A stretch of DNA of 64,000 nucleotides from Clostridium sp. 12(A). GTDB lineage: Bacteria; Bacillota; Clostridia; Lachnospirales; Lachnospiraceae. The stretch lies in assembly GCA_000526575.1 (NCBI GenBank), contig JAGI01000002.1, positions 2,046,001 through 2,110,000 of the forward strand. Direction: 5' to 3'. This document shows, in pieces, positions 1-64,000 of this stretch (position 1 is its first letter; every line of letters starts with the position of its first letter). The translations under genes and the position numbers were made by a program. The notes beneath the pieces were generated by a model. That model saw only the letters and a program-made list of their open reading frames with translations, made no database searches and was not told where the DNA came from.

Positions 1-584
1 ATAATGGCACCGATAAATAAAACCATGTTCTGCCCCATGTACCGCCATATCGAGGTAGCCGCTATGGAAATATTATTGATCCGCGTATCTTTCAGCCAGT
101 AAGGCAACTGATCCTGTGTAAAGCCGAACCAGGAAAGGACGGTATCGAAAACAAACCCTCTGGTATAGAAAAACTTAAAAATAAAACCGACTGCGATTCC
201 ACAGATGAGATATGGAAAAAACATAAACCCCTTAAACAAATTACCACACCGGATATTAGTACTGAGTACCGATGCAAAGTAAAGAGCCAGGGACATCTGA
301 ACAAAGCATGCCCCTATGTAGTAAAAGCTCAGTCTCAATGCTTTAAAGCAATCATCTCTTTGGAACACATCCAGGTAATTTTGTATTCCTACATATTCCC
401 TTTTTCCAATGTACTTCATATCGAAAAAGCTAAAGCCCATCATTTTCACAAAAGGAATATAGGTAAATACCAAAAGCAGGAATACAGGTATAAACATAAA
501 TGTCAGGATGACAAGCCACCGGTTCACTTTCCCCTTTTGGAGCCATTTCACCACATGGGCCGCCATGTTCGATTTTTTACCCAA
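1..584 (-). CDS. Sugar ABC transporter permease, MalF/UgpA type (3' end outside window)
   Basis: The reading frame starts at TTG 584 and runs off the left edge, so about 194 N-terminal residues are visible. Translation gives a basic N-terminus, a first membrane helix (residues about 21-40), then a periplasmic stretch with the EYVGIQNYLDVF motif typical of MalF/UgpA-type permeases of carbohydrate importers, followed by more hydrophobic segments. The ribosome site GGAGGA overlaps the stop codon of the binding-protein gene and is spaced well for this TTG; an in-frame ATG lies six codons further on. It would form the membrane channel of the importer whose binding protein is encoded just upstream. 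The substrate is not known. Confidence 0.85.
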   Translation of the reverse strand, partial: MGKKSNMAAHVVKWLQKGKVNRWLVILTFMFIPVFLLLVFTYIPFVKMMGFSFFDMKYIGKREYVGIQNYLDVFQRDDCFKALRLSFYYIGACFVQMSLALYFASVLSTNIRCGNLFKGFMFFPYLICGIAVGFIFKFFYTRGFVFDTVLSWFGFTQDQLPYWLKDTRINNISIAATSIWRYMGQNMVLFIGAI

Positions 585-596
585 AGCTGTCTCCTC

Positions 597-1979
597 CTAT
601 TGGATCGCTCCGAACTTTTTCTGGGAAGCAGTCCATCTGGCATTCCAGTCAGCCATAATCTCATCAAGAGTCGGAGAACCGGTTGTGGCTGCTTCCAGGA
701 TTTTAGAAACTCCATCGGGAGATACGTTAAGTCCTACTTCAGAATCATTGTTGATATCATTGTACAGTGTCTCCTCTCCCTCTGGAGCCGGGTTATCGAT
801 GACTAATTCAATTCCATCAAACATCTTATAGACGTCAGGATACTTTTCTCCTACGCAAATAGGAATTCCGCCCTGGTCGTAGGCAAACTTGGATTTTTCC
901 GTAAGCCATTTGATGTAAAGCATGGAAGCAATCTGATTATCCTGGCTGCTGTTTACATTAATCCCATAATTATAATCAGGAGCTGCAGAAACATATTGTT
1001 TTCCATTCACCGTGATAGGAAATGGCATATACCCGATATCATCCCCATGATCTCCCGCCCCCTGCATCTGGACTACAGACCAGGAGCCCAGTGCCATGGT
1101 CGCGATCTTACCGCTGTTCATCATGCCCTTGCTTCCCTCCCAGTCCGTTGTGGTTGGATCTTCTTCCGTCAGTCCCCGTTTCACAGCCTCATATAAAACG
1201 TAATAAACCGCATAAGGTCCTGTCATATCCGCCCGCTTTTCAAATGGATTTTTGCTGTGAAGCAGTTCGGTGTTGGCAAAGTCCGGATCTCCAGTGGCAG
1301 ATCCTGTAATATAGGCATCCCAGGCCGTCATCGTCCAGTTTGCTGCGAAATTGGTATACATGGGAATCGCGTCTGTATTGTCCTTGATTTTCTGTAAGGC
1401 AGCCAGAAAATCGTCGGGCGTTTTGGGAAGCTCCGTAATCCCTGCATCTGTAAAAACCTTTTTGTTATATACAATTCCCTGCACATTTCCCATAGACGGA
1501 ATTCCATAGACCACATTTTTATAGGAATAGTTATTCAGCATAACGTACTTCTTTTCCAGTTCTGTGATATCTCCAAAAGGAAGAAAATAATTTTTAAGTT
1601 CATTCTTATCGATCTGAGTAGGAACCATGCAGATATCGCCCCAATCTCCTGTAGTAAGTCTGGTAATAATGTCATCCGCATAACTGGTGATTCCTTCGTA
1701 TGTAATTGTTACGCCTGGATACATCTTCTGAAATTCTTTTATGTAATCCTGAAAGACCGTATCAATAATATCTGTCTTGTGTGTGATAAATCTTAAATCT
1801 GCTTTGATATCCTTATAATCTTCTCCCACCTTCAAATCTGTAAATTTAGGCAGCTCATCTGCCTTCTCTTCTTTGGCTGCCTGGGTTGCTGTGGCTTTTG
1901 CGCCGCCGCATCCTGCCAGGGAAACACCCATCACTACCGCCAGTCCTACCGCCCCAATTCGTTTCCAAACCTTCATCAT
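597..1979 (-). CDS. Carbohydrate ABC transporter substrate-binding lipoprotein
   Basis: This 460-residue protein has a lipoprotein signal peptide with lipobox LAGC, so Cys24 should be lipidated and the mature protein anchored outside the membrane. The rest fits the family 1 extracellular solute-binding proteins: a lobe beginning LRFITHK, the stretch IDTVFQDYIKEFQKMYPGV, and late hinge segments such as GINVNSSQDN. It delivers a sugar or oligosaccharide to the permease encoded 13 bases downstream. The start has a strong AAGGAGGAAG site. An operator-like sequence shared with the lacI gene and a TATACT -10 box lie upstream, so control by the adjacent LacI and AraC regulators is likely. The substrate cannot be read from sequence. 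Confidence 0.92.
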   Translation of the reverse strand: MMKVWKRIGAVGLAVVMGVSLAGCGGAKATATQAAKEEKADELPKFTDLKVGEDYKDIKADLRFITHKTDIIDTVFQDYIKEFQKMYPGVTITYEGITSYADDIITRLTTGDWGDICMVPTQIDKNELKNYFLPFGDITELEKKYVMLNNYSYKNVVYGIPSMGNVQGIVYNKKVFTDAGITELPKTPDDFLAALQKIKDNTDAIPMYTNFAANWTMTAWDAYITGSATGDPDFANTELLHSKNPFEKRADMTGPYAVYYVLYEAVKRGLTEEDPTTTDWEGSKGMMNSGKIATMALGSWSVVQMQGAGDHGDDIGYMPFPITVNGKQYVSAAPDYNYGINVNSSQDNQIASMLYIKWLTEKSKFAYDQGGIPICVGEKYPDVYKMFDGIELVIDNPAPEGEETLYNDINNDSEVGLNVSPDGVSKILEAATTGSPTLDEIMADWNARWTASQKKFGAIQ

Positions 1980-2032
1980 GCTTCCTCCTTCATTATTTAA
2001 TCCTATTAAATCCAGGATTTTATTAATTTATT

Positions 2033-2074
2033 TTAAGTTAAATTAAGTATATTTTAAAGTTAATCCATAATCAT
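2033..2074 (-). promoter_or_regulatory. Operator-like repeat and -10 box of the sugar transporter operon
   Basis: TTAAGTTAA (2033-2041), two bases, then TAAGTATATTTTAA (2044-2057). The same two blocks with the same spacing occur in front of the lacI gene at 4211-4235. On the minus strand the second block contains TATACT (2046-2051), a good -10; the hexamer 17 bases further upstream (2069-2074, ATGATT) is a poor -35, which suggests this promoter needs an activator such as the divergent AraC protein. Confidence 0.6.
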
Positions 2075-2290
2075 CGACCATTCTTGCGACTTATCATGAA
2101 TCCTTGTTTATTTTTATGCACTACCTCTGTTTTATATCATTTATTTCGTTTTTTTTGTTTATTTTGTTATATTTATCTTGGATTTCAGCGAGTAACTTTC
2201 GATATAAATCATTTTTTTATTTTCTTTTTAACTTTAATTATATGGTTTATTATGCTAGACTATAAAAAAACAGATGAAAAGAGGTGCGTT

Positions 2291-3181
2291 TTGGAATTCA
2301 ACAAACTTTTTTTAGCTCATTTATTAAGTAACAACAAGCTAACTTCTGCTTTCAGTGCCTGCCAGTGCCTGCCACCTGAATATCCCCTAACACCAGAAGA
2401 GGGGGATTCCCTCCTTTCCCTGATGGCAGCCGGATATATGAATACCTGTTACCCGTACCGTTACGAAATCACAGATCTTCCCTGTCTTTGTATTCTGTAT
2501 ACCTTATCAGGAAGCGGTGTATACGAAACTGGTGATAAGAGGCTTTCCCTTTCACCCGAAACCTTTCTTTTTATCGATGGTTCTATCCGGCATAAAATTT
2601 ACACAGAAAAAAACAGCTGGAATTATTACCAGCTGTTTATAGAAAAATCAAAATGCTTATTCTTTTTTAGAGAGTTTGTGAAAACGTGGGGCAATCTTGC
2701 TATCATTCCATCCACCCCATACATCCTGTCTCTTTTTTCCCGCCTTACTGAAATTCCTGAATTCCTAAGCAGGGACAACTTAATTATCAATCACAGGCTT
2801 CTTACAGACCTGCTTACGGCTGCTGTCCTGCCTCCTTTTGCCTCCCAGTCTGATGTGGCCCCTCCTTATTTAAGGGAAATGAAAAAAATAATGGACACCC
2901 GGTACGCCTCTTCCCACAGCCTCACTCAATTTGAGCAGACACTGGGAATCAGCAGATACCGGCTGTCCAGAGAATTTCATGAGCTTTATCAGGTCCCGCC
3001 TTTGCAGTATTTAAACAGGCGGAGAATTGAAGAAGCAAAAAAACTGCTTCAGGACCCAGCCATCACCGTATACGAAGCAGGACGGCGGGTGGGAATGGAA
3101 AACACCACTCATTTTATCCGTATCTTTCGCAAATACACAGGAACAACGCCTGCCAATTACAAAAATTCCCTGCCCACTTAG
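2291..3181 (+). CDS. AraC-family transcriptional regulator
   Basis: From TTG 2291 this is a protein of about 296 residues, the usual AraC length. An in-frame ATG at 2084 would add 69 hydrophobic, very AT-rich codons that look like untranslated promoter DNA; TTG 2291 follows GAGGTG, so I take it. The N-terminal half is a cupin-like effector domain (LSLSPETFLFIDGSIRHKIY). The C-terminal 100 residues carry two helix-turn-helix motifs (LTQFEQTLGISRYRLSREF and TVYEAGRRVGMENTTHFIRIF). It is divergent from the sugar transporter and its end overlaps the convergent lacI gene by 4 bases, so activation of the transporter is the simplest inference. Confidence 0.85.
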   Translation: MEFNKLFLAHLLSNNKLTSAFSACQCLPPEYPLTPEEGDSLLSLMAAGYMNTCYPYRYEITDLPCLCILYTLSGSGVYETGDKRLSLSPETFLFIDGSIRHKIYTEKNSWNYYQLFIEKSKCLFFFREFVKTWGNLAIIPSTPYILSLFSRLTEIPEFLSRDNLIINHRLLTDLLTAAVLPPFASQSDVAPPYLREMKKIMDTRYASSHSLTQFEQTLGISRYRLSREFHELYQVPPLQYLNRRRIEEAKKLLQDPAITVYEAGRRVGMENTTHFIRIFRKYTGTTPANYKNSLPT

Positions 3182-4194
3182 ATTTCTGATACACTTTTCT
3201 TCTTCACCAGTCCTCCTGCTACGATCTGAATTCCAGAAGCATAAGGTTCCTTTTTAATCTTACTTACCAGATTTCCCACTGCCAGCTCAGCCATTCTGTC
3301 TTTGTGTACATCATAGCTGGTAATGGGGACCTTTACTACTTTGTCCCATTCACAATTATCAAATCCAACAACCGAAATATCCTCCGGCACCCGGTAACCA
3401 GCTTCCCTAAGCCCATTGATCAGTACATCTGCCGTATAGTCGCTGCTGCATGCAAATGCGGTCGGCATCTCATCCGGTAGTGGAATAGACTCATAAGCTC
3501 TATGGCTACCGCATAAGCTCCTGTCCTGAATGACCCATTCCTGTTTAAAAGAGATTTCCTGCTCCATAAGAGCTTTCCTGTATCCAAAATACCGGTCAGT
3601 AATGCTGCTGGTAGACATGGGGGTTCCAACAAAGGCAATCTTTTGATGACCGCATTTGATTAAATAATCCGTAAGGAGATACATCCCATAAAAACCATCG
3701 GATATGACGCAGTCATATTCCTGATTTGCCTCATAAAAATCCATGAAAACAACGGGGACATGGGGATTTCTCCATAAAAAACTGGAATACTCCTGGCTTG
3801 GCTGACCGATTAAAATAACGCCGTCCACTTTACCGTCTAAAATCATCTTTGGCATGGTAAGAGAGGCTTCCTCCTCCTGGTTCACGATTTCAAGAATACA
3901 GTAATATCCCCGCTCTGAGGCAGAAGTCACTACAAACTGATACATGTTCCAGTAAAAGGAATTGACTCTATCTAAAAATCCGGCTGGAATTAATATTCCC
4001 AGATTCCCGGTTCCCTCGGGCCGTACTTTCTTGGAGGAAGTAACCATCTGATATCCCAGCTGGGATGCAACTTCTTTGATCTTATTTCTCATATCCTCAC
4101 TGACACCGCTTTTATCAGACATTGCCTTGGAAACGGTAACGGTGCTGACACCCACGATTTTGGCGATATGGGACAATGTAACTGCTTTTGACAT
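3178..4194 (-). CDS. LacI-family transcriptional repressor
   Basis: The 338-residue protein has the classic N-terminal LacI helix-turn-helix (VTLSHIAKIVGVSTVTVSKAMS, residues about 4-25) and a hinge region, followed by a periplasmic-binding-like effector domain with typical segments (KVDGVILIG, PTAFACSSDYTADVLINGLREAGYRVPEDISVVGFD). It probably binds DNA as a dimer and releases on sugar binding. Its promoter overlaps the operator-like site at 4211-4240, which recurs before the sugar transporter, so it likely represses both itself and that operon. The 3' end overlaps the convergent araC gene by 4 bases. Confidence 0.92.
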   Translation of the reverse strand: MSKAVTLSHIAKIVGVSTVTVSKAMSDKSGVSEDMRNKIKEVASQLGYQMVTSSKKVRPEGTGNLGILIPAGFLDRVNSFYWNMYQFVVTSASERGYYCILEIVNQEEEASLTMPKMILDGKVDGVILIGQPSQEYSSFLWRNPHVPVVFMDFYEANQEYDCVISDGFYGMYLLTDYLIKCGHQKIAFVGTPMSTSSITDRYFGYRKALMEQEISFKQEWVIQDRSLCGSHRAYESIPLPDEMPTAFACSSDYTADVLINGLREAGYRVPEDISVVGFDNCEWDKVVKVPITSYDVHKDRMAELAVGNLVSKIKKEPYASGIQIVAGGLVKKKSVSEI

Positions 4195-4210
4195 AATATC
4201 CCCCTGTAAT

Positions 4211-4252
4211 TTAAGTTAATGTAAGTATATTTTAACTTAAATATTTTGTCAA
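4211..4252 (-). promoter_or_regulatory. lacI promoter with overlapping inverted-repeat operator
   Basis: On the minus strand TTGACA (4247-4252), 17 bases, TATACT (4224-4229) is a near-consensus sigma-A promoter. The perfect 9-base inverted repeat TTAAGTTAA (4211-4219) and TTAACTTAA (4232-4240) lies over the -10 box and start region, the position expected for autorepression. Confidence 0.75.
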
Positions 4253-4284
4253 TGTAAACTTAACGGATAAAAAAAGAGGTGTCC

Positions 4285-4340
4285 ACTAAAAAACCAGAGC
4301 ATCAAAAGATAAATTATTTCATCTTCCAATACTCTGGTTT
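4285..4340 (-). terminator. Intrinsic terminator after the transaldolase gene
   Basis: AAACCAGAG (4291-4299) pairs with CTCTGGTTT (4332-4340). Read on the minus strand the stem is followed by a run of T. It would end the pentose-phosphate/RbsABC-type operon. Confidence 0.8.
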
Positions 4341-4349
4341 TATTTAATC

Positions 4350-5003
4350 TTACTTCCCAAATGCTTCCTTCTCATCTGCCTTAAACTTTTCAATTCCCTG
4401 GTCAGTGAGGGGATGCTTTGTCATCTGCATCAGCACGCCGTATGGAACGGTTGCTATGTCTGCTCCTGCTTTTGCGCAGTCAATGATATGGATTGGATTT
4501 CTGATGCTGGCTGCAATGATTTCTGTCTCGATTCCATGTATCTCAAAAATTTCAGTAATATCACGGATCAAATCAATGCCAGGCATGGAAATATCATCAA
4601 GGCGGCCTAAGAAAGGGGAAACATAGGTAGCTCCTGCTCTTGCAGCTAAGAGTGCCTGAGCCGCGGAAAATACCAGGGTCACGTTGGTCTTTATTCCCTC
4701 GGCAGTTAATACCTTCACAGCCTTTAAGCCTTCTGCTGTCATAGGAATCTTTACTACCATATTAGGGTGAATGGCTGCGATCTCTCTACCTTCTGCGATC
4801 ATGCCTTCCGCAAATTCGGTGGAGGCTTTCACCTCACCGCTGATGGGACCGTCAACGATGGAGGTGATTTCTTTGATAACTTCATTAAAATCACGGCCTT
4901 CCTTGGCAATCAGGGAGGGATTGGTGGTAACCCCACAGATAATGCCCATATCACTTGCTTTTTTCACGTCTTCCGTATTTGCTGTATCTACAAAAAATCT
5001 CAT
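4350..5003 (-). CDS. fsa: Transaldolase-like fructose-6-phosphate aldolase (TalC/FSA family)
   Basis: The 217-residue protein matches the short transaldolase subfamily (MipB/TalC/FSA). It starts [16 protein letters not shown] and has the [13 protein letters not shown] loop, and the Schiff-base lysine falls at residue 85 in VVKIPMT, the position known for E. coli FSA. The [11 protein letters not shown] and [21 protein letters not shown] segments are also typical. The enzyme transfers or cleaves dihydroxyacetone units in sugar phosphates in the cytosol. It is the last gene of the operon, next to transketolase and isomerase genes, so it probably feeds the imported sugar into the pentose phosphate pathway. 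Sequence alone does not separate true transaldolase from fructose-6-phosphate aldolase activity. An AAGGAG site supports the start. Confidence 0.93.
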
Positions 5004-5037
5004 TCCAGTTCTCCTTCGTCTATTTCATTTTTCGAAA

Positions 5038-5412
5038 CTAGCTTACCTTGCAGAATTCAATTTTTTCCCCGTTTGGTCCCTGAAAGAGAAAGAAACGATT
5101 GGTACGAGGAGCAAACATTTCATTGGATTCAATCCCATTGGAGATAAGAGTATGACCCTGGGATACAATTTCATCATAAGCCTCTTCCAGATTCTCACAG
5201 GTCAGGGCAATATGGTCGATGTTACCGATGGGCTTTTCATCCTGGCGTCTGGGGTAAAATTCTATGACGCAGGTTCCGCATTGAAGCATCCCCCTGATGC
5301 CCCCATCTACCAGCCGGGTAAATCCCAGATTTTCATAAAATGCTTTTGTGGCTTCCGGGTCATCGGTAGGAATTGCCACATGGGCAATTCCTGATGGTTT
5401 ATTTTTAAGCAT
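5038..5412 (-). CDS. VOC-family (glyoxalase I-like) protein
   Basis: This 124-residue protein has the vicinal oxygen chelate fold signature: it begins IAHVAIPTDDPEATKAFYENLGF and has a second module starting NIDHIALTCENLEEAYDEI, ending FLFQGPNGEKIEFCKV. The histidines in IAHVAI and IDHIAL and the glutamates in VIEFYPR and KIEFCKV are at positions that usually bind metal in this superfamily. Members act as lyases, isomerases, epimerases or dioxygenases. Its place between the RpiB-type isomerase (10 bases away) and transaldolase suggests work on a sugar or triose phosphate, for example an epimerisation or methylglyoxal removal, but the reaction is not known. Confidence 0.85.
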   Translation of the reverse strand: MLKNKPSGIAHVAIPTDDPEATKAFYENLGFTRLVDGGIRGMLQCGTCVIEFYPRRQDEKPIGNIDHIALTCENLEEAYDEIVSQGHTLISNGIESNEMFAPRTNRFFLFQGPNGEKIEFCKVS

Positions 5413-5422
5413 GCAATGCCTC

Positions 5423-6061
5423 CTAAGCCAGCAGACTCTTTACATACTCTGCTATTTTCTCATCCTTGCAGTTTGCAAAGAACAGCTCACTGAATTTTTC
5501 ACCGCCGATCGAGCCTTTCACCAGCTCCTGGTCAAGTCCTTTTAAGCAGGTTAAGATATCCTTTAAGTTGTTTTCTCTTACCACATCAAGGATCTTTTTA
5601 TTTCTCTGCTCTGGAACTGCACGCTCTCTTGGGTAGCCCTGACCGCTCGCTTCTGAGAATAATTTCTCAAAGGTATATTCCAGGTTAAGCTCTGCTCCCC
5701 AGCCAAAGCCTTTTGCAAATGGCATGGAAATGGCATTGCCGTCATTGATCTGTGCAAACATATATCCGTCGCTGGGATCACATACATGGCCGCAGATAAC
5801 TCCTGGGAAGCTGTTGCATGCAAGCATAGCACCTTCACCCGTTCCGCATCCGGTAATTACATAATCTGCTGCGCCGGAATTTAAAAGGATGGCTGCAAGA
5901 ATTCCGTTCTGTACATAAGTAAGGGAACAGGCATCCTCTGGGGAATACATTCCGTAGTTATCAACTTCGTAGCCTTTTTGATCTGCTACCTTCTTTAAGC
6001 TGTTATAAATCAGTTCATTTTTAGCCGCCTGGCTGTTCTCATTAATTAATGCAATTCTCAT
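5423..6061 (-). CDS. RpiB/LacA/LacB-family sugar isomerase, long form
   Basis: The 212-residue protein carries the RpiB/LacAB core with the signature VITGCGTGEGAMLACNSFPG and a VCDPSDGYMFAQINDGNAIS stretch. Ordinary RpiB proteins are about 150 residues; this one adds a C-terminal domain of about 60 residues ending IAEYVKSLLA. As I recall, proteins of this length and type include the D-apiose isomerase ApsI, so the substrate may be a free branched or unusual sugar instead of ribose 5-phosphate. The start codon overlaps the stop of the transketolase C-subunit gene (ATGA), showing tight co-translation. The isomerase call is firm; the substrate is inference. Confidence 0.85.
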   Translation of the reverse strand: MRIALINENSQAAKNELIYNSLKKVADQKGYEVDNYGMYSPEDACSLTYVQNGILAAILLNSGAADYVITGCGTGEGAMLACNSFPGVICGHVCDPSDGYMFAQINDGNAISMPFAKGFGWGAELNLEYTFEKLFSEASGQGYPRERAVPEQRNKKILDVVRENNLKDILTCLKGLDQELVKGSIGGEKFSELFFANCKDEKIAEYVKSLLA

Positions 6062-6993
6062 GATTCCAACACTCCTTTAATCTGATGGTATACTTGATTT
6101 TCGCTCAGCCCGTATTCTTCTAAAAGCTCTTCCGGCTTACCAGATTGTCCAAACCGGTCCTGAACGCCAATCTTTTTAAATGTTACGTTACATTTATTTT
6201 CTAAAAGAACCTCACCTACTGCATCGCCAAGTCCGCCGATGGTGCTGTGTTCCTCTACAGTTACTACTTTGCTGCATTTTGAGGCATATGTCAAGATGCA
6301 TTCTTTATCAATTGGCTTTATGGTATGCATATTTACAACGGTAATGGACGTTCCTTCCTGTAAAAGCTTCTTCGCACATTCCAAAACGGTGGAGACCATG
6401 ATGCCACAGGCAAATACAACCACATCCCCGCCTTCTTTTAATACATTGGCTTTTCCAATGACAAAGGGCATCTCCTCTTCAAATACAGGACTTGGAAGTC
6501 TGGCAAGACGCAGATAAGCCGGTCCTTTCATCTCTGCCACTGCTTTCACAGCGCGGTGTGTTTCACTGGCATCACAGGGAACCACGACTGTCATTCCCGG
6601 AATAACACGCATGAGGGCCAGATCCTCAATAGCCTGATGGCTTCCGCCGTCTTCCCCAAGGGTAATGCCGGAATGGGTCATGCCAAGCTTAACATTGAAA
6701 TTGGGATACGCTACGCCGTTTCGCACCTGCTCATAGGCACGGCCTGCGCCAAAGATAGCAAAGGTGCTGCAAAATGGTATGTATCCCATGGTAGAAAGTC
6801 CTGCGCTCATATCCACCATATTGGCCTCTGCAATTCCTGCATTAAAGAACCGCTCCGGAAATTTTGCTCCAAAGGTTGCTGTCATGGTGGCATGGGCAAG
6901 ATCCGCATCCATCACCACTACTTTTTCATTCTCTTCTCCAAGCTCAGCCAAAGCTTCCCCGTATGCCACTCTGATTGCCTTTAATTCGCTCAT
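6058..6993 (-). CDS. Transketolase, C-terminal subunit
   Basis: The 311-residue protein corresponds to the pyrimidine-binding and C-terminal domains of transketolase. It begins with IRVAYGEALAELGEENEKVVVMDADLA, continues FFNAGIAEANMVDMSAGLSTMGYIPFCSTFAIF (with the catalytic glutamate of GIAEANM), and has GEDGGSHQAIEDLALMRVIP. It pairs with the N-terminal subunit encoded 3 bases upstream to make a split, thiamine-diphosphate-dependent transketolase, an arrangement common in clostridia. The enzyme moves two-carbon units between sugar phosphates. In this operon it may act on the product of the adjacent isomerase, as apulose-4-phosphate transketolase (AptAB) does, or simply in the pentose phosphate pathway. 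Confidence 0.93.
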   Translation of the reverse strand: MSELKAIRVAYGEALAELGEENEKVVVMDADLAHATMTATFGAKFPERFFNAGIAEANMVDMSAGLSTMGYIPFCSTFAIFGAGRAYEQVRNGVAYPNFNVKLGMTHSGITLGEDGGSHQAIEDLALMRVIPGMTVVVPCDASETHRAVKAVAEMKGPAYLRLARLPSPVFEEEMPFVIGKANVLKEGGDVVVFACGIMVSTVLECAKKLLQEGTSITVVNMHTIKPIDKECILTYASKCSKVVTVEEHSTIGGLGDAVGEVLLENKCNVTFKKIGVQDRFGQSGKPEELLEEYGLSENQVYHQIKGVLES

Positions 6994-6996
6994 GTC

Positions 6997-7812
6997 TTAA
7001 CCCTCCAGTTCCTTTAATGCCTGCTGTCTCTCGTCTTCACTTGGTGCCTTTCCATGCCAGCCAACCTGGTTTTCCATAAAGGAAATGCCTTTTCCTTTTA
7101 CGGTGTGTGCCAGGATGCATTTTGGTTTGCCTTCCATGGTGCTGATGGAATAAGCAGCAAGAACTTCTTCTAAATTATTACCGTCAGGCAGCTCCAGTAC
7201 GTGAAAGCCAAATGCCTTAAATTTGGAATGAAGGTCTCCCAGTGACATGACCTGTTCATTGCTTCCGTCAATCTGAAGACCGTTATTATCAATGATAATG
7301 GTAAGGTTATCCAGGTGATAATTGGCTGCTGCCATGCAGGCCTCCCAGACCTGTCCTTCCTGAAGCTCACCATCTCCCAAAAGAGTGTAGACCTTGGTGT
7401 CCTTATTCTGAGCCTTTGCCCCAAGAGCCATGCCAACTGCGATGGAGATTCCCTGTCCTAAGGAGCCAGTGGAGGCATCCACACCGGGAACCTTTTTTGC
7501 ATCCGGATGTCCCTGAAGGATGCTGTGAAGCTGTCTGAAATTCTTAAATTCTGATTTATCGAAAAATCCCATCTCTCCTAATACTGCATAATAGCAGGGA
7601 GCTGCATGTCCTTTGCTTAACACGAAACGGTCACGGTCTTCCTTGTCAGGGTTTTTAGGATCGATCCGCATCTTGGTATAGAAGAGAGCCGCCATTAATT
7701 CTACCGCAGAAAGGGAACCGCCTGGGTGACCGCTGGCTGCATCTGCTGTCATGTTAATGATATCTTTCCGCATATCACTGCATTTCTTTTTTAGTTCCAT
7801 TATGTCCATCAT
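6997..7812 (-). CDS. Transketolase, N-terminal subunit
   Basis: The 271-residue protein is the thiamine-diphosphate-binding half of a split transketolase. The GDG...NN cofactor motif is visible at GDGELQEGQVWEA (from residue 146) with the following DNN (residues 175-177). The N-terminal ASGHPGGSLS stretch and SKGHAAPCYYAVLGE are characteristic. GGAGG with suitable spacing supports ATG 7812. It is followed after 3 bases by the C-terminal subunit and preceded by the ABC permease gene, so transport and metabolism are encoded in one transcription unit. Confidence 0.93.
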   Translation of the reverse strand: MMDIMELKKKCSDMRKDIINMTADAASGHPGGSLSAVELMAALFYTKMRIDPKNPDKEDRDRFVLSKGHAAPCYYAVLGEMGFFDKSEFKNFRQLHSILQGHPDAKKVPGVDASTGSLGQGISIAVGMALGAKAQNKDTKVYTLLGDGELQEGQVWEACMAAANYHLDNLTIIIDNNGLQIDGSNEQVMSLGDLHSKFKAFGFHVLELPDGNNLEEVLAAYSISTMEGKPKCILAHTVKGKGISFMENQVGWHGKAPSEDERQQALKELEG

Positions 7813-7842
7813 TTATTGTGCCTCCGTCTTATTTATGAACGA

Positions 7843-8850
7843 TCACTTTTTCAGTGAGCCTCTCTTTTTTAAGTAATCTACATAGACTGCTCCAAGGATA
7901 ACCAGTCCTTTTACTACGAACTGCCAGTAGCTGTTTATCTTAAGCAGGTTCATTCCGTTGTTTAATACTCCGATGATCAGTACGCCGATTACAGTACCGC
8001 CCAAGGTACCTAATCCTCCGTTAAAGCTGGTACCACCGAGAACGGAAGCCGCGATGGCATCACGCTCAAAGCCTTCTCCTACCGATGGCTGACCGGAATA
8101 CAATCTCGCTGCCAGTACGACTCCGGCAAGGGCTGCCATCACTCCACTGATAATAAATACTCTTACCTGAATCCATTTGGTGTCAACGCCTGCGTATTTC
8201 GCTGCCTCCTTATTTCCTCCGGTAGCATATACGTGACGGCCAAAGGAGGTACGGTTCATAATGAAATAAAGTATGATAAACGCTCCAATTACAAATACAA
8301 CTGGAATGGGAATTCCTAAAATATTACCTACGCCCATGTTGTTAAATACTTCGTTGTTTGATTGGGCAGGCTGTCCTCCTGTTAAGATGTAACTGATCCC
8401 CCGCACAATAATCTGTGTGGAAAGGGTTACGATAAAGGGAGGAAGTGTGGTATGGGAAATAACAAATCCATTGAAAAATCCTATGACTGCACCAAATATA
8501 AGGGGAATGAGAATGCAGACGATTAAAGGAAGACCTGCGTTGCCGCATCTTACTGCGATAACACCTGCTGCTGCAACCACAGAACCCACGGATAAGTCAA
8601 TGCCTCCGCAGATTAAGACACAGGTAATACCAAATGCAATAAAGCAGTTCACACATACCTGGCGCAATACGCTGAATAAGTTATTTTTAACAAGAAATGT
8701 TTCGGTGGTTATGGATAAAACAATGCAAAGGAATACCAATGCGATCATAGCTGCCATGTTGCGTTTCAGCCAGATAAAAAACGGATTGGTAGTCCACAGG
8801 CTTTTAGCCTCTAACTGGGGTGTCTCTACTTGACTTTTCCTGTTTAACAT
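7843..8850 (-). CDS. RbsC-type sugar ABC transporter permease
   Basis: The 335-residue protein has eight or more hydrophobic segments and family hallmarks of ribose/xylose/autoinducer-2-type permeases: ICGGIDLSVGSVVA, GFVISHTTLPPFIVTLST, TSFGRHVYATGGNKEAAKYAGV (the cytoplasmic coupling loop to the ATPase) and GTLGGTVIGVLIIGVLNNGMNLL. It forms the membrane channel with the RbsA- and RbsB-like proteins. Its start overlaps the end of the ATPase gene by 7 bases and has a GGAGGAGAAC site. The imported sugar is not identifiable from this sequence; neighbouring genes suggest a pentose or similar sugar. Confidence 0.93.
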   Translation of the reverse strand: MLNRKSQVETPQLEAKSLWTTNPFFIWLKRNMAAMIALVFLCIVLSITTETFLVKNNLFSVLRQVCVNCFIAFGITCVLICGGIDLSVGSVVAAAGVIAVRCGNAGLPLIVCILIPLIFGAVIGFFNGFVISHTTLPPFIVTLSTQIIVRGISYILTGGQPAQSNNEVFNNMGVGNILGIPIPVVFVIGAFIILYFIMNRTSFGRHVYATGGNKEAAKYAGVDTKWIQVRVFIISGVMAALAGVVLAARLYSGQPSVGEGFERDAIAASVLGGTSFNGGLGTLGGTVIGVLIIGVLNNGMNLLKINSYWQFVVKGLVILGAVYVDYLKKRGSLKK

Positions 8851-10352
8851 ACTGAATGTTCTCCTCCTACTGCATATGACATGATCGTTTCCTGGGAAAT
8901 TTCTGTTTCCTGCTGATCCAGGATTCCTGCCAGGCAGCCTTCCCTCATAATTGCAATCCGGCTGGAGTTATTGATGATCTCAGGTAATTCTGAAGATATC
9001 ATGATAATGGAAACTCCTTCTTCTGCCAGTGTGTGCATCAGCTTATAGATTTCAGCCTTTGCTCCAACGTCAATGCCCCTGGTCGGCTCATCAAGAATTA
9101 ACACCTTTGGCTTTGCTGCCAGCCATTTTGATATAACGATTTTCTGCTGGTTTCCACCGGAAAGCTCTCCTGCTGTCTGTTCGGTAGAAGCCATTTTGAT
9201 GGAAAGCTTCTGCTTAAACTCGTCGACGATTTCTGACTCTTTCCTCTTGTCCACCCGCAGGCTCTTTATGAATTCAGAGAGCACCTGGAAGGTTAAGTTG
9301 GTCCCTATGCTGTGTCCTAAAAACAGTCCCTGCTCTTTCCGTTCTTCCGGTACAAGAGCGATACCAGCATTTATGGCATCTCGTGGCTTTGTGATAAAAA
9401 GCTGCTTTCCTTCCAGCCATACCTCACCTGACACGATGGAATCAATGCCAAAGAGAGCAAGGGCAAGCTCGGTTCTTCCCGCCCCCACCAGACCGGAAAA
9501 TCCAAGAATTTCTCCTTTTTTTAAGGTAAAGCTGATGTTTGATACCTTTTGGGTTGTCAGATTTTTCACTTCCATGATGACATCGCCGCCTACTACCCGC
9601 TTATTTCCATAGATATTGTTAAATTCACGGCCTACCATCATGCTGATTAATTCATTTTCTGTGGTTTCCTCTGTATTTCTGGTTCCGATAAATTTACCAT
9701 CCCGTAAGACCGTAACGGAATCACAGACTTTAAAGGTTTCCTCCATACGATGGGAAATATAGATCATGGCTACTCCGGCCTTTTTCAGACGTTCGATCTG
9801 AGCAAATAGATTTTCTGTCTCGCTGTGAGATAAGGAAGCCGTAGGCTCGTCAAGAATCAGAATCTTTGCCCCTTCATTGACTGCCCTTGCAATTTCGATC
9901 ATCTGCTGCTGAGCTACGGATAATCCCCGGATCAGCATACCGGCATCCAGCATAAGTCCCAGTTCATCAAGTGCCTTTTGCGCTTCCTGCTTCATCTTCC
10001 GATAGTCCACCATCTTTAGATGGTTCTTTGGCTCCCGCCCCAGAAAGATATTCTCTGCTATGGTCATCTCCGGCACATTGGTAATCTCCTGATGAATGAA
10101 GCTGACTCCGTATTTTCTGGCATCATCTACATTCCGTATGGCAGCCCCCTGGCCTTCCATAAAAATAGTACCTGAATCTGAGCTGAAAATTCCCCCAAGA
10201 ATCTTCATGAGAGTTGATTTTCCCGCTCCATTTTCTCCCATCAGGGCCCGGACTTCTCCGGGCCTTATGGAAATACTCACTCCGTCAAGTACAACATTGC
10301 GGCCAAACGCCTTGGTAATATCTTTCATTTCAAAAACATATTCCACTGACAT
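8844..10352 (-). CDS. RbsA-type sugar ABC transporter ATP-binding protein, two nucleotide-binding domains
   Basis: I place the start at ATG 10352, which follows AGGAGTG at good spacing (about 502 residues); an earlier in-frame ATG at 10373 has no clear site. The first ABC domain has a full Walker A (GENGAGKSTLMKIL), the linker motif LSVAQQQMIEIARAV and Walker B ILILDEPTASLS. The second has the degenerate Walker A of this family (GLVGAGRTELALAL) with an intact LSGGNQQKIVISKWL and Walker B. This is the standard tandem design of RbsA/XylG/MglA importers. It hydrolyses ATP to power uptake through the downstream permease. Confidence 0.94.
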   Translation of the reverse strand: MSVEYVFEMKDITKAFGRNVVLDGVSISIRPGEVRALMGENGAGKSTLMKILGGIFSSDSGTIFMEGQGAAIRNVDDARKYGVSFIHQEITNVPEMTIAENIFLGREPKNHLKMVDYRKMKQEAQKALDELGLMLDAGMLIRGLSVAQQQMIEIARAVNEGAKILILDEPTASLSHSETENLFAQIERLKKAGVAMIYISHRMEETFKVCDSVTVLRDGKFIGTRNTEETTENELISMMVGREFNNIYGNKRVVGGDVIMEVKNLTTQKVSNISFTLKKGEILGFSGLVGAGRTELALALFGIDSIVSGEVWLEGKQLFITKPRDAINAGIALVPEERKEQGLFLGHSIGTNLTFQVLSEFIKSLRVDKRKESEIVDEFKQKLSIKMASTEQTAGELSGGNQQKIVISKWLAAKPKVLILDEPTRGIDVGAKAEIYKLMHTLAEEGVSIIMISSELPEIINNSSRIAIMREGCLAGILDQQETEISQETIMSYAVGGEHSVC

Positions 10353-10401
10353 GTTTTCACTCCTGTTCTGCATTCTTGCCTCAAGTCACACACCTTACGG
10401 A

Positions 10402-11415
10402 TTATTTGTCTACATTATCCTTTGTGATAATAGACATTGGTACAACTACCTTTTCCTCAATGGTCTTTCCGGTAAGCAGACTGTAAGCAGTTTCAATACA
10501 GGTGGTTCCGATTCCTGCCGGATCCTGAGCAGCGGAAGCAACCATCTCGCCGGAGCGGATAAAGCCCTTTCCTTCATCAGAGCCGTCGATGGAAACTACC
10601 TTGGTGTTTTCTAATCTTCCGGCTTCCTTCAGTGCCGCGATGGCTCCTCTGGCGGTTGGGTCGTTGATGGTGAATACACCGTCAATCTCTGGATTTGCAT
10701 TGATAAAATCTACCATGATTGGCTGGGAATAGTCAGACTTTGGCTTCTCCACGTCTTTTGTCTGAATAATCTGAATGTCAGGATATTTCTTTAACTCTTC
10801 TTCAAAACCGATCTGACGGTCATAGCATACTTCTGTAATACTATAAGTAATCTCAACTACCTTGCCTTTTCCACCCAAGGCTTCTGCCAGTGCCTGAGCA
10901 CAAAGCTTACCAGCGGCTTTGTTGTCAGATACTACGGTACACTGAACCAGTTCCGGATTCTTTACTGCAGTATTAAAAGCGATGACTGGAATTCCAGCTT
11001 CTTTACAGGCCTCTAACGTTGCCCTTACGCCTTCGGAGTTGATGGCTGAGATACAGATAACATCACACCCCTGGTTGATCATATCTGCAACGTCATTCAT
11101 CTGTTTGTTCTGATCTCCGGCAGCGTCCTGAATAATTAATTCATCATTAGGGCCTGTTAAAGCTTTCTGCATGGCTTCTTTAATCTGAATAAAGAATACG
11201 TTTGTAAGATCTGGCGCGGAAACACCGATTTTAATTCCTTTTCCATCTTTTGACTCCCCTGTTTTTCCTGTCTCTGCCCCAGCTTTCGTAGTAGCTGCTG
11301 CTGCCGTTGTCTCAGCTGCACCTGATGATGGTTTTGTTTCATTCTCTGCAGTTCCACAAGCTGATAAAGAAAATGCCATAAGAACAGATAAAGCGATTGC
11401 TGCAATTTTTCTCAT
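10402..11415 (-). CDS. RbsB-type sugar-binding lipoprotein
   Basis: The start is taken at ATG 11415, which follows GAGAGGTGG, giving 337 residues with lipobox LSAC and Cys20; an in-frame ATG at 11463 would put 16 extra residues before the signal peptide. The mature part is a type I periplasmic-binding protein: KIGVSAPDLTNVFFIQIKEAMQKA, NQGCDVICISAINSEGV, GVFTINDPTARGAIAALKEAGR, and a GSDEGKGFIRSGEMVASAAQDPAG end segment. It captures a sugar outside the cell for the RbsA/RbsC pair. The gene is first in the operon, with palindromic operator-like sites about 95-155 bases upstream. Confidence 0.94.
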   Translation of the reverse strand: MRKIAAIALSVLMAFSLSACGTAENETKPSSGAAETTAAAATTKAGAETGKTGESKDGKGIKIGVSAPDLTNVFFIQIKEAMQKALTGPNDELIIQDAAGDQNKQMNDVADMINQGCDVICISAINSEGVRATLEACKEAGIPVIAFNTAVKNPELVQCTVVSDNKAAGKLCAQALAEALGGKGKVVEITYSITEVCYDRQIGFEEELKKYPDIQIIQTKDVEKPKSDYSQPIMVDFINANPEIDGVFTINDPTARGAIAALKEAGRLENTKVVSIDGSDEGKGFIRSGEMVASAAQDPAGIGTTCIETAYSLLTGKTIEEKVVVPMSIITKDNVDK

Positions 11416-11508
11416 AATAATCCACCTCTCAACATTTGTAATCACATGGTATATTTTTTTCATATACCCTGTATTTATCCCCTAAGTTTTATCTCTGATG
11501 CCAAGTTC

Positions 11509-11569
11509 ATTGTATGATATCATTCTGAATACGTTCCCGGGTATGTATTATTGTATGCTGTCATACAAT
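11509..11569. promoter_or_regulatory. Operator-like palindromes upstream of the RbsBAC-type operon
   Basis: TTGTATG (11551-11557), four bases, CATACAA (11562-11568) is a perfect palindrome. A second copy, ATTGTATGATATCAT, starts at 11509. The 9-mer TCATACAAT (or its complement) occurs at 11509-11517, 11561-11569, 11731-11739 and 12525-12533, the last in front of the gntR gene, so these are probably binding sites of that GntR protein. Confidence 0.65.
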
Positions 11570-11662
11570 CTTAGCATCCTCATGATACATCTTTACTTAA
11601 AAAATGTCAATCATAAATTTAAAAATATGCAAATTACACAATATACTAAAATCTTTCCACAC

Positions 11663-11703
11663 AAAAAGGACCAGAAAGCCTTCATCACCGGCTTCCGGTC
11701 CTT
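11663..11703 (-). terminator. Intrinsic terminator after the gntR gene
   Basis: AAGGACC (11666-11672) pairs with GGTCCTT (11697-11703), with AAGCC/GGCTT continuing the stem inward. On the minus strand it is followed by TTTTTGTG. It separates gntR from the transport operon, which therefore has its own promoter. Confidence 0.75.
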
Positions 11704-11781
11704 ATAAATTTCCATCATATTCTCTTAACATCATACAATTTTGCCTGTATTCACATTATGATATAACAATATCCTGTCCTG

Positions 11782-12477
11782 TTATCGCTTTATAATTACA
11801 TCCATATCAATATTGATCAGCGAGATATGGCGTTTGGCATAAAGCTCTGCCACTTCCTCATCTCTTGCCTTTATGGCATCAACAATATCCTGATGCGCTT
11901 TTATGGCATTGGCTGCATTTGGAGGAACCTGAAATGTCTTTAATCGGAAATCTCTGATGCATTCATCGATTTTTTTACTGATAAAAATCAACATCTTATT
12001 TCGGCTGCATTCCACAATGTGCTTATGAAACCGCTCATCGTACTTTGCCATACCCGCAAAGTCTTCCTCCTCCACAGCTCGGATAAAACGCTGATGAATC
12101 CGTTCCAGCTGCTCTAACTCGGAATCCGTAGCACGCCTTGCGACCAGTCTGGCACACAAAGGCTCCACGGCACTTCTCACTTCTATATAATCCTTTAATT
12201 CCACTTCATTTTTCAGAAACCACTCTGCCAGCTCTTCCTGTCCAAGTTCTTTTTTACTTACCAGAAATGCTCCCCGGCCCGGCTTTATTTCGACCAGTCC
12301 CCTTGCTTCCAGAATGCGGAATGCTTCCCTGACAGTCCCCCTGCCTACGGAAAGCTTTTCGCACCATTCTTTTTCTGTAGGTAATTTTTGTCCCACCTCT
12401 GTTTCATCAGATGCAACGTAATCTTTCATACTGTTTACTACCTGCTGCACGATCGGGACCCTGGAAAACTCTGCCAT
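11782..12477 (-). CDS. GntR-family regulator, FadR/FCD subfamily
   Basis: The 231-residue protein has an N-terminal winged helix (VQQVVNSMKDYVASDETEVGQKLPTEKEW, then VGRGTVREAFRILEARGLVEIKPGRGAFLV) and a helical C-terminal FCD domain. FCD metal ligands are plausible at D and H in AKYDERFHKHIVECSRN and in the late histidine of IKAHQDIVDAI. Such proteins repress sugar-acid or sugar operons and release on binding a pathway intermediate. It is encoded upstream of, and in the same direction as, the RbsBAC/transketolase operon but is cut off from it by a terminator. Shared TCATACAAT-type sites before both units suggest it controls both. Confidence 0.9.
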   Translation of the reverse strand: MAEFSRVPIVQQVVNSMKDYVASDETEVGQKLPTEKEWCEKLSVGRGTVREAFRILEARGLVEIKPGRGAFLVSKKELGQEELAEWFLKNEVELKDYIEVRSAVEPLCARLVARRATDSELEQLERIHQRFIRAVEEEDFAGMAKYDERFHKHIVECSRNKMLIFISKKIDECIRDFRLKTFQVPPNAANAIKAHQDIVDAIKARDEEVAELYAKRHISLINIDMDVIIKR

Positions 12478-12515
12478 GCTTTTGCCCCCTCTTTCTTCCT
12501 ATCTTTCGTAAAGTT

Positions 12516-12533
12516 ATTACGATGTCATACAAT
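12516..12533. promoter_or_regulatory. Operator-like half site upstream of gntR
   Basis: ATTACGATGTCATACAAT contains the 11-mer TGTCATACAAT (12523-12533), identical to the right half of the palindrome at 11559-11569. It lies about 45 bases upstream of the gntR start, consistent with autoregulation. Confidence 0.5.
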
Positions 12534-12613
12534 TATTGTACCACATTTCCGTAAAACTGCAAACAGAAACGTATTTTATGTTATTTTGCCCTGACTCATC
12601 GGACAATTTCGAC

Positions 12614-12687
12614 AAAAAAAGACAGCCAGTATGTCTCCTATTAGTCTCCCATGTGGGAATAACTGGAAATAGGAATATCTGGCTGTC
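12614..12687 (-). terminator. Intrinsic terminator after the GH1 gene
   Basis: GACAGCCAG (12621-12629) pairs with CTGGCTGTC (12679-12687), with further partial pairing inside. Read on the minus strand it is followed by TTTTTTT. Confidence 0.75.
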
Positions 12688-12717
12688 CATGTATTATTTT
12701 ATATTTACTCTATCCAA

Positions 12718-16085
<3,368 letters not shown>

Positions 16086-16126
16086 TTACCATAGTATCCC
16101 CGTTTCCATCATTATTAAAAGATAAG

Positions 16127-16145
16127 ATTGAAACATGGTTTCAAT
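16127..16145. promoter_or_regulatory. Perfect palindrome upstream of the beta-glucoside PTS operon
   Basis: ATTGAAAC-ATG-GTTTCAAT is a perfect 8-base inverted repeat with a 3-base centre, about 75 bases upstream of bglP. RpiR/MurR-type regulators often bind GAAA-TTTC palindromes, and the neighbouring gene encodes such a protein, so this is its likely operator. Confidence 0.65.
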
Positions 16146-16152
16146 AATCCAA

Positions 16153-16183
16153 TAAAAAAACCGCTGAAATTGAAACAGCGGTT
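16153..16183 (-). terminator. Intrinsic terminator after the rpiR-type gene
   Basis: AACCGCTG (16159-16166) pairs with CAGCGGTT (16176-16183); on the minus strand a run of seven T follows. The PTS operon therefore needs its own promoter downstream of this stop. Confidence 0.8.
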
Positions 16184-16203
16184 CAAAAATTACATATTTT
16201 GTT

Positions 16204-17091
16204 TTATTCTTCTTCCTCAGGAAGCTCCTTTAAGCTCCAATAATCCACGCCAGTTCTTAAGGATTCATGACATACCATTTCAAGAGAGGATTTTACGTGC
16301 TCTTCATAGGTCTGAGAAAGAAACAGGGAGAAAAATATATCTAGAACATAGGTGGTGGCAGTAAAAGAGGTCACCACTTTAAGACTTAAAAGAGAATCTC
16401 TGGATGGAATCTCCACAATTTCATCACACCATTTTCTTATTTCATCGTTATGACGTCCTACAATCCCAACCACATAAGAACCGGTCACCTCTTTTAGATA
16501 TCTGGCAACACCGATCATATCCAAATTGGCACCGGTAAAGGTGATGACAAAGGAAACTGACTTTTTCTTCTTACGGGCCATGAGATAATGGGCATTGACA
16601 CTTTCATAGGCCGTACATTCCATGCCCAGAGTTGAAAACTTAAAGGCAGCTGACTGGGCAAGAATGTAGCTGATTCCGCTTCCATAGATATCAAGGCGCT
16701 CCGTCTGGCGAATCCTGTTTGCAATCCGAAGCATCACATTCTTATCCATACAAAGCCTGGTATCTGTAATGGCTTTGTCGTAAAGCTTTGGAAGAGTGGC
16801 TATGATATCGCTGTAGCTGCTTTTTTCCGTAATCGGCTCTTTGCTTAAGAGCTGATTCACCCTGATGTTTTCTACCATTTCAGAAACAAGCTTAAGCTTT
16901 AATTCCTGATACCCTTCCATCCCAAGCTTCTTGCATAGTCTTGCTACCGTAGCCTTGCTGGTAAAGGAGGCCTTTGCAAGCTCCTCTGCCGACATCTTTT
17001 GAATCAGCTCCACGTGATCCAGGATATACCTTGCCGCTGCCTTTTCCTGATGGGTAAAAGACTCCATCCTGGACAGATTCTCTAAAATCAT
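16204..17091 (-). CDS. RpiR/MurR-family regulator with SIS domain
   Basis: The start is ATG 17091 after AAGGAG; the frame extends to 17139 without a better site. The protein (295 residues) has an N-terminal RpiR helix-turn-helix (MSAEELAKASFTSKATVARLCKKLGMEGYQELKLKL) and a C-terminal SIS phosphosugar-binding domain (ERLDIYGSGISYILAQSAAFKF, VVGIVGRHNDEI). Such proteins sense sugar phosphates. It lies upstream of the beta-glucoside PTS and GH1 genes on the same strand, so it probably regulates them through the palindrome at 16127-16145 in response to a phosphorylated sugar. Confidence 0.9.
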   Translation of the reverse strand: MILENLSRMESFTHQEKAAARYILDHVELIQKMSAEELAKASFTSKATVARLCKKLGMEGYQELKLKLVSEMVENIRVNQLLSKEPITEKSSYSDIIATLPKLYDKAITDTRLCMDKNVMLRIANRIRQTERLDIYGSGISYILAQSAAFKFSTLGMECTAYESVNAHYLMARKKKKSVSFVITFTGANLDMIGVARYLKEVTGSYVVGIVGRHNDEIRKWCDEIVEIPSRDSLLSLKVVTSFTATTYVLDIFFSLFLSQTYEEHVKSSLEMVCHESLRTGVDYWSLKELPEEEE

Positions 17092-17113
17092 GTTGTTCTC
17101 CTTATCCCCTAGA

Positions 17114-17162
17114 AAGGAAAAAGGTGCAGGCAAAGGCATTCCCCGCCTTACACTGCACCTTT
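17114..17162 (-). terminator. Intrinsic terminator after glyQS
   Basis: AAAGGTGCAG (17120-17129) pairs with CTGCACCTTT (17153-17162); T-rich sequence follows on the minus strand. Confidence 0.8.
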
Positions 17163-17170
17163 AAAAGTTC

Positions 17171-18559
17171 CTAGAAACGGAATTTATCTTCGAAATAATC
17201 TTTCAGCTCTGCAATCGGAACTCTTACCTGATCCATGGTATCACGGTCACGAACGGTCACTGCGTGATCTTCCTCGGAATCAAAATCATAGGTAATGCAG
17301 AACGGAGTACCGATTTCATCCTGTCTTCTGTAACGCTTTCCAATATTTCCTCTGTCGTCAAACTCACAGTTATAGTGCTTGCGAAGTTCCTCAAATACCT
17401 TTTCAGCCCCTTCATTCAGCTTCTTGGAAAGAGGAAGCACACCGATCTTAACCGGAGCGATGGCAGGATGGAAATGAAGAACAGTACGAACGTCTCCTTC
17501 TGCAATCTCTTCTTCATCGTAGGCCGCACATAAGAAAGCCAGAGTTACACGGTCTGCACCAAGAGATGGCTCAATTACATATGGAATGTAGCGTTCTTTC
17601 TTTTCATCATCAAAATAAGTCAGATCCTGGCCAGAGGTATTCTGATGCTGAGTCAGATCGTAATCGGTTCTGTCAGCAATTCCCCATAACTCTCCCCAGC
17701 CAAATGGGAATAAGAACTCGATATCAGAGGTAGCCTTGCTGTAGAAGGAAAGCTCTTCCTTATCATGGTCTCTTACACGCATCTCGTCATCCTTGATGCC
17801 AAGGTTCTTTAACCAGGTAATGCAGAATTCTTTCCAGTATGCGAACCACTCTAAATCAGTATCCGGCTCACAGAAGAATTCCAGCTCCATCTGCTCAAAC
17901 TCTCTGGTACGGAAGGTGAAGTTTCCTGGTGTGATCTCATTACGGAAGGATTTACCTACCTGACCGATACCAAAAGGAATTTTCTTTCTGGAGGTTCTCT
18001 GAACGTTTTTAAAGTTTACGAAAATACCCTGAGCAGTCTCAGGTCTTAAGTATACCGTATTCTTTGCGTCTTCAGTTACGCCCTGGAAGGTCTTGAACAT
18101 TAAGTTGAACTGACGGATATCGGTAAAATCATGTTTGCCGCAGCTTGGACAGCAGATATTCTTCTCATCAATATACTTCTTCATCTCTTCCTGAGACCAG
18201 GCATCTACAGATCCTTCGATGGTAATGCCGTTCTCAGCCATGTAATCTTCAATGATCTTATCTGCACGGAAACGCTCCTTGCAGGCTTTGCAGTCCATCA
18301 GAGGGTCGGAGAAGCCGCCCAAATGTCCGGATGCGATCCAGGTCTGGGAATTCATTAAAATCGCGCAGTCCACGCCTACGTTATAAGGACTCTCCTGAAT
18401 GAACTTCAGCCACCATGCTTTTTTTACGTTGTTCTTAAGTTCCACACCTAAGTTTCCGTAATCCCATGTATTGGCAAGACCGCCGTAAATCTCCGAACCA
18501 GGATATACAAATCCTCTTGATTTTGCAAGTCCCACTATCTTTTCCATTGTCTTTTCCAT
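17171..18559 (-). CDS. glyQS: Glycyl-tRNA synthetase, single-chain class II type
   Basis: The 462-residue protein charges tRNA-Gly with glycine. It begins [39 protein letters not shown], has a zinc-ribbon-like insertion (CKACKERF and [10 protein letters not shown]), the class II segment [33 protein letters not shown], and the C-terminal anticodon-binding domain ([51 protein letters not shown] without the gap I introduce here only in description). This is the dimeric type, not the alpha-2-beta-2 type. It follows a lipoprotein gene after 14 bases. I found no T-box leader directly in front of it. Confidence 0.96.
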
Positions 18560-18573
18560 GATCTTAACCTCTC

Positions 18574-19197
18574 TTATTTAAAAATGATGTAATTTTTTCC
18601 CTCTGACGTCTGTACTGTATGTTGATCTTTAATGACAACGTTCTTTGATACGAATAACAGCTTGCCCTCTGTCTGTATGGTAACCGGCTTCTTCGTCTCC
18701 ACCACAACCGCGTGGCTTTCGCCCTTTAACGCTTTTTTCTCCGCCTTTTTCCCGTCAGAAGCCTTTAAAAACTCCACGCCCTCTGATTCCGCCTGACCGG
18801 ATACTTCTGAAAAATTGGTGACGGAAAGGGAGTCCACCTGGTTATCCTTATCCTCATACTGAGATGCAAAGCTTACCAGATCCTTGCTGGAGTTATACTG
18901 AAACACCATTCTGGCAATTCCTTTTTCCATGGTGCAGGACTCAAGCTTCACAGCGCCTTCTCCATTGGCCTGATTGTATGACGTGGCCGTCTCTTCCAGA
19001 TACGCTTTTAGTTCATCCGCATTATAATAATCCTGTTGTACATAGGTTTCTACCGTTGCTGTCTGAAGCCCTCCGGTCCCTGTTACAAAAATTCTGCTGC
19101 TCTCTGCATTCTGGGCGTTGGTGCCGGTTCTTCCAAGACAGCCAGTCAGCATTCCCGCAACAATGAGAGCTGCCAAAGCCGCTTTCTTTTTTTTCAT
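18574..19197 (-). CDS. Uncharacterised lipoprotein
   Basis: The 207-residue protein has a lipoprotein signal peptide with lipobox LTGC and Cys20, so it should be membrane-anchored outside the cell. The mature part is Ser/Thr/Glu/Lys-rich; it contains a [18 protein letters not shown] helix-like stretch and a beta-rich C-terminus ([22 protein letters not shown]). I do not recognise a functional domain. It sits between recO and glyQS, 14 bases before glyQS, so it is probably cotranscribed with it. Two strong hairpins precede it. Confidence 0.8.
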
Positions 19198-19230
19198 CCA
19201 TCTTCCTCCTGCATTGAATCCGCGGTGCTG

Positions 19231-19259
19231 GAGGGGGAAATCTTGAGGATTTCCCCCTC
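19231..19259. repeat. Perfect 12-base hairpin upstream of the lipoprotein gene
   Basis: GAGGGGGAAATC (19231-19242) pairs exactly with GATTTCCCCCTC (19248-19259) around a 5-base loop. No T run follows on either strand, so it is not a normal terminator. It is about 35 bases upstream of the lipoprotein start and could be an attenuator, an mRNA-stability element or part of a dispersed repeat. Confidence 0.7.
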
Positions 19260-19282
19260 ACGGGCATTCGCCCTATGAATCA

Positions 19283-19335
19283 GAATACAGGAAAAATTTT
19301 TTATGTGCAAGCACAACAAAATTTTTTCTGTATTC
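19283..19335. terminator. Long hairpin downstream of recO, possible terminator
   Basis: GAATACAGGAAAAATTTT (19283-19300) and its complement at 19318-19335 match at 17 of 18 positions, and TGTGC/GCACA continues the stem into the loop. It lies between recO and the lipoprotein gene. The A/T-rich arms could act as a bidirectional terminator, though a clean G/C stem followed by T is absent. Confidence 0.45.
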
Positions 19336-19401
19336 CCATTCGCACTTCTCATCGCTTACGTGGATTATACCAAATCATATCCTTCATTTCAATACTTTGC
19401 A

Positions 19402-20049
19402 TTACATCATGGTGTGCAAAATATCCAGGGAGTGAAATTCCCTGTCTATAAATCGTTTTTTATTCATTTCCACGCAGCGGGCGAATTCTTCTAAGACCGG
19501 CTCCGTCAGAGTGAAGGTATAAAGATGTTCCACCGGAGATGCGATTACATACTCCCAGGCATAGTTTGCGGAATCACTGACAGGTCGGGGAGGTGCTTCG
19601 GTGTACTCTCCGTTTAAGACCATGGTCTTTAATTCAAAGATTCTCTGAACCAGCTCATTTTTTAAGGCAGGCTTTAAAAGGGCCCGTACCGACTGATACA
19701 AAAGCTTTAACAGGCCGGTCGCGTCCTCATTTTCACGGGCATAATAATCAGCCAGCTCAAGAAAATAAGAACCATAACAGGTTCCTTCCATATCCTGAGC
19801 CAGATCTTCAAAATAATTGGTTATCTCCGCCGAACGCAGGGAGTAGGAATCCCTGCCTTCGTACAGCGAAAACTGTCCGAAGGCAAAGGGACGGCTAAGT
19901 CCCATCAACTGATTGCCGGGCCTTCTTGCTCCTCTGGCAAATGCAGTGATCTTTCCTCTTTCCCTGGTGAGTATCACAAGGCGTTTATCCATTTCTCCTA
20001 CAGGGGCTGCTTTGATCACCATCCCTGTCAGCTTTTCTACATCCTTCAA
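19402..20049 (-). CDS. recO: DNA repair protein RecO
   Basis: The 215-residue protein starts with the OB-fold typical of RecO (LTGMVIKAAPVGEMDKRLVILTRERGKITAFARGARRPGN) and continues into the helical C-terminal part (YGSYFLELADYYARENEDATGLLKLLYQSVRAL). RecO loads RecA on SSB-coated DNA with RecR. At 215 residues it is shorter than the usual 240-260 and I see no four-cysteine zinc site in the C-terminal half, as in some other clostridial versions. It follows era by 14 bases, the common era-recO order of Firmicutes. Confidence 0.88.
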   Translation of the reverse strand: MKDVEKLTGMVIKAAPVGEMDKRLVILTRERGKITAFARGARRPGNQLMGLSRPFAFGQFSLYEGRDSYSLRSAEITNYFEDLAQDMEGTCYGSYFLELADYYARENEDATGLLKLLYQSVRALLKPALKNELVQRIFELKTMVLNGEYTEAPPRPVSDSANYAWEYVIASPVEHLYTFTLTEPVLEEFARCVEMNKKRFIDREFHSLDILHTMM

Positions 20050-20063
20050 TTCCTGCCACCGTT

Positions 20064-20969
20064 TTAGATATCTTTTTGATTGTATCCATAATTCTTCATA
20101 TAAAGCTCACTGTCACGCCACTCTTTCCGGACCTTAACCCACAGCTGGAGATTTACTTTGGTATCCATAAGATTTTCAATCTCCTTACGTGCCTGGGTTC
20201 CGATCTTCTTTAACATGGCGCCACCTTTTCCGATGATAATTCCCTTATGGGAATCACGCTCGCAAACGATATTGGCTTCCACATCCATGATTCCGTTCTG
20301 ACGCTCTGTCATCTTCTCTACGGTTACTGCGATTCCATGAGGAATCTCATCCTTTAAGAGACGAAGGGCTTTCTCCCGGATCAGCTCTGCTGCAATCTGG
20401 CGCATAGGCTGGTCTGTGACCGTATCCTCATCATAATACTGAGGACCATAAGGAAGATATTTGTAGATCAGCTCCAGCATCAAATCTGTATTTTTATCCT
20501 TTAATGCAGAAACAGGTACGATTTCAGCAAAATTACAGATATCCTTATAGGTACTGATGAACGTAAGAATGTCTTCCTGATTCTTTACCGTATCAATCTT
20601 ATTAATGACCAGAATGATCGGAGTTTTCACATTGGAAAGCTGCTCAGCGATATACTGCTCTCCTGCTCCGATATAAGTGGTAGGCTCCACCAGCCATAAC
20701 ACTACATCTACCTCTTTTAAGGTGTGCTCTGCCACGCTTACCATATATTCCCCAAGCTTGTTCTTGGCCTTATGAATACCAGGTGTGTCCAGAAATATAA
20801 TCTGCCCTCTGTCGTCTGTATAAACAGTCTGTATCCGGTTTCTTGTGGTCTGGGGCTTATCAGAGGTGATTGCAATCTTCTGGCCGATCAGATGGTTCAT
20901 CAGGGTGGACTTCCCTACGTTTGGGCGTCCGATCAGGGTAACAAAGCCTGATTTATAATTGGTTTCCAT
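20064..20969 (-). CDS. era: GTPase Era
   Basis: From ATG 20969, which follows AAAGGAG, the protein is 301 residues, the usual Era length; the open frame extends further upstream into the protease gene without a ribosome site. It has the G1 loop GRPNVGKSTLMN, the G3 DTPGIHKAK, the G4 NKID, and a C-terminal KH domain with the GKGGAMLKKIGTQARKEIE motif that binds the 3' end of 16S rRNA. Era assists 30S subunit maturation. It lies between the M16C protease gene and recO, transcribed with both. Confidence 0.96.
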   Translation of the reverse strand: METNYKSGFVTLIGRPNVGKSTLMNHLIGQKIAITSDKPQTTRNRIQTVYTDDRGQIIFLDTPGIHKAKNKLGEYMVSVAEHTLKEVDVVLWLVEPTTYIGAGEQYIAEQLSNVKTPIILVINKIDTVKNQEDILTFISTYKDICNFAEIVPVSALKDKNTDLMLELIYKYLPYGPQYYDEDTVTDQPMRQIAAELIREKALRLLKDEIPHGIAVTVEKMTERQNGIMDVEANIVCERDSHKGIIIGKGGAMLKKIGTQARKEIENLMDTKVNLQLWVKVRKEWRDSELYMKNYGYNQKDI

Positions 20970-20985
20970 ATGGTTCTCCTTTGTG

Positions 20986-23910
20986 TTATGAGTGGAATAA
21001 GTTCTTTGTCTCTCCAAAGAAATCCTTATCCGCTGCGATTCTGTCTTCATTGCCGATGACGCAGAGGCTGTTGGTACTTAAAACGGCTTTTACAATAGGT
21101 GCCAGTTTCCGGATATCTTCCTGAGTGGCATTTAAAACCTCCTCACGCTCCCGTTTCATCATCTCCTGGTCAACGCCGGACAGGTAGGCAGAAAGGCCTC
21201 TGTTTCCTTTTGTTGACGGTGGATATGGCACATCCATGTCGCTGACGGTTCCGATGACATATTTGGTCATGTCCCTGTCCTCGACCTGGAATTTCTCTAA
21301 ATAATCTACCACACCTTCATAGATCTGGTTGGTCTCTTTTAAATTCGGGTCACGGTAGGAAGCAAAATATCCTTCCCCGGAACGGCCAAAGCCGCTCATA
21401 CATCCATAGGCACCGCCTTTTACCCTGATATTGATCCATAGATAATCATAGCTTAAAATAACCTTTAATATCTTTAAAGCTCCTGTATACGTAAGACCAC
21501 TGTCTAAAAAGCTTCCGCATCTGGCCACATAGTTTACCTGGGAGGCTGTCGCAAAGCCTTCGTTTCTGTTTCCGCTCTGATAATCAAATGGGTAACAGGT
21601 ACCGTCGCCCTCAGGAAGAACAGAGGTAAGCTGCCTCATCGCCTCTGGAAGAAGCTTATAGCCTTCCTCATCAGCAGTATAGCTGACCAGCATATTCCCG
21701 GTGTTAAACAGCTTCTTAATCACTGCTTTCAGTCTGGCAATCACTGCCTGCTTGTCTTTCGCAAAATCCTTTTCCAGCTGTTCCAGGAATTCATAGTATC
21801 CGATTCCTCCGGTCATATCATTGTAAGAGGAAGCGGCAGAAAAATAAGAAGTAGCTCTGGCAACTGCGGCTGAATGGCAGGCGCCTTCCAGCTTCATTCT
21901 GGCCCTTGATCTTGTTTCGCTGATCACTTCTCCCATACGCTTTTCATCGTCGAGAACAGAACGGGTTAAAATTTCAGCAAGAATGGAAAATCCAAAATCC
22001 AGCTTATCATACATGACTCTGGCGCTTGCCATAAAATACCCCTTAAACTGTCCCTGGTTCTTCAGATCCGGATAAGAGGTGACGCTAAAGCCCACGCCGC
22101 CGCTGTTTAGATGGATCTCACTGGTCAAGTCACTGTACGTGAAATTCTCTGTATCCACATAGCCTAAAAGGGATTTCAAAAATCCAACGTAGGGCAGATC
22201 CTCTGTGGGAACGGCTGAGGTATCAAATAAGACCTTTAAATATCCGATGCCTGAGGTAAACATGTTATGGTGTATTACCTTAACACCATGGGCTTCCTTC
22301 TCTTCCCAGATAATCTCTTCTGGTTCCCTGGTGATGTCTTCCCTTTTAAGCATAGGAATCTTTTCTAAATTTTTCTGATCGGACGGTGTTTCCTGATACT
22401 CTCTTAAGGCATGAGTCTGTTCCACAAGACGGGTAATCTCATCCTGTGTTAAAGATGCCTTGTAGGCCGCCAGCTTTTTGGCGGTTTTCTCTTCTTCCAT
22501 TGCAGTCAGATTCTTTTTCGGACTTACGGTCAAATATGCTTCAAAAGGATTGTCCAGCAAATATTTCCGAATGAGCTCTTCAAAGTATCCGTCATCCACT
22601 ACCTTCTTTAAATAATCAAAGGTCTCCTGATACTCCAGATGCATCATAGGATCACCGTCATAAAGCCAGCTGTCCATACACTGGAGTCCATACATCAGTC
22701 CCTTAGGAGCGGAACCGTAATCAGCCTCACGATAACGGAATTCATAATAGTTCATTCCGGCTTTTAAGCTCTTGCGGTTGATTCCTTCATCTGCAAGCTT
22801 TCTTAAGGTTCCTTTTACCACTGCAAGGAACTCGCCCTTCTGGTCCCCATTGGCATTCTTTGCAATGACAGAGAAATAAGGCTGTAAGATTCCGCTGTCA
22901 TAACCGCCCAGTATATCCTGACCGATTCCAGCATCGATGAGAGCCTGCTTAAGAGGGGCTCCTGGTGCATCAAGAAGGGTATATTCCAAAATTTGAAATG
23001 CAACATAATGTTTGGGGTCTAAATTGTTTCCTATTACGGTATTAATGGAAAGATAGGTGGCATTATCCAGAGATTCTCCCTCTGTAATCGAATAAAAGGT
23101 CTCAGCTTCCACAGGCTTTTCAAATGGCTTTTGGCTTCTGATTCTGGAGTCAATGGAAATTTCATCATAATGGCTTAAATACTCCTCATCAAGCCAAGTA
23201 AGCTTCTCTTCCATATTCATATCGCCGTATAGATAGATATAGCTGTTGGAAGGATGATAATACCTTCTGTGGAAATCCAGAAAATCATCATAGGTCAGAT
23301 CAGGAATAAAGGATGGATCACCACCGGATTCCTGGCCGTAACAACTGTCAGGGAACAACACTTTTCTTGTAAAACGGTCTAAGACTTCTTCCGGGGATGA
23401 AAAAGCCCCCTTCATCTCATTGTATACAACACCATTGTAGATTACATCAGATTCCGGGGTTTCCATCTCATAATGCCACCCCTCCTGCATGAAGATCTTC
23501 TGCTCTTTATAGATGTTTGGATGGAGCACGGCATCCATATAGACGTTCATTAAATTCTGAAAGTCCTTTTCATTGCAGCTGGCAATGGGATATACGGTTT
23601 TATCCGGATAAGTCATGGCATTTAAAAAGGTATTCAAAGAGCCCTTTACCAGTTCCACAAAAGGATCCTTTACCGGGAACTTGTCCGAGCCGCAAAGCAC
23701 ACTGTGTTCCAGAATATGGGCCACACCGGTGCTGTCTGACGGCGGTGTACGAAAACCAATAGAGAAGACCTTATTGTCATCCTCACACTCCACTAAAAAG
23801 ATTCTGGCACCACTTTTCTTATGGCGAAGGACACTTCCCTTTGCCTGAATTTCTTTTATTTCTTTTTCTTCTACTAACTCATAAGCATTCAAGTTTTTCA
23901 AATCATACAT
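20986..23910 (-). CDS. M16C-family zinc metallopeptidase (PreP/insulinase-like)
   Basis: At 974 residues this has the full two-half architecture of the M16C peptidases. The inverted zinc motif HxxEH appears as HILEH at residues 65-69, with a downstream glutamate in the EMKGAFSSPEEVLDRF region as third ligand candidate. The second half contains the R/Y substrate-contact segment (RVKGGAYGCMSGFGRSGEGYFASYRDPN). No signal peptide is visible, so it probably acts in the cytosol as a peptide-degrading chamber protease. GCAGGAGGAAC precedes the start, and era follows 16 bases later. Confidence 0.92.
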   Translation of the reverse strand: MYDLKNLNAYELVEEKEIKEIQAKGSVLRHKKSGARIFLVECEDDNKVFSIGFRTPPSDSTGVAHILEHSVLCGSDKFPVKDPFVELVKGSLNTFLNAMTYPDKTVYPIASCNEKDFQNLMNVYMDAVLHPNIYKEQKIFMQEGWHYEMETPESDVIYNGVVYNEMKGAFSSPEEVLDRFTRKVLFPDSCYGQESGGDPSFIPDLTYDDFLDFHRRYYHPSNSYIYLYGDMNMEEKLTWLDEEYLSHYDEISIDSRIRSQKPFEKPVEAETFYSITEGESLDNATYLSINTVIGNNLDPKHYVAFQILEYTLLDAPGAPLKQALIDAGIGQDILGGYDSGILQPYFSVIAKNANGDQKGEFLAVVKGTLRKLADEGINRKSLKAGMNYYEFRYREADYGSAPKGLMYGLQCMDSWLYDGDPMMHLEYQETFDYLKKVVDDGYFEELIRKYLLDNPFEAYLTVSPKKNLTAMEEEKTAKKLAAYKASLTQDEITRLVEQTHALREYQETPSDQKNLEKIPMLKREDITREPEEIIWEEKEAHGVKVIHHNMFTSGIGYLKVLFDTSAVPTEDLPYVGFLKSLLGYVDTENFTYSDLTSEIHLNSGGVGFSVTSYPDLKNQGQFKGYFMASARVMYDKLDFGFSILAEILTRSVLDDEKRMGEVISETRSRARMKLEGACHSAAVARATSYFSAASSYNDMTGGIGYYEFLEQLEKDFAKDKQAVIARLKAVIKKLFNTGNMLVSYTADEEGYKLLPEAMRQLTSVLPEGDGTCYPFDYQSGNRNEGFATASQVNYVARCGSFLDSGLTYTGALKILKVILSYDYLWINIRVKGGAYGCMSGFGRSGEGYFASYRDPNLKETNQIYEGVVDYLEKFQVEDRDMTKYVIGTVSDMDVPYPPSTKGNRGLSAYLSGVDQEMMKREREEVLNATQEDIRKLAPIVKAVLSTNSLCVIGNEDRIAADKDFFGETKNLFHS

Positions 23911-23944
23911 TCTATCTTTGTTCCTCCTGCATAATCATTATTAC

Positions 23945-24766
23945 TTACATATTGCCCACTAATTTGTCTTTTAATATCGCTGCACACTCCCTGACGCAAA
24001 AGTGTATGAAAAGAACCGGATCTGAATCACAGGATATGCTGTAAATATCCGGTATTCCCCACTTTTTTGCTATCTGCTGAGCGCGGAACACGTGGAAATC
24101 ACTGGTCAGTACACCAATCTTAATGGGTTTATCCGGAACCTCTACATACGTTCCTGGCACCATAATAATGGGACTTTCCTGGCTCTTAGCCTTCTTTCTT
24201 TCCTGATCCTCTTCAATTGCCACACGGCTGTATGCAATGTTCTCCACCGTACTGTAGGAACGTGTCTCTAAAATCAGCTGTTCTTCCTTAACTCCATTAA
24301 AGACCAGATATTCTTTCATAGCCAAAGCCTCACTGACCGGCTCATCCATTCCTTGGGCACCAGAAAGAACGAGAATGGTTCCAGGATTCTCATCCAGATA
24401 ATCTATGGCCTTATCCAAACGTTTTTTTAATGATTTGCTGATTCCATCTTCCTTTACCCTGGCTCCTAAGACTATGACATAATCAAGCTTTGACGTATCC
24501 CTGGCTGCAACTCCCGTGAAAACCAAAATCTCCACAATCGTAAATACCAGGAGTCCGGTACAGCATATGGTAACCACAGAGACCGGAAGCCATAAGGGAA
24601 TCCTGTCTTTTTGTCTTATATAAGTATCCCAGCCTAAACCGAATAAAATACAGACCGCCGCAAAAAAAAGCCAGATAATGGAAAAGGAAGTAGATAGTCC
24701 CGAATAAGTAACGATTATGACGTAATAGATCACACATAAAACTGCTATCAGCCATAAAATCCACAT
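23945..24766 (-). CDS. YdcF/ElyC-like membrane protein, DUF218 domain
   Basis: The 273-residue protein begins with three or four hydrophobic segments (residues about 1-85), then a DUF218 domain: DYVIVLGARVKEDGISKSLKKRLDKAIDYLDENPGTILVLSGAQG, then LVFNGVKEEQLILETRSYSTVENIAYSRVAI and VLTSDFHVFRAQQIAKKWGI. These match YdcF/SanA/ElyC proteins, some of which affect envelope polysaccharide or peptidoglycan precursor use. The biochemical role is not settled. It precedes the protease gene on the same strand by 34 bases. Confidence 0.88.
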   Translation of the reverse strand: MWILWLIAVLCVIYYVIIVTYSGLSTSFSIIWLFFAAVCILFGLGWDTYIRQKDRIPLWLPVSVVTICCTGLLVFTIVEILVFTGVAARDTSKLDYVIVLGARVKEDGISKSLKKRLDKAIDYLDENPGTILVLSGAQGMDEPVSEALAMKEYLVFNGVKEEQLILETRSYSTVENIAYSRVAIEEDQERKKAKSQESPIIMVPGTYVEVPDKPIKIGVLTSDFHVFRAQQIAKKWGIPDIYSISCDSDPVLFIHFCVRECAAILKDKLVGNM

Positions 24767-24887
24767 AATAGGCTAGCCTCCATTTTTGTTCCCTCTAAAT
24801 CCAGGTAATTTCTGGGTATAATTCTTCTATAGTATACTACAAGATGACCATTTCTACAACTGTCACCCATGATACCTGATTTTATAT

Positions 24888-24932
24888 AAAAAATCATGTC
24901 TATGATCCATCATTAGCTGGCCATAGACATGA
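24888..24932 (-). terminator. Intrinsic terminator after the AraC/siderophore-binding gene
   Basis: TCATGTCTATG (24894-24904) pairs with CATAGACATGA (24922-24932); on the minus strand TTTTTTATA follows. Confidence 0.85.
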
Positions 24933-24979
24933 CTTATTAAATTTCATTTTTATAATTAAAAATACCTATTTTCGTTGAA

Positions 24980-25972
24980 TTAACCCTGAGTCTTCAAAGC
25001 AAGAAGCTCTTCCACAATAAAGTCAATCTGGCTTCTTATGGAAATAACATCATTAAAGGTGGAAAGGTATTCATTCATCAAAATAACATTCCCGTTTTTC
25101 ACCGCTTCCAGACTTTCATAGACCCCATTTCCTGAAAATGCATTATTTTTTCCATCTCCATAGAGAATGATATAATCTCCGCAATATTCTGGTAAAACTT
25201 CAAGAGATATATTTGCATACCACTCTCCAGTCTTATAAAGCTCATGCCCTTTTTCACTTCGAGTCATTCCCAGTTCATCATAGAGTGCCTGAGCTCCTTT
25301 ATACGTAGAGACGACAATATCGGGTTGCTCAAGGCTGTTATTCATAAGCGTAACGCTCTCATCCTTGTATCCAGCATCCGCCAGCTTCTGCCTGGCTTGT
25401 TCCATATGAGAAGTATAATCTGATAATACTTTATCTTTCACGGAATCGTCCACGCCTAAAACATTACTTAAAAATGAAAGTCTTTCTTCTGTGGTCAGCT
25501 GAGTCGTATCCTTAGCCGTCCCAAAGCTGACCGTGGGAGCTATTTTACTTAGTTTCTCATAGTCCTCATCTTTTTCGTATGCTGTAATAATTAAATCCGG
25601 CTCTATTCTCATGATTTCTTCAAGTTCACTGGCTCGTGGTATATCTTTTAACAAGTCTTCAACAGCAGAACCTGTAATTGCCCAATAATCGTTGATTGCC
25701 GCCGGCGTAACTCCAAGTGCAAGAACATCTCCAAAAGCATAATTCATTACCACTACCTTTTGAGGACTTTGTGGTATTGTCACATCACCTCTGACCGTAC
25801 TCACAACTCTCGTTTCTTCGTCCACCTGCTGCTCCGCTTGACTGGTAACCGCCTTGGACTGGGCAGAATTTCCGCTTTCGTTATTCACCGGCGCGCTACC
25901 GCAGGCATTCAATAGCAATATCATTGACACTGCCGCCGCAACTGCCATTTTGCTTTTCATTTGTTTGAACAT
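24980..25972 (-). CDS. Iron-siderophore ABC transporter substrate-binding lipoprotein, internal start
   Basis: Starting at ATG 25972, after GGAGGAAAAGGAG, this is a normal 330-residue precursor with a signal peptide and lipobox LNAC (Cys24). The mature protein is a type III (FhuD/FepB-like) binding protein: PQKVVVMNYAFGDVLALGVTP, a long linker helix, LEEIMRIEPDLIITAYEKDEDYEKLSKIAPTV and VILMNEYLSTFNDVISIRSQIDFI at the end. It should capture a ferric siderophore or haem outside the cell. No permease or ATPase genes are adjacent, so it must use a transporter encoded elsewhere. It has its own predicted promoter, so I expect it to be made separately from the longer AraC-containing frame. Confidence 0.82.
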   Translation of the reverse strand: MFKQMKSKMAVAAAVSMILLLNACGSAPVNNESGNSAQSKAVTSQAEQQVDEETRVVSTVRGDVTIPQSPQKVVVMNYAFGDVLALGVTPAAINDYWAITGSAVEDLLKDIPRASELEEIMRIEPDLIITAYEKDEDYEKLSKIAPTVSFGTAKDTTQLTTEERLSFLSNVLGVDDSVKDKVLSDYTSHMEQARQKLADAGYKDESVTLMNNSLEQPDIVVSTYKGAQALYDELGMTRSEKGHELYKTGEWYANISLEVLPEYCGDYIILYGDGKNNAFSGNGVYESLEAVKNGNVILMNEYLSTFNDVISIRSQIDFIVEELLALKTQG

Positions 25973-26938
25973 GTAGTTTGCTCCTTTTCCTCCTGGTTTG
26001 TCAAAACTAACTTGGCTCTCACAATTATACGAAAAAGAAATCTGTTTTCCAAGGTCATCATCTCTCATATGATGCGACGTGTTCTCTCTATAGGCATTAG
26101 GAGTCATTCCAAAATTTTTTGAGAACATTCTCTGTAGATTGCGTTCATCTTGAAAGCCGCAATAATCGGCAATCTCACGAATGGACGCCTGGCTGTTTTT
26201 TAGAAACTCCGCCGCCGCAGTCAGGCGCATATGAATCAAATATTCCTGAGGGCTTTTTCCCGTCTTCTGTTTAAATCTACGGTAAAAATGACTGTAGCTG
26301 ATGCCCAGTCCTTCGCAAAGTTCATTGATGGAAACAATCTCTCGATAATTTTTTTCTAAAAACCTGGTGGCCATAAGAACCAGATCCGGCTTAAAAATCT
26401 GTATCTGACCTTGCTCCAGTTCCTTGTAGACCTCATACACAAAACGGCTAAAGGCTGCTTTACCATAAAAAATATTGAGTGGTGTGGGGTCCTTCCACTT
26501 TTCATACATAATCCTCAGCTCTTCCAAGAAAAAAAGAGGATTATAAGGCATATAGCCGTATTGCTGGCGATAGGGATTAACCTGTTCCATCAAACGGCGA
26601 TATTCGCTCTTGTGAAGCGGAGGCTCTGCAGCTTTGTACAGTACCATGTAATATTCTAGCCAATCACAATGAGGGATAATGGTCAGTTCTGTTCCCTTGA
26701 TTCCGTGGAAAAGACCGTAACGTGTTACGTTGTATGCGGTATCATTTAATATCTCCGCTTCTCCACCGCTGGTATAGAGAAAAACATTCGCAGGCAGCCG
26801 GTACCCACAAAGAGCTTCTTCGTTTGAAATCAAATTGTGGCGAATATCTATAAGAGAAATAATCCCCCGGTTCCATATCTGAATTGCGGCGGCGATTTCC
26901 TTATGTGTGGAATTTGCAGAGTTTTTATCTATGTACAT
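24980..26938 (-). CDS. AraC-family regulator reading in frame into a siderophore-binding lipoprotein (fusion frame)
   Basis: From ATG 26938, which follows GAGGT, one stop-free frame of 652 codons covers two complete proteins. Residues about 1-150 are a cupin-like sensor, about 180-285 are the AraC DNA-binding domain (IVSINELCEGLGISYSHFYRRF and SIREIADYCGFQDERNLQRMF). After a 38-residue linker comes a full lipoprotein precursor with its own signal peptide. Firmicute regulators that fuse AraC to a siderophore-binding domain (such as Btr) lack an internal signal peptide, so a true fusion would place a secretion signal in the middle. More likely the AraC stop codon was lost, or the read-through product is minor. 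The linker DNA holds a promoter, operator-like site and ribosome site. Confidence 0.7.
   Translation of the reverse strand: MYIDKNSANSTHKEIAAAIQIWNRGIISLIDIRHNLISNEEALCGYRLPANVFLYTSGGEAEILNDTAYNVTRYGLFHGIKGTELTIIPHCDWLEYYMVLYKAAEPPLHKSEYRRLMEQVNPYRQQYGYMPYNPLFFLEELRIMYEKWKDPTPLNIFYGKAAFSRFVYEVYKELEQGQIQIFKPDLVLMATRFLEKNYREIVSINELCEGLGISYSHFYRRFKQKTGKSPQEYLIHMRLTAAAEFLKNSQASIREIADYCGFQDERNLQRMFSKNFGMTPNAYRENTSHHMRDDDLGKQISFSYNCESQVSFDKPGGKGANYMFKQMKSKMAVAAAVSMILLLNACGSAPVNNESGNSAQSKAVTSQAEQQVDEETRVVSTVRGDVTIPQSPQKVVVMNYAFGDVLALGVTPAAINDYWAITGSAVEDLLKDIPRASELEEIMRIEPDLIITAYEKDEDYEKLSKIAPTVSFGTAKDTTQLTTEERLSFLSNVLGVDDSVKDKVLSDYTSHMEQARQKLADAGYKDESVTLMNNSLEQPDIVVSTYKGAQALYDELGMTRSEKGHELYKTGEWYANISLEVLPEYCGDYIILYGDGKNNAFSGNGVYESLEAVKNGNVILMNEYLSTFNDVISIRSQIDFIVEELLALKTQG
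25976..26052 (-). promoter_or_regulatory. Promoter, operator-like site and ribosome site inside the AraC/lipoprotein frame
   Basis: On the minus strand TTGGAA (26047-26052), 17 bases, TATAAT (26024-26029) is a strong sigma-A promoter. Just downstream, 25995-26011 reads GTTAGTTTTGACAAACC, matching the site upstream of the araC start in 15 of 17 positions. Then comes GGAGGAAAAGGAG (25981-25993) before ATG 25972. All of this lies within translated linker DNA. Confidence 0.7.
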
Positions 26939-26965
26939 AACATACCTCAATGATTAATCCAATTA

Positions 26966-27014
26966 GTTAGTTTTGGCTAACCATTAGTGTAACATAGAAG
27001 CGCATTTACGGCAA
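26966..27014 (-). promoter_or_regulatory. araC promoter with iron-box-like operator
   Basis: TTGCCG (27009-27014), 17 bases, TACACT (26986-26991) on the minus strand. Immediately downstream, 26966-26982 reads GTTAGTTTTGGCTAACC on the plus strand, an interrupted palindrome (GTTAG, six bases, CTAAC) that resembles DtxR/IdeR-type iron boxes. The regulator family is inference. Confidence 0.55.
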
Positions 27015-27153
27015 CGTCTGAAAGCTATATATTATATTTTTCCGTCATTTTTCGTTATTTAGACCTTTTACTTCAGCGTCATTAGTTTCTCCTGCAGGGA
27101 CCAGCAGCACCTGTTGAACTATGCGGCAGGGTCATCCGTTAAGAGAACAATAA

Positions 27154-27194
27154 CAGCGTGCAGAGTACACGTTTTTCGTATACTCTGCACGCTG
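27154..27194 (-). terminator. Hairpin after trhP, probable terminator
   Basis: CAGCGTGCAGAGTA (27154-27167) pairs perfectly with TACTCTGCACGCTG (27181-27194), just after the trhP stop. The T tract on the minus strand (TTATTGTTCTCTT) is imperfect. Confidence 0.6.
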
Positions 27195-27206
27195 TCATGT
27201 TAAGAT

Positions 27207-28436
27207 TTAAGACATCTCACTGCGGCGGAGAATGTCATAAGGCTCCATCTCCACGCTCAAATCAACAAAAAGTATTTGTCTGGAATGAGGTGCGCTCTCC
27301 TGAGATACTCCCTCTTCGTTGTAGATTGCTTTTACAACTGCATCCAGATTGCGTCCGTCGGGCTTCATAATCTCAATGGTCTCGCCCACTATGAATTTAT
27401 TTTTCTGTTCTATCTTTGAATACCCTCTCTCGTCTACCGCTTCCACGGTTCCAAGATACGTGTAATTTTTTACATAAGTATTGTTATCATAGATCTGAGT
27501 TGTGGAATCTGGTTTACCAAAATAGAACCCAGTGGTGAATTCCCGGTAAGTACATTTCCCGATTTCAGAACGATACCAGTCTAAATTAGCCTCATATATC
27601 TTTGGATCCTTTAAATAATCGTCAATGGCTTTCCGGTAAGTTCTTGTAACAGTAGCCGCATAAAGAGCGGTTTTCATACGACCTTCGATTTTAAAGCTGT
27701 CAATACCAGCATCAATCATCTCCGGAATGTACTCGATCATACATAAATCCTTGGAATTAAAGATATAGGTTCCACGCTCATTTTCATAGACCTGCATATA
27801 CTCCCCGGGACGTTTTTCCTCTACGATGGAGTATTTCCAACGGCATGGGTGAGAGCAGGCGCCTTGGTTTGCATCTCTGCCTGTCATGTAGTTGCTTAAG
27901 AGACAGCGGCCGGAATAGGACATGCACATGGCTCCATGGATAAAGCTTTCAATCTCTAAATCCTCTGGGATACGGCTGCGGATCTCCTTGATTTCAGCCA
28001 GGGAAAGCTCTCTGGCCGTAACCACACGCTTTGCTCCAAGCTGATGCCAGAATAAAAAGGTTCCGTAATTGGTATTGTTAGCCTGGGTGCTGATGTGAAT
28101 TTCCATCTCAGGCATGATTTGTTTTGCAATGGCAAATACACCAGGGTCTGAAATGATTACGGCGTCAGGACAGATTTCCTTTAATTCCTTAAAGTATTCC
28201 TCAACTCCGTTAAGATCCTCATTGTGAGCCAGAATATTGGCTGTAATGTACACTTTAACTCCATGCTCGTGGGCAAAGGCAATCCCCTGCCGAATCTCAT
28301 CCTGTGTAAAATTTTTCGCCTTGGCACGAAGTCCGAAGGCTTCTCCTCCCAGATAAACAGCATCTGCACCGTAAATGACTGCGGTCTTTAAGGTATCTAA
28401 GCTGCCTGCCGGGATTAAAAGTTCCGTCTTTCTCAT
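27207..28436 (-). CDS. trhP: U32-family tRNA hydroxylation protein TrhP (YrrO/YegQ-like)
   Basis: The 409-residue protein is a U32 peptidase-like protein: ELLIPAGSLDTLKTAVIYGADAVYLGG at the start, FIHGAMCMSYSGRCLLSNYMTGRDANQGAC with the cluster of conserved cysteines, and IDSFKIEGRMKTALYAATVTRTYRKAIDDY. Members next to a yrrM-type methyltransferase take part in prephenate-dependent hydroxylation of U34 in tRNA. Here the next gene upstream is that methyltransferase, and the wider order matches the B. subtilis yrzL-yrrK-yrzB-yrrL-yrrM-yrrN-yrrO cluster, which supports this role over a peptidase. Only one U32 gene is present, not two. The tRNA function is inferred from synteny. Confidence 0.82.
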   Translation of the reverse strand: MRKTELLIPAGSLDTLKTAVIYGADAVYLGGEAFGLRAKAKNFTQDEIRQGIAFAHEHGVKVYITANILAHNEDLNGVEEYFKELKEICPDAVIISDPGVFAIAKQIMPEMEIHISTQANNTNYGTFLFWHQLGAKRVVTARELSLAEIKEIRSRIPEDLEIESFIHGAMCMSYSGRCLLSNYMTGRDANQGACSHPCRWKYSIVEEKRPGEYMQVYENERGTYIFNSKDLCMIEYIPEMIDAGIDSFKIEGRMKTALYAATVTRTYRKAIDDYLKDPKIYEANLDWYRSEIGKCTYREFTTGFYFGKPDSTTQIYDNNTYVKNYTYLGTVEAVDERGYSKIEQKNKFIVGETIEIMKPDGRNLDAVVKAIYNEEGVSQESAPHSRQILFVDLSVEMEPYDILRRSEMS

Positions 28437-28457
28437 GAAGCTCCTCTCTTTGGTTCT

Positions 28458-29099
28458 TTATCTTCGAATGCTGACGGTCATACCGTCACCAATCGGTACA
28501 ATGGTGGTGACCAGATGGTCAGAATGTTTTAATTCGTAAAGATACTCCCGCATCCTTGCGTGAATGGTGCGGTTTCGCCTCTCGACTGCATATCTGGATT
28601 CAATGATATCTCCATCCTGGAGAACATTATCCGATATCAGCATTCCGCCAACCCTCATCACTCTTAAAATTTCCGGAAGCCAGGCCAGATACTGTCCTTT
28701 TGCCGCATCCATGAAGACAAGGTCAAAGGGGCCAGTCAGCCCCTTTAATAATTCCCCGGCATCTCCCTCTAACAGGGTGATGCATTCTGTCTTTCCTGCT
28801 TCTTCAAAATTCTGCCTGGCTACCGGAATCCTTTTTTCATATTTTTCTATGGTAGTAATCTGACAATCAGGTGCCATTACCTCCGCCATCAAAAGGGTGG
28901 AGTAGCCCACGGCTGTTCCCACTTCTAAAATGGCTTTTGGATTCATGGCTGCTGTCATGGTCTTTAAAAAGGCAGCCGTCTCTTCCCTGATGACAGGAAC
29001 TCCGTTCTCTCTTGCCTTATTTCCAATCTCATAGATGAGAGGGCTCTCATCCGGCTCCAGAGATTTAATATAATCTGTAATTCGGTCATTTACTATCAT
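28458..29099 (-). CDS. trmR: tRNA 5-hydroxyuridine methyltransferase TrmR (YrrM-like O-methyltransferase)
   Basis: From ATG 29099, after AAAGGAAAG, the protein is 213 residues and matches the SAM-dependent O-methyltransferase family 3: KAILEVGTAVGYSTLLMAEVMAPDCQITTIEKYEKRIPVARQNF, FDLVFMDAAKGQYLAWLPEILRVMRVGGMLISDNVLQDG (metal-binding aspartates) and TTIVPIGDGMTVSIRR. YrrM/TrmR methylates 5-hydroxyuridine at tRNA position 34 to 5-methoxyuridine. It is next to trhP, whose product would supply the hydroxyl group. The start lies 14 bases inside the end of the MltG-like gene. Confidence 0.85.
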   Translation of the reverse strand: MIVNDRITDYIKSLEPDESPLIYEIGNKARENGVPVIREETAAFLKTMTAAMNPKAILEVGTAVGYSTLLMAEVMAPDCQITTIEKYEKRIPVARQNFEEAGKTECITLLEGDAGELLKGLTGPFDLVFMDAAKGQYLAWLPEILRVMRVGGMLISDNVLQDGDIIESRYAVERRNRTIHARMREYLYELKHSDHLVTTIVPIGDGMTVSIRR

Positions 29100-29490
29100 C
29101 TTTACTTTCCTTTTCCTCTGTATTCTCATTCATCATCTGAAGGATATCCCTGGAGGTCATGGAAGTATTTAAGGTATAGCTTCCCGGATTCGCCTGATAT
29201 TTAAAAAATTTAGCCTGTATGATGAAAGAATACTCATTGGCAATCAGGCCTTTCTCCTTTAAACGCTTAGCCACGCCGGCAATGGAGGTTCCCTTTTCCA
29301 CCTTGATTTCCTTATCCTGTCCAGGCTCTGCCTCCATGGCTGACGCATAGAAAATATCATGGCCGAACTCATAGCCCTTTGTAACCCCTTCATAAAGAAG
29401 GAGTACAATAAGGGCAAGAAGGATAAGCCTTATGGATATGGCAATGACCGCTCCCGTTACTTTATTGATTTCCTTGGTTGTTCGGCTCAT
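29086..29490 (-). CDS. MltG-like membrane protein lacking the lytic domain
   Basis: The 134-residue protein has one N-terminal membrane segment (about residues 16-36) and then the short LysM-like part found at the front of MltG/YceG (DKEIKVEKGTSIAGVAKRLKEKGLIANEYSFIIQAKFFKYQANPGSYTLNTSMTSRDILQMM is the region; only its outline matters). The catalytic YceG domain with its glutamate, which makes MltG about 340 residues long, is absent; the frame ends with an acidic tail. It occupies the position of yrrL (mltG) in B. subtilis synteny. It may be a binding or regulatory version, or a shortened relic. Confidence 0.8.
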   Translation of the reverse strand: MSRTTKEINKVTGAVIAISIRLILLALIVLLLYEGVTKGYEFGHDIFYASAMEAEPGQDKEIKVEKGTSIAGVAKRLKEKGLIANEYSFIIQAKFFKYQANPGSYTLNTSMTSRDILQMMNENTEEKESKDDSK

Positions 29491-29539
29491 AAATTTCCAT
29501 TCCTCTCTTGTTAAAGGTACGGTTATTTTCAGCTTTCTG

Positions 29540-31207
29540 CTATACTTCCATAATGATTGGAAGAATCATAGGGTTACGTTTCATTCTCTTCCAGAGGAAG
29601 TCACTTAAGCTGTCCCTGATAATGTTCTTGATTTTACCCCAGTCATTAATTTTACGGTCCAGACAATCCTGAACGGCATCGCTTACAATTCTTCTTGCCT
29701 CTTCCATCAGGTCCTCGGATTCCCTTACATATACAAAACCACGGGATACGATGTCCGGTCCTGCCAGTAACTGATTTGAGAACTTCTCCAGGGTAAGAAC
29801 GACTACAATGATACCATTTTGAGCAAGGTTCTGTCTGTCTCGTAATACGATATTTCCAACATCACCAACTCCAAGACCATCTACTAAGATAGCCCCGGAC
29901 TGTACGTGATCTACGATCTTACAGGATTCCTGGCCTACTTCCACTACATCGCCAGAGGACATGATGATAATGTTTTCTTTTGGCATTCCCATTGCCTGAA
30001 CCAGACTCTTCTGTGCCATAAGGTGACGGTACTCACCATGAACCGGAATGGAATATTTCGGACGAATGAGAGCATACATCAGCTTAATTTCTTCCTGACA
30101 AGCATGACCGGATACATGAGTATCTTCACAGATTACTTCAGCACCCTTCATGGACAGTTCATTGATTACTTTGGAAACTGCCTTTTCATTGCCTGGAATC
30201 GGGTTGGAGCTTAAGATGATGACATCGTTAGGCTTAATGGAAACCTTTTTATGGGTGCTGCTTGCCATACGGGAAAGAGCTGCCATGGATTCTCCCTGGC
30301 TTCCTGTAGTAATTAACACGGTCTGTTCGTCAGGATAATTCTTTAACTGATCGATATCAATTAAAGTTCCTTCCGGAATACTGATGTAGCCGAGCTCGCT
30401 TGCAGTGCCGATTACATTGACCATGCTTCGTCCCTCGACAACTACCTTACGTCCGTATTTGGCAGCGGAGTTGATGACCTGCTGCACACGGTCTACGTTT
30501 GATGCAAAGGTGGCTACGATGATTCTATTATTCTTATGATCTGCAAATATATTATCAAAGGCTTTGCCTACGGTCTTCTCTGATGGTGTAAATCCAGGCC
30601 TTACTGCATTGGTACTGTCACATAAAAGTGCAAGCACTCCTTTTTTGCCAAGCTCTGCAAAACGTTCCAGATCTGCTATCTCTCCAAATACAGGAGTATA
30701 GTCTATCTTAAAGTCACCTGTGTGAATAATGACTCCTGCCGGTGAGAAAATGGCAAGAGCAGAAGCATCGGCGATGCTGTGGTTCGTTTTAATAAATTCG
30801 ATACGGAAGCAGCCAAGGTTAATGGACTGTCCGTGCTTGATTACTTTTCTCTTTGTATTCTTTAAAAGATTATGTTCTTTTAATTTGTTGTCAATGAGGC
30901 CGATGGTAAGCTTTGTTCCGTAAACCGGCACATTGATCTCTTTTAAAATATAAGGAAGGGCACCAATATGGTCCTCATGACCATGGGTAATGACAAAGCC
31001 CTTCACCTTTTCAATATTTTGTTTCAAATAAGAAACATCTGGAATAACCAGGTCGATTCCCAGCATGTCATCGGTAGGGAATGCCAGACCGCAGTCTACC
31101 ACTATGATGCTGTCTTCGAATTCGAACGCAGTGATATTCATACCGATCTGTTCCAATCCGCCTAAGGGAATAATTTTAACTTTCGCATTGCTGTCTTGTT
31201 TTTTCAA
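29540..31207 (-). CDS. rnj: Ribonuclease J
   Basis: The 555-residue protein is a metallo-beta-lactamase/beta-CASP nuclease. The zinc motif HGHEDH is at residues 75-80, the beta-CASP part follows (VEGRSMVNVIGTASELGYI; TTGSQGESMAALSRMA), with SGHACQEEIKLMYALIRPKYSIPVHGEYRHL near the third ligand group. RNase J degrades and matures RNA from the 5' end. The start is TTG 31207 after GGAGGTAAAAGA. It sits between a decayed fur gene and the mltG-like gene. Confidence 0.96.
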   Translation of the reverse strand: MKKQDSNAKVKIIPLGGLEQIGMNITAFEFEDSIIVVDCGLAFPTDDMLGIDLVIPDVSYLKQNIEKVKGFVITHGHEDHIGALPYILKEINVPVYGTKLTIGLIDNKLKEHNLLKNTKRKVIKHGQSINLGCFRIEFIKTNHSIADASALAIFSPAGVIIHTGDFKIDYTPVFGEIADLERFAELGKKGVLALLCDSTNAVRPGFTPSEKTVGKAFDNIFADHKNNRIIVATFASNVDRVQQVINSAAKYGRKVVVEGRSMVNVIGTASELGYISIPEGTLIDIDQLKNYPDEQTVLITTGSQGESMAALSRMASSTHKKVSIKPNDVIILSSNPIPGNEKAVSKVINELSMKGAEVICEDTHVSGHACQEEIKLMYALIRPKYSIPVHGEYRHLMAQKSLVQAMGMPKENIIIMSSGDVVEVGQESCKIVDHVQSGAILVDGLGVGDVGNIVLRDRQNLAQNGIIVVVLTLEKFSNQLLAGPDIVSRGFVYVRESEDLMEEARRIVSDAVQDCLDRKINDWGKIKNIIRDSLSDFLWKRMKRNPMILPIIMEV

Positions 31208-31225
31208 TCTTTTACCTCCATTTTA

Positions 31226-31648
31226 TCATTTTCCGTTCTGTTCTTTTTTCACTTTTCCCTGCATTCCCTGAAATACTGACAGAGCCTTACTTCCTGATGA
31301 GCCATAAATCCCGGGCATTTCAAAAAGAGTCTGCTTCTGTGTATTTGGTATGCTTTTTAAGAAAATACGTTTCCGCACCGGTTTCATATCTTTAAATGAT
31401 GATTCAGGACTCACGACCAAAGCCCCCAGCTTTCAGCGGGCACCTAAGTCGTTATAGCATTCCTTGTCAATGATTGCTTCATCCACCTGCTCCTGCAACG
31501 TCCAAAAGGTCGTGACAAGCCCTGTCTCCGGACACTTCTGTCTGGCCTGATCACAGATCACCTCTGCCGCCAGTTGTTATCCGGGGTGCCAGTCAAGAGC
31601 TTTCGTACCAGCATACGCTTCGTACAAAGCCTATCCAATGCTCACCAT
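31226..31648 (-). pseudogene. Decayed Fur-family regulator gene
   Basis: The ATG at 31648 overlaps the DUF1292 stop (TAATG), as in an intact operon, but the frame has stops TAG at codon 6 (31631-31633), TAA (31577-31579) and TGA (31433-31435). Between the last two it reads QLAAEVICDQARQKCPETG followed by a T-F-W-TLQ stretch, which matches the DNA-recognition region of Fur proteins (HLTAEEIYD...KCPEIGLATVYRTLQ) and is preceded by WHPG as in Fur. After the last stop, 31226-31432 keeps only weak resemblance to a Fur C-terminus, and the histidine-rich metal site is missing. In related genomes a fur gene commonly sits here. Confidence 0.75.
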
Positions 31649-31929
31649 TATTTTTCGATATCTACATCCGCTCCGTCAAGCAGTTCGGAAAATATTTTAA
31701 ATAAATAATCTATCTCGTTATCATCTTCCACAAACTCATACAAAGCCTCGGATTCATCCTGCTTTGATAAATCTTTTAAGATGTAACATTCACCTTCTTC
31801 ATCCTCATCTGCCGCATCGGTAACTAACAGATAATTCATGCTATTGATTCTGGTCTCTTCCAGAACGTAAAAATCCACACGATCCCCTTCCTCAGTAGTC
31901 AGGGTAATTTTCTTTTCTTCGTTGTTCAT
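31648..31929 (-). CDS. DUF1292 protein (YrzB-like)
   Basis: The 93-residue acidic protein begins with [36 protein letters not shown], the usual DUF1292 pattern, and continues with [24 protein letters not shown]. Its function is unknown. The start overlaps the ruvX stop (ATGA) and its stop overlaps the start of the decayed fur gene (TAATG), so all were once translated together. The B. subtilis equivalent, yrzB, is in the same position after yrrK. Confidence 0.88.
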
Positions 31930-32360
31930 TCTTTATCTCCTGTTGTTAAGCTATCCAGATAACCTTGCAAAATCAGCCCTGCTGCCACCTTATCGATAAC
32001 AGCCTTTCTATTCTCCCGTCTTACGCCGCTTTCCATTAAGATGCGCTCCGATGCCAGGGTAGTCATTCTTTCATCCCACAGGATGACAGGAAGCCCGGTC
32101 CGTCTTTTTAACATTTCCATAAATTCTTCTGTTTTTAAAGCACGGTCACCGATAGTATTGTTCATATTCTTAGGATAACCCAAAACTATGGTTTCAATCT
32201 CAAATTCCCGAATCAGTTCCTCGATCCGGGCACAGGTTTTTCGTAATTTGTTTTCGTCTTCTCTGGTAATTGTCTCCACGCCCTGAGCAGTTATACCCAG
32301 CAGGTCAGAAACTGCAACTCCTACAGTTTTAGAACCAAAATCCAGTCCCATGATTCTCAT
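31926..32360 (-). CDS. ruvX: Putative pre-16S rRNA nuclease / Holliday junction resolvase RuvX (YqgF)
   Basis: The 144-residue protein has the RNase H-like YqgF fold: [19 protein letters not shown] with the first catalytic aspartate at position 6, the [12 protein letters not shown] motif, and [19 protein letters not shown] with a conserved acidic pair, plus [14 protein letters not shown] at the end. It is linked to 16S rRNA 5' maturation in E. coli. It lies between ireB and the DUF1292 gene, the conserved Firmicute order. Confidence 0.93.
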
Positions 32361-32487
32361 ATTTTATTCTCCACGTCAAATTTATGCAGCAAAACAAAGC
32401 TGGTCCGCAGCCAACTGTATAAAAACAAACTGCCAGACTCCGCCCATTCACTTCATCTGACAGCTAGACTTAAGATTATCCACGTCG

Positions 32488-32748
32488 TTACTTTAACATC
32501 GTATCAATATATACCCGCATCAATTCTTCCAGAATCTCATCACGTTCTACTTTCATGATCAGACTTCTGGCGTTCTTATGGCTGGTAATATAAGTAGGAT
32601 CTCCTGACATAATATAGCCCACGATCTGGTTGACCGGATTATAGCCCTTCTCTGTGAGGGCAATATAAACTTGTTCCAGTACCTGGCTTACGTCCATTTT
32701 ATTTTCCTGCACCGCTTTGAAAAATTGTGTGTTATGAATATCGCCCAT
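32488..32748 (-). CDS. ireB: IreB-family regulatory phosphoprotein (DUF965)
   Basis: I use ATG 32748, well spaced from AAAGGA; GTG 32757 is in frame but too close to the site. The 86-residue protein has the IreB core: VLEQVYIALTEKGYNPVNQIVGYIMSGDPTYITSHKNARSLIMKVERDEILEELMRVYI in outline, with the GYNPxNQIVGYxxSGDPxYI signature. In Enterococcus IreB is a substrate of the kinase IreK. It heads the ruvX cluster as yrzL does in B. subtilis; alaS, which usually precedes it, is not here. Confidence 0.9.
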   Translation of the reverse strand: MGDIHNTQFFKAVQENKMDVSQVLEQVYIALTEKGYNPVNQIVGYIMSGDPTYITSHKNARSLIMKVERDEILEELMRVYIDTMLK

Positions 32749-32815
32749 GTTTCTCACGTCCTTTAACTGTTCTCCTATATTCTAAACCATAATCATAATT
32801 TCGGCAAGACTTAAA

Positions 32816-34147
32816 TTAATTTTGTCCGTTAAGGTTTAATAATAACACCTCATCATTGAGCATTTCGGTAAGGGTTCCGGTAAGCAATGCTCCCTTTAAG
32901 CCCTCTTCAAAAGGCACTGCTGCCTTCACGTATTCTCTGGTGTGACCGATCATGTATCTTGTCCCATTCCACTCATAGGCTTCTTCCATAAGAACCTCTG
33001 TGGTGCTGCCAAGGTAGGATTTCCGGTAGTCATGAGACATCTTCTTTTCCAATGTCAAAAGCTCATTGCTTCTTACTGACTTCACCTGTTCCGGTACCTG
33101 ATCCGCCATATCGGCTGCCTTTGTACCGTTTCTCTTTGAATATTTAAATACATGCATTTCATAAAAACGAACTTTTTCCAAGTATTCTCTTGTAATGGCA
33201 AATTCTTCTTCCGTCTCTCCTGGAAAGCCCACGATCACATCGGTGGTAATGGCTGGATTAGGAAACGCCTCTCTTAAAATATCACAGCAGTGATAAAACT
33301 CTTTTGCAGAATAATGGCGGTTCATGCGCTTTAAGGTGGCATCACAGCCGCTTTGTAAGGATAAATGGAAATGAGGACAGATTTTGGAAAGCTTTGATAA
33401 TTCCTTTGCAAATTCCTCTGTTACAATTCTTGGCTCCAGGGAACCTAACCGGATTCTCTTAAGCCCTTCCACCTCATGAATCTTTATAATGAGATCCAAA
33501 AGAGTGATTCTCTCTTCCACCGGAAAGTCTTTCCCATAAGAACTTAAATGGATTCCAGTGAGCACCACCTCTTTAAAACCGGTAGCAGTCAGACGCTTTA
33601 TTTCTTCCACGACCTCTTCTGGCTTACGGCTTCGAACCTGTCCTCTGGTATAAGGGATAATGCAGTAGCTGCAAAACTGGTTGCATCCATCCTGTATCTT
33701 AATAAAGGCTCTCGTATGATCTGCGATTTTATCAATGGAGAGACTTTCGTATTCTCTTGTCCCACGGATATCGATGACGGTCTCCTCTAATGCCTCTTCC
33801 CGGTCTGAAAAATAATCATCGAGAATGGACACAAGTTCCGTCTTTTTATTATTACCGATAATCAGATCCACGGCTACATCTTTTTTCAGTTCTTCTCCAG
33901 CTGCCTGAACATAGCATCCGGCTGCAACGACAACGGAATCCGGGTTCATGTTCTTGGCCCGGTGAAGCATCTGCCTTGATTTTTTGTCTGCAATGTTTGT
34001 GACAGAACATGTATTTATAATATAAACATCAGCCTCTTCTGTAAAGGGGACGATCTCATATCCAGCATTCTCCAGAAGCTGCTGCATGGCCTCTGTTTCG
34101 TATGAATTAACCTTACAGCCAAGGTTATGCAGGGCTGCCTTTCTCAT
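32816..34147 (-). CDS. mtaB: tRNA t6A37 methylthiotransferase MtaB
   Basis: The 443-residue protein belongs to the radical SAM methylthiotransferases. It begins with LGCKVNSYETEAM, the signature of MtaB (GCKVN with one of three N-terminal cysteines), has the other cysteines in INTCSVTN and AAGCYVQ, the radical SAM cluster CNQFCSYCIIPYTRG, and a C-terminal TRAM domain. It converts t6A37 to ms2t6A37 in tRNAs reading ANN codons. AGGAGAAAATAAA precedes the start. Confidence 0.95.
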   Translation of the reverse strand: MRKAALHNLGCKVNSYETEAMQQLLENAGYEIVPFTEEADVYIINTCSVTNIADKKSRQMLHRAKNMNPDSVVVAAGCYVQAAGEELKKDVAVDLIIGNNKKTELVSILDDYFSDREEALEETVIDIRGTREYESLSIDKIADHTRAFIKIQDGCNQFCSYCIIPYTRGQVRSRKPEEVVEEIKRLTATGFKEVVLTGIHLSSYGKDFPVEERITLLDLIIKIHEVEGLKRIRLGSLEPRIVTEEFAKELSKLSKICPHFHLSLQSGCDATLKRMNRHYSAKEFYHCCDILREAFPNPAITTDVIVGFPGETEEEFAITREYLEKVRFYEMHVFKYSKRNGTKAADMADQVPEQVKSVRSNELLTLEKKMSHDYRKSYLGSTTEVLMEEAYEWNGTRYMIGHTREYVKAAVPFEEGLKGALLTGTLTEMLNDEVLLLNLNGQN

Positions 34148-34206
34148 TTTATTTTCTCCTATCTAATTTATCCGTTTATAATGATTTTTTTCATCTAAAA
34201 TTACCA

Positions 34207-34235
34207 TTGACATTTACATTATATGCCAGTAGTAT
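34207..34235 (+). promoter_or_regulatory. Promoter of the HPr-like gene
   Basis: TTGACA (34207-34212), 17 bases, TAGTAT (34230-34235), about 60 bases upstream of the start codon, on the plus strand. The gene is one of the few plus-strand genes here and has no upstream neighbour. Confidence 0.6.
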
Positions 34236-34294
34236 GTAAGGGAAAAGGGGACGATCCCCAATTATAATAAAGAGCCGCTAAAGGAGGTTTTCCC

Positions 34295-34528
34295 ATGAAA
34301 ACAGTTCGTATATCATTAAACTCTATCGACAAAGTAAAATCTTTCGTAAATGATTTAACAAAATTTGACACAGACTTCGATCTTGTATCTGGAAGATACG
34401 TTATCGACGCGAAATCCATTATGGGTATTTTCAGCCTGGATTTATCCAAACCAATCGATTTAAACATTCATTCCGAAAGCGATGTCGAGGAAATCCTGAA
34501 CATTTTAGCTCCATACATCGTAGAATAA
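34295..34528 (+). CDS. HPr-like protein without the phosphocarrier histidine
   Basis: The 77-residue protein has the HPr fold pattern in its second half: GRYVIDAKSIMGIFSLDLSKPIDL, where Ser41 corresponds to the regulatory Ser46 of HPr, followed by a C-terminal helix (SDVEEILNILAPYI). The N-terminal catalytic loop is different: where HPr has a G-x-HARP segment this protein has SLNSIDKVKS, with no histidine. It therefore cannot pass phosphate in the PTS but might be phosphorylated on the serine and act like Crh in catabolite control. A perfect AAAGGAGG site (34279-34286) precedes the ATG, suggesting high expression. Confidence 0.85.
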   Translation: MKTVRISLNSIDKVKSFVNDLTKFDTDFDLVSGRYVIDAKSIMGIFSLDLSKPIDLNIHSESDVEEILNILAPYIVE

Positions 34529-34547
34529 GAAAAATCAGTTTGAAAAT

Positions 34548-34580
34548 GGGGACCGGCCTTTGTTGCTGGTCCCCTTTTTT
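34548..34580 (+). terminator. Intrinsic terminator after the HPr-like gene
   Basis: GGGGACC (34548-34554) pairs with GGTCCCC (34568-34574), extended by CGG/CTG, followed by TTTTTT. Confidence 0.9.
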
Positions 34581-34619
34581 ATTATATGGGAAAGTTCTAC
34601 GAACTCCCCCATATAATAA
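34579..34619. repeat. Long A/T-rich hairpin
   Basis: TTATTATATGGG (34579-34590) pairs perfectly with CCCATATAATAA (34608-34619), and AGTTC/GAACT continue the stem to a 3-base loop. It begins within the T run of the preceding terminator. Confidence 0.75.
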
Positions 34620-34643
34620 AAAGCACTCCGTGAAGGATGCACA

Positions 34644-34712
34644 TGACGCTTAAAAGGAAAATGTCACTAAAGTGACGGCGCGTCAGCGCCAGAGTCTGAC
34701 AAGTCAGACTCT
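34644..34712. repeat. Three back-to-back hairpins with a competing pairing
   Basis: GTCACT/AGTGAC (34663-34676), GGCGC/GCGCC (34677-34690) and AGAGTCTGAC/GTCAGACTCT (34691-34712) touch with no bases between them. TGACGC at 34644-34649 can instead pair with GCGTCA at 34680-34685, which would open the second hairpin. On the plus strand the last stem is followed by TTTCTTGTTT, resembling a terminator. I see no coding frame here. It could be a structured RNA or a thiI-downstream processing region. Confidence 0.65.
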
Positions 34713-34723
34713 TTCTTGTTTGA

Positions 34724-35902
34724 TTAACACCAAACCTTTTCAACCGTATTAATTGCCGTTTCTAACAGCTCATCAATCTTCTCTGCCAGATTTTCCTCAG
34801 AACGTTCAATCAGCTTTATAACTGGCTTTGTTACGGGATGCTTTGCCACAAAGATGGTACAGCAGTCTTCAAAAGGAAGGACGGAAGTTTCATAGGTTCC
34901 GATTTTTTCTGATAAATGAACAATTTCCTGTTTATCAAAGCCGATGACCGGACGGAATACCGGAATGGTTGCTGATGCATCGGTTGCTGCAAGGGACTGC
35001 ATGGTCTGAGATGCCACCTGTCCGATGCTCTCTCCTGTAATCAGTGCCTGAGCACCGCTCTCTGCAGCCAGACGTTCCGCAATCCGCATCATGTATCGTC
35101 TCATGATGATGGTAAGCTCCTCGTGAGGACATTTTTCATAGATATAGAGCTGGATATCCGTAAAGTTTACGATGTGAAGGCGGATGGCTCCAGAATATCT
35201 GGAAACAAGCTTTGCAAGATCCACAACCTTCTGTTTTGCACGGTCACTGGTGTATGGCGGCGCATGGAAATATACCGCATCAATTCTAACGCCTCTCTTA
35301 GCAATCATATAGCCTGCTACCGGGCTGTCAATGCCGCCGGATAAGAGAAGCATGGCTTTCCCATTGGTTCCAACCGGCATACCGCCTGGACCTGGAATGA
35401 TATGGGAATATATATTAATTTTATTTCTCACTTCCACATGAAGCATAACTTCCGGCTTATGAACATCAACTTTAGTCTCTGGAAATGTATGTAATATCAC
35501 TTCTCCAAGATCCCGGTTGATCTGCTCGGAATTGACCGGATACTTTTTATTTCCTCTTCTTGTGTTGACTTTAAAGGTAAAGCTTTTCTCCTCGTAAAAC
35601 TCATCAACATAGGATATGACCTGCTTTTTTAAGTCCTCGTAACCTAAATCCTCTACCTGAACCATAGGGCAGATGGCTGCGATTCCAAAAATACACTTTA
35701 ACGCTTCTACTACTTCGTCAAAGTCATAGTCAGATTGTGCTGTGGCATAAATTCTGCCGGATTCCTTGGCAACTTCAAAATCACCATCCACTCTCTTTAA
35801 GGAATGGCGGATGTTGGTTACCAGGGCATCTTCAAAAACGTAACGGTTCTTTCCCTTTACTCCAATTTCTGCGTATTTTATTAAAAATGATTTGTATTGC
35901 AT
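34724..35902 (-). CDS. thiI: tRNA sulfurtransferase ThiI
   Basis: From ATG 35902, after AGAAAGGACAACAG, the protein is 392 residues. It has the N-terminal ferredoxin-like region (LIKYAEIGVKGKNRYVFEDALV), a THUMP domain, and a PP-loop ATPase with KAMLLLSGGIDSPVAGYMIAKRG. The C-terminal rhodanese domain seen in E. coli is missing, which is normal for Firmicutes. It makes 4-thiouridine at tRNA position 8, taking sulfur from the cysteine desulfurase encoded immediately upstream (37 bases away). Confidence 0.96.
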   Translation of the reverse strand: MQYKSFLIKYAEIGVKGKNRYVFEDALVTNIRHSLKRVDGDFEVAKESGRIYATAQSDYDFDEVVEALKCIFGIAAICPMVQVEDLGYEDLKKQVISYVDEFYEEKSFTFKVNTRRGNKKYPVNSEQINRDLGEVILHTFPETKVDVHKPEVMLHVEVRNKINIYSHIIPGPGGMPVGTNGKAMLLLSGGIDSPVAGYMIAKRGVRIDAVYFHAPPYTSDRAKQKVVDLAKLVSRYSGAIRLHIVNFTDIQLYIYEKCPHEELTIIMRRYMMRIAERLAAESGAQALITGESIGQVASQTMQSLAATDASATIPVFRPVIGFDKQEIVHLSEKIGTYETSVLPFEDCCTIFVAKHPVTKPVIKLIERSEENLAEKIDELLETAINTVEKVWC

Positions 35903-35939
35903 CTGTTGTCCTTTCTTATAACTTCCTGATGACAAGACA

Positions 35940-37094
35940 TTACCCTCTCTGGTAGCGTCTGAGAATCGGAAGCAGTTCCTTTAGTGTATCGATACAGGTA
36001 TCTACCTCATCCTTTGTGCTAAAAACTCCAAAGCTGAATCGTAGGGTGGAATCAAGAAGCTCTTTTTTCACACCGATTCCCACCAGAGTTCCGCTGACTC
36101 CCGGATGATTGGAAGAGCAGGCAGATCCTGAGGAAACATAAATCCCCTTATCTTCCAGTGCATGAAGGAGAACCTCGCTTCGTATCCCAAGAAAGCTGGC
36201 ACTGACGATCTGAGGGGATGATAAGTTTCCTTTTTGACTATTGACAGTAACTCCATCAATTTCCTGAAGCCGTTCTATCATATAATCCTTTAATTCAGTC
36301 ATGGCGCTCATCTTTTTCTCATGGTCTGTATACATGAATTTGGCTGCCACACCAAATCCAGCTACTCCAGGAACATTCTCTGTTCCTGCCCGTAACCCTC
36401 TTTGCTGACCGCCTCCGTAAATCAATGGACGGATTTTAACTCTTGGGTCAATGTATAAAAAACCAATTCCTTTTGGTCCGTGAATCTTATGGGAACTAAC
36501 AGATAATAAATCAATTCCCTGCCGTTTCGGCCGGATAACAAACTTACCATATGCCTGTATGGCATCCACATGAAAAAGAATGGATGGATTCTTCTTCTTA
36601 ATTACCTTTGATATGGCTTCCACAGGTGCTACCGCACCAATTTCATTGTTCACGTACATGACAGAAACCAATATAGTCTCCGGACGGATAGCCTGTTCCA
36701 GCTCCTCTAAGGATATATTTCCATTGCCATCGACAGAAAGATAAGTAACGGTAAATCCCCGTTCCTCTAAATATGCCAAAGGATTATATACGGAAGGGTG
36801 TTCAATCCCTGTGCTTATAATGTGGTTTCCAGACCGCTTATTGGCCATGGCAGTCCCAATAAGAGCCATATTGTTGGACTCAGAGCCACCTGAGGTAAAT
36901 AAGATATCCTTTGGGGCAACCTTTAAGGTGTCGGCTATGATTTCTGCCGCCTCTTTTACATACTGCTCTGCAATCATCCCTTTTCTATGCTTTGCAGAGG
37001 GATTTCCGTAATCCTCTGTCATAACCTTAAGGACGATGTCTTTTACCGGCTCCAGCACTTTGGTTGACGCCGCATTATCAAAATAAACTTCCAT
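35940..37094 (-). CDS. Cysteine desulfurase (NifS/IscS family)
   Basis: The 384-residue PLP enzyme starts with VYFDNAASTKVLEPV. The cofactor lysine is K203 in SVSSHKIHGPKG; the sulfur-accepting cysteine is C326 in SSGSACSSNHPGVSGTL. It converts cysteine to alanine and holds a persulfide. Its gene immediately precedes thiI on the same strand, as in many Firmicutes (the nifZ-thiI arrangement of B. subtilis), so its main partner is probably ThiI. Confidence 0.95.
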   Translation of the reverse strand: MEVYFDNAASTKVLEPVKDIVLKVMTEDYGNPSAKHRKGMIAEQYVKEAAEIIADTLKVAPKDILFTSGGSESNNMALIGTAMANKRSGNHIISTGIEHPSVYNPLAYLEERGFTVTYLSVDGNGNISLEELEQAIRPETILVSVMYVNNEIGAVAPVEAISKVIKKKNPSILFHVDAIQAYGKFVIRPKRQGIDLLSVSSHKIHGPKGIGFLYIDPRVKIRPLIYGGGQQRGLRAGTENVPGVAGFGVAAKFMYTDHEKKMSAMTELKDYMIERLQEIDGVTVNSQKGNLSSPQIVSASFLGIRSEVLLHALEDKGIYVSSGSACSSNHPGVSGTLVGIGVKKELLDSTLRFSFGVFSTKDEVDTCIDTLKELLPILRRYQRG

Positions 37095-37149
37095 GTGTGT
37101 TTCTCCTATTCCTCTAAAAACGGGATCCCCCGGAACGAGGAAGCTTTCT

Positions 37150-37887
37150 CTATGGTTCCAGTAAATAGGACAAGATCGACAAGACCGAAAGCCCTGCAGT
37201 TTCGGTTCTTAAAATCCGTTTCCCCAAGGTAACTGTCTTAGCCCCAAAGCTTTCAGAAAGTTCTATTTCCGAATCCTCAAAGCCGCCTTCCGGTCCTATA
37301 AAAATTCCTACGTTCATGCCAGGCTTTACCTGGGAAAGTATCTCCCTGGTCCGTTCCATGCCTTTTGCATTCTCAAAGGGAATCACGGTCACATCAAACT
37401 CTTTGGAAAAGACAATTGCCTCTTTTAAACTCTTAACGCCTGTCACTTCCGGAACAATGAGCCGCTTCGACTGCTTGGCAGCACTTTCTGAGACCGCATT
37501 CCAGCGGCGCAGCTTAGCTTCTTCCTTTTTCTTATCCAGTTTGACTACCGTACGTTTTGTTTCTACCGGCACGATCTCATAGGCACCAAGCTCTACCGCC
37601 TTTTGTATGATCAATTCCATCTTATCACCTTTTGGCAGCCCCTGAAATAGGGTAATCCTGGCTGGAAGCTCACGCCCTCCCTCTTCCACAGTCAAGATTC
37701 TTGCGGTAACCTCCTGGGATGTCACTGATGTGACCTCACATAAGTAGTCTTTATCCACTCCATTGCTTATGAGCACTTCTTCTCCTGCACCCATGCGCAG
37801 AACATTCTTTATATGGTTCACGTCAGGTCCAATAATCCTGATATGATCGTCTTCTACCTGATCCTGGTTGATAAAAAAGTGATACAT
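37150..37887 (-). CDS. rsmE: 16S rRNA m3U1498 methyltransferase RsmE
   Basis: The 245-residue protein begins MYHFFINQDQVEDDHIRIIG, with an N-terminal PUA-like domain, and has the SPOUT methyltransferase signatures RITLFQGLPKGDKMELIIQKAVELG, NVGIFIGPEGGFEDSEIELSESFG and VTLGKRILRTETAGLSVLSIL (the trefoil knot). It methylates U1498 of 16S rRNA. It follows prmA after 13 bases, the common prmA-rsmE order near dnaJ. Confidence 0.95.
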   Translation of the reverse strand: MYHFFINQDQVEDDHIRIIGPDVNHIKNVLRMGAGEEVLISNGVDKDYLCEVTSVTSQEVTARILTVEEGGRELPARITLFQGLPKGDKMELIIQKAVELGAYEIVPVETKRTVVKLDKKKEEAKLRRWNAVSESAAKQSKRLIVPEVTGVKSLKEAIVFSKEFDVTVIPFENAKGMERTREILSQVKPGMNVGIFIGPEGGFEDSEIELSESFGAKTVTLGKRILRTETAGLSVLSILSYLLEP

Positions 37888-37900
37888 TCTATCCCTCTTT

Positions 37901-38863
37901 CTACTTTTTCCTCACCGTTACAGAAACCCACTCACCCTGATAGGTAATTTCCACCAGCTCAAAGGCATCATTTTCTGCAAATGCTTTCTTTACTGCTTCT
38001 TCTTTCATATTAATGATACCGGAAGTGATAAAGATGGCACCTTTTTTCATATGAACCGGAATCTCTTTTTGAAGCAGGATTATGATATCGGCTAAGATGT
38101 TAGCTACCACCAGATCATAGGCTTCAAAACCAACTTCTGCCTTTACCGCTTCATCGTCGATGATATTGCCCTTTAAAACCTTGAATTTTTCCGGAGCAAT
38201 ATCATTGGCTTCCATATTCTCTTTTACCGCTACGATGGCATTCTCATCAAGATCGGTTCCGAATACTTCCTTTGCTCCCAGCTTTAAAGCAGTGATTCCA
38301 AGAATTCCGCTGCCGGTTCCTACGTCAAGAATTCTGGTTTCCGGAGTCACGTACTTTTTAAGCTGGCGGATGCAAAGCTGAGTTGTCTCATGCTGTCCGG
38401 TTCCGAAAGCAGTCCCTGGATCGATTTCAATTAAAAGCTTTTCCTTATGCTCCACTGGAATTTCTTCCCAGGTTGGCTTAATTAAAATATCATCCACGGT
38501 AAATGGCTTAAAATACTGTTTCCAGTTATTAATCCAGTCCTTGTCCTCTGTCTCGCTGGATTCAATGGTGCGGGCACCAAGATTCGTAAACATGGATAAC
38601 TCATCAAGACTTTCATCCACACGTTTTAACATCTCATCAATGTCAACATCTGAATCCGGGTCTAAATAAAAGCTTACTCTGGCAATCCCCTCATCTGGAG
38701 GAAGCTCTGGCAGGATGTCAATAAACATGCCTTTTGTCTCAGCTTCTGTAAGAGGCGTATTGTCTTCAATTTCAATTCCTTCTATTCCTATCTCATCAAA
38801 TGCGCTGCTGATTAAATCAACAGCTTCCGTTGTGGTAGTGAGTGTAAATTTTTTCCATCTCAT
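37901..38863 (-). CDS. prmA: Ribosomal protein L11 methyltransferase PrmA
   Basis: The 320-residue protein has the PrmA N-terminal domain (a region predicted to bind L11) and the SAM-binding domain: LLIEIDPGTAFGTGQHETTQLCIRQL, TRILDVGTGSGILGITALKLGA, and YDLVVANILADIIILLQKEI with the NILA catalytic-loop motif. It methylates ribosomal protein L11. It lies between a TSUP transporter gene and rsmE. Confidence 0.95.
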   Translation of the reverse strand: MRWKKFTLTTTTEAVDLISSAFDEIGIEGIEIEDNTPLTEAETKGMFIDILPELPPDEGIARVSFYLDPDSDVDIDEMLKRVDESLDELSMFTNLGARTIESSETEDKDWINNWKQYFKPFTVDDILIKPTWEEIPVEHKEKLLIEIDPGTAFGTGQHETTQLCIRQLKKYVTPETRILDVGTGSGILGITALKLGAKEVFGTDLDENAIVAVKENMEANDIAPEKFKVLKGNIIDDEAVKAEVGFEAYDLVVANILADIIILLQKEIPVHMKKGAIFITSGIINMKEEAVKKAFAENDAFELVEITYQGEWVSVTVRKK

Positions 38864-38875
38864 GCTTTTATTTAC

Positions 38876-39619
38876 CTATCCTTTTATAATTTTTATAAAC
38901 AGGCAGAGAAGCACCACAAAAACAACCGGGCGCACAATCTTCAAGCCGTTCTTTAGGACAAGGCCTGAACCAATGTAATGACCTGCAATACAGAAGATTC
39001 CGGATGCAAGTCCAAGAGGAATCAAGACCTTACCATTTATTAAAAATGTCACCAATGCTGCGATGTTTGATGACAGATTGATTACTTTTGTCGTTCCAGA
39101 TGCATTTCTTACATTCATCTTTGCAAGACCAGTCAGTAACAGCAGCAAAAAGGTGCCGGTACCAGGCCCGTAAAATCCATCGTAGCAGCCTACCACCAAC
39201 GCTGCTCCCATACTAATAAGAAGAGTCTTTCGCTCCGGAAGACTTTCTTCCTTTGTATCGCCTAAATTCTTATTCTTAAACACATAAAATGCTACTATGG
39301 GTAAGACCACCAACATCATGGTCTTTAATACCTGCTCACTGGCCAGCAAGGAAAGGTGTGCTCCTATGATAGAACCAATGATAGCACAGAAAGCAGACAA
39401 AAAAGATAGCTTCACATTGATAAATCCATTCTTTGCATATCGGGCCGTTGAAATAACCGTACCGAGAGTAGAACTCATCTTATTGGTTCCAAGTGCAATA
39501 TGTGGCGGTACCCCTGCTGCCAGATAAGCCGGCAGAGAAATCAGTCCTCCACCTCCAGCGATGGAATCTACAAATCCAGCCAGGAAAACGAGGGGACATA
39601 TGATCAAATATTGGTACAT
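38876..39619 (-). CDS. TSUP-family membrane transporter (TauE/SafE-like)
   Basis: From ATG 39619, after AGAAAGGAACC, the protein is about 247 residues with seven or eight hydrophobic helices. The TSUP motif is at the first helix (FLAGFVDSIAGGGGLISLPAYLAAGVPPHIALGTNKMSS in outline) and again after the loop (GCYDGFYGPGTGTFLLLLL). Proteins of this family move sulfite, sulfoacetate or other sulfur- or carbon-containing anions. The substrate is unknown. The gene precedes prmA by 12 bases but is not usually part of that cluster. Confidence 0.88.
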   Translation of the reverse strand: MYQYLIICPLVFLAGFVDSIAGGGGLISLPAYLAAGVPPHIALGTNKMSSTLGTVISTARYAKNGFINVKLSFLSAFCAIIGSIIGAHLSLLASEQVLKTMMLVVLPIVAFYVFKNKNLGDTKEESLPERKTLLISMGAALVVGCYDGFYGPGTGTFLLLLLTGLAKMNVRNASGTTKVINLSSNIAALVTFLINGKVLIPLGLASGIFCIAGHYIGSGLVLKNGLKIVRPVVFVVLLCLFIKIIKG

Positions 39620-39940
39620 ATGAGGGTTCCTTTCTTCTGTCAAAACTAAACCACATGATATCATAACATACAATGAAATGGGTTGCAAGCTTATAAAAAC
39701 ATGGATTTATGGAAGAATTTCCGGCTTAAAAAAAATATTTTAAAATTTTTTAAAAAAGATGCAATAAAAAACCTTCCTAGTGCATTAACTAATTGAACGG
39801 ATGAAAAGGACTTCTGTTTCATTCCCGGAACTAAGGCAAAAAACATATCAAGTAAACGAAATTCCTTGATGCATTACACCCCATCACACCCGCCTGAATG
39901 CCTGGTAATGAAGCAGAATCTATTTTCACAACATGCAACA
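39620..39940. other. Intergenic region, no gene seen
   Basis: An AT-rich stretch between the TSUP gene and the terminator at 39941. It contains homopolymer A/T runs (about 39728-39765) but no convincing frame with a ribosome site, and no structured RNA I recognise. It presumably holds the promoter of the TSUP-prmA-rsmE group. Confidence 0.5.
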
Positions 39941-40007
39941 AAAAAAGCAGAAGACAGATCTGATAATTGGAATCAATCCATGTTCAGATCTGTTTTCTGC
40001 TTTTTTT
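39941..40007 (-). terminator. Long intrinsic terminator after the cell-wall-binding protein gene
   Basis: AAAAAAGCAGAAGACAGATC (39941-39960) pairs with the complementary sequence ending at 40007 (TCAGATCTG, then TTTTCTGCTTTTTTT), with one bulge region. T runs flank both sides, so it can work in either direction. Confidence 0.8.
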
Positions 40008-40032
40008 ATATTCCAACCCATTTTCTTAAATC

Positions 40033-40596
40033 TTACTGCTTTAAGGCACCGTCCGCTCCTACAGAGTAACCATCGGGCGTAACGGTGTTGATTAACAGCC
40101 GGCCCAAAGAGCCGTCTGACATGGTATGAAAGTAATATGCTTTTCCATCTATGATCTGCCAGCCAATCCGCATAGACCCTAAGGTACCGTCATCCACTGG
40201 ATTTAAATAGTACCGGTTCCCATTCTGGTCCACATACCATCCCATAAGCAGATGGCCGCCCTGATCGAAGCGGTACCATCTGCTGTCAATGTATTTCCAG
40301 CTGTCAGAAGGCCAGGTACCATCTCCATACTGATACCACCAGCCTGCCGGACTGTAACGCCAGCCTCTTTCATAGCTGCGGCTGTCTGGGCCATCGTCGT
40401 CGTCATCTTCGTCGTCGTCCCAGCAGTCATAATGATTCGGTCCTTCCACCGGTCCCTGAAAACTGGTTCCGGAACCGTGAAAGCCTGGATATTTTCTTAC
40501 TGCCTGTGTCTCATCGGCTGCAGCACGCCCCGGAAACATTCCGGAAAGAAGCAGGAAGCATAATAAAAGCATAAACTTTCCCTGAATCTTCTTCAT
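40033..40596 (-). CDS. Secreted cell-wall-binding repeat protein
   Basis: The 187-residue protein has a Sec signal peptide (residues 1-about 27, ending GRAAAD). After a short acidic linker (a run of Asp/Glu around residues 60-72) it has aromatic choline-binding/glucan-binding-type repeats: YSPAGWWYQYGDGTWPSDSWKYID, SRWYRFDQGGHLLMGWYVDQNG and IIDGKAYYFHTMSDGSL. There is no enzymatic domain. It should attach to teichoic acid or other cell-wall polymers; the role is unknown. It lies downstream of dnaJ but with its own terminator. Confidence 0.85.
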   Translation of the reverse strand: MKKIQGKFMLLLCFLLLSGMFPGRAAADETQAVRKYPGFHGSGTSFQGPVEGPNHYDCWDDDEDDDDDGPDSRSYERGWRYSPAGWWYQYGDGTWPSDSWKYIDSRWYRFDQGGHLLMGWYVDQNGNRYYLNPVDDGTLGSMRIGWQIIDGKAYYFHTMSDGSLGRLLINTVTPDGYSVGADGALKQ

Positions 40597-40632
40597 TCCT
40601 AACCTTCCCCTTTACATGTATCCCCTGAAAAC

Positions 40633-41772
40633 CTATTTAAAGATTCCCTTTTTTTTATGTTTTTCCCCATCCGTGGTGCCATTCATGGCATCCTGGAAAT
40701 TCTTAAGGGCATCTTTTTGAGCTTCTGTGAGGCGCTCTGGAACCTGTACTACCAGCGTTACATAATGATCGCCGCGAACTGCTCTGTTTCTTAAGGAAGG
40801 AACTCCCTTTCCTTTTAAACGAACCTTGGTATCGGTCTGAGTTCCTGGTTTGATTTCGTAATCCATGTCGCCGTCAACGGTCTTAATTTTAATGGTACCG
40901 CCTAATGCTGCATTGACAAAGGAAATCGGTACGGTTGAGAAAATGCTGGTATCCTGACGCTTAAAGATAGGGTGATTGGACACAACAACCTCTACTAAAA
41001 GATCGCCTCTTTCTCCTCCATTAGTGCCTGGCTCTCCTTTGCTCTGTAAACGAATGGATTGGCCGTTATCAATTCCTGCGGGAACTGCAACACTGATTTT
41101 CTTTCTTTTTGTTATAAAACCAGTTCCATAACAATCTGGACATTTCTCCTTGATTACCTTACCAGTACCGCCACAATCGGGACAGGTCTGAACACTCTGA
41201 ACCTGACCGAAGAAGGACTGCTGGGTGTACATGATCTTACCTTTACCGTTACACTTGGTACAGGTAATGGGGGATGTTCCTGCCTTTGCGCCGCTTCCGT
41301 GACAAGTATTACATTCCTCTTTGAAATTAATTTCAATCTCTTTTTCGCAGCCAAAAATCGCCTCTTCAAAGGTAATACGGACGCTGGTTCTTACATTGGC
41401 TCCTCTGGCCGGACCATTGTACGCAGCGCCGCCTCTGGAACGGCCGCCGCCAAAGATATCTCCAAAAATATCTCCAAAGATATCTCCCATATCTGCTCCG
41501 CCAAAATCAAAGCCACCGAAACCGCCAGGTCCACCGCTGCCATCAAATGCTGCTGATCCAAACTGGTCATACTGACGTCTCTTATCAGGATCGCTTAATA
41601 CACTGTAAGCCTCAGAAGCCTGTTTAAACTTCTCTGCTGCCACAGCGTCCCCGGAATTTGTATCCGGATGGTATTTCTTAGCCAATGCCCTGTAAGCCTT
41701 CTTAATTGCTGCATCATCTGCATCTCTTGGAACGCCAAGGGTCTCATAATAATCTTTTTTACTCTCTGCCAT
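40633..41772 (-). CDS. dnaJ: Chaperone protein DnaJ
   Basis: From ATG 41772, downstream of AAAGGTAG, 379 residues. Domains in order: J domain with HPD ([10 protein letters not shown]), a Gly/Phe-rich linker ([26 protein letters not shown] in outline), four CxxCxGxG zinc-finger repeats ([39 protein letters not shown]) and the C-terminal substrate-binding region. It stimulates DnaK ATPase and delivers substrates. An in-frame start at 41790 is possible but has no site. Hairpins between dnaK and dnaJ could reduce its expression relative to dnaK. Confidence 0.97.
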
Positions 41773-41800
41773 CTTAGGTCTACCTTTCATAAACTAAGGA

Positions 41801-41865
41801 AGCCCGGCAGGACATCTCCTGCCGAACATAAGAGCCCAAACTGTAAGCTACGTTTTTACCGGGCT
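41801..41865 (-). repeat. Nested hairpin in the dnaK-dnaJ spacer
   Basis: CGGCAGGA (41805-41812) pairs with TCCTGCCG (41817-41824) around a 4-base loop. As an alternative AGCCCGG (41801-41807) can pair with CCGGGCT (41859-41865). It lies about 30 bases before the dnaJ start. Confidence 0.6.
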
Positions 41866-41891
41866 ATACAAAAGAACTCATGCCTGCGGAA

Positions 41892-41917
41892 AAAGTGCTG
41901 TATCGCTACAACACTTT
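41892..41917 (-). terminator. Hairpin with T run after dnaK, possible attenuator
   Basis: AAAGTGCTGTA (41892-41902) pairs with TACAACACTTT (41907-41917) except for one mismatch; the minus strand continues with TTTTTCC. It could stop part of the dnaK transcripts before dnaJ. Confidence 0.6.
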
Positions 41918-41948
41918 CTCCAAAGCCCTGTCAACTGACCAGACTATT

Positions 41949-43817
<1,869 letters not shown>

Positions 43818-43862
43818 TTATGAAACAAATGTAACATGTTTTCAGATTTTTATATTTTATTA

Positions 43863-44504
43863 TTAATTAGCTACCTGTACCATGGAATGTCTCACCACAG
43901 TATCCCGGTAGGTATAACCTTTTAAAAGTTCCTGTGCAACTACATTCTCTCCCAGAGATTCATCTTCCATGTGCATCACTGCATTATGGAAATCTGGATC
44001 AAATGGCTGGCCAACTGCTTCAATTGGCTTTACTCCTGCTTCTTCCAGAGATTTCATAAGCTGTTTGTAAATCTTTTCCATGCCTTCAGCAAATGCAGAT
44101 CCCTTTTCCTCTTCCGGAATGGCTGCAAGGCCTCGTTCAAAATTGTCAACAACGGGAAGGATTCGTTCAATGATATCCTTTGCCCCGATTTCAAACATGG
44201 CTGACTTTTCTTTTTCTGTTCTCTTTCTGAAGTTATCAAATTCTGCCATACTCCTCTGGAGACGGTCTGTCAGTTCCTCGATTTTTTCATCCTTTGGATC
44301 CGGCTTATCTTTTTTCTTACCAAAGAAGCCTTTCTTTGCAGTATCGCCTTTTGTGCTTCCTTCTTCGTTCTGCCCGTTCTCAGATGCAGTCTCTTCTGCT
44401 GTGGGCTCTGTGCCTTCTATCTCATTTTCAGCGGAAACGGCATCTTCCTCATTCAAAATCTCATCTGCCAGTTTTTCCTCTGTTTTCACATCTTCCATGC
44501 TCAA
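43863..44504 (-). CDS. grpE: Nucleotide exchange factor GrpE
   Basis: The 213-residue protein starts with an acidic, low-complexity N-terminus, followed by a long coiled coil (KIEELTDRLQRSMAEFDNFRKRTEKEKSAMFEIGAKDIIERILPVVDNFERGL in outline) and a C-terminal beta domain (VGQPFDPDFHNAVMHMEDESLGENVVAQELLKGYTYRDTVVRHSMVQVAN ends it). It releases ADP from DnaK. The start is TTG 44504 with AAGGG at good spacing; ATG 44498 is an alternative. It follows hrcA by 11 bases. Confidence 0.95.
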   Translation of the reverse strand: MSMEDVKTEEKLADEILNEEDAVSAENEIEGTEPTAEETASENGQNEEGSTKGDTAKKGFFGKKKDKPDPKDEKIEELTDRLQRSMAEFDNFRKRTEKEKSAMFEIGAKDIIERILPVVDNFERGLAAIPEEEKGSAFAEGMEKIYKQLMKSLEEAGVKPIEAVGQPFDPDFHNAVMHMEDESLGENVVAQELLKGYTYRDTVVRHSMVQVAN

Positions 44505-44515
44505 TGTTCTTACCC

Positions 44516-45565
44516 TTACCTTTCATCTTTTTTCAATATCACATCAAGCTGCGTCATTAAATTGCGCAGAGTACTGAGAACCTTCTCATAATCCATTCGC
44601 TTAGGGCCGATGATTCCAATGGTTCCTCGTAACCCTTCCCCAAGCTCGTAATTGGCTGTTACAATGCTGCAGTCCTTCATATCCTTAACCGGTGCTTCAT
44701 CTCCGATATAAACCTGGATACCGGAATTGCTTTCCGAGTCATTGACATCATCAACCAGCTCCTGCAAAAGCTCCTTTTGCTCCAGAGTTCCAAGAAGTCT
44801 GCTTGCCTTATCTCCCTCGCTCAGCTCCGGATATTTAAAAATATTAGTAGTTCCGCTGGTATAAATCTGTAAATCCTCATCATCTGCCCGAATGGCTGCT
44901 GCCACCTCGGTCAGTACCCGGTCAACCACTTCACTGTGATGGCCTGCCTGAACCTTTAACCTGCTGATCACTTCCAGATTAATCTCTTCTATGGTCAGTC
45001 CGTTTAAGGCACTATTTAAAAGAATGTTTAGATTTAACAATCCTTCGTCATCCAGTTCCTTATCGATGGGAATCATGGTGTTCTTAATAATATTGCCTTC
45101 AATGACAATCACCACCAGAAGCTTTCCTTCATCTACCTTTGACAGCTGGATAAACTTTAGCTTATTCCGCTGATACTGAGGAGCGCTGATCATAGCCGCA
45201 TAGTTGGTATTCTGAGCCAGAAGCTTTGCCATCTGCTTTAACATAAGCTCTACACGGTCTACTCTCTTTAGCATCATATCTTTGATTTCTGTTACTTCTT
45301 CTTCCTTTTCCAGCATGATCTGATCCACATAGAATCGGTATCCCCTGTCGGAAGGAATTCTTCCTGCTGAAGTATGAGGCTGAACAATGTAGCCCAGTTC
45401 CTCTAAATCAGACATCTCATTACGGATTGTGGCGGAGCTTAAATTCAAATCCGTATACTTTGATATGGTTCGGGATCCAACCGGTTCTCCGGTTTCCAGA
45501 TAAGTTTTAATGATGGCCTTTAATATGGTTATCTTCCGCTCATCCAGCTGATCTTTATCCTTCAA
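44516..45565 (-). CDS. hrcA: Heat-inducible transcription repressor HrcA
   Basis: The 349-residue protein has the N-terminal winged helix of HrcA (ITILKAIIKTYLETGEPVGSRTISKYTDLNLSSATIRNEMSDLEELGYIVQPHTSAGRIPSDRGYRFYV in outline) and the C-terminal GAF-like and dimerisation parts. The start is TTG 45565 after AAAGGAGAG. It binds the CIRCE element (45605-45631) just upstream of its own gene and represses the operon, with activity depending on GroEL in studied species. Confidence 0.97.
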   Translation of the reverse strand: MKDKDQLDERKITILKAIIKTYLETGEPVGSRTISKYTDLNLSSATIRNEMSDLEELGYIVQPHTSAGRIPSDRGYRFYVDQIMLEKEEEVTEIKDMMLKRVDRVELMLKQMAKLLAQNTNYAAMISAPQYQRNKLKFIQLSKVDEGKLLVVIVIEGNIIKNTMIPIDKELDDEGLLNLNILLNSALNGLTIEEINLEVISRLKVQAGHHSEVVDRVLTEVAAAIRADDEDLQIYTSGTTNIFKYPELSEGDKASRLLGTLEQKELLQELVDDVNDSESNSGIQVYIGDEAPVKDMKDCSIVTANYELGEGLRGTIGIIGPKRMDYEKVLSTLRNLMTQLDVILKKDER

Positions 45566-45604
45566 ACTGCCACTCTCCTTTCTTAATGCTTTATTAGTGC
45601 TTTG

Positions 45605-45631
45605 TTAGCACTCAACGTTTGGGAGTGCTAA
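45605..45631 (-). promoter_or_regulatory. CIRCE operator
   Basis: TTAGCACTC (45605-45613), 9 bases, GAGTGCTAA (45623-45631) is an exact match to the CIRCE consensus. It lies 40 bases upstream of the hrcA start and downstream of the promoter, ideal for HrcA repression. Confidence 0.98.
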
Positions 45632-45645
45632 CATCTTCTTTTCAT

Positions 45646-45674
45646 AATATATGCTTTTTTTCTACATTTGTCAA
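45646..45674 (-). promoter_or_regulatory. Sigma-A promoter of the hrcA-grpE-dnaK-dnaJ operon
   Basis: On the minus strand TTGACA (45669-45674), 17 bases, TATATT (45646-45651). The start site would fall close to the CIRCE element. Confidence 0.88.
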
Positions 45675-45744
45675 TACATTCCTATAAAAAAAATACGTTA
45701 AGTTTTTATGACTACTTTCTACAATTTTAAACATAGTACAAGCA

Positions 45745-45801
45745 TATATTACAAAGGTGTTGACATTTTTTTCTTGACTTTTAACACTTTTGTAATATAA
45801 T
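45745..45801 (+). promoter_or_regulatory. Promoter of the first 3D-domain gene inside a long inverted repeat
   Basis: TTGACT (45774-45779), 16 bases, TATAAT (45796-45801). A 17-base inverted repeat with one mismatch (TATATTACAAAGGTGTT at 45745-45761 and AACACTTTTGTAATATA at 45783-45799) encloses the -35 and covers most of the -10, a layout that suggests a dimeric regulator. A second -35-like TTGACA is at 45760-45765. Confidence 0.65.
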
Positions 45802-45842
45802 AGTAAATGATACACCATAACAACACGATTGCGAGGTAAATC

Positions 45843-46400
45843 ATGAAGCGTTTTTCAGGTAAGCTACGAATCACAGGACTCCTGACAATCCTTTGTATTC
45901 TGCTGTTATCTACGTCTGCAATGGCAGATGAAGCTGCTGGTAAAGAACAGACTACAGCGGATGCACAGTCCGGGAGTGTCCAAACGATAAAAAGTGATGC
46001 CAAATCCGAGAGTGGTACTGAGGAGACAAAAAACTCAGAGGAAATCGGACCTGGTATTAAAAAAGAAACAGAACCGCAAGAGACAGAGCCAACTGGACCT
46101 GTTTTTGAAAAAGGAGCATCACTGGGACTTTTTTCTGCGACTGCATATTGCCCCAGCAAAAGCGGAAAAATCGGCCGGACCTACTCCGGTACTACACCAA
46201 GAGCACAGCATACCTTGTCTGCGGATCTTACAATTTTGCCAATCGGCACTATGGTCATGATCGATGACGTCATCTATACTGTGGAGGATACTGGAAGCGG
46301 AATCAGAGGAAATAAGGTTGATATCTACTTTGGAAGCCGGGAAGAAGCCCTAAACTTCGGCAGACAGACAAAAGAGATTTTTGCAGTGAATGTAAAATAA
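45843..46400 (+). CDS. Secreted 3D-domain protein
   Basis: The 185-residue protein has a signal peptide (residues 1-about 28, ending TSAMADE), a Ser/Thr/Glu-rich linker and a C-terminal 3D domain: LGLFSATAYCPSKSG, a PRAQHTLSADLTILPIGTMVMIDDVIYTVEDTGSGIRGNKVDIYF region with the three conserved aspartates, and EIFAVNV at the end. 3D domains occur in murein hydrolases of the MltA/YocH/resuscitation-factor type, so it is probably a peptidoglycan-active lytic transglycosylase. GAGGTAAATC precedes the ATG. It is a single-gene unit on the plus strand. Confidence 0.87.
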   Translation: MKRFSGKLRITGLLTILCILLLSTSAMADEAAGKEQTTADAQSGSVQTIKSDAKSESGTEETKNSEEIGPGIKKETEPQETEPTGPVFEKGASLGLFSATAYCPSKSGKIGRTYSGTTPRAQHTLSADLTILPIGTMVMIDDVIYTVEDTGSGIRGNKVDIYFGSREEALNFGRQTKEIFAVNVK

Positions 46401-46414
46401 TACATGTCCAAATG

Positions 46415-46459
46415 GCGCCCAGATAAGCGATTTAATTTCGCTTTCTGAGGTGCTTTTTT
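46415..46459 (+). terminator. Intrinsic terminator after the first 3D-domain gene
   Basis: GCGCC-CAGA-TAAGCGA pairs with TCGCTT-TCTG-AGGTGC, with small bulges, and is followed by TTTTTT (46454-46459). Confidence 0.75.
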
Positions 46460-46550
46460 GATGTCCAAAATTATCTCCCCTAATAGTATGAAATAAGTTA
46501 GCCTTGACTTTTCTGGAAAAATATGTAAAATGAATACTTGTACCTCATTT

Positions 46551-46579
46551 ATTACAAAACTGTTACATATAATTATAAT
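46551..46579 (+). promoter_or_regulatory. Promoter with WalR-like box before the second 3D-domain gene
   Basis: On the minus strand 46551-46567 reads TGTAAC, 5 bases, TGTAAT, which fits the WalR consensus TGTWAH-N5-TGTWAH. TATAAT is at 46574-46579 on the plus strand, and the box covers the place of the missing -35 hexamer. YocH, a 3D-domain protein of B. subtilis, is a known WalR target. Confidence 0.55.
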
Positions 46580-46629
46580 AGTGTTAATTTATATTACAGT
46601 TTGTAAAAAAGAAAGGAAGTATTTGTAAT

Positions 46630-47340
46630 ATGCAAAATAGGAAGAACCTTCACCACATTTCTGGAATTTTACTGATGACAATCTTTGTTTTAATAAACAC
46701 ATTAAAAGCCTATGGTAATCCGGTAACCGGTATTATCGACGGTGCGGATGATAAAAATGTCCGGGGCTGGGCATTTAACAGCTCAGAACCAGAATCCACT
46801 TTGCCTGTAAGAGTCATTATCACCAACCAAACAAGCGGCCAGGTGACGGCTGAGCTTGAAACCACTGCTTCCAAACACCGGGAAGATTTAGCCGCACAGG
46901 GAAGCGGAACCGGTAATTATGGATTTGAAGTGACCGTTCCCTGGGATACCTACGAAAATGGCACTTATCTCATTGAAGCCTACGCATCAGGGCAGAAGCT
47001 TTCCGGCACCAAGGTATACGGCGTTGGCACTGCGGTTCCTGCTGTTAATCTCCGCTCCATCGGTACATTTAAAACAACCGCCTACTGTCCCTGCAGGCAG
47101 TGCTCCGGCAAATGGGGCGGCCGCACCAGCACAGGAACCATTGCTGCTGCCAATCATACCATCTCTGTGGACCCAAGAGTCATTCCTTATGGAAGCAAAC
47201 TCATGATAGGCGGTGTTATTTATACCGCGGAGGACTGCGGTGGCGGCGTTAAGGGAAGACATATTGATATTTTCTTTAATACCCACGGAGAGACCCGTTT
47301 TTATGGCACGAGAAGCATGGAGGTCTTTTTAGTCCAGTAG
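46630..47340 (+). CDS. Secreted 3D-domain protein with N-terminal beta-sandwich domain
   Basis: The 236-residue protein has a signal peptide (residues 1-about 29, ending LKAYGN), an Ig-like/carbohydrate-binding-type domain (residues about 33-130: GADDKNVRGWAFNSSEPESTLPVRVIITNQ and YGFEVTVPWDTYENGTYLIEAYASG) and a C-terminal 3D domain (FKTTAYCPCRQCSGKWGGRTSTG, then GSKLMIGGVIYTAEDCGGGVKGRHIDIFF). The CxxCS insert is of the type seen in YocH-like hydrolases. It is probably a cell-wall hydrolase that acts outside the cell. It is the second such gene in a row, probably a diverged duplicate with an extra domain. GAAAGGAAG precedes the ATG. Confidence 0.87.
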   Translation: MQNRKNLHHISGILLMTIFVLINTLKAYGNPVTGIIDGADDKNVRGWAFNSSEPESTLPVRVIITNQTSGQVTAELETTASKHREDLAAQGSGTGNYGFEVTVPWDTYENGTYLIEAYASGQKLSGTKVYGVGTAVPAVNLRSIGTFKTTAYCPCRQCSGKWGGRTSTGTIAAANHTISVDPRVIPYGSKLMIGGVIYTAEDCGGGVKGRHIDIFFNTHGETRFYGTRSMEVFLVQ

Positions 47341-47431
47341 AATAGAAGTAACACCATATTTTTAGAATAAGCTGTAAGCAATTGTGAGGTATTAACCTAC
47401 ATTACCTGAGTATACAATGAGGTTATGAAAA

Positions 47432-47477
47432 GGCACAGAACACAAAGAATGGTTTCTCTTTGCGTTCTGTGCCCTTT
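47432..47477 (+). terminator. Intrinsic terminator after the second 3D-domain gene
   Basis: GGCACAGAAC (47432-47441) pairs with GTTCTGTGCC (47464-47473), with CAAAGA/TCTTTG inside, then a T-rich tail. Confidence 0.8.
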
Positions 47478-47789
47478 CTCTATTCTTACAAATAAGAATA
47501 TATCACCAAATCGCTCTACAGCTTTTCCGTTTTATGAGAAGTTATTCCCTCCCATACGCTACACGCTCATATCTCATATCTCATATACAAATACATGAAA
47601 TACGTATTGATACCTGGCTGCTGCTTGCAGACTAAAAATCCATTGAAACATTTTTAACATTCTAGAAGATCAACACAAGTATGTGTTATACATATACATT
47701 TAAACGTACATATTCATTTGTATTTACACATGTTTACATGTACATGCAACGCGTTCCGCTCTTATATGGATTAACGACCAGTTTAAAGC
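47478..47789. other. Intergenic region between 3D-domain gene and hemW, no gene seen
   Basis: AT-rich, with a short tandem repeat of ATCTCAT around 47566-47584 and many TACATRT-like words (47690-47750). No frame with a ribosome site and no clear terminator of hemW were found. Confidence 0.5.
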
Positions 47790-49004
47790 TTATAACAGGA
47801 ACTGACTCATCGCATAATTGCTGACATCAATTCCGTGGGAAGTCAGTTTGTAATAACCATCTTTAAATTCCATCAGCCCCTCCCGCTCCAGCTTATCCAG
47901 CACCTGACCATAGACATTACGGATATTCTGACCGAAATTGCTGACAAAGTCATGGGCAGATACCCCACTGGTCAGCCTAAGCCCCAGGAACATGTACTCT
48001 TCCATCTTTTCCTCTATGGAGAGACGTTCTAATTCCTGTCTCAGTGCCTGGGTAAATCCCTCGTCCTGATCAAACCTGGCATTGCGGTAATCACTTAAAT
48101 CCGTGGTATTGTGAAAGCGGCAGCCATTCATATAGGAAGATGCACCAAGTCCAAGACCAAGGTATTCAATTCCGGTCCAGTAGCCAATGTTGTGGCGGCA
48201 TTCATACCCTTTTTTAGAGTAATTGGAGATTTCGTACCGTTCGTATCCCTGTTCCATTAAGAATTCCTGGGTGAGATAATACATCTCCCTTTCCGAATCC
48301 TCATCAGGAAGGTCCGGCAATGCCATCAGACGTTTTCGCTCTTCCTTTGTCATGGAATAGCTTTCCATTTCCACATGATCGCCATATCTGTCATAATAGG
48401 GAGTCCCCTCTTCTATGATAAGGCTGTAAGCAGAAATGTGCTCGGGCTTTAACATGGTGACCTTTTTTAAGGTATTCTTCCAGGAATCCACCGTTTGCCC
48501 TGGAATGGCTGAAATCAGATCCACGTTCACGTTATCAAAGCCTGCCATCCGCACTCTCTGAAAGCTTTTTAAGAACTCATCATAGGTATGAATTCTGCCA
48601 AGATAACGAAGCTCTTTGTCATCTGCGGATTGAAGGCCCATGCTGATGCGGTTGACTCCGGCTTTGCGGTAGCTTAAAAGCGCTTCCTGAGTCACGGTGC
48701 CTGGATTGGCCTCCATGGTAATCTCTGCATCGGGAAGAATGTCAAAATGGGTATTTAAGGCGTTTAAGACAGCTTCCATATCTTCTGTCTTTAATATAGA
48801 AGGAGTGCCTCCTCCTATGAATACACTGACTACCTGGTATTCTTTCGCAAAGGCACTCTGGTATTCTATTTCTTCTATTAATTTCTCCGTGTAATCCCTC
48901 TGTGTCCGTTCGTTTCCCGGAAAGGAAAGAAAATCGCAGTACGCGCATTTGCGGGAGCAAAATGGGATATGCACGTAAATCTCCAAACTTTTTTTATTCA
49001 TCAT
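47790..49004 (-). CDS. hemW: Radical SAM protein HemW (haem chaperone / coproporphyrinogen oxidase-like)
   Basis: The 404-residue protein has the radical SAM cluster CSRKCAYC at residues 16-23 after LEIYVHIPF, the [12 protein letters not shown] and [25 protein letters not shown] segments, and the HemW-type C-terminal region ([35 protein letters not shown] in outline). HemW proteins bind haem and do not oxidise coproporphyrinogen III. The start overlaps the last 11 bases of lepA, the common lepA-hemW order. Confidence 0.92.
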
Positions 49005-50808
49005 CTAATTTCAGTACGCTCATAAATGCCTTCTGCGGTATCTCAACGTTACCGACCTGGCGCATACGTTTTTTACCTTCTTTCTGTTTTTCCAGAAGTT
49101 TTTTCTTACGTGAAATATCACCGCCATAGCATTTGGCAAGAACGTCTTTTCGCATGGCCTTAACGGTCTCGCGGGCTATGATCTTACCGCCGATAGCAGC
49201 CTGAATGGGAATTTCAAAAAGCTGTCTTGGAATCTCATCTTTTAACTTCTCACACATTCTTCTGCCTCTATCGTAGGCTGATTCTGCATGAACAATAAAG
49301 GAAAGAGCATCGACTTCTTCTTTGTTAACTAAAATGTCCAGCTTCACTAGCTCAGAACGCTCATAGCCTTTTAATTCATAATCAAAGGAAGCGTAACCTT
49401 TGGAACGGGACTTTAATGCGTCAAAGAAATCGTAAATGATTTCATTTAACGGAAGTTCATATTTTAATAAAGCTCTTGTAGTCTCCATATATTCCATGCC
49501 AAGGTAGACCCCGCGGCGTTCCTGACAAAGAGACATAATGGCCCCAACGAATTCTGTGGTCACCATGATTTCTGCGCTGACAATGGGCTCTTCCATATAA
49601 TCGATTTCGGTTGGATCCGGAAGGTTTGATGGGTTTGTAAGCTCCAGCTTCTCCCCATTTCTTTTATAAACCCGGTAAACTACGCCTGGGGCTGTGGTTA
49701 CAAGGTCTAAGTTATATTCCCGTTCCAGACGTTCCTGAATTACCTCCAGATGAAGCAGTCCTAAAAATCCGCATCGAAAACCAAATCCAAGGGCAAGAGA
49801 TGTCTCTGGCTCAAAGAAAAGAGATGCATCATTTAGCTGAAGCTTTTCCAGTGCCTCACGAAGGTCATTATAACGGGCACCGTCTGCAGGGTATAAACCG
49901 CAATAAACCATGGAGGTTACTTTTTTATATCCCGGAAGCGCCTCAGTACAAGGTCTTGCCGCATGAGTGATGGTATCACCTACTGCAGTGTCTTTTACAT
50001 TCTTAATGCTGGCGGTGAGATAACCTACCATGCCTGCGCTTAACTGGTCACATGGAATAAACTGTCCGGCACCAAAATATCCTACCTCAACCACGTCTTC
50101 CACGGCTCCTGTAGCCATCATGCGTACTTTATCGCCTTTTTTAACGGTTCCTTCTTTTACTCGGAAGAATACGATGACTCCTTTATAAGAATCATACAAA
50201 GAGTCAAAAATCAGGGCTCTTAAAGGTGCCTCCGGATCCCCCTCCGGGGCAGGAATCTTTTCAACAATCGCTTCCAGAACATCTTCCACATTCAGTCCTG
50301 TTTTTGCAGAAATGCGGGGTGCGTCATGAGCTTCTATACCGATGACATCTTCGATTTCCTGTACGACACGTTCCGGGTCTGCGCTTGGAAGGTCAATTTT
50401 ATTAAGGACAGGGAACACATCTAAGTCATGGTCCAGAGCCATATATACATTGGCAAGGGTCTGGGCTTCTATTCCCTGGGATGCATCTACGACTAAAATT
50501 GCGCCATCACAGGCCGCAAGGCTTCTGGAGACCTCGTAGTTGAAATCCACATGACCTGGTGTGTCAATCATGTTAAAAACGTACTCTTCTCCATCTTTAG
50601 CTTTGTATACGGTACGAACGGACTGGGCCTTGATGGTGATTCCTCTCTCTCGTTCCAAATCCATGTTGTCAAGGACCTGAGCCTGCATCTCTCTGCTGGT
50701 GAGCAGTCCGGTTTTCTCTATAATTCTGTCTGCAAGGGTTGACTTCCCGTGATCAATATGAGCGATTATACAAAAATTGCGAATCTTATTCTGCTGGGCA
50801 GCTGCCAT
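48994..50808 (-). CDS. lepA: Elongation factor 4 (LepA)
   Basis: The 604-residue GTPase has the G1 loop [16 protein letters not shown]2 region [21 protein letters not shown] (G3) and NKIDLP (G4), and the LepA-specific C-terminal domain ([48 protein letters not shown] in outline; and [25 protein letters not shown]). It remodels stalled or early ribosomes. AGGAGTTTACTTT precedes the ATG. Confidence 0.97.
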
Positions 50809-51013
50809 AAAGTAAACTCCTCTTTTCTGATGTTTCTGTCTGGTCCCGGCGCTCTTAATGATTTAAGAGTCAAACCGCCTAAAACCTATGATATCCTTAA
50901 AAATATACCATTAAAATCACGGATTGTCCACTGTGAAAGCATTGAAACACCCTGCAATTCCCTTGGAAAAATAAGGACGATTGTTTGTATACACATCATA
51001 CCACTATTTTCGC

Positions 51014-51042
51014 TTGCAAATACAATAATTATGTATTAGAAT
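51014..51042 (+). promoter_or_regulatory. Promoter of a predicted antisense RNA
   Basis: TTGCAA (51014-51019), 17 bases, TAGAAT (51037-51042) on the plus strand, with no coding frame downstream. It points towards the small hydrophobic-peptide gene on the opposite strand. Confidence 0.5.
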
Positions 51043-51048
51043 AATAGT

Positions 51049-51146
51049 AAAGGAACAACCGCCCCAACACAAGGGGTTGACCAAATACGAAGAATAGAAA
51101 TCCCATCCTTATGACTCGGCAAAGTTTACAAGGGTGGTTTTTCTTT
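51049..51146 (+). ncRNA. Predicted small RNA, candidate antitoxin RNA
   Basis: About 95-100 bases between a sigma-A-like promoter and a terminator. It contains a hairpin (CAACC-G-CCCC with GGGGTTG, about 51056-51078) and ends in CCATCCTT (51103-51110) pairing with AAGGGTGG (51130-51137), followed by TTTTTCTTT. It converges on the 27-residue peptide gene at 51175-51258, so it would be complementary to the 3' end of that mRNA, the layout of txpA/RatA-type type I toxin-antitoxin pairs. Confidence 0.45.
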
Positions 51147-51174
51147 GCCTGTTACCAGGACTTTTTGAAAAACT

Positions 51175-51258
51175 CTACTTACAATTATAAAAAATAAAGG
51201 TAAGCAATGCTAAAATGAAAGAACCAAAAGCCATAATGTCTTTAAAGTCATATTTCAT
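51175..51258 (-). CDS. 27-residue hydrophobic peptide, holin-like toxin candidate
   Basis: The frame codes for a peptide that starts MKYDFKDIMAFGSF and continues with a hydrophobic run to FIFYNCK: a short charged N-terminus, one membrane helix (residues about 8-23) and a lysine end. A very strong site, GGGAGGTGG, is 5 bases before the ATG, which is rare for chance frames. The pattern fits the putative holin-like toxins of type I systems. No similar peptide is seen elsewhere in the window. The frame is too short for statistics to help, so the call rests on the ribosome site, the composition and the opposing RNA. Confidence 0.6.
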   Translation of the reverse strand: MKYDFKDIMAFGSFILALLTFIFYNCK

Positions 51259-51330
51259 ACGCACCACCTCCCATCTATGTAGTGATGGAAGGCCAACACC
51301 CTCGCAGTGACACGATTGTTCCATAAGATT

Positions 51331-51359
51331 ATGGTAACATATCCCATTTTCAAGTGCAA
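51331..51359 (-). promoter_or_regulatory. Possible promoter of the small-peptide gene
   Basis: On the minus strand TTGCAC (51354-51359), 17 bases, TACCAT (51331-51336), about 70 bases upstream of the ATG. The -10 is only a fair match. Confidence 0.35.
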
Positions 51360-51380
51360 TTATTATTTACAAATGAAATA

Positions 51381-51394
51381 GCCAAAATTTTGGC
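51381..51394. repeat. 14-base perfect palindrome
   Basis: GCCAAAATTTTGGC, 125 bases upstream of the small-peptide gene and 100 bases after spoIIP's terminator region begins. It could be an operator or a weak terminator; nothing else supports either. Confidence 0.4.
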
Positions 51395-51435
51395 ATCTTA
51401 ATTTTCAGATAGAAATGTCATAAATCAGCGATTAT

Positions 51436-51486
51436 AAAAAGGCCGGAAACCTGATAGAATACAGATTTCCGGCCTTACCATATTTA
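51436..51486 (-). terminator. Intrinsic terminator after spoIIP
   Basis: AAGGCCGGAAA (51439-51449) pairs perfectly with TTTCCGGCCTT (51476-51486); TTTTTATAAT follows on the minus strand. Confidence 0.88.
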
Positions 51487-51495
51487 TTCCATATT

Positions 51496-52905
51496 CTAGT
51501 TTCCCTGTAGTACCATATCCAAAATTTCTGCTAATGGGTCCATGGCATTTAGGGCTTCCTGATATGTATTAGTCTGGGCTCCTACTTCTATTAACGCAGA
51601 CCTTGCCCTTAAATGCTGGTTATAGCGAAGTCCCTTTATGTATATCTTTCTTGTTAGATTTGGAAAATAAGCGGCTGCATCCAGCTGCATCTGGAAGCTG
51701 AAAGCCAGATTTTGTTCCCGATATGGGTTTGCCAGGTATTCGATTGGGCCTTCCGGCGTCTGGCTGACACCGTTAAAGAACATCAGGGGAGCTGTGGGCT
51801 TTCCATTGACCTGATTGACCATATGAAGGCTTTCATTGACTCCATCTCTGTGAACATCGAGAACCACTTCTATAGAAGGATTTTTTTGAAGGATTCCTGT
51901 GATTCCGTCCAGGGCATAGGTATAGGCTTTATTTCGGTCCAGTTTTCCATTTTGCAAATCGTAGACTGTGGTATCGTGAATGACATTATAACCCTTATCT
52001 GTGAGAAGCTTTGTTAAATAGTTGCCCAGCCCCACAACCGTTGCATCTGGTTTTGATGGCCCATGGTCCGCATATTCCTCTTGGGAATGGGTGTGATAGA
52101 TAAGAATCTGGGGTTTGTCATTCCCCCCCTTTAAGGTAAAATCCTCTGCCAGGAATTGATCGGCCTTCATTAAGTCCCTGCCTGCCGTGGTGGATGTATG
52201 AACGCTGTAAAAATGCTTCATCATATAATCATAATCAACCAGCTGTTCTTTTAAATATGTAGTTCCTACAATGGGCCAGATGCTGCTGGAAGCGCAGGTT
52301 AATGTGTCATTTTTCGTTACCGAAGAGTTATGCTCCTTCACCGGACCAGTGTTTCCAGCTGGTTCCTGGGAAGCGGCTGCCTGATCAGCCCCTCCACTGT
52401 TATCACCCGCATTTGCATGTTCTCCTCCTGCATTGGCAGCCGGGATTCCGGGATTTACAGATCCGTCTTCTCCACTTTCCTCTCCTCCGTCATAAAGAAG
52501 AAAACCATGCTCTTCATAAAATTTACCGCTTTCTATATAGCCTCGATAGGATGGATCCGCTTCTTCATAGTCAATGTCTCCCTTTTTCGTATCACCGGAG
52601 TAGCGGTAAAGAGGAGACTGGCTAACTAAAAAATGAAACAGCGCACTTCCTATGGATTCATTTTTTTTATCTATACTGCCTTTACTATTTTCTTCGTCCC
52701 ACACGACCGCAGGATACTGGTGTCTCCAGATATAGGAGACACCAAAGCCAGCGCCCTCTTTTACCAGCGACTCTGCTTTACTTAAATCTGCCTTTTTTCC
52801 AACTTCGGCAGCTTCTTTTATGCCTAAGAAAACAGCCAGAATTAAGATTACTGCGATCATCATGTTTTTGATTATCCGGTTTAGGAAACTGTTTCTTCTA
52901 TTCAT
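51496..52905 (-). CDS. spoIIP: Stage II sporulation protein P
   Basis: The 469-residue protein has a single N-terminal membrane helix (residues about 12-30), a variable middle with a Gly/Ala/Asp-rich linker, and the SpoIIP amidase/endopeptidase domain: PQILIYHTHSQEEYADHG (metal-binding histidine), VVLDVHRDGVNES and NLAFSFQMQLDAAAYFPNLTRKIYIKGLRYNQHL in outline, then ALIEVGAQTNTYQEA. It degrades septal peptidoglycan during engulfment, with SpoIID and SpoIIM. The gene follows gpr by 55 bases, the standard gpr-spoIIP order. It shows that the host forms endospores. Confidence 0.95.
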   Translation of the reverse strand: MNRRNSFLNRIIKNMMIAVILILAVFLGIKEAAEVGKKADLSKAESLVKEGAGFGVSYIWRHQYPAVVWDEENSKGSIDKKNESIGSALFHFLVSQSPLYRYSGDTKKGDIDYEEADPSYRGYIESGKFYEEHGFLLYDGGEESGEDGSVNPGIPAANAGGEHANAGDNSGGADQAAASQEPAGNTGPVKEHNSSVTKNDTLTCASSSIWPIVGTTYLKEQLVDYDYMMKHFYSVHTSTTAGRDLMKADQFLAEDFTLKGGNDKPQILIYHTHSQEEYADHGPSKPDATVVGLGNYLTKLLTDKGYNVIHDTTVYDLQNGKLDRNKAYTYALDGITGILQKNPSIEVVLDVHRDGVNESLHMVNQVNGKPTAPLMFFNGVSQTPEGPIEYLANPYREQNLAFSFQMQLDAAAYFPNLTRKIYIKGLRYNQHLRARSALIEVGAQTNTYQEALNAMDPLAEILDMVLQGN

Positions 52906-52960
52906 AGCCGCCTTCCTGCATTATCATTCTTAATATCCTATGCAGAAAGCCTGGCTTTTA

Positions 52961-53938
52961 CTACGAATCTTCCTGTCCCAAAAATGCCAGATGGATTCCT
53001 TCTGAAATGGTAAAGCTGAGTTCCTTGACTGTTTCATCAATGTCAGGCGGTGTTACATAAAGTGGGCCAAATTCTGGTTCCAGCAGCTCTTTAATGAGAT
53101 TATATTGTTCATCGGAGCTTAACTTTCCTATAAAATCTCCCATGCCCTTTGTTTCCATGCTTTCTGATAATGCCCCGATCATTGCGGAGACGGTATCGTG
53201 AACAATGGCTGCGGCCCCCACAACCGTAGGAACGCCAATCGCCATGACAGGAATTCCAAGGCTGTCTTTTGTCAGGCTGTGCCTGTGATTACCAACTCCA
53301 GAGCCAGGATGAATGCCTGTGTCCGTAAGCTGTATGGTGGTTCCAAGGCGTTTGACGCTCCTGGCTGCCAGGGCATCAATGGCAATAATTAAATCGGGTT
53401 TTGTCTCTTTGATGATTCCTTTTAATATCTCAGCACTTTCCATGCCCGTTTGAGCCATAACGCCTGGTACAATGCCGCTGATGATTGGCATGCTTCTTCC
53501 TTTTAGAAATTCATCACCATACTGTACCTTCAAATGTCTTGTTACCTGCAGGTTATTAAGAACTCTTGGTCCTAAGGAATCTGGTGTTACGGAAGAATTT
53601 CCAAGTCCTGCTACCAGGACATGAAAATCTGGTTTCCTGTATTTTTTCCCCTCCAGGAGATGTTCGATTTGAGAGGCCAGCTCCTCGGACACCTCCCTGT
53701 GATAATCTTCATCTTTCATGGAGAGCTCGTCTGCCTCCAGAGTAATGTAGGTGCCAATGGGCTTTCCCATTGCTTTTTCGCCTTTTTTGTCTAAAATTTT
53801 TACCTCTGTCATTTTAATTCGGCTGCCGGATCTGTGCCATTCCCTCAAAGAAACGCCGGATATTTCTCCGCCGTCACCAGGAAAGCTTTCCTTCTCCTCC
53901 ACCGCGAGGTCTGTACGCACTTCAAATGTGTTTTCCAT
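52961..53938 (-). CDS. gpr: GPR germination endopeptidase
   Basis: The 325-residue protein is the A25 peptidase that breaks down small acid-soluble spore proteins on germination. Its N-terminus carries the propeptide cleavage pattern VRTDLAVEE, matching the self-processing site of GPR zymogens. The core includes VAGLGNSSVTPDSLGPRVLNNLQVTRHL, GIVPGVMAQTGMESAEILKGI and DLIIAIDALAARSVKRLGTTIQLTDTGIHPGSGVGN in outline. GGAAAGGAGG precedes the ATG. It is probably made in the forespore; I could not define a clear sigma-G promoter. Confidence 0.95.
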   Translation of the reverse strand: MENTFEVRTDLAVEEKESFPGDGGEISGVSLREWHRSGSRIKMTEVKILDKKGEKAMGKPIGTYITLEADELSMKDEDYHREVSEELASQIEHLLEGKKYRKPDFHVLVAGLGNSSVTPDSLGPRVLNNLQVTRHLKVQYGDEFLKGRSMPIISGIVPGVMAQTGMESAEILKGIIKETKPDLIIAIDALAARSVKRLGTTIQLTDTGIHPGSGVGNHRHSLTKDSLGIPVMAIGVPTVVGAAAIVHDTVSAMIGALSESMETKGMGDFIGKLSSDEQYNLIKELLEPEFGPLYVTPPDIDETVKELSFTISEGIHLAFLGQEDS

Positions 53939-53996
53939 TTTTTCCTCCTTTCCAGCTTTTATAGGGTATTTTCTGCAAAAAAGCAGGAATTATGTA

Positions 53997-54025
53997 TTGA
54001 CATATGGGACGAAATTCGTTAGAAT
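53997..54025 (+). promoter_or_regulatory. rpsT promoter
   Basis: TTGACA (53997-54002), 17 bases, TAGAAT (54020-54025), about 85 bases upstream of the rpsT start. The long leader leaves room for translational control by S20 itself. Confidence 0.75.
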
Positions 54026-54115
54026 ACAAAGGTATGTTTACATTGAACTGTCCGTGTCCAGACTTTGATGCAAAACAAAGAATAATCATATATCAGTATA
54101 TTGGAGGTGTACAGA

Positions 54116-54379
54116 TTGGCTAACATTAAATCTGCTAAAAAAAGAATCTTAGTTAACGAGACTAAGGCTGCAAGAAACAAAGCGATCAGATCCAAAGTGA
54201 AGACATCTATTAAGAAGGTAGACGCTGCTATTATTGCCGGTGACAAGGCTGCTGCCCAGGCATCTTTAATCAGCGCTATCACAGAGATCGACAAGGCTAC
54301 AACTAAAGGCGTTTATCATAAGAACAACGCTTCCAGAAAAGTATCCAGAATCTCTAAAGCTGTTAACGCAATGGCTTAA
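54116..54379 (+). CDS. rpsT: 30S ribosomal protein S20
   Basis: The protein begins (M)ANIKSAKKRILVNETKAARNKAIRSKVKTSIKKV in outline and ends ASRKVSRISKAVNAMA: 87 residues of helical, lysine-rich S20. The true start is TTG 54116, ten bases after GGAGGTG; an ATG at 54101 would add five residues and overlap that site. TTG starts for rpsT are known in other bacteria and often go with autoregulation. It binds 16S rRNA in the 30S body. It is a single gene between gpr and the phage region. Confidence 0.97.
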   Translation: MANIKSAKKRILVNETKAARNKAIRSKVKTSIKKVDAAIIAGDKAAAQASLISAITEIDKATTKGVYHKNNASRKVSRISKAVNAMA

Positions 54380-54397
54380 ATTATAGAATAGTACGTG

Positions 54398-54433
54398 ATC
54401 CCATTCAGACTAACCCGCTGAGTGGGATTTTTT
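54398..54433 (+). terminator. Intrinsic terminator after rpsT
   Basis: ATCCCATTCAG (54398-54408) pairs with CTGAGTGGGAT (54418-54428), followed by a run of T. Confidence 0.88.
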
Positions 54434-54479
54434 GTTGTGGTTTATTTTTTTTGATTCTATTTAATTGAGGAATTAAAAT

Positions 54480-54554
54480 AGGCGGGGCTGTTTTAGATAT
54501 CTGCTCCCCCTGCTCACTTGACAGGGGGAGTGATTCCAAATCAGACTCCCGCCT
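54480..54554. terminator. Nested terminator at the end of the phage late operon
   Basis: The inner stem CTCCCCCTG (54504-54512) pairs with CAGGGGGAG (54522-54530). The outer stem AGGCGGG (54480-54486) pairs with CCCGCCT (54548-54554). T-rich sequence follows on both strands. It separates rpsT from the convergent phage genes. Confidence 0.65.
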
Positions 54555-54713
54555 TTTGTATATAGTCTTGATAAAATTTATTTGTTATTATCTATATTAT
54601 CTTTTATTGTTATACTCATTTTTTATATAACCGTATCCATGAGATATAAATTATTATTTGAATTATCTTTTGAATTATTTATATGCGAGAGTACATCTGA
54701 GTATCTCGGTAAT
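54555..54713. other. AT-rich boundary between rpsT and the phage genes
   Basis: The stretch is strongly A/T-rich, with repeated TTATTA and GAATTATCTTTTGAATTATTT-like words. This is where a phage attachment site would be expected, but with only one end of the element visible no direct repeat can be tested. Confidence 0.4.
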
Positions 54714-55547
54714 TCATGATTCAATTTTTAATGCACCTTTGTCATCAGTACTTAAGGAAATGGTTCCTTCCAGCATACTACCGTCTTCTGTGGCCCGATA
54801 TAGCTCATCTTTCCAGATGACCCACTGATCTTTTGCCATGGAGCCGTCACTGGTCAGGTAGTACCATTTTCCATCAGAACCGGTTTTCCAGGTGTCTTTT
54901 ACCATATAGCCTGCGTCATCAAACCAGTACCATTTTTCACCGTCTTTGTACCAGTCGTTTCTTACAGGGTTGCCTGTATCTCCCAGATAGAATTTCCATC
55001 CTTTTTCCTCTTCTACCCAGCCTGACTTTATTTCAGCTGCTGCTACCAGACTGTTTTTAAAGTCCTGCCAGGTATGTTTGGTGTGGTTATATACATAAGG
55101 ATTGGGGCAGATTTTTCCGGTGACGTCGTAGTGGCGAATGACATGATCTTCCTGGACTCCGTATTTTTCCATCAGCATTTTAGTAAGCTTCTCTGCTTCT
55201 CTTACCGTTGCATCTTCAAAATACCAATCCCGGCTGGTATCGGACTGGACGCCTTTGTTTCTGACACACAGCTCGATTCCCAGGCTATTGCTGTTACGGC
55301 ATTCCGGGTGTTTGTAGGTTTTGGCACCGCAATGCCAAGCAATGTTTTTGTCTTCTACGGACTGCCAGATTTCACCGCTAAAGCCTACAAAATAGTGGGC
55401 GCTGGCTCCAATATATTGTGAAGCATAGTATTTACAGTTGGCTTCTGCTCCGCCAAGGGCTCCTACATAATGGATTACGATATATTTAATACGGCTGATC
55501 TCGCCGTTTGAATAGTTATATGGTGTTAACAATTGATGGATTTCCAT
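54714..55547 (-). CDS. Phage N-acetylmuramoyl-L-alanine amidase with cell-wall-binding repeats
   Basis: From ATG 55547, after AAGGAAT, 277 residues. The catalytic Amidase_2 domain comes first: RIKYIVIHYVGALGG (first zinc histidine), YFVGFSGEIWQSVEDKNIAWHCG and a C-terminal VIRHYDVTGKICPNP with the second histidine group. Then follow Trp-rich choline/glucan-type repeats (GWVEEEKGWKFYLGDTGNPVRNDWYKDGEKWYWFDDAGYM in outline). It cuts the peptidoglycan stem peptide during lysis. No signal peptide, so it depends on the holin encoded upstream. It matches XlyA of the PBSX module. Confidence 0.92.
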   Translation of the reverse strand: MEIHQLLTPYNYSNGEISRIKYIVIHYVGALGGAEANCKYYASQYIGASAHYFVGFSGEIWQSVEDKNIAWHCGAKTYKHPECRNSNSLGIELCVRNKGVQSDTSRDWYFEDATVREAEKLTKMLMEKYGVQEDHVIRHYDVTGKICPNPYVYNHTKHTWQDFKNSLVAAAEIKSGWVEEEKGWKFYLGDTGNPVRNDWYKDGEKWYWFDDAGYMVKDTWKTGSDGKWYYLTSDGSMAKDQWVIWKDELYRATEDGSMLEGTISLSTDDKGALKIES

Positions 55548-55548
55548 A

Positions 55549-55704
55549 TTAGATTCCTTCCCTTCTGCCTGAAAAACCCATATCATCCGGGTCAAAGGAT
55601 TCCCGGAAACGTTTGATTTCTGTGTAATCGGCATCCTCCAGGTTTTCCTGGATTCCTATGAGCTCCAGACGCGACATGTCTTTCGTTGCTTCGCTTTTTA
55701 CCAT
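55549..55704 (-). CDS. Small phage protein of unknown function
   Basis: From ATG 55704, after AAGGTGAAGG, this is a 51-residue charged peptide starting MVKSEATKDMSRLELIG. It has no hydrophobic segment and I do not recognise it. It lies between holin and amidase genes, one base before the amidase start, so it is translated with them. Such a place is often taken by a second lysis factor such as a spanin-like or XhlA-type protein, but XhlA has a membrane tail that this lacks. Confidence 0.6.
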   Translation of the reverse strand: MVKSEATKDMSRLELIGIQENLEDADYTEIKRFRESFDPDDMGFSGRREGI

Positions 55705-55818
55705 ACCCTTCACCTTGTCCTTTCTATATCTATTACATTTTATGATATGAAAGGGCAAGGTAGAATGTCCCGGGTGGGGTTGGTGGGTGGGCTGGCTAGA
55801 GTGATGGTAATAGCGATG

Positions 55819-56238
55819 TTATTTTGATGGTTCTGATTTCTGATTTAGGATATCGATGGCTTTGGATAATACGGCAGGGAGCGGCAGGCCCATGAGACCA
55901 GCATTTTCCACGATGGATATTAATTCGTTTGCCATAAAGCCAATGACTACGGTATCTCTTATGTAGTTTGTCCCGATGGATAGGTCGAGACGATGGGCGA
56001 TCAGGACAAAGAGCAGAGTCATGCTTTTTCTGCAAAGCCCCTTCCAGCCAGCTCTCGATTCCAATGCGCCGGTTTCTGTTTTACTGCTGTTTTTAAATAT
56101 TCCGGCAACTGCCAGGCCAGAGAAAAAATCGATGCCCATGAAAAGGATTAGTGTTGCGATACCTGTGTCCCACCCTCCGAATAGTGATGCTATGATGCTG
56201 CCTGCTAGGCCTGTTGTTGTGCATATTATGTTTTTCAA
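55819..56238 (-). CDS. Phage holin, TcdE/holin_4_1 family
   Basis: The 139-residue protein has four hydrophobic segments: residues about 8-25, 29-46, 70-85 and 92-110. The segment GIDFFSGLAVAGIFKNSSKTETGALESRAGWKGLCRK contains the family motif (DxxSG, then a charged loop with SRxGWKG). It makes the membrane hole that lets the amidase reach the wall. The start is TTG 56238 with AGGTGG. The preceding 240 bases (56239-56478) are AT-rich and have no gene that I can see, perhaps a promoter for the lysis genes. Confidence 0.9.
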   Translation of the reverse strand: MKNIICTTTGLAGSIIASLFGGWDTGIATLILFMGIDFFSGLAVAGIFKNSSKTETGALESRAGWKGLCRKSMTLLFVLIAHRLDLSIGTNYIRDTVVIGFMANELISIVENAGLMGLPLPAVLSKAIDILNQKSEPSK

Positions 56239-56478
56239 TTTTCCACCTAAATCTTTCCTTTTATATTCATGTTTAATAAAATGTTTTAATTCGAATTTCG
56301 TTATAATAACTTAATCTTTTTAAACCTCTTGTAATTTCAATTATCATAACATTATACTTGCGTACATTTTTACCTTATTATTATTTATGTACTAGTAATA
56401 CTCACTTTTACCCGCATACTTGGTTTAATATTTACTATTTATAGAATTAACGTTTCCAAGTCTCATATATTTCCTACT

Positions 56479-58614
56479 TTATGAAAATGTTAAATATGTT
56501 CCACCAATATAAAATGAATCACCCGATGATATATTTACTTTGAACATAATTTTTATTCCAGCCGGATCTATCCAACACGATGATATCGCATCATTACGAT
56601 GGGCTGCTAATGGAACTCCATTAAATGCGGCTGGCGGCACACCTGCTATTACATATATTGTACCTGCTGACAGATTAGTGGTAACTGTAACTAAAGCTTG
56701 TATTGTTACCATTGCTGTACCATTCAGATTTCCATGTCTAACATAACCGCCTTGTAACTTTCCCCATGTACATGATAAACCAGAAGTAATTAAATTAGAA
56801 ATTTGCGTACCATTTTCATTTAAGAACATTGCGCCACCACCATACTCTCTAGGAATAGTGGCAGAGATATTATTATTATTAATACATACAATAGAATTAT
56901 TAGTGTTAACAATACCTCTACTAAAACCACTACCTGAAATTGAATAGATGTATACTCTAGATATGGATGTTACATGTATGGCTACATCTGTATTCCCTGT
57001 TACAGTAATATAGCCTGAAGCGTATAGATCACCTCTGTTTATAAGTATTGATATTTTACGACCGAGATCATTTAGGAGTCCCGTAGTAGTAATATTAATA
57101 TTAGAAAAACAATCTAACCTACCATCTAACACAGATATATAACGTGTTGTAATCATTCTCTGTGCAGTATCAACGCCTCTACATACCACATTAGCACTTA
57201 TCACTGTAATCGCACCCACAGTAATATCTCCCGAGGGGATTAATTGAAATATTCCATTATTGAACCCAGTAAATGTAATATCATCAGTATAAGTACCTGG
57301 TGATACATTTATTGAGGCAGTATGCCCTCCTAAGTCCTTAGGCAGTATACTTAATGCGTGTTGTATTGTAGCAAAAGGATTAGAAATTGTGCCGTTCCCT
57401 AATGAATCAGATCCAATAGTTGAGACATATAGTGTTGTATCAGAAATAAGCGTTCCAATCTTTGCACCAAATTTGTTAACAATAACACTTCCATTGGTAG
57501 TAAATTCAACGCCAGGAACTTTGTTTTGGGGTTGATATACATTCCCCTTTGTTACTATTCCTCCGCCGTCTACGTAGATTCCTGTACTAATACCTATACT
57601 ATCATCTGACCAATTTTCGGAATATACATTCGACGAATAAGACCTTAAGCATATATTATGATTCAATGACCTACATCCACTTATTCTACCAACGGAAATA
57701 TATTGAAAATCAAAAGAATTATGGGCTTCTGATTCTGTCGATATAGACTGACAGTTTTGTATTGCAACAAAGTTACACTTATTTGCATATATACTATCTA
57801 CATTATTAGCTGTAAGATTAAGTCCACTAATTATTATTGAATCACAGTACTCAACTCGTATATTTTTCAAGTTACATAATTCGTTTAATTCAAAAGATTC
57901 ATTTCTCTGTAATCTTAAATATCCATTGGCAAATCCTTTTAAATGCACCGACTCATTATATGTACCATCAGCAATATTTATTGACGCTTCATAACCACAT
58001 AAGTTTTTTGGAATCTTGTCAAGTGCATAATTTATTGTTTTAAACGGATTTGTTAATGTTCCATCTCCAGTGGTATCACTTCCCGTGACAGCAACGTATA
58101 TCATCATGTCTGAATCAAGTGGCCTTATATCCTGTATGTATTTTTTTACCTTTCCCATAAAAACCTTTGCCGTCTCCCCGCCAACCGGGACCGGATATTT
58201 TGTATTAATGGATTCGAAGTTATTAATAACGGTCTCTGAAATATCCCCACCAGAAGCCCCCACCTTATCATTCCAACTAATCTTCTCCGCATCACTAACA
58301 AACCGATGCGCCGCATCTGTCGCAACATCTTTTGCATGGCCTGAAAATGCAACATCTTTCATCTCCGAAAACCATTTCTTCACCTTCCCAAAAGTAGTTG
58401 AAAGTTTCTCCCCAGACTCAATATTTTCCCTTAAAATCTCCTGTTCAAATTCAGTGACTGCCTCTGAAGCGTCTCCATTCTTATCCAGCTTCTTTTCATC
58501 CATTTCCGTCAGCGAATCATCTAACATATCCATGGTCTTGTTATACTCTGATATATCGTAAAAATCATCAACCTCCGGCTTAGGAAGCTTATAATTGTTG
58601 GTTTTATTTGCCAC
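56479..58614 (-). CDS. Phage tail fibre/spike protein with duplicated beta-helix modules
   Basis: The start is GTG 58614 after AGGTGCTTATCA, overlapping the DUF2313 gene by 11 bases; about 711 residues. Residues about 1-140 form a helical base region (NNYKLPKPEVDDFYDI) that resembles XkdV-like attachment parts. Two modules follow, each starting with a GSD-xxG-xGT-xxNPF signature (YVAVTGSDTTGDGTLTNPF at about 173 and YVSTIGSDSLGNGTISNPF at about 396) and continuing into repetitive, pectin-lyase-like strands. The C-terminus has a short sandwich-like domain. It should recognise the cell surface of the target bacterium. Its gene is clearly more A/T-rich than the neighbouring tail genes, suggesting separate origin. 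Confidence 0.85.
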   Translation of the reverse strand: MANKTNNYKLPKPEVDDFYDISEYNKTMDMLDDSLTEMDEKKLDKNGDASEAVTEFEQEILRENIESGEKLSTTFGKVKKWFSEMKDVAFSGHAKDVATDAAHRFVSDAEKISWNDKVGASGGDISETVINNFESINTKYPVPVGGETAKVFMGKVKKYIQDIRPLDSDMMIYVAVTGSDTTGDGTLTNPFKTINYALDKIPKNLCGYEASINIADGTYNESVHLKGFANGYLRLQRNESFELNELCNLKNIRVEYCDSIIISGLNLTANNVDSIYANKCNFVAIQNCQSISTESEAHNSFDFQYISVGRISGCRSLNHNICLRSYSSNVYSENWSDDSIGISTGIYVDGGGIVTKGNVYQPQNKVPGVEFTTNGSVIVNKFGAKIGTLISDTTLYVSTIGSDSLGNGTISNPFATIQHALSILPKDLGGHTASINVSPGTYTDDITFTGFNNGIFQLIPSGDITVGAITVISANVVCRGVDTAQRMITTRYISVLDGRLDCFSNINITTTGLLNDLGRKISILINRGDLYASGYITVTGNTDVAIHVTSISRVYIYSISGSGFSRGIVNTNNSIVCINNNNISATIPREYGGGAMFLNENGTQISNLITSGLSCTWGKLQGGYVRHGNLNGTAMVTIQALVTVTTNLSAGTIYVIAGVPPAAFNGVPLAAHRNDAISSCWIDPAGIKIMFKVNISSGDSFYIGGTYLTFS

Positions 58615-59158
58615 TGATAAGCACCTCATTTCTTATATGCCTGTGAGTCCAGGCTCCTAATTGTTTGTGTGTGTACTCGTTAAGTAAATGATGCTGATTA
58701 TAAAGAAGATCTAAATCAATTACCATATTGCAAGGCACAAATTCCTCCAGCATTCGTTTCACCTCATTTAGATTCCGTTTACTCTTTAAGGCTACTCTCA
58801 CGATAATTTTCTTTTCCGGGTCAATCTCCAGTGTATATCCGTCTTCCCCGCATAACACAGCAAGCCTCTGCCTTAATGTCACCTTTGTATAAGGAATAAT
58901 CCGGTTCCATTTGGAAAGAACCTTAAATCTACGGTCTGCCAGCGTATCTCTGGAGGAGGCCTGTAAACGCAGCATTTGCTCATATCGGCGGATGTTTCCT
59001 AAATCGGAGCTCATGATAAACTGATTGTCAAACAGCGCCTCTGTTTCATTTTCCATGTGCTGGATTTCCGTCTGCAGGACTTCCTGAATGACTCTCATTT
59101 CTTCGTATTCCTTTAGAAAATCAGGAATATAGGACAGTAAATCAACTTCTCGAATCAA
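58604..59158 (-). CDS. Phage tail protein, DUF2313 (YmfQ-like)
   Basis: About 184 residues from TTG 59158, which follows GGGGGTG at good spacing; ATG 59173 is in frame but has no site. It contains SYIPDFLKEYEEMRVIQEVLQTEIQHMENETEALFDNQFIMSSDLGNIRRYEQML in outline, and KVLSKWNRIIPYTKVTLRQRLAVLCGEDGYTLEID, the YmfQ/DUF2313 pattern. Such proteins are baseplate parts next to the fibre. The gene overlaps the end of xkdT by about 17 bases, showing compact late-operon organisation. Confidence 0.85.
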   Translation of the reverse strand: MIREVDLLSYIPDFLKEYEEMRVIQEVLQTEIQHMENETEALFDNQFIMSSDLGNIRRYEQMLRLQASSRDTLADRRFKVLSKWNRIIPYTKVTLRQRLAVLCGEDGYTLEIDPEKKIIVRVALKSKRNLNEVKRMLEEFVPCNMVIDLDLLYNQHHLLNEYTHKQLGAWTHRHIRNEVLISGK

Positions 59159-60221
59159 TTTCAGCACCCCCATACACTGGAATCTGATATTGATTTAATT
59201 CCAGATTTTCTGCTGCTCCGTTTATAAGAGTATTTTTTATATCGTAGATTCCTTCCAACGCAAGAATTCTGGATTCCATTTGAGAAATTCTTACAATGCA
59301 TCCACGCTCTCCAAGTCCTTCCCAGGACGCCCTCAATTCTTTTAAGTAGGCTTCCGCTGCATCTTTTATCATAGATTTCAGTGTCTCAGCCTCATAACCT
59401 TCTTCGTATTCCAGAGTACAAGCTATCTGCACTTTTACTGCTTCTGCTGTGTCTACCGTGACAACGTGATCGATGGGAGCAAGGCCATCTCCCTTTCCGG
59501 TGCCAGAGGGATCTATGGTTTCCTGTACCGTCTGAATAAGGAGGTCTGATGCCTTATTATAATTAGAATCCAGAATAGTCAGCTTAACCGTGGATGGGCC
59601 ATTCCATGCCCTTGTAATCTTTGTGGCCCCTACTCCAGGAATTCCATTTGTTTTGATTAGATAATCCTTTCGATTTCCACTAAATGTCTTTTCACTAAAG
59701 GAGCTCATATAAATAGCACGAAATGCATCTGTATCCTCTTCATTTTCACCCGGAATCAGCAGATCCGTAACTTCCATTGAGGTAAGTCCAGTAATACTCT
59801 CGATAGGAATCAAACGGCCTGAAACCCTATTACCTGCCTCTCCTGCTGTTTCACTTTCTAAATGAAACACTCCATCTCCAACAATTTTGGTGACGGTATA
59901 ATAATAAATACCCAACCGGAAACGCTGCCCTGATAAAATAGTAACCTCAGAGGGTGTTGCTTTTGCCTTTATCACCGCTTTTGTTGCAGGTCTTGGCTCC
60001 ATTCCCCGTTCTGCTGCCCTGCGGATTAAGTTTTCTCTGGAAGCAGTCTGGGCAAATGTTTCTTTTAAAATAGTATCAAACTCTATGTACATAACCTGCA
60101 TTTCTGCAGCCGCAGCGGAAAGTGCTGTATAGATGAGAGATCCTTCTCTTTTATCAAGGCCTTTGGGAACACGGTCCAGCATTCGCTTTATAATGACTTC
60201 ATAAGTCATGTCTTCATACAT
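59142..60221 (-). CDS. Baseplate J/gp47-family protein (XkdT-like)
   Basis: The 359-residue protein has the gp47/JayE fold: MTYEVIIKRMLDRVPKGLDKREGSLIYTALSAAAAEMQVMY at the start in outline, FAQTASRENLIRRAAERGMEPRPATKAVIKAKA, and DAFRAIYMSSFSEKTFSGNRKDYLIKTNGIPGVG. It builds the contractile-tail baseplate wedge. Its start touches the stop of the xkdS-like gene. Confidence 0.93.
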   Translation of the reverse strand: MYEDMTYEVIIKRMLDRVPKGLDKREGSLIYTALSAAAAEMQVMYIEFDTILKETFAQTASRENLIRRAAERGMEPRPATKAVIKAKATPSEVTILSGQRFRLGIYYYTVTKIVGDGVFHLESETAGEAGNRVSGRLIPIESITGLTSMEVTDLLIPGENEEDTDAFRAIYMSSFSEKTFSGNRKDYLIKTNGIPGVGATKITRAWNGPSTVKLTILDSNYNKASDLLIQTVQETIDPSGTGKGDGLAPIDHVVTVDTAEAVKVQIACTLEYEEGYEAETLKSMIKDAAEAYLKELRASWEGLGERGCIVRISQMESRILALEGIYDIKNTLINGAAENLELNQYQIPVYGGAEIDSRS

Positions 60222-60622
60222 TAAATACTCACCTCTTTCTCTGCCTCAATTTCCCCCCATTGGGTATGTACGGTAAATGTTACATGGAGCTTACGCTCAT
60301 TTATATCAAAGAAAAAGGAATCCACATCGGAAATCCTGTCATCTTGAATTAAGGCTTCCCGTATTCGCTTTTTAATTTTAGCCTTAACAAGCCCCGATGA
60401 CTTTCCAAATAGGTCCTTTAATTCTGAACCATAATTCCAGCTGTAGATGAGCCATTCAAACCGCTCCGTATTCAAAATACAATATACGGATTGTTTCACT
60501 GCTTCCAAGCCATCTACCATATCGATGATTCTTTTATTTTCCACATCCAACTTAAATGTTTTTGATGGTTTCTGTACAATTTTTAAATTCTTCTGTAAAA
60601 TATCACCTGTCGTGGGAAGCAT
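60221..60622 (-). CDS. XkdS-like baseplate protein, DUF2634
   Basis: From ATG 60622, after GGAGG, 133 residues. It contains the pattern QKPSKTFKLDVENKRIIDMVDGLEAVKQSVYCILNTERFEWLIYSWNYGSEL in outline, typical of DUF2634/gp25-like lysozyme-fold wedge proteins. It ends with a beta-rich part (KLHVTFTVHTQWGEIEAEKEV). The role is a baseplate wedge component in contractile tails. Confidence 0.88.
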   Translation of the reverse strand: MLPTTGDILQKNLKIVQKPSKTFKLDVENKRIIDMVDGLEAVKQSVYCILNTERFEWLIYSWNYGSELKDLFGKSSGLVKAKIKKRIREALIQDDRISDVDSFFFDINERKLHVTFTVHTQWGEIEAEKEVSI

Positions 60623-60637
60623 CAAATTCCTCCTTTC

Positions 60638-60952
60638 TTACCAAGTGCCTATGACTACATACTGCTGTCCACCCCGTTTTTGAAGAAGAAGCACTTTTTT
60701 TCCTGCTTTTATTTCACCTTTTACTAAAACCGTAACTTCCCCTACCCCGGGAATATTCATCATTCTGTTGTGGTCTTTTAATTGGTCTGGAATTAGGATC
60801 TGAGAGGGGAACAAAACGATCTTCTCACTGATTCGTATTTCAACTGGTGATTCACTGACTACGGTACCAGGAATGACATCACAAGGATCTCCGGCTTCTA
60901 TCGCCTGAATTACGATTCTTTTTATATTATCAATCCACTCAACATCAGCCAT
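60638..60952 (-). CDS. XkdR-like tail protein, DUF2577
   Basis: The 104-residue protein starts MADVEWIDNIKRIVIQAIEAGDPCDVIPGTVVSESP and ends KKVLLLQKRGGQQYVVIGTW, the DUF2577 pattern found in the XkdR position of PBSX-like phages. It is a probable baseplate component. It overlaps the xkdQ-like gene by 8 bases. Confidence 0.88.
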   Translation of the reverse strand: MADVEWIDNIKRIVIQAIEAGDPCDVIPGTVVSESPVEIRISEKIVLFPSQILIPDQLKDHNRMMNIPGVGEVTVLVKGEIKAGKKVLLLQKRGGQQYVVIGTW

Positions 60953-61901
60953 AAATATTTGCTCCTCTCAACGTTAAATCCATGGTATGAGTTCCCGTAT
61001 CAATCTTGTGGGTCACTGTTTCTACCAGCAGAAAATTTTTAAGCTCAATGTCATTGGTATCCATGATAACAGGAAGAATGCAGCCTGCACGTACCCTGAT
61101 ATCTCCAAAGGCATCCTTGATAGACAGACTTCTGGAAGGACGGTTATACAGATTTAAATAATTCTCTGCAATGGACTGGCCATCAGCCCCTTCATCAATG
61201 GATTCATCCTTTTGCAAAATGCCCCATTTATTTATGTTTTCTGTACTCTTTGTTAGAAAAACCTCTCGTTTCTGTGTATTCTTATCGTCTCGGTAGAGCT
61301 TGATCTGATTGTAAGTGTTGCTGTCAATGCTGATCTTATAGTCATAGTCAAGAGCGGTTTTATTATCAATGACCACATTTAACTTCATGTTCTCTACATC
61401 CTTTAAAGCAAGCTTTCCTGCATCGTCGTAAAATACAAATATCTTTTTCTTCTTTATCATAGTAAGATCCAGATTGTTTTTAATAATGTCAAATAAGGTT
61501 TTGTCTTTTTCATTTCTGGTAAGCTTCTCACCGGTGTCTTCTAACTCTCCAACATTCAGGTTATAATCTCCGGCTATCATTTTAATTAAGTCACCAGCGG
61601 TTAAATCAACGTAATTGTAGCTGTCCTTATTTTTTAAATACCTCAGCTGGTCATAGGCTGTAACCTTTACCTGGCCGTTGCTGTTCCAGCTTCGTTCAAA
61701 TATAAAACCAAAGAAGACTGGAGTCCCATCCACATCCAGTCGGAGGGCATTGCCCTCCTCAATGTTCAGGATGTTGTCAGGGATCAGCGTAAACGTACAT
61801 TTTCCTGGCTGACCGCTGCGCTGTGTTTCCCAGGTGATACTTCCCTGGACTACCGGCTCGTAAACGGTCTTGCCATTTTGAATATATAAATGAGCTTCCA
61901 C
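60945..61901 (-). CDS. XkdQ-like tail hub protein
   Basis: The 318-residue protein resembles XkdQ/YqbQ, the gpD-like hub of contractile tails: GSITWETQRSGQPGKCTFTLIPDNILNIEEGNALRLDVDGTPVFFGFIFERSW in outline, KVTAYDQLRYLKNKDSYNYVDLTAGDLI and the C-terminal GDIRVRAGCILPVIMDTNDIELKNFLLVETVTHKIDTGTHTMDLTLRG region. It connects tail tube and baseplate. Confidence 0.9.
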   Translation of the reverse strand: MEAHLYIQNGKTVYEPVVQGSITWETQRSGQPGKCTFTLIPDNILNIEEGNALRLDVDGTPVFFGFIFERSWNSNGQVKVTAYDQLRYLKNKDSYNYVDLTAGDLIKMIAGDYNLNVGELEDTGEKLTRNEKDKTLFDIIKNNLDLTMIKKKKIFVFYDDAGKLALKDVENMKLNVVIDNKTALDYDYKISIDSNTYNQIKLYRDDKNTQKREVFLTKSTENINKWGILQKDESIDEGADGQSIAENYLNLYNRPSRSLSIKDAFGDIRVRAGCILPVIMDTNDIELKNFLLVETVTHKIDTGTHTMDLTLRGANIYG

Positions 61902-61915
61902 TTTTCCCCTCCCTT

Positions 61916-62581
61916 CTATGGCAGTGCCAGAATCTGCCCTGGATAAATCAGATTCGGATTCTTTATTTTATCTTTGTTCAGCTGATGAATTTCCGGCCAT
62001 CTGCTGCCATTACCAAGCTGTTTTTTTGCAATGGACCAAAGACAATCGCTTTTTACTACGGTATAGCTTTTTTCTTTCGGTGCCTCTCCCTCACGCTCGC
62101 CTTCTGTTTGTTCTGCCTCAGCTTCTTCCTTATCAACCAGAACAAAGTTCATGATGTGGGTTCCGTAGTGCCTGTATTCTTTCAGTGAAATGGATACAAG
62201 AAGATCAAGCCCCTGGCTGACATCATCTGACACCTTATAGTCTTCCAGAGTCACATCAAGGCTTGTATCAAACAGGCTGTCTCCACCAAAGTCTTCTCGG
62301 ACAACGGTAAATTCAAAAGGTTTTTTTCCCTTCTTTAAGGCATCCAGCTTGCTAAGAAAATCTTCCGCATTTTCAATACTTCCGTCCCACACAGCTGATG
62401 GATAATCCATTTGAGGAATGGTCACATCGATACTGATTTCTCTGAGCCCAGAGGGCTTTAAGAGGTTAATTTCTTCCCCATTTATTAAGTTGGCTGTTTT
62501 GTTCTGACCACTGTATTTTACAGGGATTTTCTCTGGTGGTAATGGGAGCCGCATGTCATCTATGTATACCTCATAAGCCAT
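61916..62581 (-). CDS. XkdP-like tail protein with C-terminal LysM domain
   Basis: The 221-residue protein starts with a tail-assembly domain (YEVYIDDMRLPLPPEKIPVKYSGQNKTANLINGEEINLLKPSGLREISIDVTIPQ in outline) and ends with a LysM module (KSYTVVKSDCLWSIAKKQLGNGSRWPEIHQLNKDKIKNPNLIYPGQILALP in outline) that binds peptidoglycan. It matches XkdP/YqbP, the chaperone or tail-tip partner of the tape measure. Its start overlaps the tape-measure stop (TAATG). Confidence 0.92.
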   Translation of the reverse strand: MAYEVYIDDMRLPLPPEKIPVKYSGQNKTANLINGEEINLLKPSGLREISIDVTIPQMDYPSAVWDGSIENAEDFLSKLDALKKGKKPFEFTVVREDFGGDSLFDTSLDVTLEDYKVSDDVSQGLDLLVSISLKEYRHYGTHIMNFVLVDKEEAEAEQTEGEREGEAPKEKSYTVVKSDCLWSIAKKQLGNGSRWPEIHQLNKDKIKNPNLIYPGQILALP

Positions 62582-64000
62582 TATCCAATCACTCCTTCCG
62601 CAAAGGCAAAAAGTGCTTCGGATGTTGAATCTTTTAACATGTTGGAGACCATATCTGCATCTGCAACGCTTCGGATTGTGTTATTATTGTTAATATCCAG
62701 TTTTAGATCAGCAAGGGTAAATCGGTTGATCACTTCCTGCTCTGCCACATCTCTCATGTATTTTAATTCTTCATCCATGGAATCCAGGGAGTTTGACATG
62801 GCCGCTGTGTTCATTGCGGTATCTCCTGTATTTTTTGAAATATCCTGGAATCCAGAAGCTCCGCCAGTTGCGTTGTTGTTTAGGTTGTTTAATAGCGCTG
62901 ATGTATCAGGTTGATTGTCTTCGCCTAAACCACCTCCAAAATTGTTGGGGTTAAGTGGGTTGTTCTCCCCATTAAAAATATTTCCCATTTTCTCGAAGGG
63001 GTTGTTCGAAAAATCATCGCCGGATTTATAGCTTTGCATAATTGACTCTCTCACGTCCTTAAATTCGGGTTTAAAACCATAAAGATCCATCGCAGTTTTA
63101 ACATCTAAATTTTCAAATCTTTTTTCAACCTTATTCTCATCATATTTTTTATCCCCTAGCTTATCTTCAATATTTTTCTGCAAAATAGAAAGCTTTTCTT
63201 TTCCCGTTATAATTAAGGATTCAAATTTAGTACCAAAGATTGAATCTAGGGTTTTAGCAACTTGTTGAAGTGCGCCTAGGATAGTGTCAGTCATTGTAAA
63301 AAATAAGTGTATAACAGTACCAATTGGATTAGTAAATAAGTTACTTAAAAAATTAGCAAATTTATCAAACAAATGTAAAAGGGTAACTATAGATGTAAAA
63401 ACAACAATACCAATAAAACTAAAAATATTTTGAATTACGGCTCCTACTGCACCAAAAAATCCGCAGATTAGTCCCGTTGCACTTAAAGAGGTTCCTGTAA
63501 ACTTATTAACCATTGCTATAGCTGAATAAAAAGCCGCAACTAAAGCTATCACAGCTATAATAATGAGACCAATTGGTGAAGCCCAAAATGCTGCATTTAA
63601 GGCTGTTTGTGCTACCGTTAGTATTCCTGTTGCAGTTGCAAAAATCAGCTTCACTGCAGCGCCAGCTAATTCACATATTTGCAACGCAGTTAATGCAGCA
63701 ATAATACCCAAAATAATTGGTTCAATGATTGACCAATTATCAGAGATAAAACCTCCTACAATCCCGATACCAAGTCCTAACATGCCAAATATTCCGTTGA
63801 TTTCATCCACTTTTCCTTGTAGACCTGTTGTAAAGTCATTAATTATATTCGTAACAAATGTGACTGCCCCAGTCATAGGTCCAGCCAGGCCTGTATTTAT
63901 CGTATTAGCAAGTGAAGATATCGCACTGCTTGCGCTGCCAAACTTTAGCTGATTTAATTCTTCTAAGTGTTGAGATGATAAGCTGACCGATCCATTTAGC
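62581..64000 (-). CDS. Phage tail tape-measure protein, C-terminal part (5' end outside window)
   Basis: The frame is open from the right edge, so about 472 C-terminal residues are visible; an internal ATG at 63876 is not the start because coding sequence continues upstream (HLEELNQLKFGSASSAISS). It has several long hydrophobic segments (residues near GMLGLGIGIVGGFI, IIAVIALVAAFYSAIAMV and SFIGIVVFTSIVTLL) and a variable, Asn/Gly-rich stretch before a coiled-coil end. This is the XkdO/YqbO position. The length of the full protein would set tail length. Confidence 0.9.
   Translation of the reverse strand, partial: LNGSVSLSSQHLEELNQLKFGSASSAISSLANTINTGLAGPMTGAVTFVTNIINDFTTGLQGKVDEINGIFGMLGLGIGIVGGFISDNWSIIEPIILGIIAALTALQICELAGAAVKLIFATATGILTVAQTALNAAFWASPIGLIIIAVIALVAAFYSAIAMVNKFTGTSLSATGLICGFFGAVGAVIQNIFSFIGIVVFTSIVTLLHLFDKFANFLSNLFTNPIGTVIHLFFTMTDTILGALQQVAKTLDSIFGTKFESLIITGKEKLSILQKNIEDKLGDKKYDENKVEKRFENLDVKTAMDLYGFKPEFKDVRESIMQSYKSGDDFSNNPFEKMGNIFNGENNPLNPNNFGGGLGEDNQPDTSALLNNLNNNATGGASGFQDISKNTGDTAMNTAAMSNSLDSMDEELKYMRDVAEQEVINRFTLADLKLDINNNNTIRSVADADMVSNMLKDSTSEALFAFAEGVIG

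Follow-up and report, generated by a model that had tools for sequence, protein, structure and literature searches.

A single open frame on the minus strand of the window, the 64,000-nucleotide stretch of DNA analysed here, starts at ATG 26938, stops at 24980-24982, and joins an AraC-type regulator, a linker, a lipoprotein signal and a FhuD-type siderophore-binding protein (SBP) domain in one chain with a predicted mass of 74 kDa (Table 1). If TTG 26950 is taken as an alternative start, the ORF (26950..24980) encodes 656 aa. Translation of the plus strand over 24980-26982 meets stops throughout; the gene is on the minus strand. The Pfam models HTH_18, HTH_AraC and Peripla_BP_2 each score above cut-off in the window protein, and coordinates and domains agree with the original prediction of a stop-free frame of 652 codons holding both an AraC protein and a lipoprotein precursor. 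The linker described there is also present; counted from the last residue matched by HTH_18 up to the internal methionine it spans 37 residues rather than the 38 codons first given.

Downstream of the internal start, the lipoprotein signal consists of a 16-residue hydrophobic stretch and the lipobox LNAC, whose cysteine (25903-25901) is codon 24 after ATG 25972. A fold search, which mostly covered the SBP part, found a FhuD-type fold. Signal, lipobox and fold together indicate that the nested product is a Gram-positive siderophore-binding lipoprotein of the FhuD class, with binding itself putative. The linker DNA contains a candidate promoter in which TTGGAA (26052-26047) and TATAAT (26029-26024) are separated by 17 bases, and a segment, AGTTAGTTTTGACAAAC, that is identical at 15 of 17 positions to the bases at 26965-26981 read in the opposite orientation. 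Base-by-base checking confirmed every linker element that had been proposed, namely TTGGAA-N17-TATAAT, the 15/17 operator copy, the Shine-Dalgarno sequence and ATG 25972. The nested operator of the window is one palindrome base short.

Table 1. Features of the composite gene and of the regulatory DNA upstream of and within it
Feature	Position	Strand	Remarks
Candidate -35, promoter 1 (TTGCCG)	27009..27014	-	picked by eye, letters checked; 17-base spacer
Candidate -10, promoter 1 (TACACT)	26986..26991	-	picked by eye, letters checked
Operator 1, GTTAG-N6-CTAAC palindrome	26966..26981	.	genome pattern; site upstream in 25/27 rows
Shine-Dalgarno GAGG, long product	26945..26948	-	letters checked
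Composite frame: AraC regulator, linker, lipoprotein signal, FhuD-type siderophore-binding domain	24980..26938	-	652 codons plus TAA stop
Direct repeat 1, AGAGAGAA	26082..26089	-	codes end of HTH region; synonymous fixation from this codon
Direct repeat 2, TGAGAGAT	26060..26067	-	22 bases after repeat 1
Candidate -35, nested promoter 2 (TTGGAA)	26047..26052	-	letters checked; conservation loose
-10, nested promoter 2 (TATAAT)	26024..26029	-	in frame as Tyr-Asn; 26/27 rows
Operator 2, GTTAGTTTTGACAAAC	25996..26011	.	stop-making T of CTAAC is A here; C[G/A/C]AAC in 25/27 rows, T in none
Nested Shine-Dalgarno, GGAGGAAAAGGAG	25981..25993	-	GGA codon in 27/27 rows
Nested lipoprotein gene, from ATG 25972	24980..25972	-	330 codons, 36 kDa precursor; ATG and lipobox in 27/27 rows

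Conservation of the open frame

At an E value of 1e-40 the fusion family is rare, occurring in 3 of 397 sampled genomes of the family Lachnospiraceae, 1 of 391 sampled genomes of the class (this genome itself) and 3 of 15 in one other genus, the class and family samples being even draws from those groups. A protein search of 25 genomes of the genus returned stop-free full-length homologues in 6 genomes, 13 rows in all, of which this genome contributes three, namely the window gene and two paralogues with identities of 48% and 42%. A pattern scan combined with alignment of the AraC part yielded 16 loci, from organisms that include [Clostridium] aerotolerans, Clostridium minihomine, Clostridium sp. 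HBUAS56010, Scatolibacter rhodanostii, Lacrimispora xylanisolvens, a Hungatella MAG, Konateibacter massiliensis and Clostridium sp. KNHs205. Thirteen of these are fused through the linker; the other three have an AraC frameshift (L054), break off at a contig end (L058, Tissierella pigra) or give a weak HTH match (L061). Our alignment comprises 28 rows from 13 genomes, 27 of them with a linker; the signal-free, Btr-like L076 was left out of linker counts. Removing rows at 80% identity or above leaves 20 of the 27, with a median pairwise identity of 44%.

Every one of the 27 linkers is open and carries the internal ATG and a lipobox. L079 has one stop within AraC and L054 its frameshift there, and in both the downstream frame is open to the end of the lipoprotein. 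Over the first 39 linker codons of the 20 divergent members there are no stops in frame 0, compared with 35 and 98 in the other forward frames and with a mean of 58.6 (minimum 34) in 2000 shuffles of the linkers. Those codons occupy 117 bases in 18 members and 114 and 120 in the other two; with the internal ATG counted in, linker length is 120 bases in 18 members, 117 in one and 123 in one, and linker indels are solely multiples of three. These comparisons indicate that the linker is selected as an open frame and that the fusion architecture is old.

The probable iron operator and its stop-making base

The genome has 25 matches to the pattern GTTAG-N6-CTAAC and 3 to the same pattern written backwards. 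Three of the 25 sites precede fusion genes, and the other 22 are spread over 16 stretches. Pfam searches with ten proteins encoded near operator sites identified FecCD (two), Peripla_BP_2, an ABC ATPase, FeoB, an Fe/Mn SOD, a flavodoxin, two DtxR-type repressors and one FUR-family protein, the remaining neighbours being judged by eye; the DtxR-type gene beside feoB itself bears an operator. Three of the 22 non-fusion sites (L100, L111 and L112) lie inside ORFs, and some sites may be chance occurrences. The enrichment of this shared palindrome and its frequent position beside iron genes support the view that it marks an iron-repressor regulon of this genome, and the same location supports the iron control that had been predicted for the fusion gene. 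Each operator consists of half-sites that resemble one dimer site of a DtxR/IdeR box, and genes of the DtxR type and of the FUR family are both present in the genome. At the FUR-family gene, the operator site lies beyond the 3′ end.

Within the composite frame, the CTAAC of the nested operator would read TAA. The upstream operator was found by pattern in all rows except L050 and L054, with T at the critical base in 25 of 25; in L050 an upstream operator is visible by eye. At the same base of the nested linker operators, T occurs in 0 of 27 rows. L036 and L075 have no recognisable operator 2, and L037 has TCTAAT. Fusion and non-fusion sites were also compared by a matched pattern in which the gap was 12 bases for both; T was present at 0 of 12 fusion places versus 24 of 27 others (3/3 in the genus and 21/24 in the family sample), and backwards controls gave 1 and 2 matches. 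Fisher's test returns 1e-7, or 2e-5 with the fusions reduced to 7 non-redundant loci, values that serve as guides given that the rows are related. Twelve of the 27 non-fusion matched sites were opened and, by eye, are ordinary-looking promoters, for example before SOD, FeoB and ABC exporters; among these twelve we saw no unfused ancestor with a TAA-containing operator between AraC and SBP genes. The remaining 15 all come from genomes in which A1 has no match at 1e-40. The sequences show that the frame and the nested signals have been selected together and that, within the operator, the change has fallen on the very base in conflict with the frame.

Putative regulatory DNA within coding sequence

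Codon choice at conserved linker columns is fixed where the nested signals lie. GTT accounts for 25 of 25 valine codons at its column (31% outside the linker), GGA for 27 of 27 glycine codons (34%), AAT for 27 of 27 asparagine codons (65%) and TAT for 26 of 26 tyrosine codons (71%). In a per-column test over 20 members, synonymous fixation extends from the last HTH codons, AGA GAG, to the GGA of the Shine-Dalgarno sequence; low p values also occur at scattered columns elsewhere. Third-position majority stands at 0.54 over the 100 codons that precede the linker, at 0.72 in the linker, where it reaches 0.83 in codons 20-36, and at 0.51 after it. Synonymous fixation disfavours peptide conservation as the sole cause, and the linker is selected as DNA in addition to protein. 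That it doubles as an intergenic region, as the original prediction held, is supported by the retention of -10, operator and Shine-Dalgarno sequence with fixed synonymous codons.

A stand-alone relative bears on the nested start. G002 has a lipoprotein that shares 75% identity with the lipoprotein part of the fusion L039 and has no AraC gene within 1.5 kb upstream; its homology to L039 begins at the nested ribosome site, and a TAA lies just before. No iron operator was seen at this stand-alone gene. The arrangement suggests that the nested start can work alone, and together with synonymous fixation it shows that the nested start and ribosome site are conserved beyond the needs of the long protein. 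Since AraC is broken in L079 and L054 and absent in G002, the long form is dispensable in some lineages.

Upstream of the nested -35, the two copies of the direct repeat are 68% identical over 20 members at an offset of 22, and the other 23 offsets reach at most 0.53. Identity between copies is 0.68 within members versus 0.64 across members, so that covariation is unsupported. Exact GAGAGA-N16-GAGAGA occurs twice in the genome, here and inside what appears by eye to be coding sequence. AraC regulators commonly use direct repeats, and for this reason we infer that AraC may bind the 22-base repeat; the chances that it acts on this nested site beside the -35 seem to us evenly balanced.

Apparent exchange of binding domains

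Over 210 pairs from 21 members, identity in AraC is correlated with identity in the linker (0.82) and hardly with identity in SBP (0.19). L047 and L054 share 76% identity in AraC and 26% in SBP, L036 and L055 share 54% and 75%, respectively, and L078 and L080 are concordant (86% and 90%). Tandem fusions are found in L047, L048 and L050, and the two copies in L048 have 95% DNA identity in the region of the signal and the nested ribosome site, compared with about 50-80% in other parts. In a tree of SBPs, read by eye and with some rows on long branches, fused and stand-alone proteins interleave on well-supported branches, which gives no support to the idea that the fused SBP domain arose once. 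Binding domains appear to have been exchanged behind a more constant regulator, and both SBP swapping and repeated AraC loss may be compatible with the tree. Such free exchange is as compatible with co-expression as with sensing.

Discussion

We consider it somewhat probable that this locus is a two-product gene under iron repression, with a nested promoter within the composite frame. Its components can be graded separately: that two products come from one frame is very likely, and we regard iron control of both promoters as highly probable. The first of these is the dual output envisaged in the original prediction, and the fixed synonymous codons, together with a relative in which the lipoprotein alone survives, beginning at the same start, argue for it. 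Promoter 1 would give one long chain containing AraC, linker, lipoprotein signal and FhuD-type domain, and promoter 2, with its own operator, Shine-Dalgarno sequence and ATG 25972, would give the lipoprotein alone. When iron is plentiful, each of the two operators would be occupied by an iron repressor, which to judge from the regulon is probably a DtxR-type protein. Iron shortage would open both promoters, and AraC would probably activate promoter 2 through the 22-base repeat. It is also conceivable that repressor bound at the nested operator stops polymerase arriving from promoter 1. The long chain would most likely be inserted into the membrane by its internal lipoprotein signal with AraC in the cytosol, and a cut at the lipobox would then release the lipoprotein and leave AraC with a membrane-embedded tail. 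Whether the long form is processed at its lipobox is, in our estimate, an even bet.

Several known systems share parts of this design. Btr is a cytosolic regulator that lacks a signal peptide, and like the fusion it has an N-terminal domain, an AraC HTH and an SBP domain, and is tied to siderophore uptake. HTH_18, HTH_AraC and Peripla_BP_2 are found in all 17 members of A2. The fusion differs from Btr in having a lipoprotein signal and a whole promoter-operator-ribosome site between its domains. Against the Btr equivalog NF049932, the window protein scores 59.1 bits over the HTH region only, where the cut-off is 900, and a Btr-type protein has no signal between HTH and SBP, whereas signal and lipobox are present in 27 of 27 rows (L076, which lacks the signal, is outside the 27). 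Because the equivalog score is far below cut-off and the lipoprotein signal is present, the fusion is not Btr; it resembles a Btr-type fusion combined with the intergenic region of an operon. The ferric-hydroxamate-binding lipoproteins FhuD, FhuD2 and FtsB differ from it in that here the lipoprotein is joined in frame to an AraC regulator. Regulators of the ToxR/CadC type are membrane-bound, one-component proteins with an N-terminal winged-helix DNA-binding domain; they resemble the fusion in that a single chain carries a part that binds DNA, one hydrophobic stretch and a domain outside the cell, but the fusion has an AraC-type HTH instead of a winged helix, its hydrophobic stretch ends in a lipobox, and it contains a nested promoter. 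Genes with an in-frame internal start also make a long and a short product from one frame. Here, promoter and operator are in frame as well, and the short product is predicted to be secreted and to have another function. Btr (YbbB) of Bacillus subtilis is the bacillibactin-responsive AraC-SBP regulator whose function is tabulated in PMC3616918.

Other accounts of the long product differ mainly in where its binding domain would lie. In one, the chain is an uncut one-component transmembrane sensor, the signal serving as a permanent anchor with AraC inside and SBP outside, so that ligand outside alters AraC and the nested start merely adds binding protein. Domain order and the positive residues ahead of the hydrophobic stretch fit this topology, and maintenance of the frame implies that the joined product matters. 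However, the stretch spans 15-18 residues and in 27 of 27 rows has a lipobox at its end, resembling a cleavable lipoprotein signal, the linker has low confidence in the structure model, and SBP identity scarcely follows AraC identity; we consider such a sensor unlikely. A little less likely still is a cytosolic sensor like Btr, with the signal buried behind a folded AraC, the SBP domain sensing imported ferri-siderophore and the nested start supplying the outside lipoprotein. The shared domain order (an NCBIfam match to residues 126-266 of 531) and the occurrence of signal-free L076 in a genome that also holds lipoprotein-type fusions speak for this arrangement. The good signal in every linker speaks against it, although the nested product alone would account for that. 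Our preferred two-product gene could also be extended to a modular siderophore-sensing cassette, in which a membrane-tethered AraC is freed or activated when the lipoprotein matures (the lipobox being cleaved and the signal peptide then cleared) and fires its own buried promoter, the binding part being exchangeable between copies. We offer this extension as speculation, with the odds well against it.

Two further explanations are much less probable. The frame could be a tolerated accident, nothing being of importance except the nested lipoprotein and an AraC with an extended C terminus, and in three cases (L007, L079 and L054) AraC is indeed lost or broken beside an intact lipoprotein. Avoidance of the stop-making operator base, which also disfavours neutral read-through, the absence of frame-0 stops and the restriction to in-frame indels make an accident very improbable. 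The original prediction had put forward recent stop loss as an alternative to dual output, and had reasoned that the composite gene would fall if all relatives carried separate genes with a stop after the AraC domain and made no read-through product, or if resequencing revealed a stop or frameshift in the linker. Nothing was found in favour of stop loss or of a sequencing or assembly error: 27 of 27 aligned linkers are open, in 13 genomes and including two paralogues in this same genome, and the stop-making base is avoided in fusions only. We regard both as excluded for practical purposes.

AraC-SBP fusions are already known. What looks new is the retention, as coding sequence in divergent copies, of an apparent promoter, operator and ribosome site, perhaps with an activator site as well; in a mainly open-licence literature, searched by title and start of abstract, we found no description of an AraC-lipoprotein fusion with a nested promoter. 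The family makes selection on a protein frame and on regulatory DNA visible in the same bases, in natural replicates. It also predicts that a cytosolic regulator and a secreted protein are made as a single chain, so that the release of a transcription factor by lipoprotein processing becomes a question open to experiment. If the cassette reading were true, one regulator-promoter front end could be re-aimed at new siderophores. The exchanged-looking binding domains suggest how anaerobic Clostridia may redirect siderophore uptake and sensing. In the 17 loci listed by ORF and inspected by eye, no FecCD-type gene directly adjoins the fusion, a second difference from the FhuD, FhuD2 and FtsB lipoproteins. 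Other ABC transporters are located near L047 and L077, and a separate AraC-SBP-FecCD-like group lies about 2.5 kb from L036. This genome also contains a split pair under the same operator (L102), in which AraC and SBP are separate genes followed by FecCD.

Results

Comparison with a genome labelled as the same species as the source of the window (G023) showed that 2273 bases, window positions 24876-27148, are absent there, with 11 bases standing in their place, and that the flanks on either side match at 97-100%. The missing segment comprises the entire fusion gene together with both of its promoters, and the fusion gene is variable within the species.

Related arrangements at other loci are listed below. 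The stand-alone lipoprotein of L007 shares 75% identity with the binding domain of a fusion, and AraC is missing from the 1.5 kb of upstream sequence analysed. Both copies with a broken AraC part (L079 and L054) retain an intact nested promoter and an intact reading frame for the lipoprotein.

Loci related to the fusion gene or to the iron operator
Locus	Coordinates	Strand	Feature
L007	1515-2526		stand-alone lipoprotein, starting at the nested ribosome site
L079	6650-8683	minus	fusion copy, AraC part broken by one stop
L054	6001-7930		fusion copy, AraC part broken by one frameshift
L047	5992-10500		two tandem fusion genes
L047	10115-10366		third AraC fragment, besides the tandem pair
L048	1885-5935		two tandem fusion genes
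L050	5992-10044		two tandem fusion genes
L076	7144-8820		Btr-like AraC-SBP fusion, 559 residues, without signal peptide
L102	2363-6437		unfused AraC and SBP as separate genes, in the window's own genome
L107	2801-6810		feoB, DtxR-type gene and FUR-family gene close together

Within the tandem pairs, the AraC parts are rather similar and the binding domains dissimilar. The siderophore-binding domain (SBP) of the signal-free fusion, L076, groups with that of the second copy in L048; an iron operator lies upstream of this fusion, and its genome also carries two lipoprotein-type fusions. At the unfused locus, which serves for comparison, the operator comes first, followed by AraC and SBP as individual genes together with FecCD permeases. 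The feoB cluster contains two copies of the iron operator. Across the whole 4.6 Mb genome from which the window derives, 74 matches to HTH_18 (AraC-type) were found.
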